Assembly: GCF_003390325.1 (NCBI RefSeq)
Contig: NZ_QUOK01000007.1
Coordinates: forward strand, 186,001-250,000
Source: Rhodohalobacter sp. SW132
Lineage (GTDB): Bacteria > Bacteroidota > Rhodothermia > Balneolales > Balneolaceae
Reading direction: 5' to 3'
Length of the DNA stretch: 64,000 bases
Shown here: positions 1-64,000 of the stretch, one piece after another
Numbering within the stretch: the first letter of the stretch is position 1
Layout of the letters: every line of letters starts with the position of its first letter
Position numbers and translations under genes: made by a program
Notes under the pieces: model-generated
What the model was told of the DNA's origin: nothing
Database searches by the model: none
The model's input: the letters and a program-made list of their open reading frames with translations, nothing else

Positions 1-858
1 AAGCTGATGGTATCAACGCAAGCATCCTCTGATTTAAGCTCATTTGTAGGTGTGAAAGATATTACCATGATGTACTCTATTGTGGATATTGCCGGGCTGA
101 ACTTATTATCCCGGAGAATCCTGGGGAATGCCGCAGGTGCAATCTGTGGAATGGTGGAACAGCAAATACCGGCAGTTGAAGAAAAACCTATGATTGCCGC
201 TACAATGTTTGGTGTAACCACTCCCTGTGTGACAAATGTTCGAAAAAAACTTGAAGAATCAGGTTTTGAGGTAGTGGTTTTTCATGCTACAGGCAGTGGG
301 GGCCGGGCAATGGAGGCTCTTATCCGTGATGGATATTTTGTTGGAGTGGCTGATCTTACTACGACGGAATGGTGCGATGAAGTTGCGGGTGGAGTTTTAT
401 CAGCCGGCCCGGATCGCCTTGAAGCAGCTGCTGAAACCGGAATACCGCAGGTCGTTTCTTGTGGTGCGCTGGATATGGTTAATTTTCATGCCATGGATTC
501 GGTACCAAAAAAATTCAAAAAAAGGAATTTGTACAAGCATAATCCAACCGTAACTTTGATGCGAACTTCTCCGGATGAATGTGCAAAAATCGGGAAAAGG
601 ATTGCTGAAAAACTAAACCAGGCAAAAGGACCGGTTGTATTAATGCTTCCTTTAAAGGGAATAAGCAGCCTTGATCAAAAAGGCAAACCGTTTTTTGATC
701 CGGAAGCCAACAAATCACTATTCGATTCTCTTCGCAAACACATACATTCATCAGTACGCCTGCTCGAACTGGATCTGCACATCAACGACACTGCATTTGC
801 AGAAAAAGCGGGTGACGTATTAACAGAAATGTTGAAAAATAACGATAGACAGAAATAA
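1..858 (+). CDS. Tm-1-like ATP-binding domain protein (UPF0261), 5' end outside window
   Basis: The reading frame is open from base 1, so the gene starts upstream; the first internal Met is at base 7. The 283 visible residues match my knowledge of the C-terminal half of the UPF0261/Tm-1 family, with glycine-rich segments such as FHATGSGGRAMEAL and GVADLTTTEW and a C-terminal region ending in ELDLHINDTAFA. Family members are about 400 residues, so roughly the first quarter to third is missing. Tm-1-like proteins commonly neighbour or fuse with PEP-hydrolase-family TIM barrels, and that is the next gene here. The biochemical role in bacteria is not settled, so I assign only the family. Confidence 0.85.
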   Translation, partial: KLMVSTQASSDLSSFVGVKDITMMYSIVDIAGLNLLSRRILGNAAGAICGMVEQQIPAVEEKPMIAATMFGVTTPCVTNVRKKLEESGFEVVVFHATGSGGRAMEALIRDGYFVGVADLTTTEWCDEVAGGVLSAGPDRLEAAAETGIPQVVSCGALDMVNFHAMDSVPKKFKKRNLYKHNPTVTLMRTSPDECAKIGKRIAEKLNQAKGPVVLMLPLKGISSLDQKGKPFFDPEANKSLFDSLRKHIHSSVRLLELDLHINDTAFAEKAGDVLTEMLKNNDRQK

Positions 859-914
859 CGACTGATAAAGCATCAGTACCAAAAATTTAAACCAATAATC
901 CGAAAAACAGAATT

Positions 915-1757
915 ATGCCATTTATACCATACAAAGAATGTCTACAGCGACTGAATGAGCAAGTTAAACAAAACAAGCCGATTATAGGAGCAGGAGCCGG
1001 GACAGGAATTTCTGCAAAGTTTGCTGAAAAAGGGGGAGTGGATATCATCATTATTTATAACTCCGGACGATATCGAATGGCTGGAAGGGGAAGTGCGGCC
1101 GGAATTCTGGCCTACGGGGATGCGAATGAAATTGTGGTGGATATGGCCCGGGAAGTACTACCGGTGGTAAAGGATACACCCGTCCTTGCCGGAGTTTGCG
1201 GAACTGACCCTTTCAGGCTGATGCCTGTTTTTTTGAAGCAACTGAAGAAGATGGGATTTGATGGAGTACAAAATTTTCCAACGGTTGGTGTCATTGATGG
1301 AAATTTCCGTCAGATTTTGGAAGAGACGGGAATGAGTTTTGATTTAGAAGTGGAAATGATCCGCCAGGCCCATGAGCTTGAAATGCTGACGTGTCCGTAC
1401 GCCTTTGACGTTGAACAGGCTGAAAAAATGACCCATGCCGGAGCGGATGTCCTGGTCACCCATATGAATACCACGGTAAAGGGATCCATTGGGGTGAGTG
1501 AAGGCGTAGCCCCCACGCTCGAGGAAGCAGCCGAACGAATCCAGGCGATGCACGATGCGGCCAAAGCGATCCGGGATGATATTATCGTTCTGTGTCACGG
1601 AGGCCCGATTGCCGAACCCGAGGATGCTCAGTACATCTTTGAGCATACGGAAGGTGTTGCAGGCTTTTTCGGTGCTTCAAGCGTGGAACGGCTGGCCACC
1701 GAACGTGCTATCGAGGCACAGGCAAGGTCATTTAAAGATTTAACTATAAATTTATAA
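915..1757 (+). CDS. Phosphoenolpyruvate hydrolase family protein (TIM barrel)
   Basis: This 280-residue protein has the hallmarks of the PEP-hydrolase/IGPS-like TIM-barrel family. A glycine-rich first strand ([17 protein letters not shown]) is followed by a stretch with [13 protein letters not shown], then GVCGTDPF and [16 protein letters not shown], and late strands carry VLCHGGPI and [11 protein letters not shown]. It lies 56 bp after the Tm-1-like gene on the same strand, the usual partnership of these two families, so they probably form one operon. The fold and pairing are well supported; the substrate is inferred from the family name only. No signal peptide is seen, so it should be cytoplasmic. 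Confidence 0.85.
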
Positions 1758-1789
1758 CCCTGCATCAGTTCCCTGATCCATTGGGATAA

Positions 1790-4700
1790 ATGATAGTCAC
1801 AAACAGCACATCTATGAAATCACCGTCACCATATACAAGTCTGGCTTGCATGCTTCTGCTTCTTTCAGGAGTAATCATTACATCATGTGATTCATCCGCT
1901 CAGGAGGCGGATACTCATGAGAGAGAGCAGCGTCTTCAAATCCTTTTTCTGGGAGATGATGGCGGGCACGAACCCAGTGTACGGTTGCGCGACATTGCCA
2001 GGCCTATGCTTGACCGCGGTATTGAGTTGTTTTATACCAGTGATTTGAATGATATCAACCTGGAAAACCTGCGAAAGTATGATGCGGTTTTGCATTATGC
2101 GAACTACCATGAGCCAGACTACCCGCAAACGGATCCGAAAATCATCGAAAGTTTAATTTCCTATGTGGAAGAAGGGGGCGGTTATGTTCCCGTTCATTCC
2201 GCTTCCGGAAATTTTCGGGATTCCGATGAATTCATTTCCTTACTGGGAGGTGCATTTGAAAGCCACGAATCCGGCACATTTCGCACGCGTATTGCCGAAC
2301 CTGATCACGAAATCATGCAGGGTTTTGAGGGATTTGAAAGCTGGGATGAAACGTATGTTCATCAGCAGCATAATGAAGAAAACCGTACGGTTCTGAGTTA
2401 CAGGGATGATGAACCCTGGACGTGGATCCGCACGCAGGGTGATGGCAGGGTATTTTATACGGTCTGGGGACACGATGAGAGAACCTGGCAGAATGAAGGA
2501 TTTCATGATCTTCTCGAACGCGGGATTCGCTGGGCAGCCGGTGAAGATGTACAGAATGCCCTGGAAAATCGAACGATTAGTAACCCATTTACCTATGATG
2601 TGCTGGATGTGCCATTCCCTCCCCCGCATGAAGAACGGCTGCGATATGAAGAAGAAGTCGGAACCATGGATCGCGGGGCAAACAATCCACGGTACTATCA
2701 AAAACAAAAACCTTTGGACCCGGTGGCGGCTATGGATCGCATGATTTTACAACCGGGATACCGTGTGGAACTATTTGCTTCCGAACCGGATATAGTGAAC
2801 CCTATTTTTATGAATTGGGATGAACAAGGACGCTTGTGGGTCATCGAATCCATTGAATATCCCTATCCGCGGGATTTTTGGCCGGATGGAGGAGGCAAAG
2901 ACCGGATCCTGATTCTGGAAGATACCAACGGAGATGGCAAAGCAGATGAATTTACGGTTTTTGCAGACAGCCTGAATATTCCGACCAGCCTTGCATTTTC
3001 TGATGGCGGAGTCATTGTCCATCAGGCACCGCAAACCCTGTTTTTAAAAGATACAACCGGGGATGGTAAAGCCGATGTGAGGGAAGTTCTTTTCGAAGGA
3101 TGGGAGCAGTGGGATACTCATGCAGGACCGAATAACCTGTATTATGGGTTAGATAATCAATTCTGGGGAGTGCTTGGTTACGCCGGTATGGATGGGGTGA
3201 TTGGCGGTGAGCACCATGAGTTCCGAATGGGGGTGTACCGGTTTTTAAAAGACGGCACCCGGCTGGAGTTTTTACAGCGGACCAACAATAATACTTGGGG
3301 TCTGGGCTTCAATGAGCAGGGTGATGCGTTTATTTCCACGGCGAACGGCAACCCGAGTACCCTGTTTACCATTCCCCAGCGTTTTTACAGAGACCTGGAC
3401 GGATTAGACGATTCAGTTACGGATCGGCTGGCCAGTACGGTTCGCGTAATCACTTTAACGAATCTCTTCCGTCAGGTGGACTGGGTAGGTGCTTTCACTT
3501 CTGCTGCCGGCCATGGGGTTTATACAGCCAGAACATGGCCCGGGGAATACTGGAACCGGAAAGCTTTTGTAACCGAACCTACAGTTCAGCTTGTTGCTGA
3601 AATGGACTTAATTGACAATGGATCAAGTTATCATGCTGAATACAATCGAAACCTGATCGCCAGTGATGATGAATGGTTCAGTCCAATCCAGGCTGAAGTT
3701 GGGCCGGATGGCCATATTTGGGTCACGGACTGGTATAACTATATTATTCAGCATAATGCCGAGAGTGATCGTCAGGAACCAACACCAGGCAACGCATATG
3801 CGAATCCACTTCGTGATCGTCAGCATGGACGGATCTACCGAATCGTTTATGAAGAGAATGATCATACAAATTCAATAAACCTGGCTGGAGCAAGTCCCGG
3901 CGAACTGATTGAAACACTTTCTCATGATAACCTGGGATGGAGAAAACATGCCCAGCGCCTGCTTGTTGAACGTGGGCAGACTGACATTGTGCCGGATTTA
4001 ATTGATCTGATTAAAGATCAATCCATTGATGATGCTGATCTCAATCCCGCAGTGATTCATGCGATGTGGACACTTCATGGTCTGGGGCAGCTTGCAGGCA
4101 GTAACGAGGAAGCAATTGACGCGGTTGTTGGTGCACTATCACATCCATCAGCCGGGGTTCGACAAAATGCTGTTCAGGTTCTTCCACTGTCACCTGCATC
4201 GGCGGATGCGATTCTTGATGGGGGACTTCTGAGAGATAATAGTCTGCAGGTTCGATTGAAAACCTTGAATAGCCTTTCCGACATGCCTCCATCAGAGAGA
4301 GTTGGAGAGGAGATATTTCGGGTATTTCAGGACTCCGAAAACATAGAGGATCGATGGATTCGGGAGGCTGCAGCGATATCAGCACGGATACATGGTGGGG
4401 GATTTATTGCGGCTGCCAGCCAATCCGGTTACTCGGCAGATGACTATCAGGTTGATGAGGAGGATCCGGTCGGCAGCTTTGAAAGTATCATTGCGTTTAT
4501 AGCAGACGAAGCCCCGGCAGCTGATAGGGATAGAAGATCTGAAGAACCATCGGTTGAAGTGGATATTGAATTGGAATTGGGAGTTACACCTAATGTGCTG
4601 GAGTTTGACAAAGATGAACTCCGGGTACAAGCTGGCCAGACGGTTCGGGTGGTGTTTACCAATACGGATAACATGGAACATAATCTACTGTTTATTCTTC

Positions 4701-4936
4701 CAGGCACGCTGGCTGATGTGGGGGAACTGGCCGATCAAATGATGGCATCCCCGGAGGGCCGAAGCCGCGCATATGTACCTGAAACACCTGATGTTATTGC
4801 CTATACTCCGATACTGGATCCTGGTGAACGTTATGAACTGGTATTTACCGTACCTGACGAGCCCGGAGAATATCCATTTGTTTGTACGATTCCCGGCCAC
4901 TGGAGGATTATGAATGGGATATTAGTTGTTGAATAA
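1790..4936 (+). CDS. ThuA / membrane-bound-dehydrogenase / cupredoxin fusion lipoprotein
   Basis: This is a large exported lipoprotein of 1048 residues. The longest frame starts at 1790, but the Met at 1814 gives a cleaner lipoprotein signal ending at the SGVIITSC box, so 1814 may be the true start. About residues 45-260 form a ThuA (trehalose-utilisation) domain (LFLGDDGGHEP, WGHDERTW). About 300-700 resemble the PVC/Bacteroidota 'membrane-bound dehydrogenase' propeller (FMNWDEQGRLWVIE, DTNGDGKADEF repeated). A HEAT-like helical stretch follows to about 870. The last 100 residues are a plastocyanin/azurin-like cupredoxin with plausible type 1 copper ligands in MEHNLLF and CTIPGHWRIM (His, Cys, His, Met). 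It opens a cluster with DUF1080, GMC oxidoreductase and subunit 3 genes, so a role in periplasmic sugar oxidation with a built-in electron acceptor is inferred. Confidence 0.85.
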   Translation: MIVTNSTSMKSPSPYTSLACMLLLLSGVIITSCDSSAQEADTHEREQRLQILFLGDDGGHEPSVRLRDIARPMLDRGIELFYTSDLNDINLENLRKYDAVLHYANYHEPDYPQTDPKIIESLISYVEEGGGYVPVHSASGNFRDSDEFISLLGGAFESHESGTFRTRIAEPDHEIMQGFEGFESWDETYVHQQHNEENRTVLSYRDDEPWTWIRTQGDGRVFYTVWGHDERTWQNEGFHDLLERGIRWAAGEDVQNALENRTISNPFTYDVLDVPFPPPHEERLRYEEEVGTMDRGANNPRYYQKQKPLDPVAAMDRMILQPGYRVELFASEPDIVNPIFMNWDEQGRLWVIESIEYPYPRDFWPDGGGKDRILILEDTNGDGKADEFTVFADSLNIPTSLAFSDGGVIVHQAPQTLFLKDTTGDGKADVREVLFEGWEQWDTHAGPNNLYYGLDNQFWGVLGYAGMDGVIGGEHHEFRMGVYRFLKDGTRLEFLQRTNNNTWGLGFNEQGDAFISTANGNPSTLFTIPQRFYRDLDGLDDSVTDRLASTVRVITLTNLFRQVDWVGAFTSAAGHGVYTARTWPGEYWNRKAFVTEPTVQLVAEMDLIDNGSSYHAEYNRNLIASDDEWFSPIQAEVGPDGHIWVTDWYNYIIQHNAESDRQEPTPGNAYANPLRDRQHGRIYRIVYEENDHTNSINLAGASPGELIETLSHDNLGWRKHAQRLLVERGQTDIVPDLIDLIKDQSIDDADLNPAVIHAMWTLHGLGQLAGSNEEAIDAVVGALSHPSAGVRQNAVQVLPLSPASADAILDGGLLRDNSLQVRLKTLNSLSDMPPSERVGEEIFRVFQDSENIEDRWIREAAAISARIHGGGFIAAASQSGYSADDYQVDEEDPVGSFESIIAFIADEAPAADRDRRSEEPSVEVDIELELGVTPNVLEFDKDELRVQAGQTVRVVFTNTDNMEHNLLFILPGTLADVGELADQMMASPEGRSRAYVPETPDVIAYTPILDPGERYELVFTVPDEPGEYPFVCTIPGHWRIMNGILVVE

Positions 4937-5002
4937 AGATAGGTGAGCATTCTTTGCTAATTACTGCAATCATATCAACAAAAAAACTTCACAAACCTTA
5001 TT

Positions 5003-5653
5003 ATGAAATTGAGAAATTTATTTTTTAGCCTGATTCCTTTACTGATGATGAGCATCATGGCATCATGTTCCAGTAATGATAATCCGCCAGCAGATACTAA
5101 TAACGAATGGATTTCCATTTGGGATGGAGAAACATTAAATAACTGGAGAGCCAGTGAAAACCCCGATTCTTTTGAAGTTGTTGATGGAAAGATTGTAGTG
5201 GATGGTCCAAGAGGCCATCTCTTTTACGAAGGTCCGGTAGCTGATGCTGATTTCGTGAATTTTGAATTTCGTGCTGATGTCTATACCTATCCTGAAGCAA
5301 ATTCAGGAGTATTTTTTCATACTCAATATCAGGAAGAAGGATGGCCCCAGTACGGTTATGAAGCCCAGGTCAATGCAACACACAGCGATCCGCGTAAAAC
5401 CGGTAGTTTATACGCTGTGAATGATGTTATGGATGATGCTCCACACGAGGATCACGAATGGTTTCACTACTATATTAAAGTAGACGGTAAAGATATTACA
5501 TTTAAAGTTGATGGTGAAACAGTAATGGAATATACTGAGCCTGAAGACCGTGAGGGCACTATAAAACTAAGTAGCGGAACGATTGCATTACAGGCACATG
5601 ATCCTGACAGCCGGATATATTTCCGAAATATTGAAGTGCGAATATTAGATTAA
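5003..5653 (+). CDS. DUF1080 (3-keto-disaccharide hydrolase-like) lipoprotein
   Basis: The 216-residue product begins with a lipoprotein signal ending at SIMASCSSND. The rest is a single concanavalin-like DUF1080 domain: WISIWDGETLNNW at the start, NSGVFFHTQY in the middle, then YEAQVNATHSDPRKTGSLY and a final strand IYFRNIEVRIL. DUF1080 proteins act on 3-keto-glucosides made by periplasmic FAD sugar 3-dehydrogenases. The GMC oxidoreductase and its subunit 3 follow directly, which fits that pathway. Family identity is strong; the exact substrate is inference. Confidence 0.88.
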   Translation: MKLRNLFFSLIPLLMMSIMASCSSNDNPPADTNNEWISIWDGETLNNWRASENPDSFEVVDGKIVVDGPRGHLFYEGPVADADFVNFEFRADVYTYPEANSGVFFHTQYQEEGWPQYGYEAQVNATHSDPRKTGSLYAVNDVMDDAPHEDHEWFHYYIKVDGKDITFKVDGETVMEYTEPEDREGTIKLSSGTIALQAHDPDSRIYFRNIEVRILD

Positions 5654-5737
5654 ATCACTCCTGATAATAAGGAATATGACTTTTTTTCAGCCGTATGCTG
5701 CACCGAAAAACACAATTATAATAGAAAACACCTCCAA

Positions 5738-7480
5738 ATGGCTTTTGAAATTTTAAAGAAAGGTAAAAGTTACGATGTAGTAATTGTAGGATCTGGTGCA
5801 GGTGGCGGAATGGCATCAAATATTTTATCTGAAGCAGGTTTGTCTGTAGCCGTAATGGAAGCGGGAGGAGACTACGACCCGGCAAAAGAAGAGTATCGCA
5901 CACAGTTTCGATGGCCTTATGAATCACCCCGCAGAGGAGCGGGAACGGTACGCCCTTTTGGTGATTTTGATGCAGCGTGGGGTGGATGGGAAATTGAGGG
6001 TGAGCCATATACAAAAACAGCCGGAACAGAGTTCGACTGGTTCAGATCCCGAATGCTTGGCGGCCGCACAAATCACTGGGGAAGAATTTCATTAAGGTTT
6101 GGCCCAAAAGATTTCAAAAGAAAAGATCTGGATGGCTTAGGAGAGAACTGGCCGATTGGCTATGAAGATCTGAAACCCTATTATGACAGAGTGGATAAAA
6201 AAATCGGGGTATACGGCACCAATGAAGGACTTGAGGATGATCCCGATGGATTTTTTCTTCCCCCGCCAAAACCCCGTTTACACGAGCTATACATTAAAAA
6301 CGGGGCTGCTAAAGTAGATATTCCTGTTATTCCGATGAGAAAATCCGTTCTCACCAGGCCTGTCAATAATGAAAGAGGTGTGTGCTTTTATTGCAATCAG
6401 TGTAATCGCGGGTGCAGCGTATACGCTGATTTCTCATCAGGTACGTGTCTTGTTCAACCCGCCATGCAGCATGGAAGTGTGGATCTGTTTACGAATGCTA
6501 TGGTGCGGGAGGTGACAACCGATTCCAGTGGAAATGCAACTGGTGTTTCGTACATAAATAAAGTCGATCAGAAAGAATATAAGATCAATGCAAAAGTGGT
6601 TGTTCTCGGAGCGTCAGCTTGTGAATCTGCCCGAATTTTATTGAACTCAAAATCCTCCTCCCATCCTGATGGACTGGCAAACGGCAGCGGCATGGTTGGG
6701 CGATATTTGCATGATTCAACCGGAGCAAGCAGATCCGCCATCATACCCGAACTGATGGGCCGTGAAAGATATAACGAAGATGGTACAGGAGGAGCTCATG
6801 TATATGCACCCTGGTGGCTGGATAATCAACAACAGGAATTTCCACGGGGATATCACCTGGAATTTGGCGGCGGTATGAGCATGCCATCCTATGGTTTTGG
6901 ATTCGGAATGGAATCGATTCGTCAGTATGTAGTTGACCAGATGGGGAATCCATCCCGAAACGGGGGGTATGGAACCGGGCTCAAAAAAGATATTCGCAGC
7001 ATATATGGGGCTACCGTCGGGATTGCCGGTCGCGGGGAAAGCGTGCCTCAATACGACAATTATTGTGAAATTGACCCGGGTACAGTCGATGAATTTGGAA
7101 TACCCGTTTTACGCTTTAACTATAACTGGACTGAGCACGAAGTGAAGCAGGCCCGCCATATGCAGGAGACATTCGAAGAAGTCCTGACCTCAATGGGAGG
7201 GATAGTCCTTGGGAACAAACCCGGTGAAGAGTCTCAATATGGACTGGAAGCACCGGGACGTATTATTCATGAAGTGGGAACAACCCGGATGGGTGATGAT
7301 CCGGACACATCCGTTCTGAATAAATATGGCCAGGCACATGAGTGCGATAATCTTTTTGTGGTAGATGCGGGTTCCTTTGTATCTCAGGCTGATAAAAACC
7401 CCACATGGACTATACTTGCACTTTCATGGCGAACCTCTGATTATATTGTAGATCAGCTTCACAAACGTAATATTGGATAG
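5738..7480 (+). CDS. GMC-family FAD oxidoreductase, sugar dehydrogenase-like
   Basis: This 580-residue flavoprotein carries the Rossmann fingerprint VVIVGSGAGGGMASN near residue 14 and the second FAD segment MLGGRTNHWGRISLRF near 108. A cysteine-rich loop (FYCNQCNRGCSVYADF) lies near 215. The typical GMC C-terminus is present: HEVGTTRMGDDP, DNLFVVDAGSF and KNPTWTI, which hold the active-site His/Asn region. It resembles the large subunit of gluconate/fructose/glucoside 3-dehydrogenases. The FAD subunit has no obvious signal of its own; in such complexes it can be carried by the subunit 3 partner, encoded 160 bp downstream. Hydride transfer from a sugar hydroxyl to FAD is the family reaction. 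Confidence 0.9.
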   Translation: MAFEILKKGKSYDVVIVGSGAGGGMASNILSEAGLSVAVMEAGGDYDPAKEEYRTQFRWPYESPRRGAGTVRPFGDFDAAWGGWEIEGEPYTKTAGTEFDWFRSRMLGGRTNHWGRISLRFGPKDFKRKDLDGLGENWPIGYEDLKPYYDRVDKKIGVYGTNEGLEDDPDGFFLPPPKPRLHELYIKNGAAKVDIPVIPMRKSVLTRPVNNERGVCFYCNQCNRGCSVYADFSSGTCLVQPAMQHGSVDLFTNAMVREVTTDSSGNATGVSYINKVDQKEYKINAKVVVLGASACESARILLNSKSSSHPDGLANGSGMVGRYLHDSTGASRSAIIPELMGRERYNEDGTGGAHVYAPWWLDNQQQEFPRGYHLEFGGGMSMPSYGFGFGMESIRQYVVDQMGNPSRNGGYGTGLKKDIRSIYGATVGIAGRGESVPQYDNYCEIDPGTVDEFGIPVLRFNYNWTEHEVKQARHMQETFEEVLTSMGGIVLGNKPGEESQYGLEAPGRIIHEVGTTRMGDDPDTSVLNKYGQAHECDNLFVVDAGSFVSQADKNPTWTILALSWRTSDYIVDQLHKRNIG

Positions 7481-7575
7481 ATCACCGGGGCCTGCCAGAG
7501 TACCCCGGGTATTATGGGATTCCAGGTAGAGTCACTGTTCGGGTTGAAGAATTCCTGTTTTTCATAACTAACGGG

Positions 7576-7604
7576 ACCTGATGGACACTATCAGGTTGTT
7601 TAAT
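7576..7604 (+). terminator. Weak hairpin between GMC gene and subunit 3 gene
   Basis: ACCTGAT at 7576-7582 pairs perfectly with ATCAGGT at 7590-7596, giving a 7-bp stem with a 7-nt loop, followed by the T-rich TGTTTAATT. The stem is short and AT-balanced, so it may act as an attenuator or processing site, not a full terminator. It would let the dehydrogenase and subunit 3 be made in different amounts. Confidence 0.3.
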
Positions 7605-7639
7605 TGTAAGAACGTATATATACAAAAAACTGTAACAGA

Positions 7640-8347
7640 ATGGATAGAAGAGAACATTTAAAACTGCTTTTTGCAGGCTCGATCGGAACAGGATTGTTAT
7701 TGTCCTCCTGTACAGAAGAAGATCTTGAAATCAGCCGTCAGATTATCACCGAGAATTCTGAAACGTATGGGCGGACGGATGAAGAACTTTTAAGGGATCA
7801 GCAGCTTCATTCTGATACCTTTTTTACGGAACACGAACGGGAGATGGTAGAGGTATTAGCAGATTTGATTATCCCATCGGATGAAAGATCGGGTAGCGCT
7901 ACAGAAGCAGGTGTTCCCGATTTTATCGAATTTATGATGAAGGATATACCTTCCATGCAGACACCGACACGCGGAGGGCTGATGTGGCTCGATAATCAGT
8001 GCCGCCAAAGATTCGGAGAAACTTTCGCAAACTGCTCAGAGTCAGATCAGAAAGAAATACTTGATGAAATAGCCTATCCGGATGAAGCGCGGGACGATAT
8101 GCAGTTTGGTGTGCGGTTTTTCAATCGAATGAGAAACTTAACAGCAACAGGATTTTTTACTTCAAAGATGGGAATTGAGGATTTGGGTTACCAGGGTAAC
8201 CGGACAAATCTATGGGATGGAGTTCCTCAGCATGTATTAGACAAACATGGATTATCATACGACCAAAAAACACTGGATGAATCGCTGCAGGAAGATGAAA
8301 GGAATAAAATTGCAGAGTGGGACGAGAATGGTAATCTGATTAGATAA
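7640..8347 (+). CDS. Gluconate 2-dehydrogenase subunit 3 family protein
   Basis: The 235-residue product starts with MDRREHLKLLFAGSIG followed by LLLSSC, a Tat-like twin-arginine stretch merged with a lipobox. The mature part has the subunit 3 pattern: EREMVEVLADLIIPSDERSGSA, a DFIEFM helix, and late residues TGFFTSKMGIEDLGYQGN. This subunit escorts and anchors the FAD subunit of gluconate-type dehydrogenases at the membrane. The GMC gene just upstream is its expected partner. No cytochrome c subunit is encoded nearby; the cupredoxin domain of the first gene in the cluster might serve as the acceptor, which is speculation. Confidence 0.87.
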   Translation: MDRREHLKLLFAGSIGTGLLLSSCTEEDLEISRQIITENSETYGRTDEELLRDQQLHSDTFFTEHEREMVEVLADLIIPSDERSGSATEAGVPDFIEFMMKDIPSMQTPTRGGLMWLDNQCRQRFGETFANCSESDQKEILDEIAYPDEARDDMQFGVRFFNRMRNLTATGFFTSKMGIEDLGYQGNRTNLWDGVPQHVLDKHGLSYDQKTLDESLQEDERNKIAEWDENGNLIR

Positions 8348-8733
8348 TAATTTGTCTTAAACCTGGGTTCGGTTTAAAAAAACATCAAAAACAGTCCGGC
8401 AAGGGTGTTATTTAAGTTAATTCGTCAATAATTATGTCAAGCCACGCCACGGGGTGGTCCGATTAGAACTGGAGTTTTTTTGCGACCGAGGCAGCCTTAA
8501 AACCTGAGTTCGATTCTTAAATAATGACATCAAAAGTCCCCCTTAGAAAAGGGGGATTGAGGGGGATGTTCACCAAATCTGTAGAAAAACCGATGAACAC
8601 TCCTCTAAATCTCCCCTTTTTAGGGGAGACTGGATACCGAATAAATGAAATATATTATTAATCGAACTCAGCCTTAAACGTTGTAATGATGGTGTACAAC
8701 TTCATTAGCCTGTTCCGGCAAGTAATCCTTTAG
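8348..8733. repeat. Intergenic repeats with a MITE-like inverted-repeat unit
   Basis: No gene is seen. CTGAGTTCGATT at 8504-8515 is matched by its inverse AATCGAACTCAG at 8660-8671, bounding a 168-bp unit. Inside are C-runs and G-runs of the common dispersed type (CCCCCTTAGAAAAGGGGG, then CTCCCCTTTTTAGGGGAG). A related sequence, TTAAACCTGGGTTCGGTTTAA, sits at 8357-8377 just after the preceding gene. The 20-mer at 8501-8520 recurs exactly at 43401-43420. A small non-autonomous element is the simplest reading. Confidence 0.45.
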
Positions 8734-8919
8734 TCAAAAATAAACCACCAGCTAAAAACCCTGCGCTACCAGATCTTCAACTTTGGCGGGTATCTGATCA
8801 AAAACGGAAACCAGGGGGATACTGAACCTATCGCTGGCTATGAAGCGACGCGAATGGTTTACCGGACTGTGGATGAACACCAGCAAATTCACCGTACCCC
8901 TGAGAATCTAAATCTCTAA
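8734..8919 (+). pseudogene. C-terminal remnant of an IS1380-type (DDE) transposase
   Basis: The frame is open after a stop at 8731 and reads HQLKTLRYQIFNFGGYLIKN, then a degenerate tail ending at the TAA at 8917. The LKTLRYQIF...GGYLIKNG pattern is typical of the extreme C-terminus of IS1380-family transposases. No start codon, catalytic region or intact ends are present, so it is a relic. A fragment of the N-terminus of the same kind of transposase lies at 16585-16821. Confidence 0.45.
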
Positions 8920-8943
8920 TCACAATTTTAGGTTAAATTTAAT

Positions 8944-11900
8944 CTACACCTTTACTGCGGATGCTCTTACGATCCGTGCACCCCAAATCCCGATATCATC
9001 TAAAATTACATAGATCGATGGCAGTACAATCAGGGTAATAACGGTTGAGAAAGTGAGTCCACCTACAATTGCCCGTGCCATCGGAAAATAGGGAGGGCCT
9101 CCATCACCACCAATCATTGTGGTGCCAAAGCAGAGCGGTAGTAAGCCAAGAACAGTTGTGCCGGCCGTCATCAAAATGGGACGCATTCTGTCTCGCCCAC
9201 CCTGAATAACCGCCTCTCTTCGCGATAATCCTTCAGCCCGAAGATTATTGATATGATCAACCAGCACAATCCCATTATTCACCACAATTCCCATCAATAT
9301 TAGTATACCAATGAACGCCATCAGGTCAAACGTGGTGCCGGTAATGAAAAAGAACCAAAAGATTCCAATCACACCAAAAAAGATACATGAGAGTACACTT
9401 GACGGGTAAAGGAGCGATTCAAAGAGTGAAGCCATAATCAGGTAGATCAGAAAGAAAGCAATACCGATATTAAACAGCATGGTGTTCATAGCATCCATAT
9501 CATTGCCGAAACTACGACCATAACTCCATGAATATCCGGTAGGATAGATGATTTGATTCATCACCGCAGAAATCTCTCTACGAGCTTCTTCTGATGTAAT
9601 GCCATCAAGATTAATGGCGATACCTAAAGACATTTTCCTGTTCTCGCGAAAAATTCGTCCGGGGCCCTGCTTCTGTTCCATACTTGCAACAGACGAAAGA
9701 TTTGTGGTCTGATTTTCACCAAAACTGATGGGTAAATTTCGAAGATCATCCATTGTTTGACGGTCCACATCTCGAAATGCCAGCACGACATCAATTTCAC
9801 TCTCTTCGCCACGGATTCGCTGAATAGTCTGACCCCGCATAGCACCGGATACCACATTCGCAATATCTGAAGAGGAGAGTCCAAGATTACGGGCACGGTT
9901 ATGGTCGATAGTAAGCCGTATCTCTTCCTTTCCTGATTCCGCTTCCGACCGTACATCTGCAAATCCTTCAACCGTGCTTAGACGCCATGCGACCTGTTCG
10001 GCCAGATCTTCAAGCTCTTGCATCGATTCTCCCTGAACAAATACGCGTACCTGTTCACTACTATTCCTGCTGATAAACTCAAACGCAGGCCTGCCAATAG
10101 CCATTTGGGGAAGATTTTCAGCAATTTCTTCTTTAATCTTTGTGACTGATTTTTTGGCTTTATCATCATCCGTCAGATTAATTGTGGAAATTGCGTAATC
10201 CGGGGTGTAGTAGGAGTAGACCGATTCGATCTCAAATGACTCCTGGTTGTCATATAAATATTGTTCAACCCGATCTACAGACTCTTTAACTGTATCAAGT
10301 GTATAGGATGCATTCAGGTTATACTGCAGGTTTAACCGTCGGTCTTCTACCCGTGGAAACATATCCACACTCATAAAGGAGAGGGGAATTGCGCCACTTA
10401 GAAAAAGCAGTGCGATAAATAGCACTGAGATTTTTCTTCTCTCAAGAAACCACCGTAAAAATCCGGCATATTTATCTGCCATTTTATCGATAAGTGTACT
10501 TTTAGGTGATTCTTTGGGCGGTTTTATTTTTGAGGCAAGAAGCGGAATAACCGTCAATGAAATGATCAATGAGGCAAGCAGGGCGATAATAATGGCCATC
10601 CCTATATAGTACATATGTTGCGAAATGAAGCTCTCATTTACCACATTTGGAAGAAAAACAATAATGGATGTAAGTGTACCCGCAGTAACTGCAATTGAAA
10701 CTTCCCGCGCACCTAACAAGGACGCTTTTTGGGGGCTAAATCCCTTGCGCTGAAAACGATGAATATTTTCGGTGACTACCACAGCGTTGTCAACCAGCAT
10801 ACCAATAGCCAGCATTAAGCCCATCATAGAGAGAATGTTCAGTGTGATATCCAGGAAAAAGAAAAACCCGAGGGTCACGATGATGGAAAAGGGAACGGCA
10901 GTCGCTATAATCATGGTAGTTCCGAAATGCCGCAGGAATATGAAGAGCACAAAAATTGAGAAAACGGCACCAATCATACCCGCATTAAACAGCTCCCGGA
11001 GCGAACTTAAAATACCGTTTGCCTGATTGAACATTTCGTAGATCTGTATGCCCTCCATTTCGGGCAATTTGTTGATCTCTTCAATTTCAGCCATAACCAG
11101 GTTTACCACTTCCACTACATTTGCTGTAGACTCCTTTGTGATATCAAGTCCAACGGCGTATTTCTGGTCAAGATGACGTGCGTAATCTCTTCTGGGCGTC
11201 TTATAGTGTACCTCAGCAATATCTTTCACCCGAATATTATTATCAGAAATAATCAGGTTTTCGATATCCTCATAGCTATGAATATCTGCGAGTGGGCGAA
11301 CCATATATCGCATTCCCGCATCTGATATTTTCCCGGCTGACATAGAGAAGTTTGCCTGCCGAAGAGTTGTACTCAGCTCGTTCAGGTTAATGTTATAGGC
11401 GCTGATGCGAGCCGGATCAAGCTCAATTCGAATCTCCTTTTTTTCCACTCCATACATATCCACCTGACCCACACCGGGAATGCGTTCAATTCGCTGCTGC
11501 AAATTACGATTAAGTAACTCATACGAATTTGAAAGGTCGCGATTACTGGAGATGCGAAGATTAAGGGTAGGGGCATCGCCATCCTGGAATTTAAAGATCT
11601 GATAGTATTCAAAATCATCGGGAAGTTGATTGCGGATACTTTCAATCTTCTCTTTGATTTCAATTGCTTTGATGTCGATATCGGTTCCCTGTTTGAACAG
11701 AACGACTACTCCGGCATTGTTTTCGCCGGAATTGGAATTGATCTGTTCCACACCGCTCAAAGTTGCCAATACCTCTTCGACAGGGCGCGCAATATTTTCA
11801 TTGACCTCCAACGGAGTTGCATTTGGATAAGGAAGCTGAACAAACGCACCGGGAAATGTGATGTTGGGCATAAATTCCAGCGGTACCATGCGCGTTGCAA

Positions 11901-11979
11901 TCAACCCAACCACGATTAAACTTATGAAAACCATCAAAGTTGTTACCGGACGGCGAAGAGAAAATTCGGTTATATGCAT
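8944..11979 (-). CDS. RND-family efflux permease (second permease of operon)
   Basis: This 1011-residue protein is a full-length RND (AcrB/HAE-type) transporter. It has an N-terminal TM1 (FSLRRPVTTLMVFISL), a first periplasmic porter loop, and a TM2-TM6 block with the relay motif GMLVDNAVVVTENI near residue 400. The second half repeats the design, with GILILMGIVVNNGIVLVDHI near 930. One Asp of the usual relay pair is kept and the next position is Asn. The gene lies 43 bp after the upstream permease on the minus strand. Two different RND subunits in one operon suggest a heteromeric pump such as MdtBC, which is inference. No TolC-like gene is adjacent. Confidence 0.92.
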   Translation of the reverse strand: MHITEFSLRRPVTTLMVFISLIVVGLIATRMVPLEFMPNITFPGAFVQLPYPNATPLEVNENIARPVEEVLATLSGVEQINSNSGENNAGVVVLFKQGTDIDIKAIEIKEKIESIRNQLPDDFEYYQIFKFQDGDAPTLNLRISSNRDLSNSYELLNRNLQQRIERIPGVGQVDMYGVEKKEIRIELDPARISAYNINLNELSTTLRQANFSMSAGKISDAGMRYMVRPLADIHSYEDIENLIISDNNIRVKDIAEVHYKTPRRDYARHLDQKYAVGLDITKESTANVVEVVNLVMAEIEEINKLPEMEGIQIYEMFNQANGILSSLRELFNAGMIGAVFSIFVLFIFLRHFGTTMIIATAVPFSIIVTLGFFFFLDITLNILSMMGLMLAIGMLVDNAVVVTENIHRFQRKGFSPQKASLLGAREVSIAVTAGTLTSIIVFLPNVVNESFISQHMYYIGMAIIIALLASLIISLTVIPLLASKIKPPKESPKSTLIDKMADKYAGFLRWFLERRKISVLFIALLFLSGAIPLSFMSVDMFPRVEDRRLNLQYNLNASYTLDTVKESVDRVEQYLYDNQESFEIESVYSYYTPDYAISTINLTDDDKAKKSVTKIKEEIAENLPQMAIGRPAFEFISRNSSEQVRVFVQGESMQELEDLAEQVAWRLSTVEGFADVRSEAESGKEEIRLTIDHNRARNLGLSSSDIANVVSGAMRGQTIQRIRGEESEIDVVLAFRDVDRQTMDDLRNLPISFGENQTTNLSSVASMEQKQGPGRIFRENRKMSLGIAINLDGITSEEARREISAVMNQIIYPTGYSWSYGRSFGNDMDAMNTMLFNIGIAFFLIYLIMASLFESLLYPSSVLSCIFFGVIGIFWFFFITGTTFDLMAFIGILILMGIVVNNGIVLVDHINNLRAEGLSRREAVIQGGRDRMRPILMTAGTTVLGLLPLCFGTTMIGGDGGPPYFPMARAIVGGLTFSTVITLIVLPSIYVILDDIGIWGARIVRASAVKV

Positions 11980-12022
11980 GATTTACCTCTCACAACCGGT
12001 TTAAATGCATTATTCTCAAAAC

Positions 12023-15000
12023 TCATGACAACTCCTCCTCAACAGCATACCGTTTCCGGTCCATCACGGCATACATTACAGGGATCACAACCAGTGTTAA
12101 AAGGGTAGAGACCAGCAGTCCCCCGATTACGGTGATACCCATGGGAGCCCGTAGTTCGGCACCATCACCAAAACCAATGGCAAGCGGAAGGAGTGCAAGA
12201 ATGGTGGTGAGGGTTGTCATCAAAATTGGGCGCAGGCGTGATTTGCCACCTTCGCGAATGGCGTCCATCTTTTCCATTCCTTTATGCCTCATTTGATTGA
12301 TCAGGTCAATCAAAACAATTGCATTATTAACTACAATACCGGCGAGTAAAATCAAACCAATAAAGACAACCACACTTATGGTTGTGCCGGTTAGATAGAG
12401 GGCAAGTATTGCCCCCACAAGTGCCAGCGGAATGGTGAAAAGAATAATAAACGGATGGAGCAGCGATTCGAACTGGGTTGCCATCACCAGGTAAACTAAG
12501 AAAACTGCAAGGGCCAATGCGAAGAGGAGAGAGCGGAATGAATCTGACATCTCCTGGTTTTGACCGGCGATGCTTGCAAAAATTCCCGGTGGAAGAGTGG
12601 TTTCGTATAGAACCTGTTGAATCTCTTCGGCGGCTTCTCCCAAATCGCCAAAGTTCAGGTTTGCAGATACAATGGCCACGCGTTGTTGTGCCACACGACG
12701 GATCTCTCCGGGGCCGTCCACAACCTGTACAGTGGCAATCGCATTTAACGGAATTGTCCGTTCACTGCCGGGATTGACAACAATTCGCTGAATTTCTTCA
12801 ATAGATGCACGGTCTGCTTCCTGTGCCCGGACAAGAACATCGATCTTACGATCTCTCCAGGAATATCGTGTTGCAACATCTCCACGAACATTGCTGACGA
12901 CACTGTTAGCCACATCATGAACCTGAAGGCCGTATGATGCAGCCCGATCGCGATCGAACAGGATTTGTACTTCCGGACTTCCAACTTCCATTGTACTCTT
13001 CACATCTGCAAAACGGGGATTATCGCTCAATTCAGCGGCAATATTATCGCCTGCCTTTTTTAGATTATCCAGATCAAACCCACTGATTTCTATTTCAACA
13101 GGGGTTTTGAAGGTGAACAGTTCAGGCCGGCCAAACTTATACTGCAATCCCGGAATCTGCTGCAGGGAGGCACGCATGGTTTCGATAACCTGCTGCTCAT
13201 TTGCCCGGGAACTCCCGGAAGCAAGTGAAACACTTAATTCTCCCCGATTTTCACCCCCGGCATCCGGGTTAGCGTTCATTCTGTTTCCTGTACCGGCTAC
13301 GGCAAACGTTGTGCGAACTCCATCAACATTCTTCGTTGTATTTTGCACCGACCGCAAAGCAGTATCCGTTTTTTCGATAGGAGTTCCGGGAGGAAGTTCG
13401 AACTGGACATTAAATTCGCCCTGAGATAACTCCGGGATAAGCACAACTCCAATCCTTGGAACAAGTGCAAGCGAGCCGGCAAAGATTAAAATAGCTGAAA
13501 TTAAAACCGTTGCCTTATGCTTCAGAGACCAGCTTAACAGAGACTCATACACATTTTCTACGGCTCCATAAAACGCATTGAAGAGATAGACAAAAGGGGA
13601 AATGAGTACTTTTATTAATTTTGAGATCCACCTAATGATAAAGCGAAAACCTTTTGCGATTAATGTTGGGATGGTATGAAAAAGGAAAAGGCGAATGGAA
13701 CGTAAACCACGACCAAATTTCGTTTTGGGTTCTGTTAATTCTAATGGCGGGAGCTCTTTTTTAGACCCGCCCAGGGACGACATCATTGGAATTAGTGTCA
13801 GCGCCACAACCAATGAGGCAAGCAGTGAAAATGTGACGGTAAGAGCCTGATCGCGAAACAACTGACCGGCAATTCCATCCACAAATACCAGCGGGAAAAA
13901 TACGGCAATTGTGGTAAGGGTAGAGGCAACGACAGCCATTCCTACTTCTCCGGCCCCTTCGCGGGCAGCATTGATAATACTTTTCCCCTGTTCTTTGTGA
14001 CGGGCGATATTCTCGAGAACCACAATGGAATTATCCACCAGCATTCCAATACCCAATACAATTCCACCCAACGACATGATATTGAGGGAGATGCTGTTTC
14101 CATACATTAAGTTAAATGTGGCAATTACCGATACGGGAATAGAGACCGATATAATGACGGTAGCCCAAAAATTTCGTAGAAAAAGGTAGAGTATCAGTAC
14201 GGCAAGAATACCGCCAATAATCCCTGCATTTTTCACCTCATTCACAGCTGATGAGATAAATACAGACTGATCATACACTTTTTCCAGTTTCATGCCGGCA
14301 GGAAGGTTACTGCTGACTTGATTCATCCGCTGATTTACCACATTTGCTGCCGCCACGGTATTGGCATCGCCTTCCTTATAGATAGCGATTTCAACAGCCT
14401 CGGAGCCGTTTAATCGGGTGATGGCTTCCCTCTCTTTATAGGATTGAACGACGTCAGCTACATCTTTTAAATAAACAGGAGAACCATTGTTACGGACAAG
14501 AACTACGTTTCTAATTTGATCAACCGACTGAAATTGATTGAGTGTACGAACAAGATACTGTTGGGCGCCCTCCTCAAGACGTCCGCCGGAAAGGTTCACA
14601 TTCTCAGCATTTAAAACCTGTGTTATCGTTTCTATTGGAATATTAAGCTGGGAAAGTCTCTGCTGATCAATATTTACCTGGATCTCTTCTTCCAGTCCGC
14701 CACTAATTTTCACAGATGCGACTCCGGGGGCCGATTCCAGATTTCTTTTAAACTGTTCATCTGCCATAATTCTCAGTGACTTTAACCGGGATATGGCCTC
14801 AGGACTGGATAAATCCTCCTCCATGGCTACAAAATAGAAATCACTCCGTCCTGATTCATCATAATAGAGAGCGTAACGAAGAATTGGATCCAGGGTAGGG
14901 TCAAACCGCAAAGTGACCGGTTTTTTGGCTTGAAGCGGGAGCTGAATAGCATCCAGCTTAGACATTACATCCAAATTTGCCATGTTCATCTCGGTGCCCC

Positions 15001-15289
15001 ATGCAAACTCAAGCACTACATCCGACTGACCTGCCCGGGAGGTTGACCGAACCTGCTGTACACCCTTTACAACCCCAACTGCTTCTTCAATGGGCTTGGT
15101 GATGAGATTCTCCACCTCAACGGGAGCGGCGCCTTCGAAATCGGTGCGGATAGTCAGTGTGGGATAGCTGAGTTCGGGTAGCAGGTTTACATTCAAACGG
15201 GATAGTGAAACCAGTCCGAAGAGCAAAATCCCAATCGTAAACATTGCAATGGTAACTTTTCGGCGAATTGAAAAATCGATAATTTTCAT
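12023..15289 (-). CDS. RND-family efflux permease (first permease of operon)
   Basis: This 1088-residue inner-membrane transporter starts FSIRRKVTIAMFTIGIL. It contains porter-domain signatures (LPELSYPTLTIRTDFEGAAP), the relay motif LVDNSIVVLENIARHKEQG near residue 410, and a second half with GLILLAGIVVNNAIVLIDLI. An extra stretch of about 60 residues after TM6 (near 510-570) makes it longer than its neighbour. It starts 3 bp after the adaptor stop, so translation is probably coupled. Substrate cannot be told from sequence; drugs, bile-like amphiphiles or lipids are possible for this branch. Confidence 0.92.
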   Translation of the reverse strand: MKIIDFSIRRKVTIAMFTIGILLFGLVSLSRLNVNLLPELSYPTLTIRTDFEGAAPVEVENLITKPIEEAVGVVKGVQQVRSTSRAGQSDVVLEFAWGTEMNMANLDVMSKLDAIQLPLQAKKPVTLRFDPTLDPILRYALYYDESGRSDFYFVAMEEDLSSPEAISRLKSLRIMADEQFKRNLESAPGVASVKISGGLEEEIQVNIDQQRLSQLNIPIETITQVLNAENVNLSGGRLEEGAQQYLVRTLNQFQSVDQIRNVVLVRNNGSPVYLKDVADVVQSYKEREAITRLNGSEAVEIAIYKEGDANTVAAANVVNQRMNQVSSNLPAGMKLEKVYDQSVFISSAVNEVKNAGIIGGILAVLILYLFLRNFWATVIISVSIPVSVIATFNLMYGNSISLNIMSLGGIVLGIGMLVDNSIVVLENIARHKEQGKSIINAAREGAGEVGMAVVASTLTTIAVFFPLVFVDGIAGQLFRDQALTVTFSLLASLVVALTLIPMMSSLGGSKKELPPLELTEPKTKFGRGLRSIRLFLFHTIPTLIAKGFRFIIRWISKLIKVLISPFVYLFNAFYGAVENVYESLLSWSLKHKATVLISAILIFAGSLALVPRIGVVLIPELSQGEFNVQFELPPGTPIEKTDTALRSVQNTTKNVDGVRTTFAVAGTGNRMNANPDAGGENRGELSVSLASGSSRANEQQVIETMRASLQQIPGLQYKFGRPELFTFKTPVEIEISGFDLDNLKKAGDNIAAELSDNPRFADVKSTMEVGSPEVQILFDRDRAASYGLQVHDVANSVVSNVRGDVATRYSWRDRKIDVLVRAQEADRASIEEIQRIVVNPGSERTIPLNAIATVQVVDGPGEIRRVAQQRVAIVSANLNFGDLGEAAEEIQQVLYETTLPPGIFASIAGQNQEMSDSFRSLLFALALAVFLVYLVMATQFESLLHPFIILFTIPLALVGAILALYLTGTTISVVVFIGLILLAGIVVNNAIVLIDLINQMRHKGMEKMDAIREGGKSRLRPILMTTLTTILALLPLAIGFGDGAELRAPMGITVIGGLLVSTLLTLVVIPVMYAVMDRKRYAVEEELS

Positions 15290-15292
15290 AGA

Positions 15293-16363
15293 TCAATTCC
15301 CGATTAAAAGAGCGCTGTTGATGATATTTACTTTGGTACTGTCTTGAAGACTTCCCTGGCCAATGGTAACCACAATCTCATTATCCTCGAGACCATCAAT
15401 CACTTCCACTGATTGACCATTTGTATACCCCGTTTGTATGGATCTTTTGAAAACAAGCGAATCCCTGACCACAAATACGCTTTTGTTAAGGTCTTCAGAA
15501 ATGATTGCCGATCGTGGAATTAGTCGGGAATTTTGGCGTGTGTCATAAACAATTCTTACCCTGCTAAACATACCCGGACGCAACATATTCCGGGTTTCAT
15601 CTATATATACCGTTGCTCTAAAGGTTCCGCTTTGTGAGTCTACAACCGGACTAATTCGTTCCACATACCCCACAAAAAGTTCGTTGGGAATGGCGTCTGC
15701 CCGAAGTTCTGCCCGCTGATTATTTCGAATTTTAGACATCTCATGCTCGGGCACATGCAGAACGGCTTTCAATCGGCTGAAATCGGTAACCCTGTACAGC
15801 TGTTGGTCGGTGCCGATCATATTTCCCTTTTTTACAAACCGTTCAGAAATAGTACCTTTGATGGGCGAACGAACAGAAGAGTTCTCGAGATTTAAAACGG
15901 AAAGTTCGAAAGTGGCCTTTTGAGATTCGTATTCAAACTTGGCATTCTGATATGCTTCTGCTGATACCAGGTTTCGATCAAAAAGCTCTTTGCTCCGACT
16001 GAGATTATTTTGAAGTCTGTCGAGTGTTGCCTTGGCATTATTCACCTCTAACTGGTACTGCTCATCATCAATTTTTGCGATAATTTGTCCGGCCTGAACA
16101 TTGTCTCCCTCTTCAACATAAAGCTCCTTAATAATTCCCCTAACCTTCGAAACAACGGTAGCTTCTTGTTCAGCTTCAAGTGTTGCTGTATTTGCATAAA
16201 AAGCGGAAATATCTCCCCGATTTACCTGTCCGGCTTCAACCGGTATAAGCACAGTATTTTCAGTTGATACATTTGATTGCCCGTTATTGCTACTACAGGC
16301 CTGCATGATTATCATCAAGCATGCAAAAAGGATCGCAGATAAAGTTGTGGTAATTAATTTCAT
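15293..16363 (-). CDS. RND efflux periplasmic adaptor (membrane fusion) lipoprotein
   Basis: This 356-residue adaptor begins with a lipoprotein signal (CLMIIMQACSSNNG). The half-lipoyl motif is visible at SKVRGIIKELYVEEGDNVQAGQ near residue 75, written here in two parts: SKVRGIIKELYVEE and GDNVQAGQIIAKI. An alpha-helical hairpin follows at about 105-165, the second half-lipoyl with SPIKGTISERFVKKGNMIG near 170, and beta-barrel and membrane-proximal regions to the end. It is the first gene of a three-gene minus-strand operon and links the two RND permeases to an outer-membrane channel encoded elsewhere. Confidence 0.92.
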   Translation of the reverse strand: MKLITTTLSAILFACLMIIMQACSSNNGQSNVSTENTVLIPVEAGQVNRGDISAFYANTATLEAEQEATVVSKVRGIIKELYVEEGDNVQAGQIIAKIDDEQYQLEVNNAKATLDRLQNNLSRSKELFDRNLVSAEAYQNAKFEYESQKATFELSVLNLENSSVRSPIKGTISERFVKKGNMIGTDQQLYRVTDFSRLKAVLHVPEHEMSKIRNNQRAELRADAIPNELFVGYVERISPVVDSQSGTFRATVYIDETRNMLRPGMFSRVRIVYDTRQNSRLIPRSAIISEDLNKSVFVVRDSLVFKRSIQTGYTNGQSVEVIDGLEDNEIVVTIGQGSLQDSTKVNIINSALLIGN

Positions 16364-16584
16364 TAGATTTGATGTAACTTTAATTTTCAGCTAAAAAAAT
16401 GTACGCGTGCTCAAAATTTTAGTTACATCAATTTACATTTCATTTTTTTCAGGTAAATACCTGAATTATAGTGAGATGGGATTTATTCCTTCGATGATAA
16501 TTTTTTAAACCCAAAATTATCATTAGGACGATTTTATAATGACCGCCATTAGGAATATACAGGTGTAAGTTACTATTATTCGGT
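16364..16584. promoter_or_regulatory. Promoter region of the RND operon with operator-like palindromes
   Basis: TGATGTAACT at 16370-16379, just before the adaptor start, has its exact inverse AGTTACATCA at 16421-16430. A tight palindrome CAGGTAAATACCTG (6-bp arms, 2-bp centre) lies at 16450-16463. Such paired elements upstream of an efflux operon fit binding by a TetR- or MarR-like repressor. No regulator gene is adjacent. Confidence 0.4.
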
Positions 16585-16821
16585 TTGTTAGTCGTTCAGT
16601 TTCCTCTCCTGTTCACCCGTAAGCTTTCCTTGTACGCAATAGACTTTAAAATTTCTTTTACCGATAAAGAAATCACCGCCTGGGGGGCATTGGACATTCT
16701 TTTGATGAAAAAGATGCTCGATCGCATGGATTTTGATGGATGCATGGACAGGCTGCCCCTTCCGGCTCAGGGATCCAGCCGGGGGTACTCGCCACACCAG
16801 CTAATCAAGCAGTTTATGTAA
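16585..16821 (+). pseudogene. N-terminal remnant of an IS1380-type transposase
   Basis: The 78-codon frame ends at a stop where a transposase should continue. Its second half reads FTDKEITAWGALDILLMKK, then LDRMDFDGCM, LPAQGSSRGYSP and QLIKQFM, the usual N-terminal pattern of IS1380 transposases (ITAWGGL..., GSNRGY..., QLI-QF). Downstream sequence to 16952 shows no recognisable continuation. The N-terminal piece lies to the right of the C-terminal piece (8734-8919) although both read on the plus strand, so they are not halves split by a single insertion. Confidence 0.5.
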
Positions 16822-16952
16822 CGAACTGCTCTAAGAGCTGTAACCACCCCCGTACTCCGGCAGCCGGCGGAAGTGGAGGTTCTTCACCCAACTTTTTATA
16901 TCGAACTAATGTTAAATACGTAAATTGGATTTTTTGGAACTCCATAAAGCGA

Positions 16953-18311
16953 TCAGTCATCAATACTTTCCAGCCAATTTATGATAGCCGGTACCAATTC
17001 ACTATGGAAAGCTCCTGATTCACCCGCCCGGGCTGCCTGCTGATCACGGGCAAAACGAAGGCCGTGGTCCATATCCTCAATAAAAATAAATTTCGCTGAC
17101 CCCGGTCGGAGGTTGTTCAAATTATCCACCACATACTTGTGTTCATCAATACTGACGACGTAATCAGCACCTCCGGCGATGAGCAATGCCTGTGCTTCCC
17201 CGGTACGTGACCAGAGATCCAGGGGTTTGTAATCGGCTACTTGCTGAAAATAGCTGTAGTGGTGGGGAAGATTGAAACTTCCTGCACGGTCAGGAAATAT
17301 TTTGAGAATCTCTTCAGGTGATTTTTTCTCTATCGTGTACATGTAATGCACTTTTACAGTTTCACTCATTCGGTTTTCAATTTCGGAAAGAGACAAATCA
17401 GAAAAGTGCACCTGGCGGCGGCTGTTCGCTATGAGATATTCAAACCATGGCACTCCAAATGTAGACATAGCAATGATAGCATGAAGAGGCTCATCCGTTT
17501 CAGAAGCCAGGATTGGGCCTGTGAGTCCGCCCATACTGTGTCCCAGAAGTATTACCCTGTTCTGATCCACATCAGACATTGTGCGAACCTGGGAGAGGCC
17601 GGCGCGGTAACCGCTGAGTTCAGTATCAAAATTGATTTCCATGCATGGAGTTCCCTGGCTGTCGCCCATTCCGCTTTTTTCCACCCAATATGTCAAATAG
17701 CCGGTACTCGCCAATTCATTTAACATGTCGATATAAGCCACTCCTTCTCTGCTGTCAAGTGAATAGCAGCCGATACCACCGAGCATTACTATTGTGGGAA
17801 ATGGCCCGTCCCCATGAGGTTTTCTGATAATAGTGCGACGAAGCGTACCATCATCGGTTTCCACTACACCATAATGAAATTCAAAGTCCGGATGATCGAG
17901 CAACGGAACTTCCTGAGGGTGAACGGTGACAACCTCTTCCCGGCCATTGCGCTCAACAGAAAAACGTAAAGAGGGAGGACGCTCATTCCGTAGCTTCTCA
18001 ATCACATCCAACTGGCTGGTTACAGGCTCTCCATCTATAGAACGGATAATATCACCCTCCAGCATACCGGCCATCCCCGCAGGCTGGTGTTCGGGGGCAA
18101 AAGTTATCTGCACTCCATTTTCCACAGGCTGCATTGCCAATCCGATTTGCACTCGTCGGGGCAGTTCTTGCGCGGATAAGGTTTCTGTCAAAAGAAGAAA
18201 AACAGCCAAAATCGTGAGCAAATTCAGAAAAGAAAGTGAGGTCATCTTTCTATTTTGAAAGGATAAAGGCTGTTTTTTCAAATAGTTGATTCTTTGATTC
18301 ATTTTATCCAA
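16953..18311 (-). CDS. Exported PDZ-domain alpha/beta hydrolase
   Basis: The longest frame has 452 residues. The Met at 18245 gives a normal signal peptide (MTSLSFLNLLTILAVFLLL ending LSAQ) and may be the real start; the longer frame overlaps the upstream stop by 8 bp. A PDZ-like domain (GMLEGDIIRSIDGEPV) covers about residues 55-120. The alpha/beta hydrolase follows, with the nucleophile elbow LLGHSMGG near 258, an acid candidate in GGADYVVSIDEHKY and the catalytic His in EDMDHGLRF. PDZ plus serine hydrolase implies a periplasmic esterase or peptidase that binds C-terminal tails. It is co-directional with the DUF5916 gene and probably co-transcribed. Confidence 0.85.
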   Translation of the reverse strand: MDKMNQRINYLKKQPLSFQNRKMTSLSFLNLLTILAVFLLLTETLSAQELPRRVQIGLAMQPVENGVQITFAPEHQPAGMAGMLEGDIIRSIDGEPVTSQLDVIEKLRNERPPSLRFSVERNGREEVVTVHPQEVPLLDHPDFEFHYGVVETDDGTLRRTIIRKPHGDGPFPTIVMLGGIGCYSLDSREGVAYIDMLNELASTGYLTYWVEKSGMGDSQGTPCMEINFDTELSGYRAGLSQVRTMSDVDQNRVILLGHSMGGLTGPILASETDEPLHAIIAMSTFGVPWFEYLIANSRRQVHFSDLSLSEIENRMSETVKVHYMYTIEKKSPEEILKIFPDRAGSFNLPHHYSYFQQVADYKPLDLWSRTGEAQALLIAGGADYVVSIDEHKYVVDNLNNLRPGSAKFIFIEDMDHGLRFARDQQAARAGESGAFHSELVPAIINWLESIDD

Positions 18312-21015
18312 ACCAATACGACGCTTTTACAAGAAATACATTGGTCGGTTTTGACCTAAATAAATCGCTAAGATCCCTTCCAAAGTCAAAATCTCCTGTA
18401 GCTTCAAAATCACTTCTTTGCTGTTGCCATACAAAGAAGAGTGTAGATCCCGAGCGGTATTCCCATCGGAATACGGCATTGCCCTGAATGGATCTAAAAT
18501 TGAAATCGGGATCTCGGAAAGCAAAGTTTGAAGTACCTGTGTCGTCAGGATCAACAAAATATTGACCATCATTTTGTGTAATCGTACCCATATCCTCACC
18601 ATAAACATCAAAATCAAACGTACGCGGAGCTGAAAGCTCTTTGAAGTTGCTGTATTTACCGGATGATACAAATGGACGAACATAGGTTTCTAAGCTCATA
18701 GTTGGCGAGAACGTCCAGTTTACCCTGGTATCCAGGGCGATGGTATTTTGGGTGATGTCTGCAAACAGGTACCGGTTCCCGAACGTATGATATGCGCTGG
18801 CATCCGGCACAGAACTAACATACTGCATGGTATTTCTGTTTTTCACGATGAGAGGGGACAAACTCATGGTAAGCCATGTGGAGGGCCGGGCATTTATGAC
18901 TCCAAGATAATCATAGGTACTTCCCCCATTTTCGTCCCTTATGTGAAGGAGTCCTGAACCGAAAGAAATTGTTTTATTAGGGTTTGTACTAATGAACAGG
19001 TTAAGAAGCATATCGGTCGGTTGCTGCATGACAGGGCCGCCACGGGTTAGCCTGTCTGAATCCCGCCTCAGGTTAAAACCGGCATTATAATTTGCTGTCC
19101 AAAGATTATTAAACCGCATAAACCCTGCCGACCTGATTCCATTATGAATTCTATCGCCATCGTAATTCCATCCATTTAATGACGCGACTGATTGCTCAAA
19201 AAATTGCAGCCATGATAAATTGGTATTCCTGTAAATTATACTGCCTGATAGTATTCTGTGATCAGCCCGATTCTGGAAACCAAGATCATTTGTTTCGTAG
19301 CCGGGGCTTACGTCAGAATAGGTCAGTGAGCCAAGCCATCTGCTTCCGCCTTGTCTGCGAATGCTCATTTCAGTGGCATATCCGGACAGGTTAGTCCTTT
19401 CAGTATCGAGATTCAGCTTATCTGAATCTACCCGATTGTAGTACCGGACTGGTGAACGCTGGGCCAATCCGATAGCTTGCTGAGTTCCATTTATGGAACT
19501 ATAAGAAACTACACCGCTTACAACCCAGTTACGGTTGTCAAAATTGTGTTCAAAATCCAGCCCGCCAAGATAGGCTGATGAACGGAGGAAATTTTCGAAA
19601 TAGGTTCCATCTATATTCCTGCTCACCGCGCTGACAAATCCGCCTACATAGGTATTGCCGGCGTTAAAATCCTTCATGGTTCTTGTAACCAGGTAGTTGG
19701 TTGCCGGCTCCACCGCAATATTTTCTTCGGCACCGGAAGGCGTAATGAAACTGGCAGTTTCCTGCAGAGTAAATGCATTCAATGCGCCGATTGACCATCC
19801 GGTATCTGTTTTCCCGCTCAGTTTTACTGCACCTGCAATCGTAGTTTGATCGAGCTGGTCCGTGAACAGGGCAGGTTCACCGGCCCGGCCGGGGCTTCCC
19901 TGGGGTGCACGCCCGATTCGGCGGGAGTAGAACGTTTGCGGATGGCCAATTTTAAAAAAAGACTTCGTGCCTCCAAACTGGAAAATATCATTTCCTTCCT
20001 GAAAGAATGGCCTGCGCTCGGAGAAAAAGCTCTCATTGGCTGTCAGGTTGATAACAGACGGATCAGCTTCTACCTGTCCAAAATCAGGGTTGATGGTCGC
20101 AGTAAGCGTTAGGTTTGATGTGAGGCCATATCTCACATCAGCTCCAATATTGCCATCGAGCTGATTTCTGTTGAAGTAGGGATTGGAAGTGCCTAAATCG
20201 GGAGCCCTTAGCAGGCTGCCTGCCACATAGGGCATGATCTCCAGCCGCATCGGTTCATCAAGGCCCCGGATTCCGTTCAGCCTGCCATATCTTGACACCA
20301 TACGGGTATCCCTTTGTGGGGTTGGCGCCCAGAATGACGTTTCCCCTTTCCGGGCCAGGGCACGCGAAAAATTTACGCCCCAAGATTGTATATCGCTGGC
20401 CTCGCTGAACCGGAGCTGGCTGATCGGAATACGGATCTCTGCCGACCATCCATTTTCAAGGATTTGGGTTCTGGCGTCCCACACAGCATCCCATTGTAAA
20501 TCCATACTGGAATCATTGAAATAAAGAAAGTCCCGCTGAACTCCCCTGGGATTCACCCCAAACACAAATGCGGTGCGACTGTCGTTATAGCTGTCGAAAC
20601 CTACATATACCCAGTCACTTGGCTGGTTGCCATCCCTCCTGAAGAGGGGCGCCATGATGGAATCCGGAGCTGAATCGTAGGCCATAAATCCCACGTAGAT
20701 GGCATTGTCCGTATAAAGAATTCTCACTTCCGTTCTTTCCGATGCGGACTGGCCGTCGTTTGGATTTCGCTGCGTAAATTCTGTTGCTACCGGTGCCATT
20801 TGCCAAACGTCTTCATCTAAAAATCCATCTAGGGAAATGGAGGTTCCCTCAGTCAAACGGACAGCGCTCATAACCGGTTTTTCAGCCGTTCCGGGCCGGA
20901 TATCGGGCGGGTTGTCACCCTTTTGTATAATTTCTGTACGTTGTTCAGTGGGTGCCTGAGCATGGGCCGTAATGATATAAAAGAAGAGGATTAAAAAGGG
21001 TAATAAATATTTCAT
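18304..21015 (-). CDS. DUF5916 / CBM9-like outer-membrane protein
   Basis: This 903-residue exported protein has a signal peptide (FLILFFYIITAHA). A CBM9-like sugar-binding-type module follows at about 45-210 (GFLDEDVWQMAPVATEF, YTDNAIYVGFMAYD, VFGVNPRGVQRD). From about 240 there is a long DUF5916 region rich in beta strands, with NPDFGQVEADPSVINL, FFSERRPFFQEG and a terminal ASYWFG typical of an outer-membrane barrel end. Function of the family is unknown. An eroded homologue of its first 45 residues is found at 24967-25128, next to the LysR gene. Confidence 0.85.
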   Translation of the reverse strand: MKYLLPFLILFFYIITAHAQAPTEQRTEIIQKGDNPPDIRPGTAEKPVMSAVRLTEGTSISLDGFLDEDVWQMAPVATEFTQRNPNDGQSASERTEVRILYTDNAIYVGFMAYDSAPDSIMAPLFRRDGNQPSDWVYVGFDSYNDSRTAFVFGVNPRGVQRDFLYFNDSSMDLQWDAVWDARTQILENGWSAEIRIPISQLRFSEASDIQSWGVNFSRALARKGETSFWAPTPQRDTRMVSRYGRLNGIRGLDEPMRLEIMPYVAGSLLRAPDLGTSNPYFNRNQLDGNIGADVRYGLTSNLTLTATINPDFGQVEADPSVINLTANESFFSERRPFFQEGNDIFQFGGTKSFFKIGHPQTFYSRRIGRAPQGSPGRAGEPALFTDQLDQTTIAGAVKLSGKTDTGWSIGALNAFTLQETASFITPSGAEENIAVEPATNYLVTRTMKDFNAGNTYVGGFVSAVSRNIDGTYFENFLRSSAYLGGLDFEHNFDNRNWVVSGVVSYSSINGTQQAIGLAQRSPVRYYNRVDSDKLNLDTERTNLSGYATEMSIRRQGGSRWLGSLTYSDVSPGYETNDLGFQNRADHRILSGSIIYRNTNLSWLQFFEQSVASLNGWNYDGDRIHNGIRSAGFMRFNNLWTANYNAGFNLRRDSDRLTRGGPVMQQPTDMLLNLFISTNPNKTISFGSGLLHIRDENGGSTYDYLGVINARPSTWLTMSLSPLIVKNRNTMQYVSSVPDASAYHTFGNRYLFADITQNTIALDTRVNWTFSPTMSLETYVRPFVSSGKYSNFKELSAPRTFDFDVYGEDMGTITQNDGQYFVDPDDTGTSNFAFRDPDFNFRSIQGNAVFRWEYRSGSTLFFVWQQQRSDFEATGDFDFGRDLSDLFRSKPTNVFLVKASYWFG

Positions 21016-21240
21016 CGAATTGTTCTTGCTAAATTATTCCGGTGTAATTTGTATTTCCTTATCAACCGATGCAGGCCATACTCCTCAGTTCTCAAAGCCA
21101 TTTGATTTAATTTAATCTCAATAGAAAAAGGGGTATACATTTGATAGCCTTCTTGCATAACACTTTTTAAATTATTTCATTAATATTTATTGGTCAAATT
21201 GGATGAATGCTCTTGCGAGATAGGAATTGCCAATGAGAAA
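21016..21240. promoter_or_regulatory. Divergent LysR-type promoter region, copy A
   Basis: The region upstream of the DUF5916 gene carries the 20-mer ATTGGTCAAATTGGATGAAT at 21189-21208, preceded by AAATTATTTCAT and followed by GAGATAGGAATTGCCAATGAG, where a divergent LysR gene would start. The LysR coding sequence itself is not preserved here. Related copies lie at 24800-24890, 25270-25336 and 27000-27070. The last two adjoin a LysR gene and a LysR pseudogene, so an operator or promoter function is likely. Confidence 0.5.
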
Positions 21241-21337
21241 GGGAGAGATGAATTATAGAGGAAGAGAAAACCTGAGAAGCAGAAAGGTTCAGTTCTTGCT
21301 AAATGCCTGAAGAAAAAATATCTGATGCAAATAAATT

Positions 21338-21367
21338 AGGCCTCACTGTTTTTCACATATGAGGCCT
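21338..21367 (-). terminator. Terminator-like hairpin after redoxin gene
   Basis: AGGCCTCA at 21338-21345 pairs perfectly with TGAGGCCT at 21360-21367 (8-bp GC-rich stem, 14-nt loop). Reading on the minus strand it lies about 30 bp past the stop of the redoxin gene and is followed by AATTTATTTG, a modest T-rich tail. Confidence 0.55.
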
Positions 21368-21397
21368 GATGTTTGAAAATTGCCGGTTCAGCGTATC

Positions 21398-22033
21398 TTA
21401 ATTGTATTTTACGGTGCACCCGTACGGCGTATTGGTACGTACTTCAATTTCACCGCCATTCATGAGGGCGTCCATCGCTTCAACGACATAATTTCGGGCG
21501 CCTTCAAGATCCCTGGCACGGGGTGTCGGACGATCATCAATTGCACCATTGTATTCCAAAATGCCATCCGGGTTGATGATGTACATATGCGGAGTAACCC
21601 GGGCATCATATGCACGTCCCATGGTTCCATCCTCATCCAACAGAACCGCCGTTGGTGAGGCGTTCTTCTCACCAGTAATTTTCTGTGCGCCTTCAGGCTC
21701 TAGATAGCCCTGGGTTCCGGGAGCTGACGAAATAACGGAAAGCCAGACCACATCCTGATCCGTATATTTTTTCTGCAGTTCCTGCATGTTATTGCCGTCG
21801 TAATGTTTGCGCACAAACGGACAATCGTGGTTGAGCCACTCCAGAATCACAAACTGCCCCTCGTAATCACTGAGGCTGTGGGTATTTCCGTACGCATCCA
21901 CCACAGAGAAATCGGGGGCAGGTTCACCAACTACGGCACCGCTAAGGTTGGATTCGGAAGCCATGCCCATGTTAAGAAATGCCAGGGAGGCGATAGCTAT
22001 CAGCAGTACGCTGAGGAAGGTTATTTTTTTCAT
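21398..22033 (-). CDS. Exported redoxin (AhpC/TSA-type thioredoxin-fold protein)
   Basis: The 211-residue product has an N-terminal signal or anchor (LSVLLIAIASLAFLNMG). It then has a redoxin domain with GEPAPDFSVVDAYGNTHSLS and the cysteine site LNHDCPFVRKHYD, which has a single Cys in place of CxxC. Cis-Pro and strand motifs follow (ARVTPHMYIINPDG), and the tail ends TPYGCTVKYN with a second Cys. Proteins of this subfamily (WNHDCPFV...) are common in Bacteroidota envelopes; a peroxiredoxin-like or thiol-exchange role is inferred. It is separated from the DsbD gene by 480 bp of repeats, so it is likely its own unit. Confidence 0.85.
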   Translation of the reverse strand: MKKITFLSVLLIAIASLAFLNMGMASESNLSGAVVGEPAPDFSVVDAYGNTHSLSDYEGQFVILEWLNHDCPFVRKHYDGNNMQELQKKYTDQDVVWLSVISSAPGTQGYLEPEGAQKITGEKNASPTAVLLDEDGTMGRAYDARVTPHMYIINPDGILEYNGAIDDRPTPRARDLEGARNYVVEAMDALMNGGEIEVRTNTPYGCTVKYN

Positions 22034-22129
22034 AGTATTAGGGTTTAGTGTTGAGTATTTTAGTTGGGAATTTTTTTTAGAGGTTCATCGAGGTATCAAT
22101 TAGAATCCATTTCTTATTTAAAGAGTGCC

Positions 22130-22460
22130 CCCTTCTAAAGACTGTGAGAAAATAAATCAATAAGCATAAAAAAAACTCCTTCTTTTTACCACGAGGACCC
22201 GAAGGCTCGAGGGTTCACGAAGTTTTTTTTAATTCTTCCCTTCGTGTTTCTTCGGGACTTCGCGCCTTCGCGGTTCCCAAACGGAGTTCATTTGAAGCTT
22301 GTCAATACCAATGGGGCTCTAAATAAAAATATCCAAGGGTTTACCACGAAATCACGATGACGCGAAGAATCACGAAGGTTAGTAATTTGATTTTGTTATA
22401 CTTCGTGTACCCTCGTGGCTTTGCGACCTCTTTTTTATAATACCTTCGTGGTAAAAATAA
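22130..22460. repeat. Cluster of ACCACGAA/TTCGTGG dispersed repeats
   Basis: No gene is seen. The stretch holds several copies and inverses of a short repeat: TTTTTACCACGAGGAC near 22183, CCTTCGTGTTTCTTCGG near 22239, TTTACCACGAAATCACGA near 22340, ACTTCGTGTACCCTCGTGG near 22400 and ACCTTCGTGGTAAAAA near 22442. Neighbouring copies can pair to form long stems. It lies between two convergently unrelated minus-strand genes (DsbD-type upstream, redoxin downstream) and could affect mRNA ends. Confidence 0.5.
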
Positions 22461-22513
22461 ATGGCCGATATCTTTGATTAAGTATTTCCTCACCCTCTAT
22501 TAAGGTGGACTTT

Positions 22514-24733
22514 TTAATCATAAATAGTGTCAAATTCGAGTTCATGTAAATCATCTCCATATGTCAATGTTTCCCCGGCAGATACCCGGTCCAGTGCATC
22601 CAAAACAATACCCGGTGTGAGGAGTTCAGGCAGGATCATCGGTTCGTCTATTTCCTCACTGTACACCACGTACAAAGGCACTCCGTTTCGGCCAAATGAT
22701 TCGAGTGCGCGTGTAATTTCAGGGTTACGGTTGGTCCAGTCCGCTTTTACCATCACAAAATCGAGTTCTTCAAATCGCTCCTTCACCCGGTTTGAACTAA
22801 AAATAATCCGCTCATTCGCCTTGCAGGTAATGCACCAGGCGGCCGTAAAGTCGATAAACACATTTCGGCCATCATCACGGTACTCTTCAACCAGCCGGTT
22901 TGAAAAAGGCTCCCATTCAATTCCATATCCGTCCACCGATGCCGATTCCCCGTCAAAGGTTATAGCCTCTGAAGATGCCGAGAACAGAAATCCCCCCACA
23001 ATAAAGAGGGTTGCGATCGACCGGCTGATCACCCTTGTCCGGCCCGAAATTTTGTACCGGTTCCAGCGGTGGATAATCCAGATGCCGAGAGAAAGAAACA
23101 GGAGTCCGACCAGCAGTTTTGTGAGACCATCTACTCCTGCCTGCTGGCCAAATACCCAGATCAGCCAGATGGCCGTTGCAAATAGGGGAAAAGCCATTGC
23201 CTGCTTAAATGTCTCCATCCAGGCGCCGGGTTTGGGCAGGTATTTCATCAATGCGGGGAACGATGAAAGCAGTACATATGGCGCCGCCATGCCGATGCCG
23301 AGCGTGGCAAAAATCATCAGGGCAGTTGATGCGGGCAGTGTAATTGCTACGCCAAGGGCCGTTCCCATAAAGGGAGCCGTGCATGGTGTTGCGAGGATCG
23401 TAGCCAGGATTCCGCTGAAAAAGGAGCCGCGAAGCCCCTCACCGGTTCCCGCTTTTCCAGCTACGTTGATCAGGGAGTTTCCGATTTCAAAAACGCCCAT
23501 CAGGCTCAGGCCGAGCCCGAACATCAGAAAAGTCATAAACGCGATAAAAGCGGGAGTTTGCAGCTGAAAACCCCAGCCCAGCTCCTGTCCGCCGGCACGC
23601 AATAGCAGCAGGAGGCCTGCTAACACAAGAAAAGAGAGGATTACCCCGGCACCAAATACAAATCCATGTTTCTTCACTTCGCCGGGATTGTGGCCAGACA
23701 TCTGCATAAAATTCATCACCTTAATGGAAAGGATCGGGAAAACGCAAGGCATCAGGTTGAGTATCAAACCACCTGTGAATGCAAAACCGAGTATGATCAA
23801 AAACCGTGATGAGAAAACAGCGAGCGGGCTTTCCGATGTATCAGCAGACAGAAGTTCTTCACCGCCGGCAAGATCCGCATCTACGGTAATTGCCTTAATT
23901 TCGCCGGAATCGTCCCAGCCGTCAGCGTTGTACACCAGTCCCCATACGCGGGTAACATCCTCACTTTTGTACCCCGACTTTTGCATGGTGAGAATCACCT
24001 TCTGCCCATCCTGGCGAAATTCCGGCTTTGAAGCGTTCTCGATCTCACCCTCTTCATTGGCAAAGTAGATCACCTCGGAGTATTCAGGCAGCTCAAATGC
24101 ATCGGTTGTTAGCTCGAGGGTGATCTCTTTTCCATCATCACTTACATACGCATCCGCAGTCCAGTAATCGAGCTCCACGGGCAGTTTGGAGCGGGTATCC
24201 GCAAACCAGGAAAGCCACTCTTCGTTGTACTCCACCTCGTCCCCGGTAACACCAAGTGTAAGTTCGATCTCCACATATTCAGGAATACAGACTTTTTCGC
24301 AGATCAGGTAGTCCGCCTCCGCTTTCAGCATGTATTCTGTCCCGGGCTCGAGATCCGGGGGTGCGGTGGCCTCCATCATGAAAAGCACATCACCGTAATA
24401 GCCGTAACTGGCCAGGCCGGCGCCTACATCAATCCAGAGAGGGTAGGGCCATTGAATATCACCGATCTGAAAATCGTTTTCATGCATCCACTCAGCCATG
24501 AGAGGCATGCCGGAATCGCCCGGATTACGGTAATAGACATACCATCCGTCGCGCAGATCCATCCGCACACCGATCCAGAACGGTTCTCCCGGTTTGATTG
24601 TCAGATTTTCCGATATCAGCTCCACCTCGGCGTTATCTGTCTGTACCGGCTGAGAGAAAAGCAGATTCACTCCGGCGCTGACATATAGTACCAGGCAGAA
24701 AAGTAAGCTTACGATGGATTTTTGAATAACCAT
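22514..24733 (-). CDS. DsbD-family thiol:disulfide interchange protein
   Basis: This 739-residue protein has the three DsbD parts in order. After a signal peptide comes a periplasmic DsbD-alpha-like domain with the redox pair in LICEKVCIPEYV near residue 150. The central CcdA-like membrane domain of about eight helices (about 300-570) has its two Cys in NLMPCVFPILSIKV and LATPCTAPFMGTALG. A C-terminal thioredoxin domain carries AAWCITCKANE near 645. It would carry electrons from cytoplasmic thioredoxin to envelope thiol proteins such as the redoxin encoded next to it. The start at 24733 faces a LysR-type promoter copy. Confidence 0.9.
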   Translation of the reverse strand: MVIQKSIVSLLFCLVLYVSAGVNLLFSQPVQTDNAEVELISENLTIKPGEPFWIGVRMDLRDGWYVYYRNPGDSGMPLMAEWMHENDFQIGDIQWPYPLWIDVGAGLASYGYYGDVLFMMEATAPPDLEPGTEYMLKAEADYLICEKVCIPEYVEIELTLGVTGDEVEYNEEWLSWFADTRSKLPVELDYWTADAYVSDDGKEITLELTTDAFELPEYSEVIYFANEEGEIENASKPEFRQDGQKVILTMQKSGYKSEDVTRVWGLVYNADGWDDSGEIKAITVDADLAGGEELLSADTSESPLAVFSSRFLIILGFAFTGGLILNLMPCVFPILSIKVMNFMQMSGHNPGEVKKHGFVFGAGVILSFLVLAGLLLLLRAGGQELGWGFQLQTPAFIAFMTFLMFGLGLSLMGVFEIGNSLINVAGKAGTGEGLRGSFFSGILATILATPCTAPFMGTALGVAITLPASTALMIFATLGIGMAAPYVLLSSFPALMKYLPKPGAWMETFKQAMAFPLFATAIWLIWVFGQQAGVDGLTKLLVGLLFLSLGIWIIHRWNRYKISGRTRVISRSIATLFIVGGFLFSASSEAITFDGESASVDGYGIEWEPFSNRLVEEYRDDGRNVFIDFTAAWCITCKANERIIFSSNRVKERFEELDFVMVKADWTNRNPEITRALESFGRNGVPLYVVYSEEIDEPMILPELLTPGIVLDALDRVSAGETLTYGDDLHELEFDTIYD

Positions 24734-24900
24734 ACTACTTGACTAATGAATTAAATAAAAATGTAATGTTTTAGAGGATGAAATATGCCGGCTACATGTT
24801 AAAAATTATTTCATAATTACTTATTGGTCAAATTGGATGAATACTTATTCTAAATAGGCTATACCAATGAGGAATATTTGATTTAGATATGAATTATCTC
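24734..24900. promoter_or_regulatory. Divergent LysR-type promoter region, copy B
   Basis: The region upstream of the DsbD-type gene repeats the motif ATTGGTCAAATTGGATGAAT exactly at 24823-24842, preceded by AAATTATTTCATAA and followed by a diverged ...TACCAATGAGGAATATTTG where the LysR start would be. It lies 90 bp from the DsbD start codon. The perfect 20-mer identity with copy A, in otherwise diverged DNA, argues for selection or recent copying. Confidence 0.5.
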
Positions 24901-24966
24901 TGTATGCGGCAGTTCCGCACGGAGTCGGCCGGATGATCTCGCCGAACTCGTCCGCCTCAACGCGGG

Positions 24967-25128
24967 CTACGGCTTACCCGGCGGGAGGGACGCGGGTGGG
25001 GTTCCGGGCCGGATATCAATGAGGATATTGGTCTTAAATATCATTTCTGCAGTTTGTTCAATAGGTACCTGACCAAAAGTCGTACTGAAACAAATGAAGG
25101 AGAATATACATGCTGTTAAATTTTTCAT
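24967..25128 (-). pseudogene. N-terminal remnant of a second DUF5916 gene
   Basis: From an ATG at 25128 the minus strand reads a signal peptide (CIFSFICFSTTFGQ) followed by VPIEQTAEMI and DIRPGTP, then stops at 24967 after 53 codons. This aligns with the start of the intact DUF5916 protein (signal, APTEQRTEII, PPDIRPGT). The remaining 850 or so codons are gone. It is divergent from the LysR gene at 25337, with spacing like that at the intact copy, so it marks the original target-regulator pair. Confidence 0.65.
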
Positions 25129-25336
25129 CACATAATTCTTACTAAAGCATTTCGGGAGTGTTTGTTTTTATCAACAGGCGTAGATCATCCACCTCAGTTC
25201 GCAAAACCGTTTGGTTTAACCCGATGAAATAAGAGATCTGTTTTTTAAACTACCTGCATGGGTTGCACTTTTAAATTATTTCAATAATATTCATTGGTTA
25301 AATAGGATGAATTCCTTACTGAGATAGGATTGGTTT
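25129..25336. promoter_or_regulatory. Divergent promoter between DUF5916 remnant and LysR gene, copy C
   Basis: This interval carries the diverged motif ATTGGTTAAATAGGATGAAT at 25293-25312 and GAGATAGGATTGGTTTATGAC running into the LysR start. The left half (TCAACAGGCGTAGATCATCC, CAAAACCGTTTGGTTTAA) aligns with the region before the intact DUF5916 gene (21060-21120). It is the best candidate for the native LysR operator. Confidence 0.5.
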
Positions 25337-26245
25337 ATGACAGAAAATGTTGAATTACGCCATCTGCGCTATTTTACTGTTTTGGCAGAGGAGCTGAGTT
25401 TTGGGGATGCCGCAAAACGATTGCACATTACCCAGCCTTCACTCAGCCTTCAGATTCAATCACTTGAACAAACAATAGGTGCTGAACTCTTTGTGCGCAG
25501 GCCGCATGTACGGCTGACCAAAACCGGGGAAGCATTGCTTTCACGGGCAAGGCCAATACTTGATCAAACAGATGATGCGATAAAAATGGCCCGCAATGTT
25601 GCGCAGGGCAAAGAGGGGATACTGAGAATGGGTGTTGTACCGTCTGCGTTGCTGGTATCATCACTCCCCAGGGCGATACGCAGATTCCGTGAACGGTTTC
25701 CCGGAGTGGAGCTGCGGCTGCTGGAGATGTCAACAGTGAATCAATTCGAAGCATTGCGAATTGGCCGGATCGATGCCGGGCTTATCCGCCAGCCATCTGC
25801 AAAAATGGAGTACGATTATGAGATAGTAGCGAAGGAAAAGCTTATGGTTGTCCTGCCTGCCTCACATCCGCTGGCTGACCGATCCCGTGTAACTCTTTCC
25901 ATGCTTGCTGATGAGTCGTGGATTATGTTCCCGCGTTCGGTTAACATCAACCTGTATGATCATCTGCAAAAAATATTCCGTAAAGCCGGCATAACGCCGA
26001 ATGTTGTCCAGGAAGCCTCTGATATCCAAACGCAGGTCAGTCTTGTGGAGTCAGGACTTGGGATTACGGTTGTTCCCGCGGGGGTACGGCGTATCCAGAT
26101 TCCCGGGGTGGTTTATCATGATCTCAGCCCTAAAGGTTCAAACACTACAATTGCATTTTTTTGGCGGGAAGACCAGTCAACACCCATGATTCAAGGATTG
26201 CTGAATGAGATGCTGAATAGTGGTGAAGATGAGGGAAAACCATAA
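25337..26245 (+). CDS. LysR-family transcriptional regulator
   Basis: This 302-residue LysR protein has a winged HTH at residues 1-65 (LRHLRYFTVLAEELSFGDAA, then LHITQPSLSLQIQSLEQTIG). The effector-binding domain runs from about 92 to 295 (LRMGVVPSALLVSSLPRAI, VLPASHPLADRS, SLVESGLGITVVPAGV). The sequence is closest in style to the BenM/CatM/AlsR branch. It starts divergent from a DUF5916 remnant; related promoter copies precede the DUF5916, DsbD and small secreted protein genes, so these are its likely regulon. That regulon is inference from sequence repeats. Confidence 0.92.
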   Translation: MTENVELRHLRYFTVLAEELSFGDAAKRLHITQPSLSLQIQSLEQTIGAELFVRRPHVRLTKTGEALLSRARPILDQTDDAIKMARNVAQGKEGILRMGVVPSALLVSSLPRAIRRFRERFPGVELRLLEMSTVNQFEALRIGRIDAGLIRQPSAKMEYDYEIVAKEKLMVVLPASHPLADRSRVTLSMLADESWIMFPRSVNINLYDHLQKIFRKAGITPNVVQEASDIQTQVSLVESGLGITVVPAGVRRIQIPGVVYHDLSPKGSNTTIAFFWREDQSTPMIQGLLNEMLNSGEDEGKP

Positions 26246-26456
26246 CATTAAGAGAGCTAAGTTCTGCAAAAAGTATAACTATTTTTAGACTCTGCCTGCT
26301 TTTTTCATCCCTCAAAATGGCTTGCCTAAGGAGATTGAGTTCATTTATGAAAGTTTCCGGCTAATGGCACAATTTCATAAAATAGCCGCAGGCAGTATCT
26401 GTGCCGGGTGTCCCGATGCTGCCTGCGAAATTGATTCAGAGGTGTTTGAACCTGAG

Positions 26457-26966
26457 TTATGCCAGTCTGTTTTTATTTTGGCCTTTATAATCAAAATAGA
26501 CTACACGAATTTCATCTTCTCTCTGAAGGATTAGCTTATATTCGATACTCTTTCTGTCGAAGTTTTTGATCCTGCATTCATTTCCGATCATATTCCAGGA
26601 GCTGAACTCTTCATTGATTAGTTGATTCCTGATCTCCCTGGATAAGGGAATATTCCGCTGAATAACATTTGATCTGATCAGGTCTCCACGATGATCATAC
26701 TGGGCAAAAAGTTCTTCATTTTTGGAGGAACCTTCTATGGTATACCCGTCAAAACGGCCGTTTCCATTCCTGAATATATCGAGATTGATTCTACCGAAGA
26801 GATTCTCTTTTTGGATGCATTGCATGCTTTTTAAACAAGCCAGATTATCCGCCTTCACGGCCAAAGAGGGCGGAGAAGTCTCGTCGATGACAGATTGCTG
26901 AGCCATTGTTAGAACGGTTGTGGAAACGAAGAGTGAGATGGCAATGATTATAGTTTTTGTTTTCAT
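26457..26966 (-). CDS. Small secreted protein of unknown function
   Basis: This 169-residue protein has a clear signal peptide (IIIAISLFVSTTVLTMAQ). The mature part has two Cys close together (ACLKSMQC) and a third further on (NECRIKNF), with mixed beta-rich sequence such as GNGRFDGYTIEGSS and EIRVVYFDYKG. I do not recognise the family. It is divergent from a decayed LysR gene (27070-27385) and has promoter copy D in front, so it was probably under LysR-type control. Confidence 0.65.
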   Translation of the reverse strand: MKTKTIIIAISLFVSTTVLTMAQQSVIDETSPPSLAVKADNLACLKSMQCIQKENLFGRINLDIFRNGNGRFDGYTIEGSSKNEELFAQYDHRGDLIRSNVIQRNIPLSREIRNQLINEEFSSWNMIGNECRIKNFDRKSIEYKLILQREDEIRVVYFDYKGQNKNRLA

Positions 26967-27069
26967 GATTTTGGAGATTTAGTTAAACATTTTATGTGCT
27001 TACTAATATTATTGTAATATAAAGCATTGGTCAAATTGAATGAGTTGTATAATGAGATAGGAATAAACA
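26967..27069. promoter_or_regulatory. Divergent LysR-type promoter region, copy D
   Basis: The motif appears as ATTGGTCAAATTGAATGAGT at 27026-27045 (17 or 18 of 20 bases shared with copies A and B), followed by AATGAGATAGGAATAAACAATGAC, which leads into the LysR pseudogene start. It lies 60 bp from the start of the small secreted protein gene. Confidence 0.45.
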
Positions 27070-27385
27070 ATGACATAAATGTCGGATTACGTTAACTTTG
27101 CTATTTCGGTGCAGTTGCAGAGGAGCTGATTTTTGGGATACGGCAAAACGTTTGCGAATCACACAGCCCTCAATCAGCCTTCAGATATTGTCACTTGAAA
27201 AAATAACAGGTGCTGATGTTATTTTTAAAAAACAGGCCGTAAGTATGGCTGGCCAAAGCTGACGTAATGCCCAAAGTCGTTCAGGAATTTACAGTTATAA
27301 AAACGCAGCTTGATGAGCTCTTCACTGAATTTCTAAAGGTGCCGGATGGTTCGTGTATTATTTAAGAGAAGAACAAGAGTATAAT
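27070..27385 (+). pseudogene. Decayed LysR-family regulator
   Basis: DNA from 27070 aligns with the LysR gene at 25337 but is riddled with stops and indels. The ATG is followed at once by a stop, then come recognisable stretches encoding CYFGAVAEEL-like, AKRLRITQPSISLQI-like and SLEKITGADV-like segments to about 27230. A second block near 27265-27310 (KVVQEF...IKTQ) matches the intact protein near residue 225, and a last piece near 27330-27370 matches its final strand. About half of the middle is deleted. It is clearly a relic. Confidence 0.65.
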
Positions 27386-27702
27386 ATGAGTTCAATTCGC
27401 TACTCACGAGACGCGTGAACCGGAACCATTAATGGATTTTTGCCCTTTAAAATTTATCAGTGCACCCCGAGTGAACCCCAGATCCACTTTTAGCCATTTC
27501 ATACCATCAAAAAACCCATAAAAAAGAAAGCGCTGACAGTCTGTAAATATTTGACTAACAGGGCTTTATAATATTCTCGGGCCGGGCTTCCCGATACTTT
27601 GAATTAAGGATATGTCCCCGGTTTGGACTCATTCGGGACCAGCTCTTCTCTGTCGCTTCGATCTGACTTCTCACCCGGCTAGCTGGCTATTAGGGTACGG
27701 GC
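27386..27702. other. Intergenic region, no gene seen
   Basis: No supported coding sequence. It contains CTCGGGCCGGGCT at 27576-27588, a 13-mer repeated at 27745-27757 close to the integrase. The second copy resembles the inverse of a tRNA T-arm and acceptor 3' strand, and the first may be an older partial duplication. Confidence 0.3.
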
Positions 27703-27740
27703 AAAAAAAAGCTCCTATCTGATGGTTCAAATAGGAGCTT
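27703..27740 (-). terminator. Intrinsic terminator, minus strand
   Basis: AAGCTCCTAT at 27710-27719 pairs perfectly with ATAGGAGCTT at 27731-27740 (10-bp stem, 11-nt loop). On the minus strand the stem is followed by a run of T (A-run at 27704-27710 on plus). It directly follows the tRNA-3'-end-like sequence at 27741-27763, as expected for a tRNA transcript terminator. Confidence 0.7.
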
Positions 27741-27763
27741 GTACCTCGGGCCGGGCTCAAATA
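27741..27763 (-). other. tRNA 3'-end-like fragment, possible attachment site
   Basis: Read on the minus strand, TTTGAGCCCGGCCCGAGGT resembles a tRNA T-loop and 3' T-stem plus acceptor strand, and it sits immediately before an intrinsic terminator. No complete tRNA cloverleaf is visible; sequence toward the integrase turns AT-rich at once. A 3' tRNA fragment beside an integrase gene is the classic form of an att junction. The matching full tRNA is not in the window, so this stays a hypothesis. Confidence 0.35.
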
Positions 27764-27926
27764 TATAATTACTTGAATTTGATTGACACCTGAAAACCCC
27801 TTTTAAACACTTTTAAAGCCGTTTCGTTCTGGTTGGGTTTCTCTCTATATTACTTTCGACAGCAAAAACCTTTACCTATACCTTTACCCTTTTTCCGGGT
27901 AAAGGCACATAACTTAAAAAGAAAGA

Positions 27927-29159
27927 ATGGCTCAAATCTCTGCAACACTTGCCAAGCATAAAAAAAATAACAAAGGTCACTGCCCGATTTATTTGAGAAT
28001 CTCAGATTCTCGATCAACAAAATACATTTCAATTAAAGAATCCATTTCAGAATCACATTGGAACGAAAACAAGTCATCTGTAAGAAAAAGTCATCCCAGA
28101 GAAGACGAACTAAACAATCTGATTCAGCAGAAACTGTCAATACTTCAAAGTATTTTAACCCGGTTAAAAACGGAAGAAAAGCTTTGCACTAGCCTGGCAG
28201 TAAAAAAAGCATACCAACAATATCACCAGCCAAAAAATCAAAAGAATGAGCTTTCCAATAATTTTTTCGATTTTTCTGACAAGACAATACAGAACTTAGA
28301 GAAGAAGAAGAAATTCTTTACACACCGGCGATATAAATCTGCATTTAAAAAGTTAAAAGCTTATTGCGATGACAATCTCCCCTACGATCAAATAACGGTT
28401 GGATTTCTCCGTGAATATGAAACACACCTGATTCAGAAGTACAAGAACTCTCCGGTGACGATACAATCAAATTTTAAAGTAATCAGGTCAATCCTTTATA
28501 AAGCCATTGACGAGGATGAATTTCCTCAGGAAAAGAATCCTTTTTTTAAGTTTTCACCCGCAAAAGGATCCTCTGAGTCGAATAAAAAATTAAGTCTTGA
28601 TGAGATTCAGAAGATTGAAAACCTTGAGCTTAAGGAGAGATCACTGATATGGAATACCAGAAATTATTTTCTCTTTTCGTTTTACTCAGCGGGAATACGG
28701 TTTAGTGATCTTGCAAAAATGAAAATCGATAACGTAAAAAACGGACGTCTTATTTATAAGATGAGCAAGACTGGTACAACAAAAAATATAAAGTTGATGC
28801 CGCAGGCCTTGAAGATATTGGATCAATATCCTGAAGACAATCCATATGGTTTCCTGTTTCCTGTCTTAGATGTTTCCAAAGATCTTTCTGATACAATGAT
28901 TCTTCACAGTGATATATCTTCAAAAAATGCTCTCATCAATAAAAATCTAAAGAAGATTGCTTCATCTGCCGAGATACAAACAAAAATTTCGTTTCACATG
29001 GCCCGACATTCTTTTGCTGATCTTGCAAGGACCCAAGGCTGGAGTATTTACGATATATCAAAAGCCTTAGGTCATAAAAATATTAAAGTGACTGAGCGGT
29101 ACCTGAAAAAGTTTGATTCTGATGGTCTTGATTCCAAAATGGATAGTTTGTTTAGTTGA
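27927..29159 (+). CDS. Tyrosine recombinase / integrase (Bacteroidota type)
   Basis: This 410-residue integrase has three parts: an N-terminal arm-binding domain with the CPIYLRISDSRSTKYIS pattern and SESHWNE (about 1-100), a SAM-like core-binding domain (about 110-215, with SPVTIQSNFKVIRSILYKA), and the catalytic domain (about 230-405). Catalytic residues are visible: Arg in FYSAGIRFSDLAKM, HMAR in SFHMARHSF, His in LGHKNIK, and the Tyr nucleophile in TERYLKKFD. It is full length. It marks the left edge of an accessory island and lies beside a tRNA-like 3' fragment. Confidence 0.92.
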   Translation: MAQISATLAKHKKNNKGHCPIYLRISDSRSTKYISIKESISESHWNENKSSVRKSHPREDELNNLIQQKLSILQSILTRLKTEEKLCTSLAVKKAYQQYHQPKNQKNELSNNFFDFSDKTIQNLEKKKKFFTHRRYKSAFKKLKAYCDDNLPYDQITVGFLREYETHLIQKYKNSPVTIQSNFKVIRSILYKAIDEDEFPQEKNPFFKFSPAKGSSESNKKLSLDEIQKIENLELKERSLIWNTRNYFLFSFYSAGIRFSDLAKMKIDNVKNGRLIYKMSKTGTTKNIKLMPQALKILDQYPEDNPYGFLFPVLDVSKDLSDTMILHSDISSKNALINKNLKKIASSAEIQTKISFHMARHSFADLARTQGWSIYDISKALGHKNIKVTERYLKKFDSDGLDSKMDSLFS

Positions 29160-29449
29160 TGAAATATAGTTCAGGGAGACATAATAGGAGGGAAGGCATT
29201 AAATTAAAATACAGGACTGTTTTTAATTAGTAGTGAGTATCGGTGAAGGGAGAATTTAATCTACTTTATTGAACCATCCTTAGCACATGATTCCTCTTTG
29301 TAGCGAATTTCATCTATGCGGATTTATCTGCACTGGCAGGCAGGGACTTTTTAAGAAAATATTTTCGATGTGTTTGTCGAGGGTCACGAGTATTACCCTC
29401 CCCATTTATTATTTCAGCAATTGATTGTAATTAACTAAACTAAAAAATT
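29160..29449. repeat. Intergenic region with a 27-bp dispersed repeat
   Basis: No gene is seen. GGATTTATCTGCACTGGCAG at 29320-29339, continuing as GCAGGGA to about 29346, recurs at 40217-40243 (two or three changes) and inverted at 40980-41006. Confidence 0.45.
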
Positions 29450-32167
29450 TCATTCTTTTATAAACAAACTATGTGAATCGCCTGCAGATATTTTTATAAC
29501 ACCTTCATCAATTTCAATTGGGATTATGTGATTACTCGTCGCTCCAACACCTAATTGACCTTTATCATTTAGACCCATTCCCCATAACTTCCCGTCACTC
29601 GTTAAATACAGGCTATGACTTTTTCCTGCGCTGATATCGATTACATCATTAGCTACTTCAACGGGTTCATTTATGTTATTTGTCGTACCATCTCCGAGTT
29701 TGCCATATTCATTATGCCCTGTTGAATACAGAGTACCATCACTTGATAAAATTAAACTGTGATCGTTACCAGCTGATACAAGATCTACATTACTCATTAT
29801 AAATACAGGGGATTGCGTTCGAACACTTACGTATCCAGCACCAAGTTGACCATCAATATTAAAGCCCATTCCAAAAAGTGTTCCTGTTGTCGAAATATAG
29901 AAACTGTGACGCCACCCTGCAGATATTGCCTTCACATTCAAAGCTATATTTACAGGTATAATACGATCATTCGTTGTACCATCGCCTAATTCACCTAACT
30001 CATTTCGCCCCATACCCCATAAAGTGCCATCCTCCCTCAGAAATAAAGTGTGCCGATAACCAACAGATACATCAACTACATTTTCAGCTATCTTTACAGG
30101 AGAAGTCCGATCTATAGCTGTGCCATCACCAAGTTGTCCAAAACTATTATCACCTAATGCCCAAAGAGATCCATCATTTTTAATGAACATGCTATGTAAT
30201 TGACCAATCACGGCTTTTGCAACATCATTTGTAATCACCACAGGTTTTCTCCAATAATATCCTGGTTGCTGATACCCAAGCTCACCCATAGTATTACTTC
30301 CCATTCCCATTAGAGTCCCATCATTTTTTACAAAAAAACTTGCATTAGTTCCTCCCGAAATAGAAGCCACGTTGGAAGTTAGCATTATCGGCTCATGTTT
30401 ATCGGTAGTAGTACCATCCCCCAACTGCCCCAATCGATTCGACCCCATCGCATACAAAACATCAGATTCAGGTTTGAATATTGCACTTATCTCTTTATTT
30501 GAATTTACCTCAAGTGAAATAGGATTATCTGTAGATTCAATATCTCCAGTCCACTCAATAAACTCCCACCCTACGGCAGCATTCGCAATTAGACGTACCT
30601 CGGATCCAAACAAATATCCATTTTCTGTTTCAGTTCCATTAATCAAAAATTCAGTAACTGTTCCCTCTCCCTCTGCAATTATTTCGACATCATAATCAAT
30701 GCGTGTAAACGCAGCTGATAAATGTATATCATTATGTACTTCTATTTCCAAAGGGTTTGCTACACTCTCGACATCTCCACTCCATGATGTAAAATTCCAT
30801 CCATGAGATGCTACTGCATTAAACTCAACTGAAGAACCGTGTTTATATAATCCTTCGTTATAATCACCATCAATTAATACTTCCCCAATTTCACCTTCTC
30901 CATTTATTGTAAGTGAAACTTCATAGTAAGCTTCTTTAAAAATCGCAGTAATGTTTTTCTCCTCTGTAACTTCAATCGTCACAGGATTATCACCTCCGTC
31001 CAAATCACCCTGCCAATGAGAGAATACCCAACCAGTTGCCGGGTTTGCAGTGAGTTTTACCTCCGTTTCATAAGGATAATCGGTAGATTTCGCCTGTATT
31101 ATGTCTTCAATTACTGAACCCTCGCCTTCTATGTTGACAGTCAAAGGGTAGTCTCTTCGTTCAAAGATTGCAGTAACATTTTTCTCACTATCAATCTCTA
31201 TCGCTACAGTTTTGCTTTTTCCTTCGAGATCACCCTGCCAATGAGAAAAAACCCATCCGTCTTTTGCATTAGCGGTAAGCTCTACTGTAGATTCATATTC
31301 ATAGGCTCCCTCATCTGTTTCACTTCCTGAGATCAAGTTTTCTGATACCGAGCCTTCACCTTCAATAGTGTAGTTGATGGCAAATGCATTCCTGACAAAT
31401 ACAGCCGTTATTGTCGTCTCTTCTGTAACCTCAATTTTAGCAGGATTCTCACTTCCTTCTAAATTACCCTGCCAATGAGAGAATTCCCAGCCGTTTGCTG
31501 GGGTTGCATTGAGTTCCACTACAGTCCCAAATGGATAATCCGTAGGCTTGGCATGAATAATCTCTTCACTCACAGTCCCTTCTCCTTCAATGGTGATCGA
31601 TAAAGGATATTCTCTTTTGACAAATATAGCCGTCACTTCTTTTGCTTCCTCTATCACTATTTCAATGGGATTATCATCCGTTTCAGAATCCCCCTTCCAG
31701 TGGGAGAACCTCCAACCTTGTTCGGGATTAGCTGTAAGCTCTACTATTGTACCTTCAGGATAATCCGTGGTCTTCGCCTGAACAACTCTTTCACTTACTG
31801 TGCCTTCACCTTCTGTATTGACTGTCAGTGGATATGTACGCTCAGCAAATAGGGCTACAATATCTTTATCGCTATCGATTGTGATACTGACAGGGTTCGT
31901 AGTTCCTGTATGATCTCCCTGCCACCCTTCAAATATCCACTTTTCATTTGCAGATGCTGTAATTTCTACCAAATCACCACTATTATACTCTCCACTGGCT
32001 GGACTTGCACTCCCGCCTTCTGCGGGATCTGCAATCACACTCAGATTATATTTAGTCTCCACATCCGGAGAAACTGGATTATTTGACGAGTTATCTGAAT
32101 CTGAGCATGAGACAGAGATTAAGAGCAAAGACGTAACGATGAACAGAATGTAAAATACTTTTTTCAT
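29450..32167 (-). CDS. Lipoprotein with seven InlB-B-like repeats and an RCC1 propeller
   Basis: This 905-residue protein has a lipobox (LLLISVSCSDSDN). Seven tandem modules of about 75 residues follow (about 42-565), each with a strand like YPLTVNIEGEGSV and a WVFSHWQGDL-type Trp core; this is the divergent InlB B-repeat. The C-terminal 340 residues hold seven RCC1-type repeats (MGSNRLGQLGDGTT, LGDNSFGQLGDG, MGRNELGELGDG, MGLNDKGQLGVG and others), enough for a closed seven-blade propeller. It has no T9SS tail, so it should be anchored by lipid. Stalk plus propeller suggests adhesion or ligand capture at the surface; the ligand is unknown. Confidence 0.85.
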   Translation of the reverse strand: MKKVFYILFIVTSLLLISVSCSDSDNSSNNPVSPDVETKYNLSVIADPAEGGSASPASGEYNSGDLVEITASANEKWIFEGWQGDHTGTTNPVSITIDSDKDIVALFAERTYPLTVNTEGEGTVSERVVQAKTTDYPEGTIVELTANPEQGWRFSHWKGDSETDDNPIEIVIEEAKEVTAIFVKREYPLSITIEGEGTVSEEIIHAKPTDYPFGTVVELNATPANGWEFSHWQGNLEGSENPAKIEVTEETTITAVFVRNAFAINYTIEGEGSVSENLISGSETDEGAYEYESTVELTANAKDGWVFSHWQGDLEGKSKTVAIEIDSEKNVTAIFERRDYPLTVNIEGEGSVIEDIIQAKSTDYPYETEVKLTANPATGWVFSHWQGDLDGGDNPVTIEVTEEKNITAIFKEAYYEVSLTINGEGEIGEVLIDGDYNEGLYKHGSSVEFNAVASHGWNFTSWSGDVESVANPLEIEVHNDIHLSAAFTRIDYDVEIIAEGEGTVTEFLINGTETENGYLFGSEVRLIANAAVGWEFIEWTGDIESTDNPISLEVNSNKEISAIFKPESDVLYAMGSNRLGQLGDGTTTDKHEPIMLTSNVASISGGTNASFFVKNDGTLMGMGSNTMGELGYQQPGYYWRKPVVITNDVAKAVIGQLHSMFIKNDGSLWALGDNSFGQLGDGTAIDRTSPVKIAENVVDVSVGYRHTLFLREDGTLWGMGRNELGELGDGTTNDRIIPVNIALNVKAISAGWRHSFYISTTGTLFGMGFNIDGQLGAGYVSVRTQSPVFIMSNVDLVSAGNDHSLILSSDGTLYSTGHNEYGKLGDGTTNNINEPVEVANDVIDISAGKSHSLYLTSDGKLWGMGLNDKGQLGVGATSNHIIPIEIDEGVIKISAGDSHSLFIKE

Positions 32168-32378
32168 GATTTTTCAGTGATGAATGAATAGCCGTTACAC
32201 ATGCATGTAGGCTAAAACCGAACCGAGTAGAATCAATAATATTTAGTTGAAATATAGTTATGATGATTCTGGTTGAGAGAATCGGGTGAATCTCCGTCAA
32301 AGCTGTATAGTAGTATATCTATTACGTAGCATTTAAAATTTATAGTGACTTGTTCACAATAATCCCTTCAAATCATGA

Positions 32379-35300
32379 TTACTTCAACAAAATCATTTTT
32401 TTCATAAAAGTATGCTCAGAGGTATTCATCCGAATCAGATAGATACCACTCGATAGGGAAGAGGCATCGAAGCTTACTTCATGAACTCCTGCTGCCTTAC
32501 TTGTATTCACCAATTGGGCTACTCGTTGACCTACCGAATTGAAAACCTCAACAGATACATCACTACTTTTAGGCAGTGAAAACGTAACGGTGGTGGTAGG
32601 GTTAAATGGGTTGGGGTAGTTTTGCTCAAGACTGTACTCTTTGGGCATGTCTGTAAACTCTGTTGAGGTAGTTATTTGAGTAGTGAATTGCAGAACCTCT
32701 GACCAGTCGCTATATCCACTATCGTTACCAGCACGGACTCGCCAGTAATAGGTAATTCCATCCTCAAGTTCATTGGCAACTTTATACTCCGTTGAAGATA
32801 ATTCCTGAATATCTAAGGTCGGATTTGAGAACTCGGGGTTGTCAGCCAACTGTAGATCATAATATTCTGACCGATTCGATTCAGACCAGGCAATCAGTGG
32901 AATTTTTGATACATCCTGTTCACCGTTTCCTGGCTTCCATGTGGGTATCTCAGGAACCCGTAGTTGGGTTTTGAATTCCCAGACTTCACTCCATGCAGTT
33001 TGTTGTCCGTCCACTGTAGCTCGCACTCGCCAATGATAAGATGTTGTGTCTGAAAGTAATTCGGAGGTATATGCTACAGATTCATGTTCCCGTACTGCGA
33101 TTACAGACGAAAATGTTGGTGAATCTGCTATTTCCAATTCATAATGATCCGCTTCATTTAAAGCACTCCATTTGAACTCAGTGGGTAACTCTGTATTTGT
33201 GGATTCATTCAATGGGAGTTCCAATTCAACTTGGTGAGATAGAGCAGGATTAACAAACTGCACAGATCTTGTTTCACTCCATTCCCCTTGAGTATTTTTA
33301 CCTGAAGCTTTCACGCGCCAATAATACGTATTTGCTTCAGTGATATTTAAGTCTACTGATAGTGTATCATCAGATTCATCTGTGAACTCTTGTTCACTTG
33401 ATTCAATTAGAAATTGCCCCGTATTAAGAAAGATGCTCTCTCCATTTGTAACTCCTACTGAAATATAATACGTGCCTTGTACGAATGTGGGAACAGAATA
33501 TTCAAACACCTCATCTAAATTTCTGCTTGATAAAACAGAATTATCAGGAGCAATTATCTTGACATTGTGAATCCCAAATCCTTCAGGATTGATAAATTTA
33601 AAATATGTAGTGGTATTTAATTCATTAACTGTGAAACTGAACCAAATTTCGTCAGTTACATTTTCTAAGCTTCCTCCAAATTTATCACCTCGCTTACCTT
33701 GTAGTGCGGATGTTTGACTGCCATTATCGGAAACATTTCCAATCTTTAGTTCACCGGATTTAGATAATGTTGTATCAATTGATAGGGTTGTAAATGAATT
33801 GCTCTCAGATAATTGAAATGTATAATTGTCCAATAAATCGATAGTAGACCAACTGAATTGAACCGTACCAGAATTTAACTCAGCCCCACGTTCAGGTGCT
33901 AAAAGACTGACCGACCCTTGAATAGGCGCAGACTTTGTCTGAATGCTTCTGGTTTCACTCCAATCACTTTCCCCATCAGAGTTTGAGGCTTTTACACGCC
34001 AATAATACTTCTTGTCGAAATCCAGATTTTCCACAGTTTGAGAAATATTCCAATCAGACTGCTTTTGAATAGTTTTCTGTTTTGAGTTCTGATCCTCTAT
34101 TGCTGAGATATCTACCAATGAATCAAAGTTTTCATCTAAAGAGATTTCCAAATTATAATCGTTAGCACCTTCTACAGGATTCCATAAAAATGTGACGGGA
34201 AACTCTACCACATCTTGATCTGCAGGACCAACCAATTTAGGTGATGGTAAAGCAAAAGCTGTAGTGAAATTCCAAACTTCGCTCCATTCTCCTGTCCCAG
34301 CCAAATTCCTGCCTCTAACTCTCCAAAAATATTTTGTGCCATATTTAAGCTTTCCAGCTAAATTAAAAGTACTATCCTGTATACCTGTTTCGCTTAAATT
34401 ACTTGCGCCAAAATTGATATCTGATGATATTTGAATTTCATAGTTATCTGCGTCAACAGCGTGCCAAATGAGAGTTGTATCTACGGGAACACTTTGCTCT
34501 CCTACATTAGGAAAGACATTTCCAATAGATGCTGGAGGTTCTGAGTTAGGTAACGCTATTGCTTCTACGTCCTGCCAAGCTAAAGCAGGATATCCTTCTG
34601 TAAGAACCCAGGTATTTTCAAAATCTAACTCTGACATATAGTAATAAGCAGATTCACCTTTCATTTCAGCAGTACGTAAACCTGTAACGTAAGTATTACT
34701 TCCAGTACCGTATGAAATTGGCAAAGGCTGATTTGAAGATTCAACATCCCAATAGCTGCTATAAATATTCCCTGAATGTCTTCTAATTAAACCTCCGCTT
34801 ATATTAGATCCTTCATGTGCGACACTATAGTTCCTTCTAACTCTTCCATTAGTATTTATCCAACCAACCAAGCCTGCACCATTTTTTATAATTCCATTGT
34901 AATATGAATCAATTAGAGTTCCTCCAGTATGTTCACCAACTAAACCATTACCAGAAGTTATTGTTGCTAATGAAAAGCTTTCAGTAATATTACTTCTGCT
35001 GTTTACATCACCCACTAAGCCACTCCCTCGGAATTTTCCTTTCGTAAAACAACGGTAAATATCGGAATTTGAATTAGTGCCAATTAAACCACCTATTCTA
35101 GTATATGATGAATCAATAATAGCACTTGAATATGAAATGGGAGAACTCTCGTTATATCCTATCAATCCTCCAGCAACATCATTTGAACTAACTATCCCCG
35201 TTACGTGTAATTCAGAGAGAGTAGAAAATTCAGAAAATCCTATCAAAATCCCCGTTCTTTTATCCCCAGATACACTTGCATTTGTAACAGAGATATTTTT

Positions 35301-35711
35301 TAAATGTGCATTTTTTATATAACCCAGTAAACCAACATATACTGATTCAGTCCTATTAATAAATAAGCTATCAATCACATAACCGTTTCCATAATAGCTA
35401 CCTGTAAACTGCTCAAACACATCACCAATTGGTTCGAAACCAGTGCTATCGTTCCACGCAACTGTTTTACTCGCATTAATATCTGCAATCTGAATAAAGT
35501 GACTATTTAGATGATTTTTAATTTCCTGGAGCTGCTCTACAGTTTCAATTTGATAGGGATCTACTTCAGTCCCGGAGCCTCCTGCGAATTGAGAAAGTGC
35601 TGTTGAAAACGTAAAAAAGGAGAGGGTCAAGAATAGTAGCAATATTCTCATCGAAGATAAATTTGATTCATGATTATTGATGAAATAGCGTCGTATGTCA
35701 AAACACTTCAT
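32379..35711 (-). CDS. Secreted GLUG / Fn3-like protein with T9SS sorting domain
   Basis: The longest frame has 1110 residues, but the Met at 35651 (MRILLLFLTLSFFTF...LSQ) starts a clean signal peptide and is the likely start. After it comes FAGGSGTEVDPYQIETVEQL, the usual lead to GLUG-motif regions (about 120-330, repeats like GGLIGTNSNSDIYRCF). Then follow several Fn3-like modules (YYWRVRAGNDSGYSDWSE and variants, about 400-1010) and a T9SS type A tail (EQNYPNPFNPTTTVTFSLP ... GIYLIRM ... MKKMILLK). It should be exported by type IX secretion and attached to the surface. A shorter paralogue lies at 49629-51830. Confidence 0.87.
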   Translation of the reverse strand: MKCFDIRRYFINNHESNLSSMRILLLFLTLSFFTFSTALSQFAGGSGTEVDPYQIETVEQLQEIKNHLNSHFIQIADINASKTVAWNDSTGFEPIGDVFEQFTGSYYGNGYVIDSLFINRTESVYVGLLGYIKNAHLKNISVTNASVSGDKRTGILIGFSEFSTLSELHVTGIVSSNDVAGGLIGYNESSPISYSSAIIDSSYTRIGGLIGTNSNSDIYRCFTKGKFRGSGLVGDVNSRSNITESFSLATITSGNGLVGEHTGGTLIDSYYNGIIKNGAGLVGWINTNGRVRRNYSVAHEGSNISGGLIRRHSGNIYSSYWDVESSNQPLPISYGTGSNTYVTGLRTAEMKGESAYYYMSELDFENTWVLTEGYPALAWQDVEAIALPNSEPPASIGNVFPNVGEQSVPVDTTLIWHAVDADNYEIQISSDINFGASNLSETGIQDSTFNLAGKLKYGTKYFWRVRGRNLAGTGEWSEVWNFTTAFALPSPKLVGPADQDVVEFPVTFLWNPVEGANDYNLEISLDENFDSLVDISAIEDQNSKQKTIQKQSDWNISQTVENLDFDKKYYWRVKASNSDGESDWSETRSIQTKSAPIQGSVSLLAPERGAELNSGTVQFSWSTIDLLDNYTFQLSESNSFTTLSIDTTLSKSGELKIGNVSDNGSQTSALQGKRGDKFGGSLENVTDEIWFSFTVNELNTTTYFKFINPEGFGIHNVKIIAPDNSVLSSRNLDEVFEYSVPTFVQGTYYISVGVTNGESIFLNTGQFLIESSEQEFTDESDDTLSVDLNITEANTYYWRVKASGKNTQGEWSETRSVQFVNPALSHQVELELPLNESTNTELPTEFKWSALNEADHYELEIADSPTFSSVIAVREHESVAYTSELLSDTTSYHWRVRATVDGQQTAWSEVWEFKTQLRVPEIPTWKPGNGEQDVSKIPLIAWSESNRSEYYDLQLADNPEFSNPTLDIQELSSTEYKVANELEDGITYYWRVRAGNDSGYSDWSEVLQFTTQITTSTEFTDMPKEYSLEQNYPNPFNPTTTVTFSLPKSSDVSVEVFNSVGQRVAQLVNTSKAAGVHEVSFDASSLSSGIYLIRMNTSEHTFMKKMILLK

Positions 35712-36148
35712 TTGACTAAAGAGAAAAGCAGATAATCACTCATTCTTATCTATCGCCAATAGATCGAGATTAGTATCGTATGATGTCTGTTTTTTTCCAA
35801 AAGCCGATACACAATATGGAAAAAATGAAATAATTGATATTAAAATATCTGAAGAAAGCAGTCTTTGAAGGCCCATTTACCCACCGCAAAGATCTCATTA
35901 TTTTCATCTGTTCCAGTAAAATTGAACCCAAAATTTACAGATAAGAACAGGTTGAACGTCAGCCTGCTCTCGTTAAGATTTCCAATCCTACACTCTCAGT
36001 AATAGTCAACCAGCTGGGTCATTACAATATGTAATAGGACGGGCGAAGACTCATGTAACTTTATCTCCATCAATAAACAATGAAAGTTAATTGCCCACTT
36101 TCTAGCATGTGGAAGCGCCGACAAGATGATTGACAGCGCCTCAGGCTT
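35712..36148. other. Intergenic region with a mini-ORF repeat fragment
   Basis: No gene is supported. Minus-strand sequence near 36068-36095 encodes a YLLMEIKLHES-like piece, matching the end of the mini-ORF at 41149-41298. The rest shows nothing I recognise. Confidence 0.3.
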
Positions 36149-38893
36149 CTATTGTCTGCCGCGGGCAACGGGTTGCGGTACTGAGATGGTACCGCCGGTC
36201 AGCACCTCGGTATTGTTACTGGCTGTGCCGAGTGTTCCGGCCATATTGAACGCACCACTACCCTTCACCCAAATACGGTCAGTGCTGATCCCTGAGTCAC
36301 CATAATCCTCGAGATAGACGGTAAACGCCTGGTTCCCTGCCGTTACGTAATTATCTGAACTGGAGTCCCAGCTCGTGTACGTAGACCGGCCGTCGAAACT
36401 GGCCCATCCGAAACCAGATCCCGAACCCAGTGTGAGGACTCCGAGCGCATTGCTCTTCAGCCGCGAAGTGGTACCATTCGAATGATGGCGCACCAGGAGC
36501 AGGTTACCTTGCAAGTTTCGTCCCGCCGGGTTGTAGCGCATGACAAAGCCGAAGTTAACCCTGTCACCCTCGAGTTCGAAGGTGCCACCACCAGTCGTAA
36601 AGCCCTGACTCGGGTCGTACAACGTGAAGACATCTGTGTAAGGCTGAGCCATGTAGTAATCACCAGTCACCGACACCTGCACCTCATAAGAGTTGACTTC
36701 CATGGGGCCAGAATTTGTGCAGGTAAAGGTATTGAAGGCACTATAACCGGTGCCGTTTACTGTGCTGGTGCAGGTCAAATCAACCGTGCCACCAGGTCCA
36801 ACCGGCACGAGTTGCACCGAGAGGCCGGCCAGGCCGATATCTCCCGGCGCAGCCATTGTAGGAGTGGTCTCGTTCTCCTGCACCTCGACCAGCAGCTCGA
36901 GCTCGCCAGCATCCAGATCACCGCCCGCGGAGCTCACCTGAAGTGCGGCTGGATTGTCTTCGTGGTAGGTGATCGTGGCGTCTTCATGCTCGATTGTCAG
37001 CACTTCACTCTCACTCGTGGAGCCAGAAAAGTTATCATTCGTACTTGAAAAAACGGCCCGGAAGGTCGCCGTGCCGACTGCGCTGGTGACCTGCACCTCC
37101 TTGCTCGCCATGTCGCTAGACAGAGAAGCGTTTGCCACTTCCGTCCAGTTTGAGCCATCCAGAAGTTCGAACGTTACGCTTCCTGTGGGGTTTTCGCCAC
37201 TTACCTTAGCAGTAAGCGTAACGATGTCGCTGTACTGGCGCTGATCAGGATCTATAGTAAGTGTCGTCATCGTGGCGACTGGGTTTACAGTGAGTTCTAC
37301 GCTGCCATCTGCCGCCTCGAATCCGTCCGCACCGCTATAGCAAGCAGTAATCGTGTAGTCGCCTGCACTGAGTGTGCTGCTTGTATGAAAGGCCTCGCCG
37401 TTCGAGTCGAGCGCGACTTCCAAAGCGAGTGTTGCATTTGGCGATTCACAGGTCCCGACACTGATGAAGGAGACCGTTCCGGTGGTAACGGCGCTGTTAC
37501 CCCGCACCTCGGCCGTAAACGTCACTTCCTGGCCGAAGGCCGCAGGGCTTGGGTCTGCATCGATCGTAACGGTGGTCGGCACGTCGCCGTTGGCCGGTAG
37601 GTCGTCGAAGAGGGAGTAGAGCAGCAGGTTCGGCGAGCCTTCACCGATGCCGGTCAGCTCATCTACCGTCGCCGCTGCCTTGATGGCATTCCATACATCG
37701 GCAGGTGAGTCGTTTGTGTTATTCTCCAGATAGAGCGCGACGGCACCAGCCACATGAGGGGTCGCCATCGAGGTTCCATTGACAGTATTCGTTGCACTAT
37801 TGCTTGTGTGCCAGGCTGAGGTAATGCCCGTACCCGGCGCGAAGATGTCAACGCAGGATCCTTTATTCGAAAAGCCGGAACGTGCATCAGTATCTGTAGT
37901 GGATCCGACCGTTATGCTTTCGGGTAGGCTTGCCGGGGAGTAATTGCAAGCATTGGAGCCATCATTACCGGCTGCAGTTACGTAAGTCAACCCTGCATCG
38001 ATCGAGCCTGCCACGGCATCATTTATGGATTGATAAAACAGACCCCCGAGGCTCATGTTAACCACAGCTGGTGATTCGTGGTTCGCGGTGATCCAGTCAA
38101 CAGCTGCATTCACAGTGGACCAGCTCCCATCCCCAGAGCAACCGAAGACACGCAAATCTATCAGGGAAACATCCTTTGCTACACCCCACGTCTCACCACC
38201 TATGGTACCGGCCACATGCGTCCCATGGCCAATGCAATCGTCCTTTCCATCATCTACAAAATCATATCCCAGACTGGCACGGCCCCCAAATTCCTCATGT
38301 GTGGTTCGGATCCCTGAATCGATAACGTAGACGTTCACCCCCGCTCCGGTAGCTGTGTAATGGTAGAGTTCATTCAAGGGAAGCTGGCGCTGGTCGATGC
38401 GATCGAGCCCCCAGGTGGCATTCTCCTGTACGGTATTAGATCCGATCGATGCGATCCCGTCTTGTTCGACATAGGCGATGAACGGGTTTCGCTCCAGGGC
38501 CACCAAGGCTGGTTCGGGCAGGTTGGCCACGGCAAAGCCTTTAAGAGCGTACTGATAGATATGCAACTCATCACCGCCGTGAGCTTGCAGGAGCCCGCGC
38601 GCGACTCCAGGCACGTCTTGAACATGGTCACGGAAGACAACGATATACTGCCCTGGGATCTTTACAGGGCTAGCGTCCTGAGCGTTAATTTGCCCTGAGC
38701 TTTGAATAGCTGACTGTTGATTATTGATGGAGGTATCAGGTGAAGTTACATTATCACACCCGGTCGCTATCATCAGCAGAATGATGATACTGTATGAATA
38801 AACCCGTCCGCCCTTTCTTTGATAACTTTTATGTTTTTCCATAGATATTCTCTTTTTGTTGTTGGTAAGAATTCTCACAGAAAACTCCTGCAT
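36149..38893 (-). CDS. S8 subtilisin-like protease lipoprotein with Ig-like modules
   Basis: The frame is 914 residues; the Met at 38842 gives a normal lipoprotein signal (YSIIILLMIATGCDN). An I9 propeptide-like domain (about 75-150, PGQYIVVFRDHVQDVPG) precedes the S8 catalytic domain with Asp in VYVIDSGIRTTH, His in GHGTHVAGTIGG and Ser in NGTSMATPHVAGAVALY. Two bacterial Ig-like domains follow (about 440-640, TVTIDADPSPAAFGQEVTF). A C-terminal region with YMAQPYTDVFTLYDPSQGF and GFVMRYNPAGRN resembles post-Ig extensions of other secreted proteases. The gene is visibly GC-richer than its AT-rich surroundings, which suggests separate acquisition. Confidence 0.9.
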   Translation of the reverse strand: MQEFSVRILTNNKKRISMEKHKSYQRKGGRVYSYSIIILLMIATGCDNVTSPDTSINNQQSAIQSSGQINAQDASPVKIPGQYIVVFRDHVQDVPGVARGLLQAHGGDELHIYQYALKGFAVANLPEPALVALERNPFIAYVEQDGIASIGSNTVQENATWGLDRIDQRQLPLNELYHYTATGAGVNVYVIDSGIRTTHEEFGGRASLGYDFVDDGKDDCIGHGTHVAGTIGGETWGVAKDVSLIDLRVFGCSGDGSWSTVNAAVDWITANHESPAVVNMSLGGLFYQSINDAVAGSIDAGLTYVTAAGNDGSNACNYSPASLPESITVGSTTDTDARSGFSNKGSCVDIFAPGTGITSAWHTSNSATNTVNGTSMATPHVAGAVALYLENNTNDSPADVWNAIKAAATVDELTGIGEGSPNLLLYSLFDDLPANGDVPTTVTIDADPSPAAFGQEVTFTAEVRGNSAVTTGTVSFISVGTCESPNATLALEVALDSNGEAFHTSSTLSAGDYTITACYSGADGFEAADGSVELTVNPVATMTTLTIDPDQRQYSDIVTLTAKVSGENPTGSVTFELLDGSNWTEVANASLSSDMASKEVQVTSAVGTATFRAVFSSTNDNFSGSTSESEVLTIEHEDATITYHEDNPAALQVSSAGGDLDAGELELLVEVQENETTPTMAAPGDIGLAGLSVQLVPVGPGGTVDLTCTSTVNGTGYSAFNTFTCTNSGPMEVNSYEVQVSVTGDYYMAQPYTDVFTLYDPSQGFTTGGGTFELEGDRVNFGFVMRYNPAGRNLQGNLLLVRHHSNGTTSRLKSNALGVLTLGSGSGFGWASFDGRSTYTSWDSSSDNYVTAGNQAFTVYLEDYGDSGISTDRIWVKGSGAFNMAGTLGTASNNTEVLTGGTISVPQPVARGRQ

Positions 38894-39415
38894 TTTTTTA
38901 TGCTATAGTTGCCAAAACCTCAAAAGCCGTTTTGTCCGGAGGAAAGAATTGTTACCTACAGTCAGACCCTATTCCAACCTTCAGAAGGATATATATTTGT
39001 ACTTAGCACCACTGCTTGATTTTTGATCACAACCGGTGACCAATCCCACATTTGCAAAAGCCAATAACGAGGAGAGTTTGTGTTTTTTTGTGATTACACA
39101 ATGTCTGTATAATCCCTTATAAAGCAATCTCTTACAGAAATAAATAAAAAAAATATATAAGTCCAGTGAAATTAGAAAACAACTCAAAAAAACTATCTGA
39201 ACCATTTAACATACTCACCACTGATAAGTGAAGCAGTGAGCAAAAATCTACTTATGTACACGGCTTTGACTTAAGTCCCCAGAAACCATTTGATTTACAA
39301 TAGCTATTTGATCTCTTGCAAAAATTTTGATCTCTCAGAGTAAATTGTATAGCTCGCCAATTGTCTGTGCTGCCCATGTGTACTGATTGTTAATCAGCCA
39401 AATGGGTTGATCTTT
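38894..39415. other. Intergenic region, no gene seen
   Basis: About 520 AT-rich bases upstream of the subtilase gene. A short hydrophobic minus-strand frame (38981-39205) has no family features and I do not call it. The right edge abuts the inverted repeat of the IS1182-like element. Confidence 0.3.
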
Positions 39416-40201
39416 CTAGGAGTCTGTCGGGCTTGACTCGAATGTGAAGAAAAAAATATCAGAATGGCTCAACGATTTGTCCGGATTCCCGAATGGATTG
39501 AATTTTTATCTATTTTCATTTTCAGATATAGGATCCCCGGGTTTATTCTCCCGCCAACACATGCATTCTCTTCAAATTGTAGGCGCATTGCACCAGATTC
39601 CACTCACCATTGATCTTCTCCAGGCCTCTGAAAAGGAATTGACGGAATCCCATCATGTGTTTTATAATTCCAAAGAACGGCTCGACCGTAGATTTTCGCC
39701 TTGCGTAAAACTCCCGGCCTTCCTTCGTCTTCAGTCGCCACTTCATCATTTCGGTTGGCGTTGCATCGTCCGGGGGCGGGCCGGGATCGGACAGGCGTTC
39801 GGCCCAGCATCATACGTGGGTGGTAAGCATCCGACTCGCTGCCGGTGTAGGTTCCTTCCAGGGTAGAAATATCCAGCTGGTCGACAATTTCGACCACAAA
39901 TCGGGCAAGGTGATCCTCCGGAAGCCAGTCGTCAACAGAGGGTGGGAGCAGATAGGCGGTATCTCGATCAACTAAGCGAAAATTAGCAGACATAGCAGCT
40001 TGTAGATTCGGTTTAAAAGTCCATTAAACATAATGATTTAGAGGCAGGGAATCTGGCAAATATTCGTAGTTTTTCGATCATTTGAGGCGAGAAGTGGCGA
40101 TAAATAACAGATAAACTCGGCTCATGTTTGGACGCAACACGTAAAAGAGAGTCATGGGTCGAAATCGCGGAAAATTTACCTTAAGTCCGACAGACTCCTA
40201 G
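39416..40201 (-). mobile_element. Internally deleted IS1182-like insertion sequence
   Basis: The left end CTAGGAGTCTGTCGGGCTT (39416-39434) and right end AAGTCCGACAGACTCCTAG (40183-40201) are inverted repeats, perfect over 15 bp and one mismatch over 19. Between them, on the minus strand, is a transposase with its N-terminus (VDRDTAYLLPPSVDDWLPED, then YHPRMML; from 39993) and its C-terminus (EGREFYARRKSTVEPFFG, then NLKRMHVLAGE; to 39543), but about half of the reading frame, including the first catalytic acids, is deleted and the frame is shifted. At 786 bp it is about half the usual size. CTAG at each outer edge could be the target duplication. Confidence 0.75.
39543..39993 (-). pseudogene. 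Truncated, frameshifted IS1182-type transposase
   Basis: The N-terminal domain (about 65 codons from 39993) joins out of frame to the last 65 codons of the transposase. The retained end holds STVEPFFGIIKH, the YREK-like glutamate region of DDE transposases, but the first two acidic residues are lost, so it cannot be active. Confidence 0.7.
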
Positions 40202-40216
40202 AGACTGTATTTATGT

Positions 40217-40243
40217 GGATTTATCTGCACCAACAGGCAGGGA
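40217..40243 (+). repeat. 27-bp dispersed repeat, second copy
   Basis: GGATTTATCTGCACCAACAG at 40217-40236 continues GCAGGGA and differs from the copy at 29320 in two or three positions. It starts 15 bp outside the IS1182-like element. Confidence 0.45.
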
Positions 40244-40396
40244 ATAAAATACTCTGCCTGAAAATTATCCGTAACGCATCTTCTAATCTTGGTTCAATTC
40301 TGGAAAAATTGATGTTCAGCCCTTCATCCACTACACCGGATTATTATGAATTTTGATGACTTTCCACCATAAATCGAAAGAATTATTATTAAGTTT

Positions 40397-40627
40397 GTGT
40401 CTATGAACACAAAACAGATCATATCCATCATCTCCAACTTACCATTTGATCAGCAGGTAGAGATCGTTGATCAGATATTGCAAACCCTTCACCAGCCAGA
40501 TCCAGACGTAGAACAAGCATGGATGGATGAGGTCGTATCGAGGGCCAGAGAGATTGACTCTGGAGAAGTCGAAATGATACCCGGTGATCAGGCCATGCAA
40601 CGCCTCAGATCCTTTAATCTGGGGTAA
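40397..40627 (+). CDS. Addiction-module component (TIGR02574-type antitoxin), copy 1
   Basis: A small protein of 74-76 residues; the ATG at 40403 (MNTKQIISII) is more likely the start than the GTG at 40397, by comparison with copy 2. The pattern LPFDQQVEIVDQILQTLH, then PDVEQAWMDEVVSRAREI and GEVEMIPGDQAM, matches the TIGR02574/PF09720 putative antitoxins that pair with RelE/ParE toxins. The stop overlaps an ATG (TAATG) where the toxin should begin, but only a 26-codon frame follows (40627-40707), so the partner is lost. Orphan antitoxins can still act as regulators. Confidence 0.75.
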   Translation: MSMNTKQIISIISNLPFDQQVEIVDQILQTLHQPDPDVEQAWMDEVVSRAREIDSGEVEMIPGDQAMQRLRSFNLG

Positions 40628-40707
40628 TGGTTTCGATTACAGGATGTAGTTCATATGAAGCTGCATACTTGATTTCCGAAAAATTGTCTGACTTTATCGT
40701 CATTTAA
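40627..40707 (+). pseudogene. Residual frame in the toxin position after antitoxin copy 1
   Basis: ATG at 40627 overlaps the antitoxin stop and opens a 26-codon frame (MVSITGCSSYEAAYL ...). The position and overlap are those of a RelE/ParE toxin start, but the product is too short for any toxin and resemblance is weak. I list it only as the likely site of a lost toxin. Confidence 0.25.
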
Positions 40708-40724
40708 TTATTTAAATTACTCTC

Positions 40725-40949
40725 ATGAATAAAGACCAGATCATTTCCATTATCAACGACTTGCCAATTGATCAGCGAATAGAAATTGCTGATCAAATTC
40801 TTCAATCTCTTCACCAGGTTGATCCCGAAATTGAAAAAGCCTGGGCTAAAGAAGCCCGGCGACGTCTGGATGAATTTGAGGAAGGTAAGGTAAAAGCAAT
40901 TCCTGGTGATCAGGTATTCGAACAATTACGGGAAAAGTATTCTAAATGA
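40725..40949 (+). CDS. Addiction-module component (TIGR02574-type antitoxin), copy 2
   Basis: This 74-residue protein, MNKDQIISIINDLPIDQRIE then ADQILQSLHQVDPEIEKAW, is a clear paralogue of copy 1, with the conserved tail KAIPGDQVFEQLR. An ATG overlaps its stop by 4 bp (ATGA at 40946) but the new frame ends after five codons (MSYQY). MSYx is a common RelE start, so a toxin gene appears to have been deleted here too. Two tandem antitoxins without toxins are unusual. Confidence 0.75.
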   Translation: MNKDQIISIINDLPIDQRIEIADQILQSLHQVDPEIEKAWAKEARRRLDEFEEGKVKAIPGDQVFEQLREKYSK

Positions 40950-41148
40950 GTTATCAGTACTAATCGACTCTGTTTAAAGTCCCTCCATGCCAGTGCAGAT
41001 AAATCCAGGGTTTATCAGAATAGGGCATCATTCCCGCCGGAATCGTTTTTTGAAATAGGAAAGCTTAGATAAGCTCGATTGTGAGATTTAAGTATTCTTC
41101 ATGGAGTATATAACTTTCGAGTTCTAACTCGTCAGTTGTAGCTGCACA
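40950..41148. repeat. Intergenic region with inverted third copy of the 27-bp repeat
   Basis: The inverse of the repeat, CCCTCCATGCCAGTGCAGAT then AAATCC, lies at 40981-41006, just past the truncated toxin frame. Nothing else is recognised here. Confidence 0.4.
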
Positions 41149-41298
41149 TTATTCGCAGTTCTCAAAATACTCATATAGCTTCATCTCCATCAATAAATAA
41201 TCAATCCACACTTCCGATTCAGATGCCCTTCTCCACAATTCTACGGCATTCACCCAACCCATTTTTCCCCGCACAAAATTGTGAATGTCTCTCGTCAT
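41149..41298 (-). CDS. Repeated mini-ORF (49 residues), intact copy
   Basis: The minus strand encodes MTRDIHNFVRGKMGWVNAVE, LWRRASESEVWIDYLLMEM and KLYEYFENCE, then a stop. A second copy at 43124-43312 keeps the same protein except for a nonsense codon, and shorter relatives occur near 44345-44427 and 36068-36095. Conservation at the protein level among copies suggests a real small gene, Trp- and Glu-rich and probably helical. I do not recognise its family. Confidence 0.5.
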   Translation of the reverse strand: MTRDIHNFVRGKMGWVNAVELWRRASESEVWIDYLLMEMKLYEYFENCE

Positions 41299-41721
41299 TC
41301 TGATTTATACTGTAGGAGCAATAGAACTGATGTTTTAAATTTATCCAGTAACTCACTCTTTACTAACTAATATGATCTATAAATCTGATTCTACCACTTT
41401 TCAGTTTTACCTAATTTCATGCTGAAATAAAACAAAAACGTTTAACAATCAACATATCTGAAATCCACTATTTGTGGCTTAAATATACCCGATATACTCG
41501 ACGTAGTTAATGTCTAATTATTGCTGGTGGCTATTCAATCATTTGCAGGATTTTACTACACATAGACGTTTAAAATATATTTGTTTAATTCTTTGGTTGG
41601 GCTCAATATATTAAATACCTCCCCTCATCCATTCGTTGATCTTTTTAGCTTTTCATTTTAGAAAATATTAAGCACGCCCGATAACACTACAAAATCATTC
41701 TATTACATATAAAAGATTCTC
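41299..41721. other. Intergenic region, no gene seen
   Basis: AT-rich spacer of about 420 bases with no supported gene, leading to the TTG start of the propeller lipoprotein. Confidence 0.3.
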
Positions 41722-43044
41722 TTGAAACACCTTATTCAATTCTTTTCTATTCTCTTATTAGTTTTTCTATTCATGACATGTGGAACCGAATCCATCCCAG
41801 ATGAAGAGGATCAAACTTTAGAAGAAGTAACAACAAATTTTTTAACAATTGGTGGAAGTGGTGGAGACTACGGTCAATCTATTTATCAGACTGGGGATGG
41901 AGGATTCATTGTTAGTGGGTTAACTACATCTACCGATGGAATTTTCAGTGAGTCGTTCGCTGAGGGAAGGTCCATTTTTGTGATCAAGTTTAATATCGTA
42001 GGTGATAAACAATGGGTGAAAACCTTCAATGGGCATGAGGGGGCCACTTCAATTGTTCAATCTCACGATGGTGGATACATATTAACTGGGCATAGCAGAT
42101 CAATTGATGGAAATTACAGCAATGCTGATCCTGGACTTAAAAACCTTTATATTATTAAATTGAATTCTTTAGGGGAAATACAATGGGAAAAAAAAATTGG
42201 TGGAAGCGATAATGATGAAGTTAGTTCTATTGCTCAACTTCATAATGGTAGTATTGTCTTAACTGGGGGAACCAGTTCTAATGATGGTGATTTTTCGGGC
42301 ATGAACTCAGAACAAAGAGGGATCTTCGTGATCAAATTGGATTCCGATGGAAATACTCAACTCATCAAAATTATTAGTGGAAATAACTGGAGTTCCTCAG
42401 TAATTAACACTCATGATGGTGGTTTTGCATTGACAGGACATGCTGGTAGTAATATTATTATCATCAAATTTAATTCGGATGGAAAAAAACAATGGACTAA
42501 AACCTATGGTGGAACTGAGTGGGATATGGGAAATTCAATAATACAGGCTAAAGATGGAGGGTTTATTTTAACTGGTGGATTTACTTCAAATGATGGAGAT
42601 TTCCATGAAGTAAATAAAGGTGGATGGAATATTCCCGTAATCAAATTGGATTCATTGGGTGAAATTGAATGGGTAAAAACTTTTGGTGGAAGTGGATATC
42701 AAGAATTAGGTCATTCTATTTCTTTAACTCAAGACGGTGGATTTATTTTAACGGGCGAAACTAGCTCTAATGATGGTGATTTCATGGGGTTGAATCAGGG
42801 GGAAACTGATATCTTTGTAATTAAATTGAAATCATCAGGAGATACTCAATGGGTAAAAACTTTTGGCGGAAGTGGTTTTGACAATGGTTATTCAGTCACA
42901 CAAATCGAAGACGGTGACTATGTTGTGACTGGTAGAACTAGTTCCAATGACGGGGACTTCAGTTCAAATAAAAATCAAGGTGATACTATCTTTCTTATCA
43001 AATTAGACTCTGAAGGTAAAACTATTCCGTTTCAATTAAATTAA
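41722..43044 (+). CDS. Lipoprotein with a seven-repeat beta-propeller
   Basis: This 440-residue protein starts at TTG and has a lipoprotein signal (SILLLVFLFMTCGTES). The rest is seven repeats of about 50-60 residues with the core DGGFILTGxTSSNDGDF followed by IFVIKLDSxGxxQWVKTFGG. Seven such four-strand units are right for one closed propeller. No enzymatic residues are evident. It is AT-rich and isolated between repeat-bearing spacers, so it was probably brought in as a single-gene cargo. Confidence 0.8.
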   Translation: MKHLIQFFSILLLVFLFMTCGTESIPDEEDQTLEEVTTNFLTIGGSGGDYGQSIYQTGDGGFIVSGLTTSTDGIFSESFAEGRSIFVIKFNIVGDKQWVKTFNGHEGATSIVQSHDGGYILTGHSRSIDGNYSNADPGLKNLYIIKLNSLGEIQWEKKIGGSDNDEVSSIAQLHNGSIVLTGGTSSNDGDFSGMNSEQRGIFVIKLDSDGNTQLIKIISGNNWSSSVINTHDGGFALTGHAGSNIIIIKFNSDGKKQWTKTYGGTEWDMGNSIIQAKDGGFILTGGFTSNDGDFHEVNKGGWNIPVIKLDSLGEIEWVKTFGGSGYQELGHSISLTQDGGFILTGETSSNDGDFMGLNQGETDIFVIKLKSSGDTQWVKTFGGSGFDNGYSVTQIEDGDYVVTGRTSSNDGDFSSNKNQGDTIFLIKLDSEGKTIPFQLN

Positions 43045-43123
43045 ATGTGTCCGGTTTTTTTTAAAGGTGTAAATAGATATCGAAAGACACCTGGTAAAAT
43101 TGTGACTCGCCAATTAATACTTT

Positions 43124-43312
43124 CTACTTTATATTTCTCAATTGGCAAATGAAGAATAGCTTCTTCCATAATTTTTCAAAATACTCTGATAACTCCATCT
43201 CCATCAGCAAATAATCAATCAACTGGTCCGACTTTGATACATTGTCTATTAATTCGATGGCGTTTTTTCAATCCATTTCTCCCCATACAAAATTATGTAT
43301 GTCTCTCGTCAT
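43124..43312 (-). pseudogene. Repeated mini-ORF, copy with a nonsense codon
   Basis: It reads MTRDIHNFVWGEMD, then TGA where a Trp codon is expected, then KNAIELIDNVSKSD, QLIDYLLMEMELSEYFEK and a 14-codon tail. One base change (TGG to TGA) broke the frame, and the rest stays open to 43124. Confidence 0.5.
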
Positions 43313-43903
43313 TTTCAGTTTCTCTCTCATTGTCCTGATATTAGATTAACGACTTCAGAATCTTTCTATTTGTATGATCTAAATTCTGGCGATCCCTTAC
43401 AACCTGAGTTCGATTCTTAATTGGGGAAGAATATTGGAGATAAATTGGTGTAAAGATCTTGAGGACTTAAGCTTTTAAAGCAAAGTACCGATACAAACAT
43501 TAATACAATATACTTAAGGTGAAATAGCCAACACCAAAAAAAGTGGTAATTGTTAACACAATACCAGCTTGTTGTTATCATATATTTCCATGCTTTTTGA
43601 CAAAGTTCTGTGAAAAATTTTTCTTTGTATAGTATCAATTATTCTGATTCTTGCTGGATTTAGCATTGTTACTAAGTCACATAAATCTTCTACTAGAATG
43701 GATAAGATTGAGAACGCAATGATATATTTCTTTCTTTTGTCGGGGAGCATAAGAGATGTTCATGCTTACTTTGACATTGATCCCAATTTCTTAATTTTAC
43801 CCTCATTATTTAAAAACAACTTGAATTTAACTTTCTAACGAAGCAAGGAAATCTTGAACAGCGTTGGTGATATTCAAATATTGGCAAAAAAGAAAAACAG
43901 AAT
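43313..43903. repeat. Intergenic region with an exact copy of a 20-mer from 8.5 kb
   Basis: AACCTGAGTTCGATTCTTAA at 43401-43420 is identical to 8501-8520. No inverted partner is seen nearby. Two overlapping minus-strand frames (43417-43750) have no family features and are not called. Confidence 0.4.
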
Positions 43904-44356
43904 ATGGCAGATATTTATAAAAATCTTGAAGGAGCATTTGGAGACTCACTAAAAAATAAATTTGATGAGTACTCTGATTTTGATTCTGATTTAGAAATTG
44001 ATGCAATGCTTGAAGCAAAAAAGCTAAGTGATTATGTTACAACTAAAAAGATGGAAAAACTATGTCATCGAACTCTTTTAATTCATAGTAAAACAGGAAA
44101 TGACTTTAGGTTTCAAGCGACATTAGTAAAATTTTTAAGACCTAATGGCGAGTCTTGCATAGCTGAATTTTCTGTTCCTATTGATTTTAATGGTAAAATA
44201 AGACTCTGGACAGAAGACTTACGTGGTAAAAAAGTATGGTCTACAATGGAAACGATTGAAGAATGGGAATGTAATCCAGATCTTCTATTTGACTTTTTAG
44301 GAAAATACACGCATAGATTTACCCAAGATCAATTTGACGATGGATTGCCATTTTGA
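43904..44356 (+). CDS. Hypothetical protein, 150 residues
   Basis: A soluble, acidic protein with no signal or membrane segment. The N-terminal third is helical and charged (YKNLEGAFGDSLKNKFDEY). The middle forms strands with HRTLLIHSKTGNDFRFQATL and GESCIAEFSVPIDFNGKIRL, and the end is FLGKYTHRFTQDQFDDGLPF. I do not recognise the family. It is flanked by mini-ORF repeats, in keeping with cargo status. Confidence 0.5.
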   Translation: MADIYKNLEGAFGDSLKNKFDEYSDFDSDLEIDAMLEAKKLSDYVTTKKMEKLCHRTLLIHSKTGNDFRFQATLVKFLRPNGESCIAEFSVPIDFNGKIRLWTEDLRGKKVWSTMETIEEWECNPDLLFDFLGKYTHRFTQDQFDDGLPF

Positions 44357-44427
44357 AATAAATCAATATGACTCTCCCAGTCTATTTTATCCCAAACAAA
44401 ATTGTACATGTCTATCTTCATCCCCAT
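44345..44427 (-). pseudogene. Repeated mini-ORF, 5' fragment
   Basis: The minus strand reads MGMKIDMYNFVWDKIDWES, resembling MTRDIHNFVWGEMDW of the other copies, and then runs into the 3' end of the 150-residue hypothetical gene. Only the first half of the mini-ORF is kept. Confidence 0.35.
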
Positions 44428-44612
44428 ATTTATTTGATTTTTCTGGTTATTAAAACCGATTTTACTTGCTCCTACTATGTATAAATCAAATTCTGCCGAC
44501 TTCTCACAGTTAGTTGAATATTTTTGGTTTAAGACTAATCCCGAGAAGGGGAGTAAAAAAAAGAACAGTTTTGGCTGCTTTTAAGGTATATAATTAAACA
44601 GATTGAAAAATT

Positions 44613-45520
44613 CTATTCGTTTCGATCTAAAAAGTGGGTATTACCTTCGACCCAGTGAAGAGTATTTGCTTTGGTAATGACCTTCGGCCCAAACCGATTC
44701 TTAATTTCGTCCATTGCTTTTATCCGGTTTACTTTATCTTCATCATTCTGAAAGAATACACTAAGCTGGTTCGTCTTATCAATCTTATGGGTTCCAAGGC
44801 CAATATTCCGGATTTCGATTCCTTCCCTGCTCGCCTTTTGTAAAGCCGGTTTAATTTGATCCATTAATTCCGCAAATAAATAATCATCAATGCTTGTATG
44901 AGCCGGAGTGACAAACCGAAATCCAACTCCTGGTTTCGCAGGATCATTAAACCCAAACATCCCCCAATATGAATTTGCACGGATGCCGTAGGCTCTCATC
45001 CGGTAGCAGACCTGTTGTACAGCAATGGCATATTCACCCTTTATCCGATCCATATCGGAAGAGCCTTCTGAAAAGGTGTGCCCGTAGCTAATGCCCTGCT
45101 TTGGCTTATAGTCCTCAGAGATATCTTCCATCACGCGCCCCTGATCTTTGCCGGTAATGGTCTGATAGAGCATTCTGCCAAAGTTCGCACCGAATAAACG
45201 AATGAAGGTTTTGATATTTCCTCGCTGAGCCACATCTCCAATGGTTTGTAGCCCTCAGCCAGGATATGCTCATATCTTCTCTTGCCGACATCCCAGACTT
45301 CATCCAGATCCAGTGGCCAGATTTCAGTTCGTCCATCATCAGTTGTTAATATCAACGTCCGACCCTTTGGTTTGTCTAAGCTGCTGGAGAGCTTGGCGTA
45401 GGTCTTGGAGCGGGCTATTCCTACAGCACCACTAGGTTTTAAAGTTTCAAAGATCTGCTTTTGAAGCCACACTGCAAATCCTTCAGCTTTACTGATTGGT
45501 ATTGGGAAAAAATCTATGTT
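44613..45520 (-). pseudogene. Frameshifted, 5'-truncated Y-family DNA polymerase
   Basis: Two overlapping minus-strand frames encode consecutive parts of a UmuC/DinB-like polymerase. The first (about 45520 down to 45131) has GFAVWLQKQIFETLKPSGAV, then GIARSKTYAKLSS, the palm-to-thumb part. The second (45233 to 44613) has the little-finger-type region (GISYGHTFSEGSSDMDRIK, YRMRAYGIRANSYWGMF). The N-terminal catalytic palm with its acidic residues is missing and a frameshift lies near 45131-45233. The gene is dead. What stands beyond its 5' break is an outer-membrane-like gene. Confidence 0.7.
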
Positions 45521-45595
45521 ATGAACGTACTGATTCCACGATTTTGTGCCAGAGAAAAATAGGGATACCTCAATAGAGTTTTTTTTAAAAAAAAA

Positions 45596-46447
45596 TCACT
45601 TTGGAATAAGCTGAACGACAAGTCCACATGACTGAGATAGGTTTTCTACAGTTGATGTGCCTCTAGAAGCTCCAATACGAATAATATCATTTAGTTCTAA
45701 CCCAAGTGTCATTTGACTACTAGCGAAAAAACCACCACGAGGTGTCTCAGTATTTAAATTAGCAAAAAAGTCGTTGTGCCCCCAGCCAACTCCTAAGTCA
45801 AATAGAAAAAAAAGCCTAATTGTGTCGTCAGTAGAGTGTTGGACTAACTGGTACTGAGGACCAAATTGAGTGACCACAGCAAATTTATCGGCTGCAGTAT
45901 TCAATGCAGGAAGATCTGCGCCAACAGTAAAAGTGGCCAACAGATCATGGCGCCTGACAAGTTGAGCCACATTTCCTTCCATACTAGTGACAGACCGGTA
46001 AGCAAGAGGAACTGAAACGAAAAGTGCGGCATTCCCACCACCTTGGAAGAACTGGTTTGCGGTTGAAACGGAATCATCCCCTGAGGTAATGAGAGCACCA
46101 AATCCTATTCTGGCATAGCCTAAATAGGAAAAATTTAGATTAGAACTTATAAGTTCGGTGTATAGTGATCTTTGATTCGAAACAATATTTAATGATGAGG
46201 CGCCACCAACTCGTAGTCCCCCGTAATATTTTTCGATTCTATCTTTTGTATTAAGGGCGTGTTTGGCTAAAATACCTCCCCTACACACAAACGTTCCATT
46301 GTTTTCTTCAGCTGCCCTCTTGCATAATGTTAAATCATCCGCATCAGTTTCAATTTCAATGAAACTTTGTGAAAGTGGAACCGAGAATGACTGTGAAAAT
46401 GCTGGCGTATTTATATAAAACCACACTATAATGTGATTTTCTGCCAT
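45596..46447 (-). CDS. Putative outer-membrane beta-barrel protein, probably 5'-truncated
   Basis: The 283-residue frame has many glycine-rich amphipathic strands (LGYARIGFGALITSGDD, FFLFDLGVGWGHNDFF, SSQMTLGLELNDIIRIGASR) and ends VVQLIPK, as in small Bacteroidota outer-membrane proteins. Its N-terminus is odd: MAENHIIVWF is encoded by a HipB-type operator, and the following PAFSQS looks like the cleavage end of a signal peptide whose hydrophobic core is missing. The hip promoter has probably replaced the gene's own 5' end. Family unknown. Confidence 0.45.
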   Translation of the reverse strand: MAENHIIVWFYINTPAFSQSFSVPLSQSFIEIETDADDLTLCKRAAEENNGTFVCRGGILAKHALNTKDRIEKYYGGLRVGGASSLNIVSNQRSLYTELISSNLNFSYLGYARIGFGALITSGDDSVSTANQFFQGGGNAALFVSVPLAYRSVTSMEGNVAQLVRRHDLLATFTVGADLPALNTAADKFAVVTQFGPQYQLVQHSTDDTIRLFFLFDLGVGWGHNDFFANLNTETPRGGFFASSQMTLGLELNDIIRIGASRGTSTVENLSQSCGLVVQLIPK

Positions 46448-46558
46448 CTATTAGAGCTGAGTTACAAAAATTTATCTAATATCACATTATAATGTGAATA
46501 TCGTTATATTCCTCTCTCAATCAGTAAGAATTATATCTAAAATCACATTAAAATGTTG
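46421..46558. promoter_or_regulatory. Three evenly spaced operators of the hip locus
   Basis: The perfect palindrome TCACATTATAATGTGA lies at 46482-46497. A 14/16 match (CCACACTATAATGTGA) lies at 46421-46436 and another (TCACATTAAAATGTTG) at 46543-46558, covering the hipB start codon at 46553. The start-to-start distances are both exactly 61 bp, close to six helical turns. HipB proteins autoregulate through such operators; this arrangement would place dimers on one DNA face. Confidence 0.7.
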
Positions 46559-46765
46559 GTTTCTGAGATTGGTAAACAGATAAAAGAGCGAAGGGACACA
46601 CTGGGGATTACGCAACCCGATCTTGCTGAGATGTCAGGAATCAGTGTGAATACTCTTTACAAAATTGAAACCGGTCAGGCCAACCCAACCTTAAAGGTGT
46701 TAAATAAAATAGCCGATATCCTGGGAATGGAGTTAACCCTGACCGTTAAGAAGCCTGAGCTGTAA
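46553..46765 (+). CDS. hipB: HipB-like XRE-family antitoxin
   Basis: This 70-residue HTH protein is essentially one XRE domain: LGITQPDLAEMSGISVNTLY, then KIETGQANPTLKVLNKIADI and LGMELTLTVKK. Length and ending match HipB. The start codon lies inside the third operator, so binding would block its own translation start and promoter. It begins a tight three-gene operon with hipS- and hipT-like genes (2 bp gaps). Confidence 0.87.
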   Translation: MLVSEIGKQIKERRDTLGITQPDLAEMSGISVNTLYKIETGQANPTLKVLNKIADILGMELTLTVKKPEL

Positions 46766-46767
46766 GT

Positions 46768-47094
46768 ATGAAGTCAGCCAATGTTTATAGAAATGGTGAA
46801 CGTGTTGGAGTTCTTATCCGGCATGAAAGAAATTCGTATGAGTTCGAATACGATGATCAATGGTTCAACAATCCGGAGAAACCGGCTGTCAGTTTAACCA
46901 TGCCCAAAAGCAAGAAAACCTATAAGGCCGATCATCTGTTCCCTTTTTTCTATAATCTTTTATCGGAAGGGGTGAACCGGAAACTTCAGTCGAGGCAATT
47001 GAAAATTGATGAGAAGAATTACTTTGATTTACTCTTGGAAACGGCTCAAACAGATACTATAGGCGCAATCACATTGAAATCAAAGAATAAATAG
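46768..47094 (+). CDS. hipS: HipS-like protein (free HipA N-terminal domain)
   Basis: This 108-residue protein corresponds to the N-subdomain-1 of HipA: VYRNGERVGVLIRHE, YDDQWFNNPEKPAVSLTMP and HLFPFFYNLLSEGVNRK are signature patterns of that domain. In the HipBST systems this domain is a separate protein that neutralises the kinase. It is 2 bp after hipB and 2 bp before the kinase gene. Calling it HipS follows from gene order and size; function is inferred. Confidence 0.8.
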   Translation: MKSANVYRNGERVGVLIRHERNSYEFEYDDQWFNNPEKPAVSLTMPKSKKTYKADHLFPFFYNLLSEGVNRKLQSRQLKIDEKNYFDLLLETAQTDTIGAITLKSKNK

Positions 47095-47096
47095 AG

Positions 47097-48119
47097 TTGA
47101 GTTTACCCAATATTAAATATTGCCCCGGAACTCTGGCAGAAGGATTTGATACATTCAGCCCCACCTGTTTAAAACGGGTGTTTAACGGCAAGAAAGTCAG
47201 TCACATTCTTCCTTATGATCCGCCGGATATGAGTGAAGAGGATGCCGAAAAGTTTCAGCAGAACCGAAAGCGGCTTTCTATCTCCGGTGTACAGGAGAAG
47301 GTGTCTTTATTGCTTGAAAAAAACACGCTTCGTCTAACGGAAGAGGGTGAGCAGGGAACCTACATTCTGAAACCCATTCCAAGAGATTTGCGGAAAGTGG
47401 ACCAGGTACCTGCCAATGAACATCTGACGATGCAGATAGCCAGGCAGGTATTTGATATTCACACCGCAGAAAATGCCCTGATCTTTTTTAAGAACGGCGA
47501 TCCCGCCTACATTACAAAACGGTTTGATGTGGCCGAGGATGGAAAAAAGATTGGTAAAGAAGATTTTGCTACTCTTGCAGGGAAAACAGCTGAGACGGCC
47601 GGGCCGAATTTCAAATATGAATACAGCTACGAGGAGATGGCAGAGCTCGTTCAGAAATACATCCCGGCAGCCATGGTGGAACTGGAAAAGCTTTTTTCCC
47701 TGATTCTGTTTAACTACCTGATCTGCAACGGGGATGCTCATCTGAAAAACTATGGGGTGATTGAAACGAAACAGGGAGATTATATACTGAGCCCTGCATA
47801 CGATTTGATCAATACCAGCCTGCACGTAGATGACACTGCGATGGCGTTGGATGAAGGTCTTTTTAAGGACGACTTCACCACAGAAAGTTTTGAAGCCAAT
47901 GCGTTCTATGCATACGATGACTTCTATGAGTTCGGCTTGAAAATCGGATTGGTAGAATCTCGAATGGTAAAGATTCTGAATCATTTCAGGTCACACCAAG
48001 AAAATGTTCAATCATTAACAAAGCGCAGTTTTCTTAATGAGGAAATGAAGAGAGCCTACATGGATTCATACCTGAATAAACTGAAGGCGCTAAATTACTC
48101 GATGGAAGGGAGGGTTTGA
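47097..48119 (+). CDS. hipT: HipT-like serine kinase toxin (HipA kinase core)
   Basis: This 340-residue kinase lacks the HipA N-subdomain, which is the gene before it. It starts at TTG. The P-loop-like SISGVQEKV is at residues 61-69, with Ser61 and Ser63 in the same SIS arrangement as the two phosphoserines of HipT. Catalytic NYLICNGDAHLKNYGVI is near 218 and the metal-binding LSPAYDLINT near 236. HipA/HipT kinases phosphorylate aminoacyl-tRNA synthetases (GltX for HipA, TrpS for HipT) and halt translation. Its exact target is not visible from sequence. Confidence 0.87.
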   Translation: MSLPNIKYCPGTLAEGFDTFSPTCLKRVFNGKKVSHILPYDPPDMSEEDAEKFQQNRKRLSISGVQEKVSLLLEKNTLRLTEEGEQGTYILKPIPRDLRKVDQVPANEHLTMQIARQVFDIHTAENALIFFKNGDPAYITKRFDVAEDGKKIGKEDFATLAGKTAETAGPNFKYEYSYEEMAELVQKYIPAAMVELEKLFSLILFNYLICNGDAHLKNYGVIETKQGDYILSPAYDLINTSLHVDDTAMALDEGLFKDDFTTESFEANAFYAYDDFYEFGLKIGLVESRMVKILNHFRSHQENVQSLTKRSFLNEEMKRAYMDSYLNKLKALNYSMEGRV

Positions 48120-48170
48120 GTGGGGTGTGAATATCTCACTCAAAAGCATTAGATAATTCAAACAGATCGA

Positions 48171-48192
48171 GAGTGACACTATGCTGTCACTC
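48171..48192. other. Perfect hairpin between hipT and the ATPase gene
   Basis: GAGTGACA at 48171-48178 pairs with TGTCACTC at 48185-48192 around a 6-nt loop. No T-run follows, so it is either a processing or operator site rather than a terminator. Confidence 0.35.
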
Positions 48193-48243
48193 AACGCCAA
48201 TAAGTTCGATCAAAGTTCAAATAAACGGTGATCGGACGGTACA

Positions 48244-49326
48244 ATGAATAGATTAATAGCAGGACAACCCCTGGATTCCAGCAGAATGGAGCAGATGCAT
48301 GTGGCATCCAACTGGATCAGGTTTGGATTAAATTTTCACATTTATAAACGAGGGGCAATTCCAAGTTCATTTGAAGTTTTCTATACAGAAGGGGAAAAAT
48401 GGGAGCTATTGAAGCAGGAACTTGAACAAGAAAACGAATGGGATCCGAATGATAGAGTTGAAATTGTGGAAGCCAATAATCTAACAATGGATCTATGCCA
48501 TTACCTGCTACATGTAAAATCGGGTATTACGATTTATAATACTGACATTAAAAATTCAGTGGAAATCTTTTTTGACAGTGGCTCGGATCAGGAAGTAGTG
48601 AAAAACCTCAAGGAAAAACTTATAGCGATCCGTAAAAAGAAGTCCAGGTTCAGAATTGGATACCTGATGCAGATAGGGATGTCGCTCGATGTTAAGTTCC
48701 AGGAATTCAAACCCTATGACGAAGATTTGACCCGTTTTATGGGAGATGAGTTGATGTCGTTTCGTGATGCGATGCTCTCAAATTTGAAGCAGGATGACAA
48801 GAGCGGACTCTACCTATTGCATGGAAAACCGGGGACCGGTAAAACGTCCTTTATCAAGTCCATTTTAAGCAAGATTAATAAGGAGGTCATTTACATTTCG
48901 CCGGCTCAGACCGATAATCTTACCTCCCCGCAACTGATCGGCTTGCTGATGGACCATCCCAACTCTATTCTCATCATTGAAGATGCTGAAACGGTGCTGA
49001 TGAAACGTCAAGGCGATAATTCCAACGCCGTATCCAATCTGCTGAACCTGACCGACGGATTTCCGGCCGATTTTATGAATCTGAACATTATCTGCACCTT
49101 TAATACCCGGATTAACGACATCGATCCGGCACTGCTCAGGAAGGGGAGGCTGAGAGGGATTCATGAATTTAAGAAGCTACCACCAGAGAGTGCACGCGAT
49201 CTGGCCGACTTCCTTGAGGTAGATATTGAGATCGACTCACCGCTAAGCATCGCTGAAATCTGTAATGCGGATGTGACTTTGGATACGATGACGGAAGCAG
49301 AAGTTGGTTTTGTGAATAACGATTAA
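48244..49326 (+). CDS. AAA-family ATPase
   Basis: This 360-residue protein has an N-terminal region of about 160 residues that I do not recognise (FGLNFHIYKRGAIPSSFEVF, VEIFFDSGSDQEVV). A single AAA module follows, with Walker A HGKPGTGKTSFIKS near 193, Walker B SILIIEDAETVL near 242, sensor-1-like CTFNTRINDIDPALL and arginine-finger-like RKGRLRG near 297. The ATPase most resembles the Bcs1/FtsH-like AAA class. It begins 124 bp after hipT on the same strand. A role in defence or protein remodelling is possible but unproven. Confidence 0.8.
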   Translation: MNRLIAGQPLDSSRMEQMHVASNWIRFGLNFHIYKRGAIPSSFEVFYTEGEKWELLKQELEQENEWDPNDRVEIVEANNLTMDLCHYLLHVKSGITIYNTDIKNSVEIFFDSGSDQEVVKNLKEKLIAIRKKKSRFRIGYLMQIGMSLDVKFQEFKPYDEDLTRFMGDELMSFRDAMLSNLKQDDKSGLYLLHGKPGTGKTSFIKSILSKINKEVIYISPAQTDNLTSPQLIGLLMDHPNSILIIEDAETVLMKRQGDNSNAVSNLLNLTDGFPADFMNLNIICTFNTRINDIDPALLRKGRLRGIHEFKKLPPESARDLADFLEVDIEIDSPLSIAEICNADVTLDTMTEAEVGFVNND

Positions 49327-49628
49327 CATCATTGAATAGAGAATCGAACAGAGAATTTTTTAGATCAGATTTCAATCGGCAGTTCAGGAATCATGAGTTC
49401 GTAGCTAATCCAGTACACAATTATTATAAATCAAAAATGCCTCTCAAATATTTAATGATCAATACCTACACCTCTGGAGTAGGCATCAAGGTAAAACTCA
49501 GCTGAGTAGTTGTAGATAGTAGTACGGATTTTTCACAGAAAACCTCTTTATCAATTGCCAACTCCGTCGATAAGCGCCATGTACCAATACTTTAGGATTA
49601 ATCATCATACAGTAAAAAAACAAGTATA
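49327..49628. other. Intergenic region, no gene seen
   Basis: About 300 bases between the ATPase gene and the T9SS protein gene. No supported coding sequence or strong structure. Confidence 0.3.
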
Positions 49629-51830
49629 ATGAAGCATACGCTATTCTCAATTTTAATATTTCTATTTTCAACAACTCAACTAATTGCACAATTTGCTGGG
49701 GGAACAGGTACTGAAGCAGCCCCCTACCAGATAGAAACTGTTGAACAGCTCCAAGAGATCGCGAACCATCTTGATAAACACTTTATTCAAATTGTTGATA
49801 TTGATGCTGGTGTTACCCAAACCTGGAATGAAGGGAAAGGCTTCTTGCCAATTGGCGACGACTTAATTCCTTTTTCAGGGAGTTATAATGGTAGAGATCA
49901 TCAAATTGTAAATTTACATATTGACAACGAAGATAATCGAATAGGATTATTTGGTTCTTTGGAAGATGGAGTTGTCGAAAACATTAATTTGATAGACGTA
50001 GATATAACTGGTGGTTCTTACACTGGTTCTTTAGTTGGATGGAATGAGAATGGTATTATTAAAAATTCAATGACATCAGGGACAATTAGGGGCAGTGTTG
50101 GAGTTGGCGGATTAGTTGGGCATAATTTTTTTGGTGGCGAAATTATTTCGACTCAATCAAATGTCGTTGTTTATGGCTATGATAACGTTGGCGGATTAGT
50201 TGGTAATAACTGGGCAAATCTATTTAATTCATATTCAAATGGAGAAGTACATATTGAAAACCAGTTGGGTAGTGGATCTGCGGGTGGTTTGGTTGGTAAT
50301 AATACGGTTTTAATTCATTCGTCGTTTTCCGGTTCAACGGTTGATGGACAAGAGGGAGTAGGCGGACTTTCAGGGAAAAATAGTGGGTCAATCAAACAAT
50401 CATATTCTACAGGGCTTGTAAATGGGGTGCAGGATGTTGGTGGTTATGTAGGCTCTAACGGAGGTGATATAGAATCCAGCTATTGGAATTCTGAAAATAC
50501 TGGACAATCCGTAGGAGTTGGCAGAGGATACAAAGATGGAGTAACTGGCTTAACAACTGAGCAAATGACAGGAAAATCAGCTGAACAAAATATGCCCGAT
50601 TTAACGTTTGGTGGCACTTGGGGATCTATTCCGGAAGATTACCCAAAACTTCTTTGGTCGATTCCATATTTCAGTATTGTTAATTCTTCTTCAAACGCAC
50701 CAATTACAGAAGGACAGCTTTTTGAGATAGATATACAGGTAAAAAATATCGGTGGTGTCACTGATAGCCAAGCTGTTTCTTTAATTGATGAAGGGGGAGA
50801 AACTCTGGATATCTTTGAAAACCTAAGCTTGGAGTCGGAGCAGATAAAAACTATCTCACTTCAATGGCAAACCAATGAAGGCGACGAGGGGCAATATTCG
50901 TTTTCAATTGTATCAGATTATGATCAACAAGCCATTGACTTTGTTGTAAGTATTCTACCAGCTACTGTGGAATTGATCGCGCCTGAAGACAAACAATCAG
51001 AGGTAACTATTGTTCCAACTTTTGAATGGGCAGAGGCTGAAAGAGCAATTAGATATCAGATACAAATTTCTAGTGATTCTGAATTCGGGACAATTTTACA
51101 TGAAAGAACTAACTTAGATGATTTGGTGTATGATGTTTCTGATTCATTGAAATATATGACAACGTATTATTGGCGAGTCAGGGGAAGCCATGATTCCGGT
51201 TCAGGCGATTGGAGTAATGTGAGGTCTTTTACAACAACAAACATAGAAACACCTGAAGTTGTAAACTTAGAAATACCGATAGACCAAGCAACTAATGTTT
51301 CTGTTGAACCAAAGCTCATTTGGAATGATTCTAATAGAGCTGAAACTTACCATCTACAACTTACTTCACACGTCAATTTTGAAGAACTCTTGATCGACGT
51401 GGAATCCATTAATAATACAGATTATAAGGTATCCGATGAACTCGTGTACGGAACGACTTATACATGGAGGGTTAGAGCGAAAAATGAAAGTGGTTATAGT
51501 GATTGGTCAGAATCTATCAGCTTCACAACAAGTTTAGCAACTTCTACTGACTCTGATTTTATTCCAATCTCGTATGTGCTAAAACAAAACTATCCAAACC
51601 CATTCAATCCAACCACTCAAATTCAGTATTCACTGCCTGAACAAACTCACGTGGCAGTTAATATATACAATACGTTGGGCCAACGGGTAGCATCTTTGGT
51701 GGATCAAGTTAAAAATCCCGGAATACATGAAGTCAGTTTTGATGCGTCTGGTCTTTCAAGTGGTGTTTATTTATATAGAATTCAAACCCCATCACATAGC
51801 GAGACAAGACGAATGATGCTCGTTAAATAG
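49629..51830 (+). CDS. Secreted GLUG / Fn3-like protein with T9SS sorting domain, short paralogue
   Basis: This 733-residue protein has a signal peptide (LFSILIFLFSTTQLIAQ) and the same lead as the larger paralogue (FAGGTGTEAAPYQIETVEQL). GLUG repeats (GGLVGNNWANLFNSYSNGEV, about 110-290) follow. Next are a CARDB-like adhesion domain (about 350-440, FEIDIQVKNIGGVTDSQ), two Fn3-like modules (TYYWRVRGSHDSGSGDWS) and a T9SS tail (KQNYPNPFNPTTQIQYSLP ... GVYLYRIQT ... RRMMLVK). Compared with the protein at 32379-35711 it has fewer Fn3-like units. Surface attachment is expected. Confidence 0.88.
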   Translation: MKHTLFSILIFLFSTTQLIAQFAGGTGTEAAPYQIETVEQLQEIANHLDKHFIQIVDIDAGVTQTWNEGKGFLPIGDDLIPFSGSYNGRDHQIVNLHIDNEDNRIGLFGSLEDGVVENINLIDVDITGGSYTGSLVGWNENGIIKNSMTSGTIRGSVGVGGLVGHNFFGGEIISTQSNVVVYGYDNVGGLVGNNWANLFNSYSNGEVHIENQLGSGSAGGLVGNNTVLIHSSFSGSTVDGQEGVGGLSGKNSGSIKQSYSTGLVNGVQDVGGYVGSNGGDIESSYWNSENTGQSVGVGRGYKDGVTGLTTEQMTGKSAEQNMPDLTFGGTWGSIPEDYPKLLWSIPYFSIVNSSSNAPITEGQLFEIDIQVKNIGGVTDSQAVSLIDEGGETLDIFENLSLESEQIKTISLQWQTNEGDEGQYSFSIVSDYDQQAIDFVVSILPATVELIAPEDKQSEVTIVPTFEWAEAERAIRYQIQISSDSEFGTILHERTNLDDLVYDVSDSLKYMTTYYWRVRGSHDSGSGDWSNVRSFTTTNIETPEVVNLEIPIDQATNVSVEPKLIWNDSNRAETYHLQLTSHVNFEELLIDVESINNTDYKVSDELVYGTTYTWRVRAKNESGYSDWSESISFTTSLATSTDSDFIPISYVLKQNYPNPFNPTTQIQYSLPEQTHVAVNIYNTLGQRVASLVDQVKNPGIHEVSFDASGLSSGVYLYRIQTPSHSETRRMMLVK

Positions 51831-51880
51831 AATCGCAATATGCAATATGCATTTAATCAGGAATGTTAAGGCGCTATTTT

Positions 51881-51911
51881 AAAAAGCCTGCTCACTGAGC
51901 AGGTTTTTTAA
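51881..51911 (+). terminator. Intrinsic terminator after the T9SS protein gene
   Basis: CCTGCTCA and TGAGCAGG (51887-51903) form an 8-bp GC-rich stem with a 1-nt loop, flanked by AAAAAG and TTTTTTAATT. It closes the upstream gene and separates it from the defence island. Confidence 0.85.
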
Positions 51912-52078
51912 TTAACGTGCCTTTTGGGAATAATGAGTAAACATGAATTTGCATGCAATGTTTTAAAGCTTATCCATGATAAATGTGATATAGAATCGGC
52001 AGCCTGATTAAGTTTCTTCCTGAAATTATACTATTTTCTGCCATCATTTAGCCGATAATATATTCAAAAAGATCCAGT

Positions 52079-53020
52079 ATGAAGCTTTTCAGGATTAAGG
52101 AGGGCACTCTAAAAAAAATTCAGCAAGACCCGTTCAAGCTCGAAAAAGATATTCAGGAGCTGGTAGAGCAGAATACAGAAACCTTGTTTAGTCTCGAATT
52201 TGTGAAATCTGAGTTTAGTGTTGACAGCTTTCGCCTGGATACTCTCTGTTTTGATCCGGAAACGAAGTCTTTTACGATAGTTGAATACAAAAAAGATAAA
52301 AACTTCTCCGTTATTGATCAGGGATACACTTATCTCTCGTTGCTGCTCAATAATAAAGCTGAGTTTATTCTTGAATATAATGAGACAACCGGTCAGACTT
52401 TAAAACGAGGGGATGTAGATTGGTCTCAGTCACGGGTGATCTTTATATCTCCGCGGTTTACAAACTATCAGAAGCATTCCGTAAATTTTAAAGATGTTCC
52501 GTTTGAACTATGGGAGATTCACAAGTACCAAAATGGCACGATCGGCCTTACAAAGCATGAGTCTGATTCCGATGTGCGAATTGACAGCACATCTTCAGAC
52601 AAATCGGACTCCGTGATGAAGTCTGTGTCCAAAGAAGTGAAGGTGTATGATGAAGAGTATCACCTGTCAAAAAATAAAAACCGTCCCCCTGAAATCGAAG
52701 AGCTTTACTTCAAGATAAGAGATCGAATATTAGATCTGGGTGATGATATTGAGACCAAATACCTTGCTCAAACAATTCAGTTTAAACTGGAAAAATCTTT
52801 TGTTGATCTGATTATCTACAATTCCGGTGTGATCGCCATAATCAATTTGAAAAAAGGTGAGCTGGATGATCCCCGCAACGAAACCAAAGATTTGAGCGAA
52901 AAAGGCCATTGGGGAAATGGAGATTATAAATTTAAATTTACACCGGGTGACGAGTTAGAGTATGGTATATATCTAATTAAGCAAGCGTATGAGAGCAAAT
53001 CCAAAAGTGAATTGGGGTAG
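52079..53020 (+). CDS. DUF5655 protein with NucS-like nuclease domain
   Basis: This 313-residue protein has an N-terminal PD-(D/E)XK-type domain: LVEQNTETLF, then RLDTLCFD and IVEYKKDKNF, where Asp, Glu and Lys can form the metal site. The C-terminal 110 residues (PPEIEELYFKIRDRILDLG, KSFVDLIIYNSGVIAIINL) match DUF5655, often attached to such nuclease domains. It opens a run in which the next gene starts 8 bp later and hsdM follows after another 3 bp, so it belongs to the restriction operon. Confidence 0.82.
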   Translation: MKLFRIKEGTLKKIQQDPFKLEKDIQELVEQNTETLFSLEFVKSEFSVDSFRLDTLCFDPETKSFTIVEYKKDKNFSVIDQGYTYLSLLLNNKAEFILEYNETTGQTLKRGDVDWSQSRVIFISPRFTNYQKHSVNFKDVPFELWEIHKYQNGTIGLTKHESDSDVRIDSTSSDKSDSVMKSVSKEVKVYDEEYHLSKNKNRPPEIEELYFKIRDRILDLGDDIETKYLAQTIQFKLEKSFVDLIIYNSGVIAIINLKKGELDDPRNETKDLSEKGHWGNGDYKFKFTPGDELEYGIYLIKQAYESKSKSELG

Positions 53021-53028
53021 ATTTATCG

Positions 53029-54114
53029 ATGAAAAAATCAGCTGCTGAGGCCATTAATAAATACTTATCTCACTGTAAACAATCGCAATGGGTTTACGAA
53101 GAGGCATATAAATTTGAATTCGCCAACTACTTAAACGGAAATGTAGAATGGGAAAGTCAGTCTGACTCTGAAATACTTGAGATTCTAAAGCAATCTCAAA
53201 AGATAAGATATACAGGAAATGTGCCCGGTATACAGTTCATTCTTAGAAGTGCCCGTGAAAAAATGAGTGAATATATTGGAATTGAAGATATCAGAAATTT
53301 CAGGCAGATTTACAAAGGGGCAAGTATTGATCAGGTTGATTGGAATGATCGCAATACATCCTACCCGGGAATATCATCTTGGCTGGGTTCCTTATTCCCT
53401 GATAGATTTTATCCGGTACCTGTTACTGATTTTAGAGAATCAATTTTGTATTTATTTGATACTGGTAAAAGCAGGTTTCCAAAAGTTGGGCTACCATATA
53501 TTATTGCCTGCCAATCGTATTTTGAGGAAACGGAACAAGAGCTCAGGAAATATCCACTTGAGGAGTTATTCATATCTGAGCATAACAGGTTTTATAAAGA
53601 AAACCCTGATCTCAAAATTTCTCTAAAAAGAAAATTTGATAACATTGACTGGGTATGGGCAGTTCAGGATTTCCACCTTTTTGTATATCGTGAGGTGCTT
53701 GGTTTATATAAAGATCGAACTTCGGAAGATGATATTCAGGATGAACATTCCGACGAGATAGTTGAAGGAAAGAGTGTAACAGCAATCCATAAGCGGTATG
53801 AAAGAAATAGTTCATTGGTCAAAAGGGTAAAAGAGCGCCGTTTGAAGGATGACCCTTTTTTGCAATGTGAGGTGTGTGGATTCTCATTTATGGAAACCTA
53901 TGGGGATATTGGAAAAGGTTTTATTGAAGCTCATCATCTGAATCCATTAAGTGAGAGAGATGGAGAGCAGGTGACCAATAAAAAAGAGATTGCGTTGGTT
54001 TGCAGCAACTGTCACAATATGCTGCACAAAGGAGATCCAGTTTTTGAACTGACAGACTTGAAGAAAAAAATGGCTGGAAACAGTAAGCAGAACTATAAAG
54101 ATTTAGATAACTAA
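53029..54114 (+). CDS. HNH endonuclease
   Basis: The C-terminal 90 residues of this 361-residue protein form an HNH domain with CEVCGFSF, GFIEAHHLNPLSE and ALVCSNCHNMLHKG: two CxxC zinc sites and the HH...N...H active site. This ScoMcrA/Type IV-like subtype is common in defence loci. The first 260 residues are helical and unfamiliar (YNRNTSYPGISSWLG-like, FPDRFYPVPVTDFRESILY) and may read DNA marks or partner with the nuclease before it. The stop is 3 bp before hsdM. Restriction of modified or foreign DNA is inferred. Confidence 0.85.
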   Translation: MKKSAAEAINKYLSHCKQSQWVYEEAYKFEFANYLNGNVEWESQSDSEILEILKQSQKIRYTGNVPGIQFILRSAREKMSEYIGIEDIRNFRQIYKGASIDQVDWNDRNTSYPGISSWLGSLFPDRFYPVPVTDFRESILYLFDTGKSRFPKVGLPYIIACQSYFEETEQELRKYPLEELFISEHNRFYKENPDLKISLKRKFDNIDWVWAVQDFHLFVYREVLGLYKDRTSEDDIQDEHSDEIVEGKSVTAIHKRYERNSSLVKRVKERRLKDDPFLQCEVCGFSFMETYGDIGKGFIEAHHLNPLSERDGEQVTNKKEIALVCSNCHNMLHKGDPVFELTDLKKKMAGNSKQNYKDLDN

Positions 54115-54117
54115 CCC

Positions 54118-56535
54118 ATGCCAATAAAAAAGTCAGACCTTTACGCATCTATCTGGAAATCGTGCGATCAGCTGCGCGGGGGGATGGATGCCTCGCAGTA
54201 CAAGGATTATGTGCTCACCATTTTGTTTATCAAGTATGTGTCGGATAAGTATTCCGGGAGGGATGATGCACTGCTGATTATTCCGGATGGCTCTTCGTTT
54301 GACGATATGGTGGCGCTGAAGGGAAAGGCCGATATCGGGGACCGGATTAACAAGGAGATTATTGCGCCGATTGCCGAGGCGAACGACCTGAAGGGGGTGA
54401 TTGACCAGACCGATTTTAACGACGATGAGAAGCTGGGAAGCGGTAAGGATAAGGTAAACCGGCTCAGCAACCTGATTGGAATTTTCCAGGATGCCAACCT
54501 CGATTTTGGCGGCAACCACGCAGGGGACGATGATCTACTGGGCGATGCCTATGAATACCTAATGAGAAACTTTGCCACGGAATCGGGCAAGAGCAAGGGA
54601 CAGTTTTATACGCCGGCTGAGGTGTCGCGTATTTTGGCGAAGGTGATTGGTGTGGAGAATGCCGACAGCCCAGCGCTAACCGCATATGACCCCACAGCGG
54701 GATCGGGATCGCTGATTTTGAAAGTGGCCGATGAAGCCCCGGTGGATATTACGATTTACGGGCAGGAGATGGATGTGGCGACCACGGCCCTGGCGAAGAT
54801 GAATATGGTGCTGCACAATCGTCCGGAGGCCGTACACGATATCATGCGTGGTAATACACTGGCCGATCCCAAGTTTACCGACAGCGGATCTCTCAAACGC
54901 TTCGATTTTGTGGTAGCAAATCCGCCGTTTTCCTTTAAATCGTGGACCAACGGACTCGATCCGGAGAATGATCCTTACAATCGCTTTGAAGGTTTCGGGA
55001 TACCGCCGTCCAAGAACGGAGATTATGCGTTTCTGCTGCATATCGTGAAATCGCTGAAGAGTACCGGAACCGCGGCAGTGATTCTGCCTCATGGCGTGCT
55101 CTTCCGGGGCAATGCTGAGGGGCGCATCCGCGAGAACCTGATCGAGCGCGGCTACATTAAAGGAATAATTGGTCTGCCGGCCAACTTGTTTTACGGAACG
55201 GGTATTCCGGCGTGTATCCTGGTGCTGGATAAGGAGCAGGCCGGGTCGCGCGATGGAATCTTTATGATCGATGGCAGCGAGGGTTACCTCAAGGATGGTA
55301 ATAAGAACCGGCTTCGGGAGCGGGATATCCACAAGATTGTGGATCTGTTCCGTGAGCAGAAGGAAACAGCAGGTTTCTCCCGTTTTGTGCCGAATGAAGA
55401 GATCCGCGCCAACGAGTACAACCTCAACATCCCCCGGTATATCGATAGCAGCACCGAGGAGGATATCCAGGATATTGAAGGCCATCTGAAGGGTGGTATT
55501 CCCGAGCGGGATGTGGAAGGCATGAACCGCTTCTGGGAGGTCTATCCCGGAATAAAAGATGCGCTGTTTGAGCCGCTCCGTGACGGCTACCTGCAGTTGA
55601 AGGTGGAGAAGGATGCCATCAACGAGTCGGTATTTGCTCACCCGGAGTTTAGCAGGTACAGCACGGAGCTTTCGGAGCTGTTTGAGGGTTGGAAGTCAGC
55701 TCATTACGAATCCATTAAAACCATTGACGCCGATACCCGTCCCAAAGAGTTTATTGCAGAGATCGCCGAAGACCTGCTGGACCGCTACCGGGGCAAGGCG
55801 CTGATCGATCCCTATGATATTTACCAGCACCTGATGAACTATTGGTTTGATACCCTGCGCGATGATGTGTACATGATTGTGGAGGATGGCTGGACGGCCA
55901 CGCTGGAGCCGGTTCGCAACAGCAAAGGCAAGATCAAGAAAGGAGAATTTACCTGCGAGCTGATTCCCAAAGAGCTGGTGATTGACCGCTACTTTTCAGA
56001 TCAAAAAGCGCATATTGAGGAGTTGAAACAACAGCAGGAAGAAGCTTTGCAGATGATGGAAGAGTCGGAGCAGGAACACGCCGTGGAGGGCGGGCTGCTG
56101 GAGGAGGCGATGAGCGACTCAGGCAATGTGACCAAAGGAAATCTCACCTCGCGTATGAAAGAGATTAAGGACGATCGTGAGTATTTCGCTGAGTATGCCA
56201 CCATGAAGCACTATAAAAAGTGTTACGACCTGGAGCGAAAAGCCAAAAAAATGGTGAAGGAAGCTGAGAAAAAGCTGGACAAGCAGGTGATTGAGAATTA
56301 CCCACAGCTCACGGAAGACGAAGTAAAAACCCTGGTGGTGGACGATAAATGGCTGCCCACCATAAAAGGACAAATTGACGACGAAGTGGAGGCGATTTCC
56401 CGTAGTCTCACTCAGCGAGTCAACGAGCTGGCCGGCAGGTATGATAAAGCCGTGGTAGAGATTGATGAAGAAGTGAACGAGCTGGAAAACCGTGTACAGT
56501 CTCACCTGGAAGCGATGGGGGTTGAATGGAGTTAA
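54118..56535 (+). CDS. hsdM: Type I restriction-modification methyltransferase subunit
   Basis: This 805-residue HsdM starts with the helical N-terminal domain (WKSCDQLRGGMDASQYKDY). The SAM-binding motif I is AYDPTAGSGSLILK near 190 and the catalytic motif IV is VANPPF near 266, which together make it an N6-adenine methyltransferase. The C-terminal 200 or so residues form a long charged coiled-coil (EELKQQQEEALQMMEESE), making it longer than the common 500-residue form. It overlaps hsdS by 10 bp. The complex should be two HsdM with one HsdS. Confidence 0.95.
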   Translation: MPIKKSDLYASIWKSCDQLRGGMDASQYKDYVLTILFIKYVSDKYSGRDDALLIIPDGSSFDDMVALKGKADIGDRINKEIIAPIAEANDLKGVIDQTDFNDDEKLGSGKDKVNRLSNLIGIFQDANLDFGGNHAGDDDLLGDAYEYLMRNFATESGKSKGQFYTPAEVSRILAKVIGVENADSPALTAYDPTAGSGSLILKVADEAPVDITIYGQEMDVATTALAKMNMVLHNRPEAVHDIMRGNTLADPKFTDSGSLKRFDFVVANPPFSFKSWTNGLDPENDPYNRFEGFGIPPSKNGDYAFLLHIVKSLKSTGTAAVILPHGVLFRGNAEGRIRENLIERGYIKGIIGLPANLFYGTGIPACILVLDKEQAGSRDGIFMIDGSEGYLKDGNKNRLRERDIHKIVDLFREQKETAGFSRFVPNEEIRANEYNLNIPRYIDSSTEEDIQDIEGHLKGGIPERDVEGMNRFWEVYPGIKDALFEPLRDGYLQLKVEKDAINESVFAHPEFSRYSTELSELFEGWKSAHYESIKTIDADTRPKEFIAEIAEDLLDRYRGKALIDPYDIYQHLMNYWFDTLRDDVYMIVEDGWTATLEPVRNSKGKIKKGEFTCELIPKELVIDRYFSDQKAHIEELKQQQEEALQMMEESEQEHAVEGGLLEEAMSDSGNVTKGNLTSRMKEIKDDREYFAEYATMKHYKKCYDLERKAKKMVKEAEKKLDKQVIENYPQLTEDEVKTLVVDDKWLPTIKGQIDDEVEAISRSLTQRVNELAGRYDKAVVEIDEEVNELENRVQSHLEAMGVEWS

Positions 56536-57791
56536 TTGCTGAAAAAATGAAAGGGGTGAAGCAAACAGAGATTGGGTTGATTCCCAAGGATTGGGAAGTT
56601 AAAGTTATAGATCAATTGACTTATCGGGTTGGTGATGGTATTCATGCAACCCCTAATTATGACGAATCGGGATCGTACTATTTCATTAATGGAAATAATC
56701 TTTCGAAGGGTAAAATATTCGTTAATGAAAACACAAAGAAAGTATCAGAAGATGAGTTTGAAATTCACAAACGTGATTTATCCGATTCAACAATACTTCT
56801 ATCGATAAATGGGACAATTGGAAATGTAGCGTTTTACCGAAATGAACCAGTCTTGCTGGGTAAAAGCGCAGCATATTTGAATGTATCTCCTAATGCAAAA
56901 AAGGAATATCTGTTTTATCAGCTTCAGACAGAATACGTTCAGGAATACTTCTACAATAATTTAACAGGTACGACAATTAAAAATTTGGGATTGGGAGCAA
57001 TCCGAAGCACTCCAATCCCTCTCCCCCCAACCCTCGCCGAACAACAAGCCATTGCCTCGGCCCTCAGCGATGTGGATGAGCTGATCCGCTCTCTCGACGG
57101 ACTGATCCAAAAAAAACAGGCCATCAAAAAAGGCACCATGCAGCAGCTCCTTACTGGTAAAAAACGCCTGCCTGGGTTTAATGGGGAATGGGAGGTCGTT
57201 AGTATTGGTGAACTACTTGAATTTAAGAATGGTCTAAATAAAGCCAAGGAGTACTTTGGACAGGGAACTCCAATCATCAATTATATGGATATTTTTAGGC
57301 ATTCTGGATTGATGGAGAGCAATATAAAAGGAAAAGTAACCTTGAATAAAAGTGAAATCCGAAGATTCGATGTCCAAAAAGGTGATGTCTTTTTTACAAG
57401 AACTTCTGAGACTGTCAATGAAATTGGTATTTCAAGTGTACTTGAAGAGAATATTGGGGATGGAGTTTTTAGTGGTTTCATTTTAAGAGGTAGACCAATA
57501 AATAATCGCTTGAGTTTAAAGTTTAAACGTTATTGCTTTAGGTCTGAGCCAGTACGAAAACAAATTGTTGCTATGGCGACTTATACCACAAGGGCATTAA
57601 CAAATGGTCGCCAATTGTCGAAAGTTAAACTTCCAGTTCCCCCGAGTGATACCGAACAAAAAGCCATTGCCCAAATCCTGTCCGACATGGACCGTGAACT
57701 CCAAACCCTCCGCCAAAAGCGGGAGAAGTACGTACAGATTAAACAGGGGATGATGCAGGAGTTGTTGACGGGGAGGGTGAGGTTGGTGTGA
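56526..57791 (+). CDS. hsdS: Type I restriction-modification specificity subunit
   Basis: This 421-residue HsdS has two target recognition domains separated by conserved helices. TRD1 runs about 20-175; the central conserved region is PPTLAEQQAIASALSDVDEL followed by KKGTMQQLLTGKKRLPGF. TRD2 runs about 225-375, and the distal conserved region is PPSDTEQKAIAQILSDMD with MMQELLTGRVRLV at the end. The two central/distal blocks are near repeats, as expected for a bipartite target. Its last 30 bases reappear as degenerate copies at 58810-58839 and 60167-60192. Confidence 0.95.
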   Translation: MELIAEKMKGVKQTEIGLIPKDWEVKVIDQLTYRVGDGIHATPNYDESGSYYFINGNNLSKGKIFVNENTKKVSEDEFEIHKRDLSDSTILLSINGTIGNVAFYRNEPVLLGKSAAYLNVSPNAKKEYLFYQLQTEYVQEYFYNNLTGTTIKNLGLGAIRSTPIPLPPTLAEQQAIASALSDVDELIRSLDGLIQKKQAIKKGTMQQLLTGKKRLPGFNGEWEVVSIGELLEFKNGLNKAKEYFGQGTPIINYMDIFRHSGLMESNIKGKVTLNKSEIRRFDVQKGDVFFTRTSETVNEIGISSVLEENIGDGVFSGFILRGRPINNRLSLKFKRYCFRSEPVRKQIVAMATYTTRALTNGRQLSKVKLPVPPSDTEQKAIAQILSDMDRELQTLRQKREKYVQIKQGMMQELLTGRVRLV

Positions 57792-57843
57792 ATGGGGGTT
57801 TAAATAGAGCTAAATATATTACAAAACAATCACTTATAGATTT

Positions 57844-58758
57844 ATGAATATTTGGAGAGTTAATATCAAACCTGCTTCAAGCGAGGGTATTGATCCAAGA
57901 AGTTTCTGCATTACAAGGGATATACTTGGGATAGGCTGGGGAATTGAAACAGATTCCGAAACGGTAACATGGGATGAGTATTATTCCAATGCAAACTCAC
58001 TTTACAGGCTTAAATTAAACTATAAAGGATGGTGGCCCGCATTAAATGCACTAAAAAATAGAATTGCTGAAGATGACCTGTGCTGGACAAGAGATTTGGA
58101 TGGAATCTATTATTTAGGCAGGATAACTAATCCGTATTGGTACTATTCCAATAAACCTGAATTTAAAAAAGCAGATGTAGTAAACATAAGAGATTGCAAG
58201 TGGTATAAAGTTGGCCAAGTTGATTCTGTACCTGGAACAATAGTAAACAGATTTACAAGAGGCCGAACCGTTGAAAAAGTGGGAGATAAAAACGGCACAT
58301 TACGAGAGTTTTCAAAGTATTTGTTTAACACTATAAGTAATGTCCAATATTACAGAATAAAGCAAGTAGAAGCCGATTTTTATTCTTTGATCCATTCAGA
58401 CGATTGTGAGGATATCATAGGTTTATACTTGCAGAGTAAAGGTTACTATATGATTCCAAGTTCATGCAAAAAAAGCACTGTAAATTTCGAATATGTTTTA
58501 AAACACAAAGAGGATGGACATAAAGCAGTAGCTCAGGTGAAAAAAGGTAAGGTTGATTTGAATTTTAACAACTACAGTGAGTTGGATGCTAAAGTGTATT
58601 TATTTACCACGAAAGGAAAATATTTAGGCAAGCCATCATCAAATATTTCCGTAATTGAAAAAGAAGTGCTACAAGATTTTGTTGATAAAAACTATGAAAT
58701 TTTGCCTAACAAAATCCAAACATGGCTTGGTATTCATAATCATTTAAAAAAGACATGA
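57844..58758 (+). CDS. Putative modified-DNA reader plus Mrr-like nuclease
   Basis: This 304-residue protein appears two-part. The N-terminal half (IWRVNIKPASSEGIDPRSF, DILGIGWGIE, DDLCWTRDLDGIYYLGRIT, then SVPGTIVNRFTRG) has the look of a PUA/EVE-like reader fold. The C-terminal half has LIHSDDCEDIIGLYLQSKGY, VNFEYVLKH and AVAQVKKGKVDL; the QVK triad near 230 matches the QxK site of Mrr-type nucleases, with acidic candidates upstream. A Type IV restriction enzyme cutting modified DNA is the best guess. Its stop overlaps an ATG starting an hsdR-like remnant. I do not know a named family. Confidence 0.55.
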   Translation: MNIWRVNIKPASSEGIDPRSFCITRDILGIGWGIETDSETVTWDEYYSNANSLYRLKLNYKGWWPALNALKNRIAEDDLCWTRDLDGIYYLGRITNPYWYYSNKPEFKKADVVNIRDCKWYKVGQVDSVPGTIVNRFTRGRTVEKVGDKNGTLREFSKYLFNTISNVQYYRIKQVEADFYSLIHSDDCEDIIGLYLQSKGYYMIPSSCKKSTVNFEYVLKHKEDGHKAVAQVKKGKVDLNFNNYSELDAKVYLFTTKGKYLGKPSSNISVIEKEVLQDFVDKNYEILPNKIQTWLGIHNHLKKT

Positions 58759-58839
58759 CCGACATTGACAAAAATTGTCGAAATAGACTAAAACGGATGA
58801 AATAAGAAAGTGTTGACTGATAGTACGAGGTTAGTGTGA
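58755..58839 (+). pseudogene. Scar: hsdR 5' remnant joined to hsdS 3' remnant
   Basis: ATGACCGACATTGAC at 58755 overlaps the upstream stop by 4 bp and opens a 16-codon frame (MTDIDKNCRNRLKRMK) resembling the hsdR start (MTDVGQVERNTQDRV). Directly after, GTGTTGACTGATAGTACGAG at 58810-58829 continues to a TGA and encodes VLTDSTRLV-stop, like the hsdS end LLTGRVRLV-stop. Both pieces are short, but their order, hsdR start then hsdS end, is that of a tandem junction of two type I loci. Confidence 0.5.
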
Positions 58840-58880
58840 GGTGATATTGTTGAGTGTAATTAAATCAAACAAAGAATATT

Positions 58881-60011
58881 ATGTATCAGATAGACGAAAC
58901 ACGTAATAAGATCAACCGGCTTAAAGAGGAAACCTTTTCAGATTTGGGGTTTAAAGAAAGAGAGCATCTACAAGAGTGGATTTCAAAAGATCCGGATTGC
59001 CTCGGAGAAGAGCTACTGATTATTCAGAAAGAGTTCGACGGTTTTCAGGACACACGCGAACGCCTCGATTTATTAGCCATTGACAAACAGGGCAATCTTG
59101 TAATCATTGAAAATAAACTCGATGACAGTGGAAAGGATGTCACGTGGCAAGTAATAAAATATGCCTCATACTGTAGCAGCCTTAGCAAAGATGATATTCG
59201 CAGTATCTTTCAGGATTACTTAAAGAAAAGTGGACAGGAAGCTGATGCTGAGGAAAATCTCGCGGAATTTTTAGATAAAGAAGATTTTTCTGAGGTGCTT
59301 CTTAACCAAGGTGCTGCCCAGCGTATAATAATGATTGCTGCACAATTCAGAAAAGAAGTTACCTCTACTGTCCTATGGTTGATGAATTTTAATATTCGTA
59401 TTCAATGCTTTAAAGTCACTCCTTATACATTTGGGGATCAGCTATTCTTAAACTTTGATCAGATTCTACCGGTCGTAGATGCTCAGGAATATTCCATCAG
59501 CATGGCATCAAAAGCACAAGAAGAAATTGCGACTCAGGAAAACCTGAAGCAGCGTCATCACATCCGGCTTGAGTTTTGGCGTAAATTCTTGGGTCACGTT
59601 AACAGGAAAAATAGCCTTTTCTCCAATATCTCTCCTTCAAAAGAAAACTGGTTGGGTACCGGCATTGGAATGAGCGGTTTAAGCCTAAACATGGTGGTTT
59701 CTGGGAAATATGCGAGAGCAGAGCTGTTTATAAATCGCGAGACGAAGGAAGAGAGTAAGACATGCTTCGACTATTTATATAGCAAAAAAGATCAAATCGA
59801 AAACGATTTTGGAGATTCACTTGTATGGGAGAGAAAAGATCAGAATAAAACCTGCAGGATTAAGGCTCAAAAAGATGGTCTATCTTTGTATGATAAAGAA
59901 GACTGGGATGAAATGATTGAGCACATGTCGGATGTTGGTGAACGGATGGAAAAAGCTCTGAGAAATCCGGTTAAACAGTTAAATGTAAAAATTAAGAGAG
60001 GGGACTTATAA
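58881..60011 (+). CDS. DUF4268 protein with NucS-like PD-(D/E)XK domain
   Basis: This 376-residue protein has an N-terminal nuclease-like domain with EREHLQEWISKDPDCLGEEL, then RLDLLAIDKQGNLVIIENKL: an Asp and a Glu-x-Lys suited to metal binding. It is followed by WQVIKYASYCSSL and a C-terminal DUF4268 domain (about 225-376, HHIRLEFWRKFLGHVN, GIGMSGLSLNMVVSGKYARA). Such proteins are often found in defence islands. Its activity is unproven. It lies alone between two hsdS-like scars. Confidence 0.82.
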   Translation: MYQIDETRNKINRLKEETFSDLGFKEREHLQEWISKDPDCLGEELLIIQKEFDGFQDTRERLDLLAIDKQGNLVIIENKLDDSGKDVTWQVIKYASYCSSLSKDDIRSIFQDYLKKSGQEADAEENLAEFLDKEDFSEVLLNQGAAQRIIMIAAQFRKEVTSTVLWLMNFNIRIQCFKVTPYTFGDQLFLNFDQILPVVDAQEYSISMASKAQEEIATQENLKQRHHIRLEFWRKFLGHVNRKNSLFSNISPSKENWLGTGIGMSGLSLNMVVSGKYARAELFINRETKEESKTCFDYLYSKKDQIENDFGDSLVWERKDQNKTCRIKAQKDGLSLYDKEDWDEMIEHMSDVGERMEKALRNPVKQLNVKIKRGDL

Positions 60012-60483
60012 ATTTTCGCGATACTTAATACTACAATTACTCACTGAGAAGTTGAGGTTTATTTAGTAATAGGGATTTCTTAGGTCTAAAAAATCTGCTG
60101 CCTTGTTATTAGTAAAGCTCCTTGAAGAAAACTCTTCAAGAGAAAGGACTGTGAAGCACTGTTAGTAGTTGTTGACGGGGTGTTAGGTTGGTTTAGTTGG
60201 ATTGACGTCATTTCGCAAAGCTTTAATAACACAATCCCGAATGGGATATTGTCAATAACTATGTCTGCATTTCGGGATTAAGATGTAGGAATCCAACCCA
60301 AAAAGTTGAAGTCATTGAGCGTTAATAGCCTTGGAAGTTACACGATTGGGAAAAGTTTGTGGTTGAAAAAGTGAGTTTATTATTTTGGGCAATTTGAGTA
60401 GTTAAGCTGTTTAGCGATATGTCGATAAAGGGAGAAGTAGAGTAAATATATTTCATATTTAAACTTCAAGAATACTATTTATT
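60012..60483. repeat. Intergenic region with second hsdS 3'-end scar
   Basis: No gene is seen. AGTTGTTGACGGGG at 60167-60180, followed by TGTTAGGTTGGT, matches the end of hsdS (57760-57787) with a small deletion. AATCCCGAA at 60233-60241 is the inverse of TTCGGGATT at 60271-60279, a weak 9-bp stem. Confidence 0.45.
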
Positions 60484-61308
60484 ATGGGACTATCAGCAGG
60501 TAAAATCTACTTAACAGACATCATGTCTATTGAGCATGCTGATCAATATAAAGTTCACCTTGCAGTTCGAAATGATGATGGGCAAGAACCATTAGATACC
60601 TTTGTACAAGATCGTAAATCATGGAAAGGTTGGAATAGCTACCGGGGTAATAAAAATAGGTTCAATAAAACTTATATCTTTTCCATGATGGATTATTATC
60701 CTCAGAAAGATATTTGGCTGTTTGGAGGTGTTTTTGAAGTATTAAAACGCCACAGTGACAGTTATGAAATTGAACTAACCGACCAGTTCAAGCCAATGAT
60801 TGGAAAGCTGAAGATTCACTTTCCGTATAAATCAAGGACACGGGCACTTGTGTTGAATCGTCATATTCAAAATATGTCAGTCCATGAAATACTCCCAAAA
60901 ATGTATGATGGGGAGGCATTTCGGGGGTTTGAAAATATCCGACTCAGTTTTAACGAACTACAAAACATCATCCACAAGCAACGCATTGATTGGAAAACGG
61001 CTCTTGAAAATGTATCAGGTATCTATTTGATAGTAGACAAAAGTAACGGTAAAAAATATGTGGGGTCTGCTTACGGGAGTGAAGGTTTATGGTCGCGGTG
61101 GGCTCAGTATGTAAAAAGTGGTCATGGGAGCAATAAAGACTTAAAAAATCTCATCACGTATAATGGCGTAGATCATGCTCGAAATAATTTCCAATTCAGT
61201 TTATTGGAATACATGCCTGCTTCTACCTCCAAAGATGTTGTAATCAACAGGGAAAGCCACTGGAAAAAAGTGCTTTTGAGTGGTGAGTATGGTTATAACT
61301 TAAATTAG
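60484..61308 (+). CDS. GIY-YIG nuclease-domain protein
   Basis: This 274-residue protein has a C-terminal GIY-YIG domain: SGIYLIVDKSNGKKYVGSAY near 177 provides GIY and YVG, with WSRWAQYVKSGHGSN, FSLLEYMPAS and the metal Glu in NRESHWKK. The first 170 residues form an unfamiliar domain (SIEHADQYKVHLAVRNDDG, DIWLFGGVFEVLKR) that may recognise the DNA target. It is not UvrC or a homing enzyme of known type. A role in restriction is inferred from context. Confidence 0.8.
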   Translation: MGLSAGKIYLTDIMSIEHADQYKVHLAVRNDDGQEPLDTFVQDRKSWKGWNSYRGNKNRFNKTYIFSMMDYYPQKDIWLFGGVFEVLKRHSDSYEIELTDQFKPMIGKLKIHFPYKSRTRALVLNRHIQNMSVHEILPKMYDGEAFRGFENIRLSFNELQNIIHKQRIDWKTALENVSGIYLIVDKSNGKKYVGSAYGSEGLWSRWAQYVKSGHGSNKDLKNLITYNGVDHARNNFQFSLLEYMPASTSKDVVINRESHWKKVLLSGEYGYNLN

Positions 61309-61333
61309 GCTATCTAAAACAAATAGGCTTATC

Positions 61334-62116
61334 GTGAAGAATGATCGTATAAACAAAATAAATAAAATTCTAAGAGAGTATTTTAAACGAAACGCTGGTA
61401 TTGAAATGATTCCAGCCAAAGATCTGATGCCTGAGTTTATAGAAGCAGGTATATATAATAAGGATCATCGAAATGGTCTGCCAATTCGAAATGATTTAAG
61501 GGAACTGGATGAAAAGGGAGAACTTAACAGTATTCCGTTTGTGCATGTTATCAGGAAAAATGTGAATAGAAATTGGTATTTCATTCCTTCTGGAACGAAT
61601 ATTGAGGAACTGAGGGGAAATTTTACTGGCTCTACCAGTAAGAAAACATCAAAGAAGAAAAACCGGGCAGGCAAAAATAATAAAGACAGTGACGAGAATT
61701 ATATTCTGGATCTTTGTGATGAGGTGTTGGGTCTAAGGGGCTTTCGACAACACCGGTTTGATTTCCTTTTTGGCGACCTCCATCGCAATGGGAAAACACG
61801 CACAAAGCTCCCATGTGATATTTACTATCCCGATCTGGATTTGGTAATAGAATACAATGAACGGCAGCATACAGAATCTATCAAGCACTTCGATAAACCG
61901 GACAAACAAACTATTAGCGGAGTGCACCGTGGAGAACAGCGTCTTCGCTATGATGAGAGAAGACGAAAGGTGCTTCCCCAGCATGGGATTATGGTTATCG
62001 ACTTTTCATACTTCGATTTTGAACACAACGGCAACCGGAGATTGAAACGGAATAAGAAACGAGATTTAGCTATTATTAAACAAACTTTTGAAAGTAATGG
62101 AGTATTGGTAGAGTAA
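61334..62116 (+). CDS. Putative PD-(D/E)XK nuclease, uncharacterised
   Basis: This 260-residue protein starts at GTG, 25 bp after the GIY-YIG gene, so the two are probably co-translated. The first 90 residues look like a winged-helix domain (REYFKRNAGIEMIPAKDLMP). A basic linker (KKTSKKKNRAGKNNK) follows. The C-terminal part has FDFLFGDLHRNGKTRTKLPC, DIYYPDLDLVIEYNERQHTE and QRLRYDERRRKVLPQHGIMV, a VSR/DUF559-like core with Asp and Glu metal ligands near 163-180. I do not know a named family; nuclease activity is inferred. Confidence 0.6.
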   Translation: MKNDRINKINKILREYFKRNAGIEMIPAKDLMPEFIEAGIYNKDHRNGLPIRNDLRELDEKGELNSIPFVHVIRKNVNRNWYFIPSGTNIEELRGNFTGSTSKKTSKKKNRAGKNNKDSDENYILDLCDEVLGLRGFRQHRFDFLFGDLHRNGKTRTKLPCDIYYPDLDLVIEYNERQHTESIKHFDKPDKQTISGVHRGEQRLRYDERRRKVLPQHGIMVIDFSYFDFEHNGNRRLKRNKKRDLAIIKQTFESNGVLVE

Positions 62117-62263
62117 TTAAAGTTGAAATAAACTTCTTTGTGAAAAAACCATTACCACTGTAGACCAAAACTGATAAAAGTAGGGTGTCGTAAACTATCG
62201 TTTCGTTTATTTCGTTTAATTATCTAAATTAAAGAGAAATTACACAATAAATGGAGAACGAGA

Positions 62264-62713
62264 ATGGAAGCACTAAAACTGCCTACCCGCAAGGAACAGA
62301 TGATTGCGCGGGAGAATAAGAAGATTCTCGATCGCATAGCCGAGAAGCTGAAGACATCTACAAAAGAGATTGAGATTGAAGTACAAGGTGAGAAAGACCC
62401 TATTAAAATACCTGTATCAGCATTACAGCATTTAAACACGATTATCGATCTGATGGCACAGGGAAAAGCTGTCACAGTGAATCCTGTGGATGCCGAAATC
62501 ACAACTCAGGAAGCTGCTGATCTGCTGAATGTTTCCCGTCCTTATATAGTAAAGCTTCTTGAAGGAGGGGAAGTCCCTTTTCATAAGGTGGGTTCGCATC
62601 GCCGGATTAAACTGAAGGATTTTCTTGCCTACAAAAATCAGTATAAAAACAAGCAGCGTGAAGCGTTGGATGAACTTGCCAAACAAGCCCAGGAATTAGA
62701 TATGGGATATTGA
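62264..62713 (+). CDS. Excisionase-type HTH antitoxin
   Basis: This 149-residue protein has a helical N-terminal half (REQMIARENKKILDRIAEKL-like) and a MerR/excisionase-like HTH_17 domain near 85-130: TTQEAADLLNVSRPYIVKLL, then GEVPFHKVGSHRRIKLKDFL. A PIN-domain gene starts 4 bp downstream, the common antitoxin-toxin arrangement for this HTH type. It should bind its own promoter in the 147-bp gap upstream. Confidence 0.82.
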   Translation: MEALKLPTRKEQMIARENKKILDRIAEKLKTSTKEIEIEVQGEKDPIKIPVSALQHLNTIIDLMAQGKAVTVNPVDAEITTQEAADLLNVSRPYIVKLLEGGEVPFHKVGSHRRIKLKDFLAYKNQYKNKQREALDELAKQAQELDMGY

Positions 62714-62717
62714 ACAT

Positions 62718-63287
62718 ATGCATTCAGACAGACTGAGAGTAATTCTTGATGCGTGTGTTTTATATCCTGCCCCAATTAGAGATCTATTATTAACATTTGC
62801 CGTCTCTGGTTTATTTCAGCCCCTTTGGTCAGAAGAGATACAGGATGAATGGAAGCGAAACTTGCTTGCAAACAGGACGGATTTATCATCGGAGCAATTG
62901 AATTGGACTATTAACCGAATGAATGATTCTTTGCCAGATGCAAACGTAACAGACTACCAGCATTATATTTCTAAGATCACATTACCAGATAAAGATGACC
63001 GCCATGTAGTTGCTGCTGCAATCAAAGGAAATGCGGATGTAATAGTGACATTCAACTTGAATGACTTTCCACGATCTGTTCTTTTACCATTTGGTATTGA
63101 ACCAGTGCACCCGGACCAGTTTACGCTTGATGTAATTGATTTGGATGAGAAATCAGCCATTGAAGGATTTAGAACAATGGTGGGGCGATTAAGAAATCCA
63201 CCTTTAACAAATGATGACGTGTTATCCGCACTTAAAAAAACGGGGATACGGAAAGGTGCAAACAAACTTCAAAAACTGTTAGATTAA
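62718..63287 (+). CDS. PIN-domain RNase toxin
   Basis: This 189-residue protein begins RVILDACVLYPAPIRDLLLT with the first catalytic Asp. Acidic positions follow in EEIQDEWKRNLL, DKDDRHVVAAAIKGNADVIV and TFNLNDFPRSVL. This is the PIN_3-like group paired with HTH_17 antitoxins. The fold is a metal-dependent RNase, presumably cutting tRNA or mRNA when freed. Its location before hsdR would make loss of the island costly. Confidence 0.85.
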   Translation: MHSDRLRVILDACVLYPAPIRDLLLTFAVSGLFQPLWSEEIQDEWKRNLLANRTDLSSEQLNWTINRMNDSLPDANVTDYQHYISKITLPDKDDRHVVAAAIKGNADVIVTFNLNDFPRSVLLPFGIEPVHPDQFTLDVIDLDEKSAIEGFRTMVGRLRNPPLTNDDVLSALKKTGIRKGANKLQKLLD

Positions 63288-63366
63288 ACCTCTTATTTAA
63301 GATTTTTGTCAATTTATTAATAAGAATCCGGCTATTTAACATTTTACCGAAAAACGTAAACAAGAT

Positions 63367-64000
63367 ATGACCGACGTTGGCCAAGTAGAACGAAATACAC
63401 AGGACCGGGTTATTCAACTGTTTGCGGGCCGGTTGGGATATGAGTACCTGGGAGACTGGCAGGACCGCGTTGATAACCGAAATATTGAAGAGAAATATCT
63501 TCGGGCGTTTCTGAAGAAACAGGGTCATAAGCCTGTGATCATTGATAAAGCTGTCCACGAGCTAACCAAAGCGGCAGGCGTTCAGACGGAAGACTTGTAT
63601 GACATCAATAAGGCAGTATACCGGATGCTGCGGTATGGCGTGAGCGTAAGAGCCGGTCAGGGTGAAAAGAGGCAGACGATCTATTTTATCGACTGGAAGA
63701 AAACGGAGAACAATCACTTTGCCGTTGCCGAAGAGGTTACGGTAAAAGGTAAACACAACAAACGCCCGGATGTGGTTCTGTATGTGAACGGAATAGCCAT
63801 CGGGGTTATAGAGCTAAAGCGATCCAAAGTATCGGTTGAGGAGGGCATTCGTCAAAACCTCGACAATCAGACCGATCATTTCATCAAGTCGTTCTTTAAT
63901 ACAATTCAGCTCGTGATGGCCGGAAATGAAACGGCTGGACTGAGGTATGGAACCACCGAAACGCCAGAAAAATACTACCTTCGCTGGAAGGAGACCACCG
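63367..64000 (+). CDS. hsdR: Type I restriction endonuclease subunit, 3' end outside window
   Basis: The frame is open from the ATG at 63367 to the window end (211 codons of an expected 1000 or so). The N-terminal nuclease domain is visible: MTDVGQVERNTQDRVIQLF, YLGDWQDRVDNRN, then RPDVVLYVNGIAIGVIELKR near 132-152, giving the PD...ELK catalytic triad. It completes the type I system with hsdM and hsdS, although 5.6 kb of cargo separates them. The motor domains are out of view. Confidence 0.92.
   Translation, partial: MTDVGQVERNTQDRVIQLFAGRLGYEYLGDWQDRVDNRNIEEKYLRAFLKKQGHKPVIIDKAVHELTKAAGVQTEDLYDINKAVYRMLRYGVSVRAGQGEKRQTIYFIDWKKTENNHFAVAEEVTVKGKHNKRPDVVLYVNGIAIGVIELKRSKVSVEEGIRQNLDNQTDHFIKSFFNTIQLVMAGNETAGLRYGTTETPEKYYLRWKETT

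Follow-up and report, generated by a model that had tools for sequence, protein, structure and literature searches.

The hipB-hipS-hipT locus of Rhodohalobacter sp. SW132 carries three palindromic operators at an exact pitch of 61 bp, and this pitch is kept in its relatives of the same kinase class (60-62 bp in 93 of the 95 S-psi-S loci with a measurable array). Most likely, the locus is a mobile and autoregulated module of the S-psi-S kinase class, whose pitch goes with the toxin/antitoxin class and not with the HipB recognition sequence. HipB dimers together with HipT, and possibly HipS, probably form a cooperative repression complex on the three operators at this fixed pitch. The features of the window, i.e., the whole stretch of 64,000 nucleotides that was analysed, are the following.

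46410-48121, + strand: whole module, operators plus hipB-hipS-hipT; a 1712-bp block 97.8% identical to the copy on contig C10
46421-46436, no strand: operator O1, CCACACTATAATGTGA, 2 mismatches; its register, -122 versus the start-codon site, is also found in homologues
46482-46497, no strand: operator O2, TCACATTATAATGTGA, perfect palindrome; its register, -61, is also found in homologues
46505-46510, + strand: candidate -10/-7 promoter element TATATT just 3' of O2, weak and inferred; retained in several Balneolaceae relatives
46543-46558, no strand: operator O3, TCACATTAAAATGTTG, 3 mismatches; spans the hipB start codon; found in 53/53 class-A1 homologues
46553-46765, + strand: hipB, 70-aa HTH repressor (HTH_3, 8.4e-16; TIGR03070, 1.4e-17, under the cut-off of that model; PDB HipB(Lp) 8ezt, 2e-5)
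46768-47094, + strand: hipS, 108-aa free HipA N-subdomain 1, predicted antitoxin (Couple_hipA, 4.5e-23; TIGR03071, 5e-29; top PDB match HipS(Lp) 7vkb, 1.4e-12)
47097-48119, + strand: hipT, 340-aa HipA-like kinase with a TTG start, predicted toxin (HipA_C, 2.7e-40; PDB HipT(Lp), 1.8e-30, and HipT(Ec), 1.2e-18)

By its anatomy the locus is a HipBST-type module, as the initial annotation had it: the three genes are adjacent with gaps of 2 bp at both junctions, and the profiles and the PDB matches to HipT(Lp) and HipS(Lp) agree; the toxin and antitoxin roles are predicted. There is no single HipA chain with a fused N-subdomain 1, as in HipBA, the ORFs being separate. The outcome that the initial annotation had named against itself, i.e., a fused kinase and N-domain in homologues, is not seen, since hipS and hipT are separate in every surveyed close homologue. 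The nearest solved HipT is that of Legionella. The Gly-rich loop of HipT contains an S/T-psi-x autophosphorylation motif, S61-I62-S63, which aligns with Ser57-Ile58-Ser59 of E. coli O127 HipT; the parallel drawn earlier with the HipT phosphoserines thus holds. The catalytic positions D213 and D236 (N-G-D213-A-H and P-A-Y-D236, invariant) align, at the level of sequence, with those of known HipT. HipS has a Val after the E-G motif, at the position of the Trp65 wedge, a feature which occurs in some HipS, not all, and is not required (PMC10627512).

O1, O2 and O3 are the sole TCACATTATAATGTGA-type palindromes within the window. Their starts are confirmed at 46421, 46482 and 46543, i.e., pitches of 61 and 61 bp and gaps of 45 bp, and the hipB ATG (46553-46555) lies inside O3, as had been claimed. 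Three evenly spaced inverted-repeat operators are thus present 5' of hipB, as in the HipBST_Lp-type array. Taken by themselves, the three matches are only modestly beyond chance: with at most 3 mismatches, shuffled sequence gives a mean of 0.47 matches and 3/100 shuffles reach three. The spacing is beyond chance, because the equally spaced operators are enclosed in a 33-nt direct repeat and the pitch is kept in relatives. Consensus matches in the window being weak evidence alone, conservation in relatives was used as the test. Many Bacteroidota relatives have a TTG...TAnnTTTG promoter between O2 and O3 instead of TATATT.

The comparison of operator spacing across homologous loci, which had been proposed with the initial annotation, shows that the pitch is kept. 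In a set of 97 related genomes, homologues whose HipS identity ranges from 86 down to 51% display 61/61, or 61/62/61 when four sites are present; one homologue at 57% (L017) has no array by the consensus of the window. A survey was then made of 80 loci in GTDB genomes, most of them from Bacteroidota and Balneolota; the loci were picked by HipT or HipS similarity, many come from MAGs, and the survey covered HipBST other than those of Gammaproteobacteria. In the 53 class-A1 loci, TCACAnTATAnTGTGA is localized at 0 (over the hipB start), -61/-62 and -122/-123, with no further recurring offset within -450 to +200. In 20 class-A2 loci, which have a different HipB, GTGCAnTATAnTGCAC is found at the same offsets. 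Site calls depend on a score threshold, with which only two sites are seen in roughly one class-A array out of three, a point against the cooperative complex. The O1-O2 spacer is exactly 45 bp in 57/62 loci, and the identity of these spacers (38-39% vs. 31-33% when shuffled) is near saturation. Shared ancestry without selection therefore fails as an account, since the spacers are near saturation and yet constant in length; such strong conservation implies that something selects for even spacing. A motif-free scan leads to the same value, i.e., 60-62 bp in 83/98 S-psi-S loci vs. 4/97 shuffles. No HipS match was found in phage records.

The letters of the operators change while the pitch stays. 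The HipB recognition-helix class matches the operator class in 93/93 class-A loci. By parsimony, the recognition class switches 7 times on the HipT tree with a constant ruler. It must be noted that 3 of these switches are on strongly supported branches; the recognition-helix co-variation amounts to only three strongly supported independent pairs, which weighs against the cooperative complex. At least five operator sequences retain a pitch of 60-61 bp, including the other letters found in L118, L104, L199 and L200. The same pitch is observed in the plasmid-borne modules of Flammeovirga, Runella, Parabacteroides and Bacteroides and, in another phylum (Campylobacterota), in one such module of Arcobacter cloacae. 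The pitch is not bound to the start-codon register, since the Runella and Arcobacter arrays sit upstream of the start codon.

A wider sample (394 genomes of the group), with Gly-loop classes as defined in PMC10627512, leads to three rulers, the de novo scan having been interpreted manually for four class assignments (loci without the standard motif): (i) 61 bp for the S-psi-S loop, in the 93 of 95 loci already mentioned; (ii) 40-41 bp for the x-psi-T/P loop (53/53; operator TATACC-N6-GGTATA); (iii) 70-73 bp for the S-psi-Q/A loop (15/16; operator TTACYG-N6-CRGTAA). Motif-free recovery is weaker for the last two classes than for S-psi-S: 34/54 loci, plus 13 at double pitch, for the 40-bp class (4/54 when shuffled) and 11/17 for the 71-bp class (0/17 when shuffled). 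The HipS residue after the E-G motif is Val in 77/97 loci of the 61-bp class and Trp in 53/53 of the 40-bp class. On a quick HipT tree, the ruler changes 6 times vs. 59 with shuffled labels, a contrast due mostly to three large clades; the subfamilies being clades, the link between class and ruler rests on few evolutionary events. The exceptions are off by ~10 bp, i.e., about one turn (L175 has 61 and not 71 bp; L182 and L198 have 70/71 and not 61 bp).

In fused HipBA of the phylum, the visible arrays have a pitch of either 27 or 40-41 bp. Eight fused hipBA operons (L125, L136, L137, L142, L148, L206, L209, L210) combine TATACC/TATCCC-type operators with a 27-bp pitch, i.e., letters like those of the 40-bp HipBST class with a different spacing. 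The rule that all rulers are whole helix turns was considered and rejected: 40.5-41, 61 and 71 fit ~10.2 bp/turn, but 27 (fused HipBA) and 28 (E. coli) do not.

The comparison with known systems must be made class by class. The Legionella pneumophila HipBST (PMC10653801) shares with the window the hipB-hipS-hipT order and three evenly spaced upstream operators. It differs from it by operators of 18 nt with other letters and published gaps of 53 bp (~71 bp centre to centre) against 45 bp, by a nearest operator located 24 nt upstream of the start codon whereas O3 covers it, and by an S-psi-Q loop instead of S-psi-S. In Bacteroidota, the S-psi-Q/A class has a modal gap of 53 bp, equal to the Legionella gap (PMC10653801), and the HipT of one locus of this 71-bp branch (L035) matches HipT_Lp with E 3e-108. 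This branch, and not the locus of the window, is the direct counterpart of Legionella HipBST. A Legionella plasmid homologue is annotated as an injected effector. The E. coli O127:H6 HipBST (PMC10627512, PMC6581861) resembles the window by its split HipS/HipT, its S-I-S Gly-rich loop and its HipT Asp210 and Asp233, to which aspartates of the window HipT correspond, and differs by the Trp65 wedge of HipS (Val in the window). Its operators are not described in the papers retrieved, and the Legionella motifs are reported to be absent from it (PMC10653801). In E. coli K-12 HipBA, a palindromic operator array read by HipB likewise controls the operon; however, the toxin is unsplit and the four TATCC-N8-GGATA operators are spaced by 28, 39 and 28 bp.

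The cooperative complex proposed here would work as follows. The three palindromes would be read by HipB dimers, each carrying HipT with or without HipS, and adjacent complexes would be held 61 bp (~5.8 turns) apart, which would place the sites roughly on one side of the helix. Complexes on neighbouring sites would touch, directly or via bent DNA, so as to form one repressing HipB-HipT(-HipS) assembly through direct contact or phased DNA bending. They would jointly close the promoter located between O2 and O3, and occupancy of O3 would additionally block the start of hipB transcription or translation. Repression would be cooperative and dependent on HipT/HipS. Binding of the sites by HipB is strongly implied, the co-variation of recognition helix and operator letters being indirect support for it. 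In Legionella, all three evenly spaced operators are bound in vitro by HipB_Lp, and HipT/HipS become part of the complex (PMC10653801). In E. coli, HipBT/HipBST is a better repressor than HipB alone and HipBST hexamers self-associate in SAXS (PMC10627512); a HipA7 N-domain mutation is thought to disrupt HipA dimerisation on the operator (PMC7180214). HipB (70 aa) alone is too small to span the 45-bp gap. Since the pitch tracks the kinase class and not the HipB recognition class, HipT/HipS is the likely ruler. Any contact would need bent DNA or extended oligomers, because 61 bp (~207 Å when straight) exceeds one HipBST hexamer (135 Å). Against the cooperative complex, the authors of the Legionella study observed what may be intermediate occupancy, and not strong cooperativity (PMC10653801). 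Of the cooperative looping or filament suggested by the initial annotation, the conserved even spacing stands and cooperative assembly appears the best reading, but three operators are too few for a filament.

Other explanations of the even spacing were weighed. It is rather unlikely that each HipB dimer bends DNA alone and that phased bends, not protein contacts, build the repressing structure: rulers of 40.5-41, 61 and 71 bp near 4, 6 and 7 turns (at a helix repeat of ~10.2 bp) and the few exceptions shifted by ~10 bp fit this idea, but a ruler which follows the kinase class points to HipT/HipS, and the 27-bp arrays of fused HipBA are not near whole turns. Somewhat less probable still, the promoter itself could set the spacing, O2 and O3 flanking the region contacted by RNA polymerase without any need for mutual contact of HipB complexes. 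The Bacteroidota-type TTG ... TAnnTTTG indeed fits the O2-O3 interval in many relatives; nevertheless, O1-O2 is also 61 bp though upstream of the promoter, the arrays of L226, L228 and L229 are shifted upstream of the start codon with 61 bp kept, and other HipT classes of the same phylum use 40 or 71 bp. Recognition of the palindromes by a regulator other than HipB is very improbable: an orphan hipS (L018/L203) has two such sites 61 bp apart and no adjoining hipB, but the operator letters fit the HipB recognition helix in all 93 loci, and the arrays are localized at the hipB promoter and were duplicated along with the genes. Least credible is a functionless relic of tandem duplication or shared ancestry, to which the 33-nt repeat around the sites and the common ancestry of subfamily members would lend themselves, since the near-saturated spacers are constant in length across dozens of distant loci.

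Besides the cooperative complex itself, a broader proposal is offered tentatively, as one that may well prove wrong: each HipT/HipS class would have its own DNA ruler (40, 61 or 71 bp), and the kinase-antitoxin pair, not HipB, would set the pitch of an ordered promoter array, so that promoter occupancy would report on the state of the toxin, in terms of assembly or phosphorylation.

The genome contains a second 61-bp-type copy (C10:131623-132293), again with three operators at this pitch. The shared 1712-bp block starts 11 bp 5' of O1 and stops 2 bp 3' of the hipT stop codon; a single duplicated block covers both operators and genes, which therefore move as one unit. At 97.8% identity over 1712 bp, the C10 copy is not independent evidence for the pitch. 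The same genome has a second HipBST type (C10:135417, C7:259826), likewise tripartite and with three evenly spaced palindromes, but unlike the module of the window by its operator (TATACCCGATAAGGTATA), its 40-bp pitch, its T-V-P HipT loop and a Trp at the Trp65 position of HipS. There are thus two copies of each type (C10:131623-135713; C7:232768-260122), the two types being ~3.5 kb apart on C10 and ~27 kb apart on C7.

Further observations concern the surroundings of such modules. The divergent ORF of the window (45596-46447, - strand) owes its first 12 codons to the HipBST module, whose boundary is at 46410, and continues with what looks like a signal-peptide end (NTPAFSQ). The module may therefore have inserted into the 5' end of the gene, of which a search of 92 genomes of the family gave no intact homologue. 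At 44613-45472 (- strand), ORFs that overlap in different frames show a likeness to portions of a Y-family DNA polymerase (IMS_C, a weak match with E 0.0023, under the Pfam cut-off), possibly a frameshifted or broken gene. Elsewhere, the orphan hipS (L203:6308-6649, contig C3 of genome G045; also L018) is immediately preceded by two such palindromes with the 61-bp spacing, and neither hipB nor hipT adjoins it; its neighbours are an AbiEi-like antitoxin, a DUF2779 protein, an XRE regulator and an integrase. Perhaps it is a stolen antitoxin carried by a mobile element.

Triple operators at even spacing had already been published for one HipBST branch (Legionella, 2023, PMC10653801). The papers retrieved, which do not include subscription papers, give no operators for other HipBST classes. 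What appears new is the occurrence of rulers of 61 and 40 bp, their association with the loop class and a pitch that does not depend on the operator letters. The way in which HipA-type kinases are kept inactive on their promoters is a question linked to persistence. A pitch which outlasts the saturation of the spacers and the replacement of the operator letters, and which tracks the kinase class, strongly suggests that selection acts on higher-order complexes on DNA; the promoter sequence offers a simple means to find and class HipBST modules.

Follow-up and report, generated by a model that had tools for sequence, protein, structure and literature searches.

What kind of protein is encoded between the specificity and restriction genes of a Type I operon in Rhodohalobacter sp. 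SW132? The gene lies at positions 57844–58758 on the forward strand of the window, by which we mean the whole stretch of 64,000 nucleotides that was analysed, from a genome of 5.08 Mb. An earlier note, made from the letters of the DNA, had proposed that the product joins an EVE/PUA-like reader to a QxK, Mrr-like nuclease, had recognised no named family for it and had suggested that it may be an undescribed Type IV restriction enzyme. Base modification lets phages evade restriction, and many enzymes that recognise modified bases have never been tested. The family to which the protein belongs, here called EVE-QxK, is compact; its reader and active site are clearly predicted, and its role can be inferred by substitution within a slot. 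We consider it likely that the protein is a single-chain modification-dependent (Type IV-like) restriction enzyme. The two-domain kind is already known (PDC-S02; the EVE-PD(D/E)XK class), and the protein is a further member of it.

Domain architecture and conserved residues

The reading frame (+ strand, ATG start, 304 residues) was confirmed together with its coordinates and the two strings quoted in the earlier note, AVAQVKKGK and a reader-like N-terminal string. It divides into an N-terminal EVE-like domain (residues 1–170, 57844–58353) and a C-terminal PD-(D/E)XK nuclease domain (residues 171–304, 58354–58755). A Pfam scan of the protein returned no family at E ≤ 1, neither EVE (PF01878) nor Mrr_cat (PF04471); because the PF01878 profile was unmatched, we call the N-terminal domain EVE-like and not a Pfam EVE domain. 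The NCBIfam search gave nothing and PHROGs nothing meaningful, and PDB sequence searches with the single protein or a 14-row profile gave chance matches only.

The supposed lack of a named family did not stand, since PADLOC already models the family as PDC-S02. Its profile PDLC04816 (positions 1–294 of 299) covers residues 1–298 of the protein with E 7.9e-109, and was matched by 14 of the 14 aligned family members. PDC-S02 is, however, a candidate label covering several sub-models, and one of them, PDLC04799, is matched (E 1.1e-149) by a protein (L044:6067–6990) whose nuclease half is of the NucS_C type, unlike that of the protein studied here. PDC-S02 is only listed in the available text of PMC11719660. 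In the available part of Bell et al. (2020; PMC7641849), EVE-PD(D/E)XK proteins with the same domain pair and the same predicted role are listed as putative Type IV restriction enzymes; the class is a predicted one there, without reported activity. The description of the enzyme as undescribed was thus only partly right: the family had been modelled and the class predicted in 2020, and in the literature searched, with preprints and most subscription journals outside it, we found no experimental study of the EVE-QxK family, which appears biochemically uncharacterised in that literature.

The letters QxK are weak evidence when taken alone, because at least one QxK was present in 54% of 5,000 shuffles of the protein; the real protein has two (Q197SK and Q231VK). 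It is conservation that raises Q231-V-K233 above chance. Alignment A4 comprised 14 full-length members, the window protein and 13 relatives 25–62% identical to it, from Balneola relatives, Bacteroidota, Psychromonas, alphaproteobacteria, Bacillota, a Clostridioides phage and a Levilactobacillus plasmid (also a viral contig). Left out were a frameshifted (L016), a truncated (L023) and a split copy (L028), six plasmid records (H3, H5, H6, H7, H11 and H13), and L040–L042, which are 99–100% identical to the query L020. Fourteen of the 304 residues, all encoded on the + strand, are invariant in 14/14 members. In the N-terminal half these are G31-W32 (57934–57939), W81 (58084–58086), a candidate base-pocket residue, D111 (58174–58176) and V129-P130-G131 (58228–58236); in the C-terminal half they are E189 (58408–58410), E216 (58489–58491), Q231-V232-K233 (58534–58542), L253 and F279.

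Structures were predicted with AlphaFold2. The whole protein, taken with six relatives, was modelled with a mean pLDDT of 83.3 and a pTM of 0.75 (five-model means from 83.3 down to 61.2), and the C-terminal domain alone with a pLDDT of 85.4 (five models, 82.9–85.4); in the stretch 206–214, just before E216, pLDDT was below 50. In the model, E189 is borne by the first nuclease helix (185–198), E216 takes the place of the catalytic Asp/Glu directly before strand 2 (217–221), and Q231-V-K233 lies on strand 3 (227–233), which is the order of the PD-(D/E)XK core. By this order QVK would lie near the acidic residues. The secondary-structure order and the matches with AF1548, MspJI and AspBHI likewise indicate a predicted alpha-beta-beta-beta-alpha-beta core. 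On this model the three elements are placed as in a PD-(D/E)XK active site, with conserved acidic residues followed by (D/E/Q)XK as in the Mrr-like enzymes of that fold. MspJI-type enzymes mostly have Asp as the second acidic residue before QxK; here Glu (E216) stands where Asp would be expected, which is a point against the restriction reading. The available text of two reviews (PMC12707154, PMC3874153) states a PD-QxK site for MspJI and E. coli Mrr.

When the whole protein was compared with the PDB by Foldseek, VcaM4I (EVE-HNH) came first with E 2.4e-3 and no match was under 1e-3. In VIA-align, where Z below 8 may reflect a common arrangement, the N-terminal domain of the predicted model matched VcaM4I (Z 8.7; 127 residues, 3.7 Å), PH1033 (Z 8.1) and YTH domains (about 7.8), which is consistent with a PUA-like barrel with EVE features. 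The N-terminal matches listed were EVE and YTH, the sole full-length MspJI row having an rmsd of 18.6; the missing SRA rows are no evidence against an SRA relation. Residues 178–294 of the whole model matched AF1548 (Z 7.3), AspBHI (7.1) and MspJI (7.1), and the C-terminal domain alone matched AF1548 (7.2), MspJI (7.0) and AspBHI (6.8), then mostly other PD-(D/E)XK nucleases. These fold scores are middling (Z 7–8.7, and the Foldseek value given above as the best), so that the argument rests on the agreement of both halves with the motif and the context. In a profile comparison the family aligned over both domains with L005, a protein of 326 residues (probability 94.9, E 4.6e-8), with QVK on EVK; the C-terminal half of L005 is a Pfam Mrr_cat domain (E 1.7e-24) and its N-terminal part is EVE-like. 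Structure prediction and a fold search of the two halves, which the earlier note had suggested, thus gave both a PUA-like barrel and a PD-(D/E)XK fold, and the proposal of an EVE/PUA-like reader followed by a QxK nuclease holds up on the predicted model.

VcaM4I (6yex), the best structural match of the reader domain, is also about 300 residues long with the reader first, but its nuclease is HNH and not PD-(D/E)XK, and identity over the aligned part is 13%. According to the available part of its description, its EVE domain holds a flipped modified base in a pocket of P24, W82 and Y130. The invariant W32, W81 and VPG may be set beside these residues, with no claim of residue equivalence; a PDB sequence search with L005 to map the VcaM4I pocket gave nothing usable. 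MspJI and AspBHI have the C-terminal fold (Z 6.8–7.1) and the QxK site in common with the protein, whereas their reader is SRA-like and the one here EVE-like.

The hsdS–hsdR interval in sister operons

The operon in the window includes hsdM (54118–56535, +; N6_Mtase E 1.2e-102; PADLOC MTase_I) and hsdS (56526–57791, +; Methylase_S E 3.2e-32; PADLOC Specificity_I), the latter ending 52 nt upstream of the EVE-QxK gene. This is followed, all on the + strand, by a PDC-S11 gene (58881–60011; E 4.6e-164), whose product combines DUF4268 (E 3.2e-34) with a NucS-like nuclease part and is a second candidate in the slot; a gene for a UzuA-like GIY-YIG protein (60484–61308; PADLOC UzuA E 1.9e-59, GIY-YIG E 1.1e-5); and one for a weakly, and tentatively, PvuRts1I-like protein (61334–62116; Pfam E 0.021, below the cut-off, PADLOC mREase_II E 8.9e-4). 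An HTH_17 protein (62264–62713; E 7.8e-13), probably the antitoxin, and a PIN-domain protein (62718–63287; PIN_3 E 1e-10), probably the toxin, come next. The open frame of hsdR starts at 63367, and its first 211 codons run to the end of the window at 64000; the rest of the gene (1013 residues in all; seen whole in L043) and a YgjP-like metallopeptidase gene lie just beyond. The G+C content of the EVE-QxK gene is 0.34 against 0.52 for hsdM, and 0.32–0.33 in other copies from the same bacterial family; to judge by composition, this fits acquired cargo.

Several further genes were seen around the operon. Two more probable defence genes, PDC-S18 (E 1.2e-120) and an HNH endonuclease, occupy 52079–54114 just before hsdM. 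Downstream of hsdR and the metallopeptidase gene, L043:7715–10644 holds a MotA-like gene, an OmpA-domain gene and an HNH gene, which we take to resemble a Zorya-type system. Upstream of the defence region, a reverse-strand frame at 39604–39993 reads by eye like a transposase fragment.

In three genera the EVE-QxK gene was found inside a Type I operon, in the interval from hsdS to hsdR. In Balneola sp. EhC07 (L024) a close relative, 59% identical, overlaps hsdS by 4 nt and stops 14 nt before hsdR; in the third genus (L044) the family gene overlaps hsdR by 4 nt and is preceded, in tandem, by the second PDC-S02 protein mentioned above. The three operons are orthologous, with HsdM 84–87% and HsdR 74–80% identical to those of the window. 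We then took a census of the slot in 92 genomes of the window's bacterial family, counting hsdR at E ≤ 1e-100. It was present in eight, and the hsdS–hsdR interval was resolved in six (L049 and L053, at contig edges, were left out). Three of the resolved slots hold the EVE-QxK family, one McrBC (L050; a McrB-like AAA gene and McrC), one two GmrSD (L051) and one neither (L052). In the last, which carries PDDEXK_3 and an HTH+PIN pair, the edge of the stretch removes the start of hsdM, and hsdR is split among several frames. Accepted modification-dependent systems thus occupy 2/3 of the resolved slots without the family, and it is these two slots that give the Type IV reading independent support. 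The swap with McrBC and GmrSD in the same slot points to modification-dependent restriction.

The interval 52079–64000 together with L043:1–4408 is a multi-gene cargo slot, whose sister contents are McrBC, two GmrSD, two EVE-nucleases, or HTH+PIN. What is new in this analysis is the hsdS–hsdR position in three genera and the slot exchange with McrBC and GmrSD. A wider interpretation, to which we give even chances, is that the Type I operon of this bacterial family serves as a cartridge slot. Unrelated modification-dependent enzymes (McrBC, GmrSD pairs, EVE-QxK) would be swapped there as whole genes, sometimes overlapping hsd genes and sometimes with two EVE-nuclease subfamilies in tandem, one operon would carry both modes of policing DNA, and EVE-QxK would read a class of base that the m6A-making host lacks.

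There are precedents for parts of this arrangement. The hsdS–hsdR gap is called a potential hotspot in the available text of PMC12255303, for operons with a downstream M48 metallopeptidase gene, a layout much like that of the window operon; if the present interpretation is true, it supports the idea that complementary defences are exchanged at such intervals. According to the part of PMC12707154 that was available, a GmrSD homologue replaces McrBC in some E. coli immigration control regions, which is the same kind of swap as in the slot here. TgvAB, in the Type I operon of VPI-2, is also a modification-dependent enzyme inside a Type I operon, and the available text of PMC11411939 describes it as proved against T-even phages; it consists of two GmrSD-family proteins with proved activity, whereas EVE-QxK is one predicted protein.

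Other contexts and competing explanations

The EVE-QxK family is rare. Full-length members were found in 4 of 394 phylum genomes (any PDLC04816 match, 13/394), in 14 of 72,556 plasmid records, 13 of them spanning 80% or more of the query, and in 1 of 50,697 phage records. Full-length counts with profile A1 were 1/349 (the centre itself) and 4/344 (the centre and three with the coordinates of L002–L004). A scan of genome contigs gave no relatives with the single protein and five with a four-sequence profile, and in IMG/VR, scanned with both the single protein and a profile, relatives were confined to one Levilactobacillus prophage group. The tree of the family departs from that of the hosts: L045, a copy in the window's bacterial family, clusters with Gluconobacter (support 0.96), and between the Psychroflexus (L026) and Mariniphaga (L028) copies identity is 93% over 214 residues.

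Outside the slot, the family gene lies upstream of another hsdM-hsdS (L045), adjoins hsdRMS on a Lactiplantibacillus plasmid (L022), is divergent in Rufibacter (L027) from BREX genes that profiles identify as brxA and brxC, at a distance of about 375 bp, and is near a Hachiman-like pair of DUF1837 and helicase genes (L019). These neighbours count for the restriction reading. No restriction genes were recognised in the stretches seen around L015, L018, L020, L025 and L026, where neighbours were partly scanned. Relatives of this kind (L025, L026, L015, L020) count against it, as do the lack of a Pfam EVE or Mrr_cat match and the middling fold scores. It is the fold of both halves, the invariant E189, E216 and QVK, the L005 profile match and the slot swap that favour a restriction enzyme.

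Four other explanations were weighed. It is rather unlikely that the protein is an abortive-infection nuclease or toxin, in which the EVE domain would sense infection or lost methylation, the nuclease would attack host DNA and Type I methylation would be the antidote. EVE proteins are noted both beside Type I systems and in toxin-antitoxin contexts in the available part of Bell et al. (2020; PMC7641849), the slot also contains an HTH+PIN pair, and VcaM4I, as far as its available description goes, becomes a toxic nuclease once reader and linker are removed. However, the present protein is the product of a single gene, and the copies without a Type I operon next door (L025, L026 and L020) mean that there is no fixed antidote partner.

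A reader of modified RNA (tRNA, rRNA or mRNA), which would make the protein an RNA-directed effector and not a DNA restriction enzyme, seems quite improbable. YTH domains, m6A readers mostly of RNA, do come near the EVE score (about 7.8 as compared with Z 8.7), and the EVE-like domains of CoCoNuT are predicted, in the available text of PMC11090510, to meet RNA. The C-terminal domain, on the other hand, matches DNA nucleases almost throughout. PD-(D/E)XK RNases are rare, and the slot alternatives present in sister operons, McrBC and GmrSD, act on DNA.

Very unlikely, too, is a repair nuclease of the NucS/EndoMS kind, specific for DNA structures or mismatches: EndoMS chains are among the top Foldseek matches (E 2.5e-3 for the whole protein, 1.3e-2 for the C-terminal domain), but VIA-align ranks MspJI, AspBHI and AF1548 (Z 6.8–7.2) above EndoMS (5.0–5.2), and the patchy distribution and the plasmid, prophage and restriction-operon contexts argue against repair. 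That the protein is an accessory part of the Type I enzyme which tunes HsdR or HsdS is hardly credible. The family gene does overlap hsdS (L024) or hsdR (L044) by 4 nt, but it is missing from the orthologous operons L050, L051 and L052, and some copies elsewhere have no recognised hsd genes.

For the modification-dependent restriction enzyme that we prefer, the analysis shows two predicted folds, an invariant motif and the gene's place in the operon; base reading, cleavage, the oligomer, the target base and the anti-phage effect are what we infer. The EVE-like domain would flip out and read a modified base in phage DNA, and the E-E-QxK nuclease domain, probably dimeric or tetrameric, would cut the DNA nearby with a divalent metal. 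The gene would be an exchangeable cargo between hsdS and hsdR, with a division of labour: foreign DNA without modification would be destroyed by the Type I enzyme, and phages protected from Type I by their modified bases would be left to the EVE-QxK enzyme. If this is true, an EVE-guided QxK enzyme is added, and with it a potential reagent for mapping modified bases.

Candidate target base and degraded copies

The C5-methyltransferase family PF00145 has no match in the window genome and is present in 4 of the 7 hosts with an intact copy. The N6-methyltransferase family PF02384 has five matches in the window genome and at least three in each of the eight hosts tested. Since the operon makes m6A and the window genome has no C5-methyltransferase match, a modified cytosine or a hypermodified phage base would be likelier than generic m6A, which the N6-methyltransferase matches in all eight hosts also make unlikely. 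Generic 5mC cannot be the target in the 4/7 hosts with C5-methyltransferases, which counts against the restriction reading, and is in turn unlikely as a family-wide target. To judge from these gene counts, the candidate targets left are hypermodified phage bases or a specific sequence context. An argument for 5mC from the split Mariniphaga copy beside a C5-methyltransferase, as against the intact Psychroflexus copy, was dropped, because the Psychroflexus genome has a C5-methyltransferase too.

Some copies are degraded. The Mariniphaga copy (L028:3971–6835) is interrupted by about 1.9 kb of inserted DNA, in which a reverse-strand frame of 544 codons has no Pfam match, and is followed by a Vsr gene, the C5-methyltransferase gene and a weak match to a Type II nicking enzyme. 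Broken plasmid copies, which are common for defence genes, were seen at L016:3711–4683 (in two frames) and L023:6001–6519 (cut short beside transposases). We also noticed that public entries label members on Streptococcus salivarius plasmids (L018:5992–6885) as 'ribonuclease D', apparently a misannotation.
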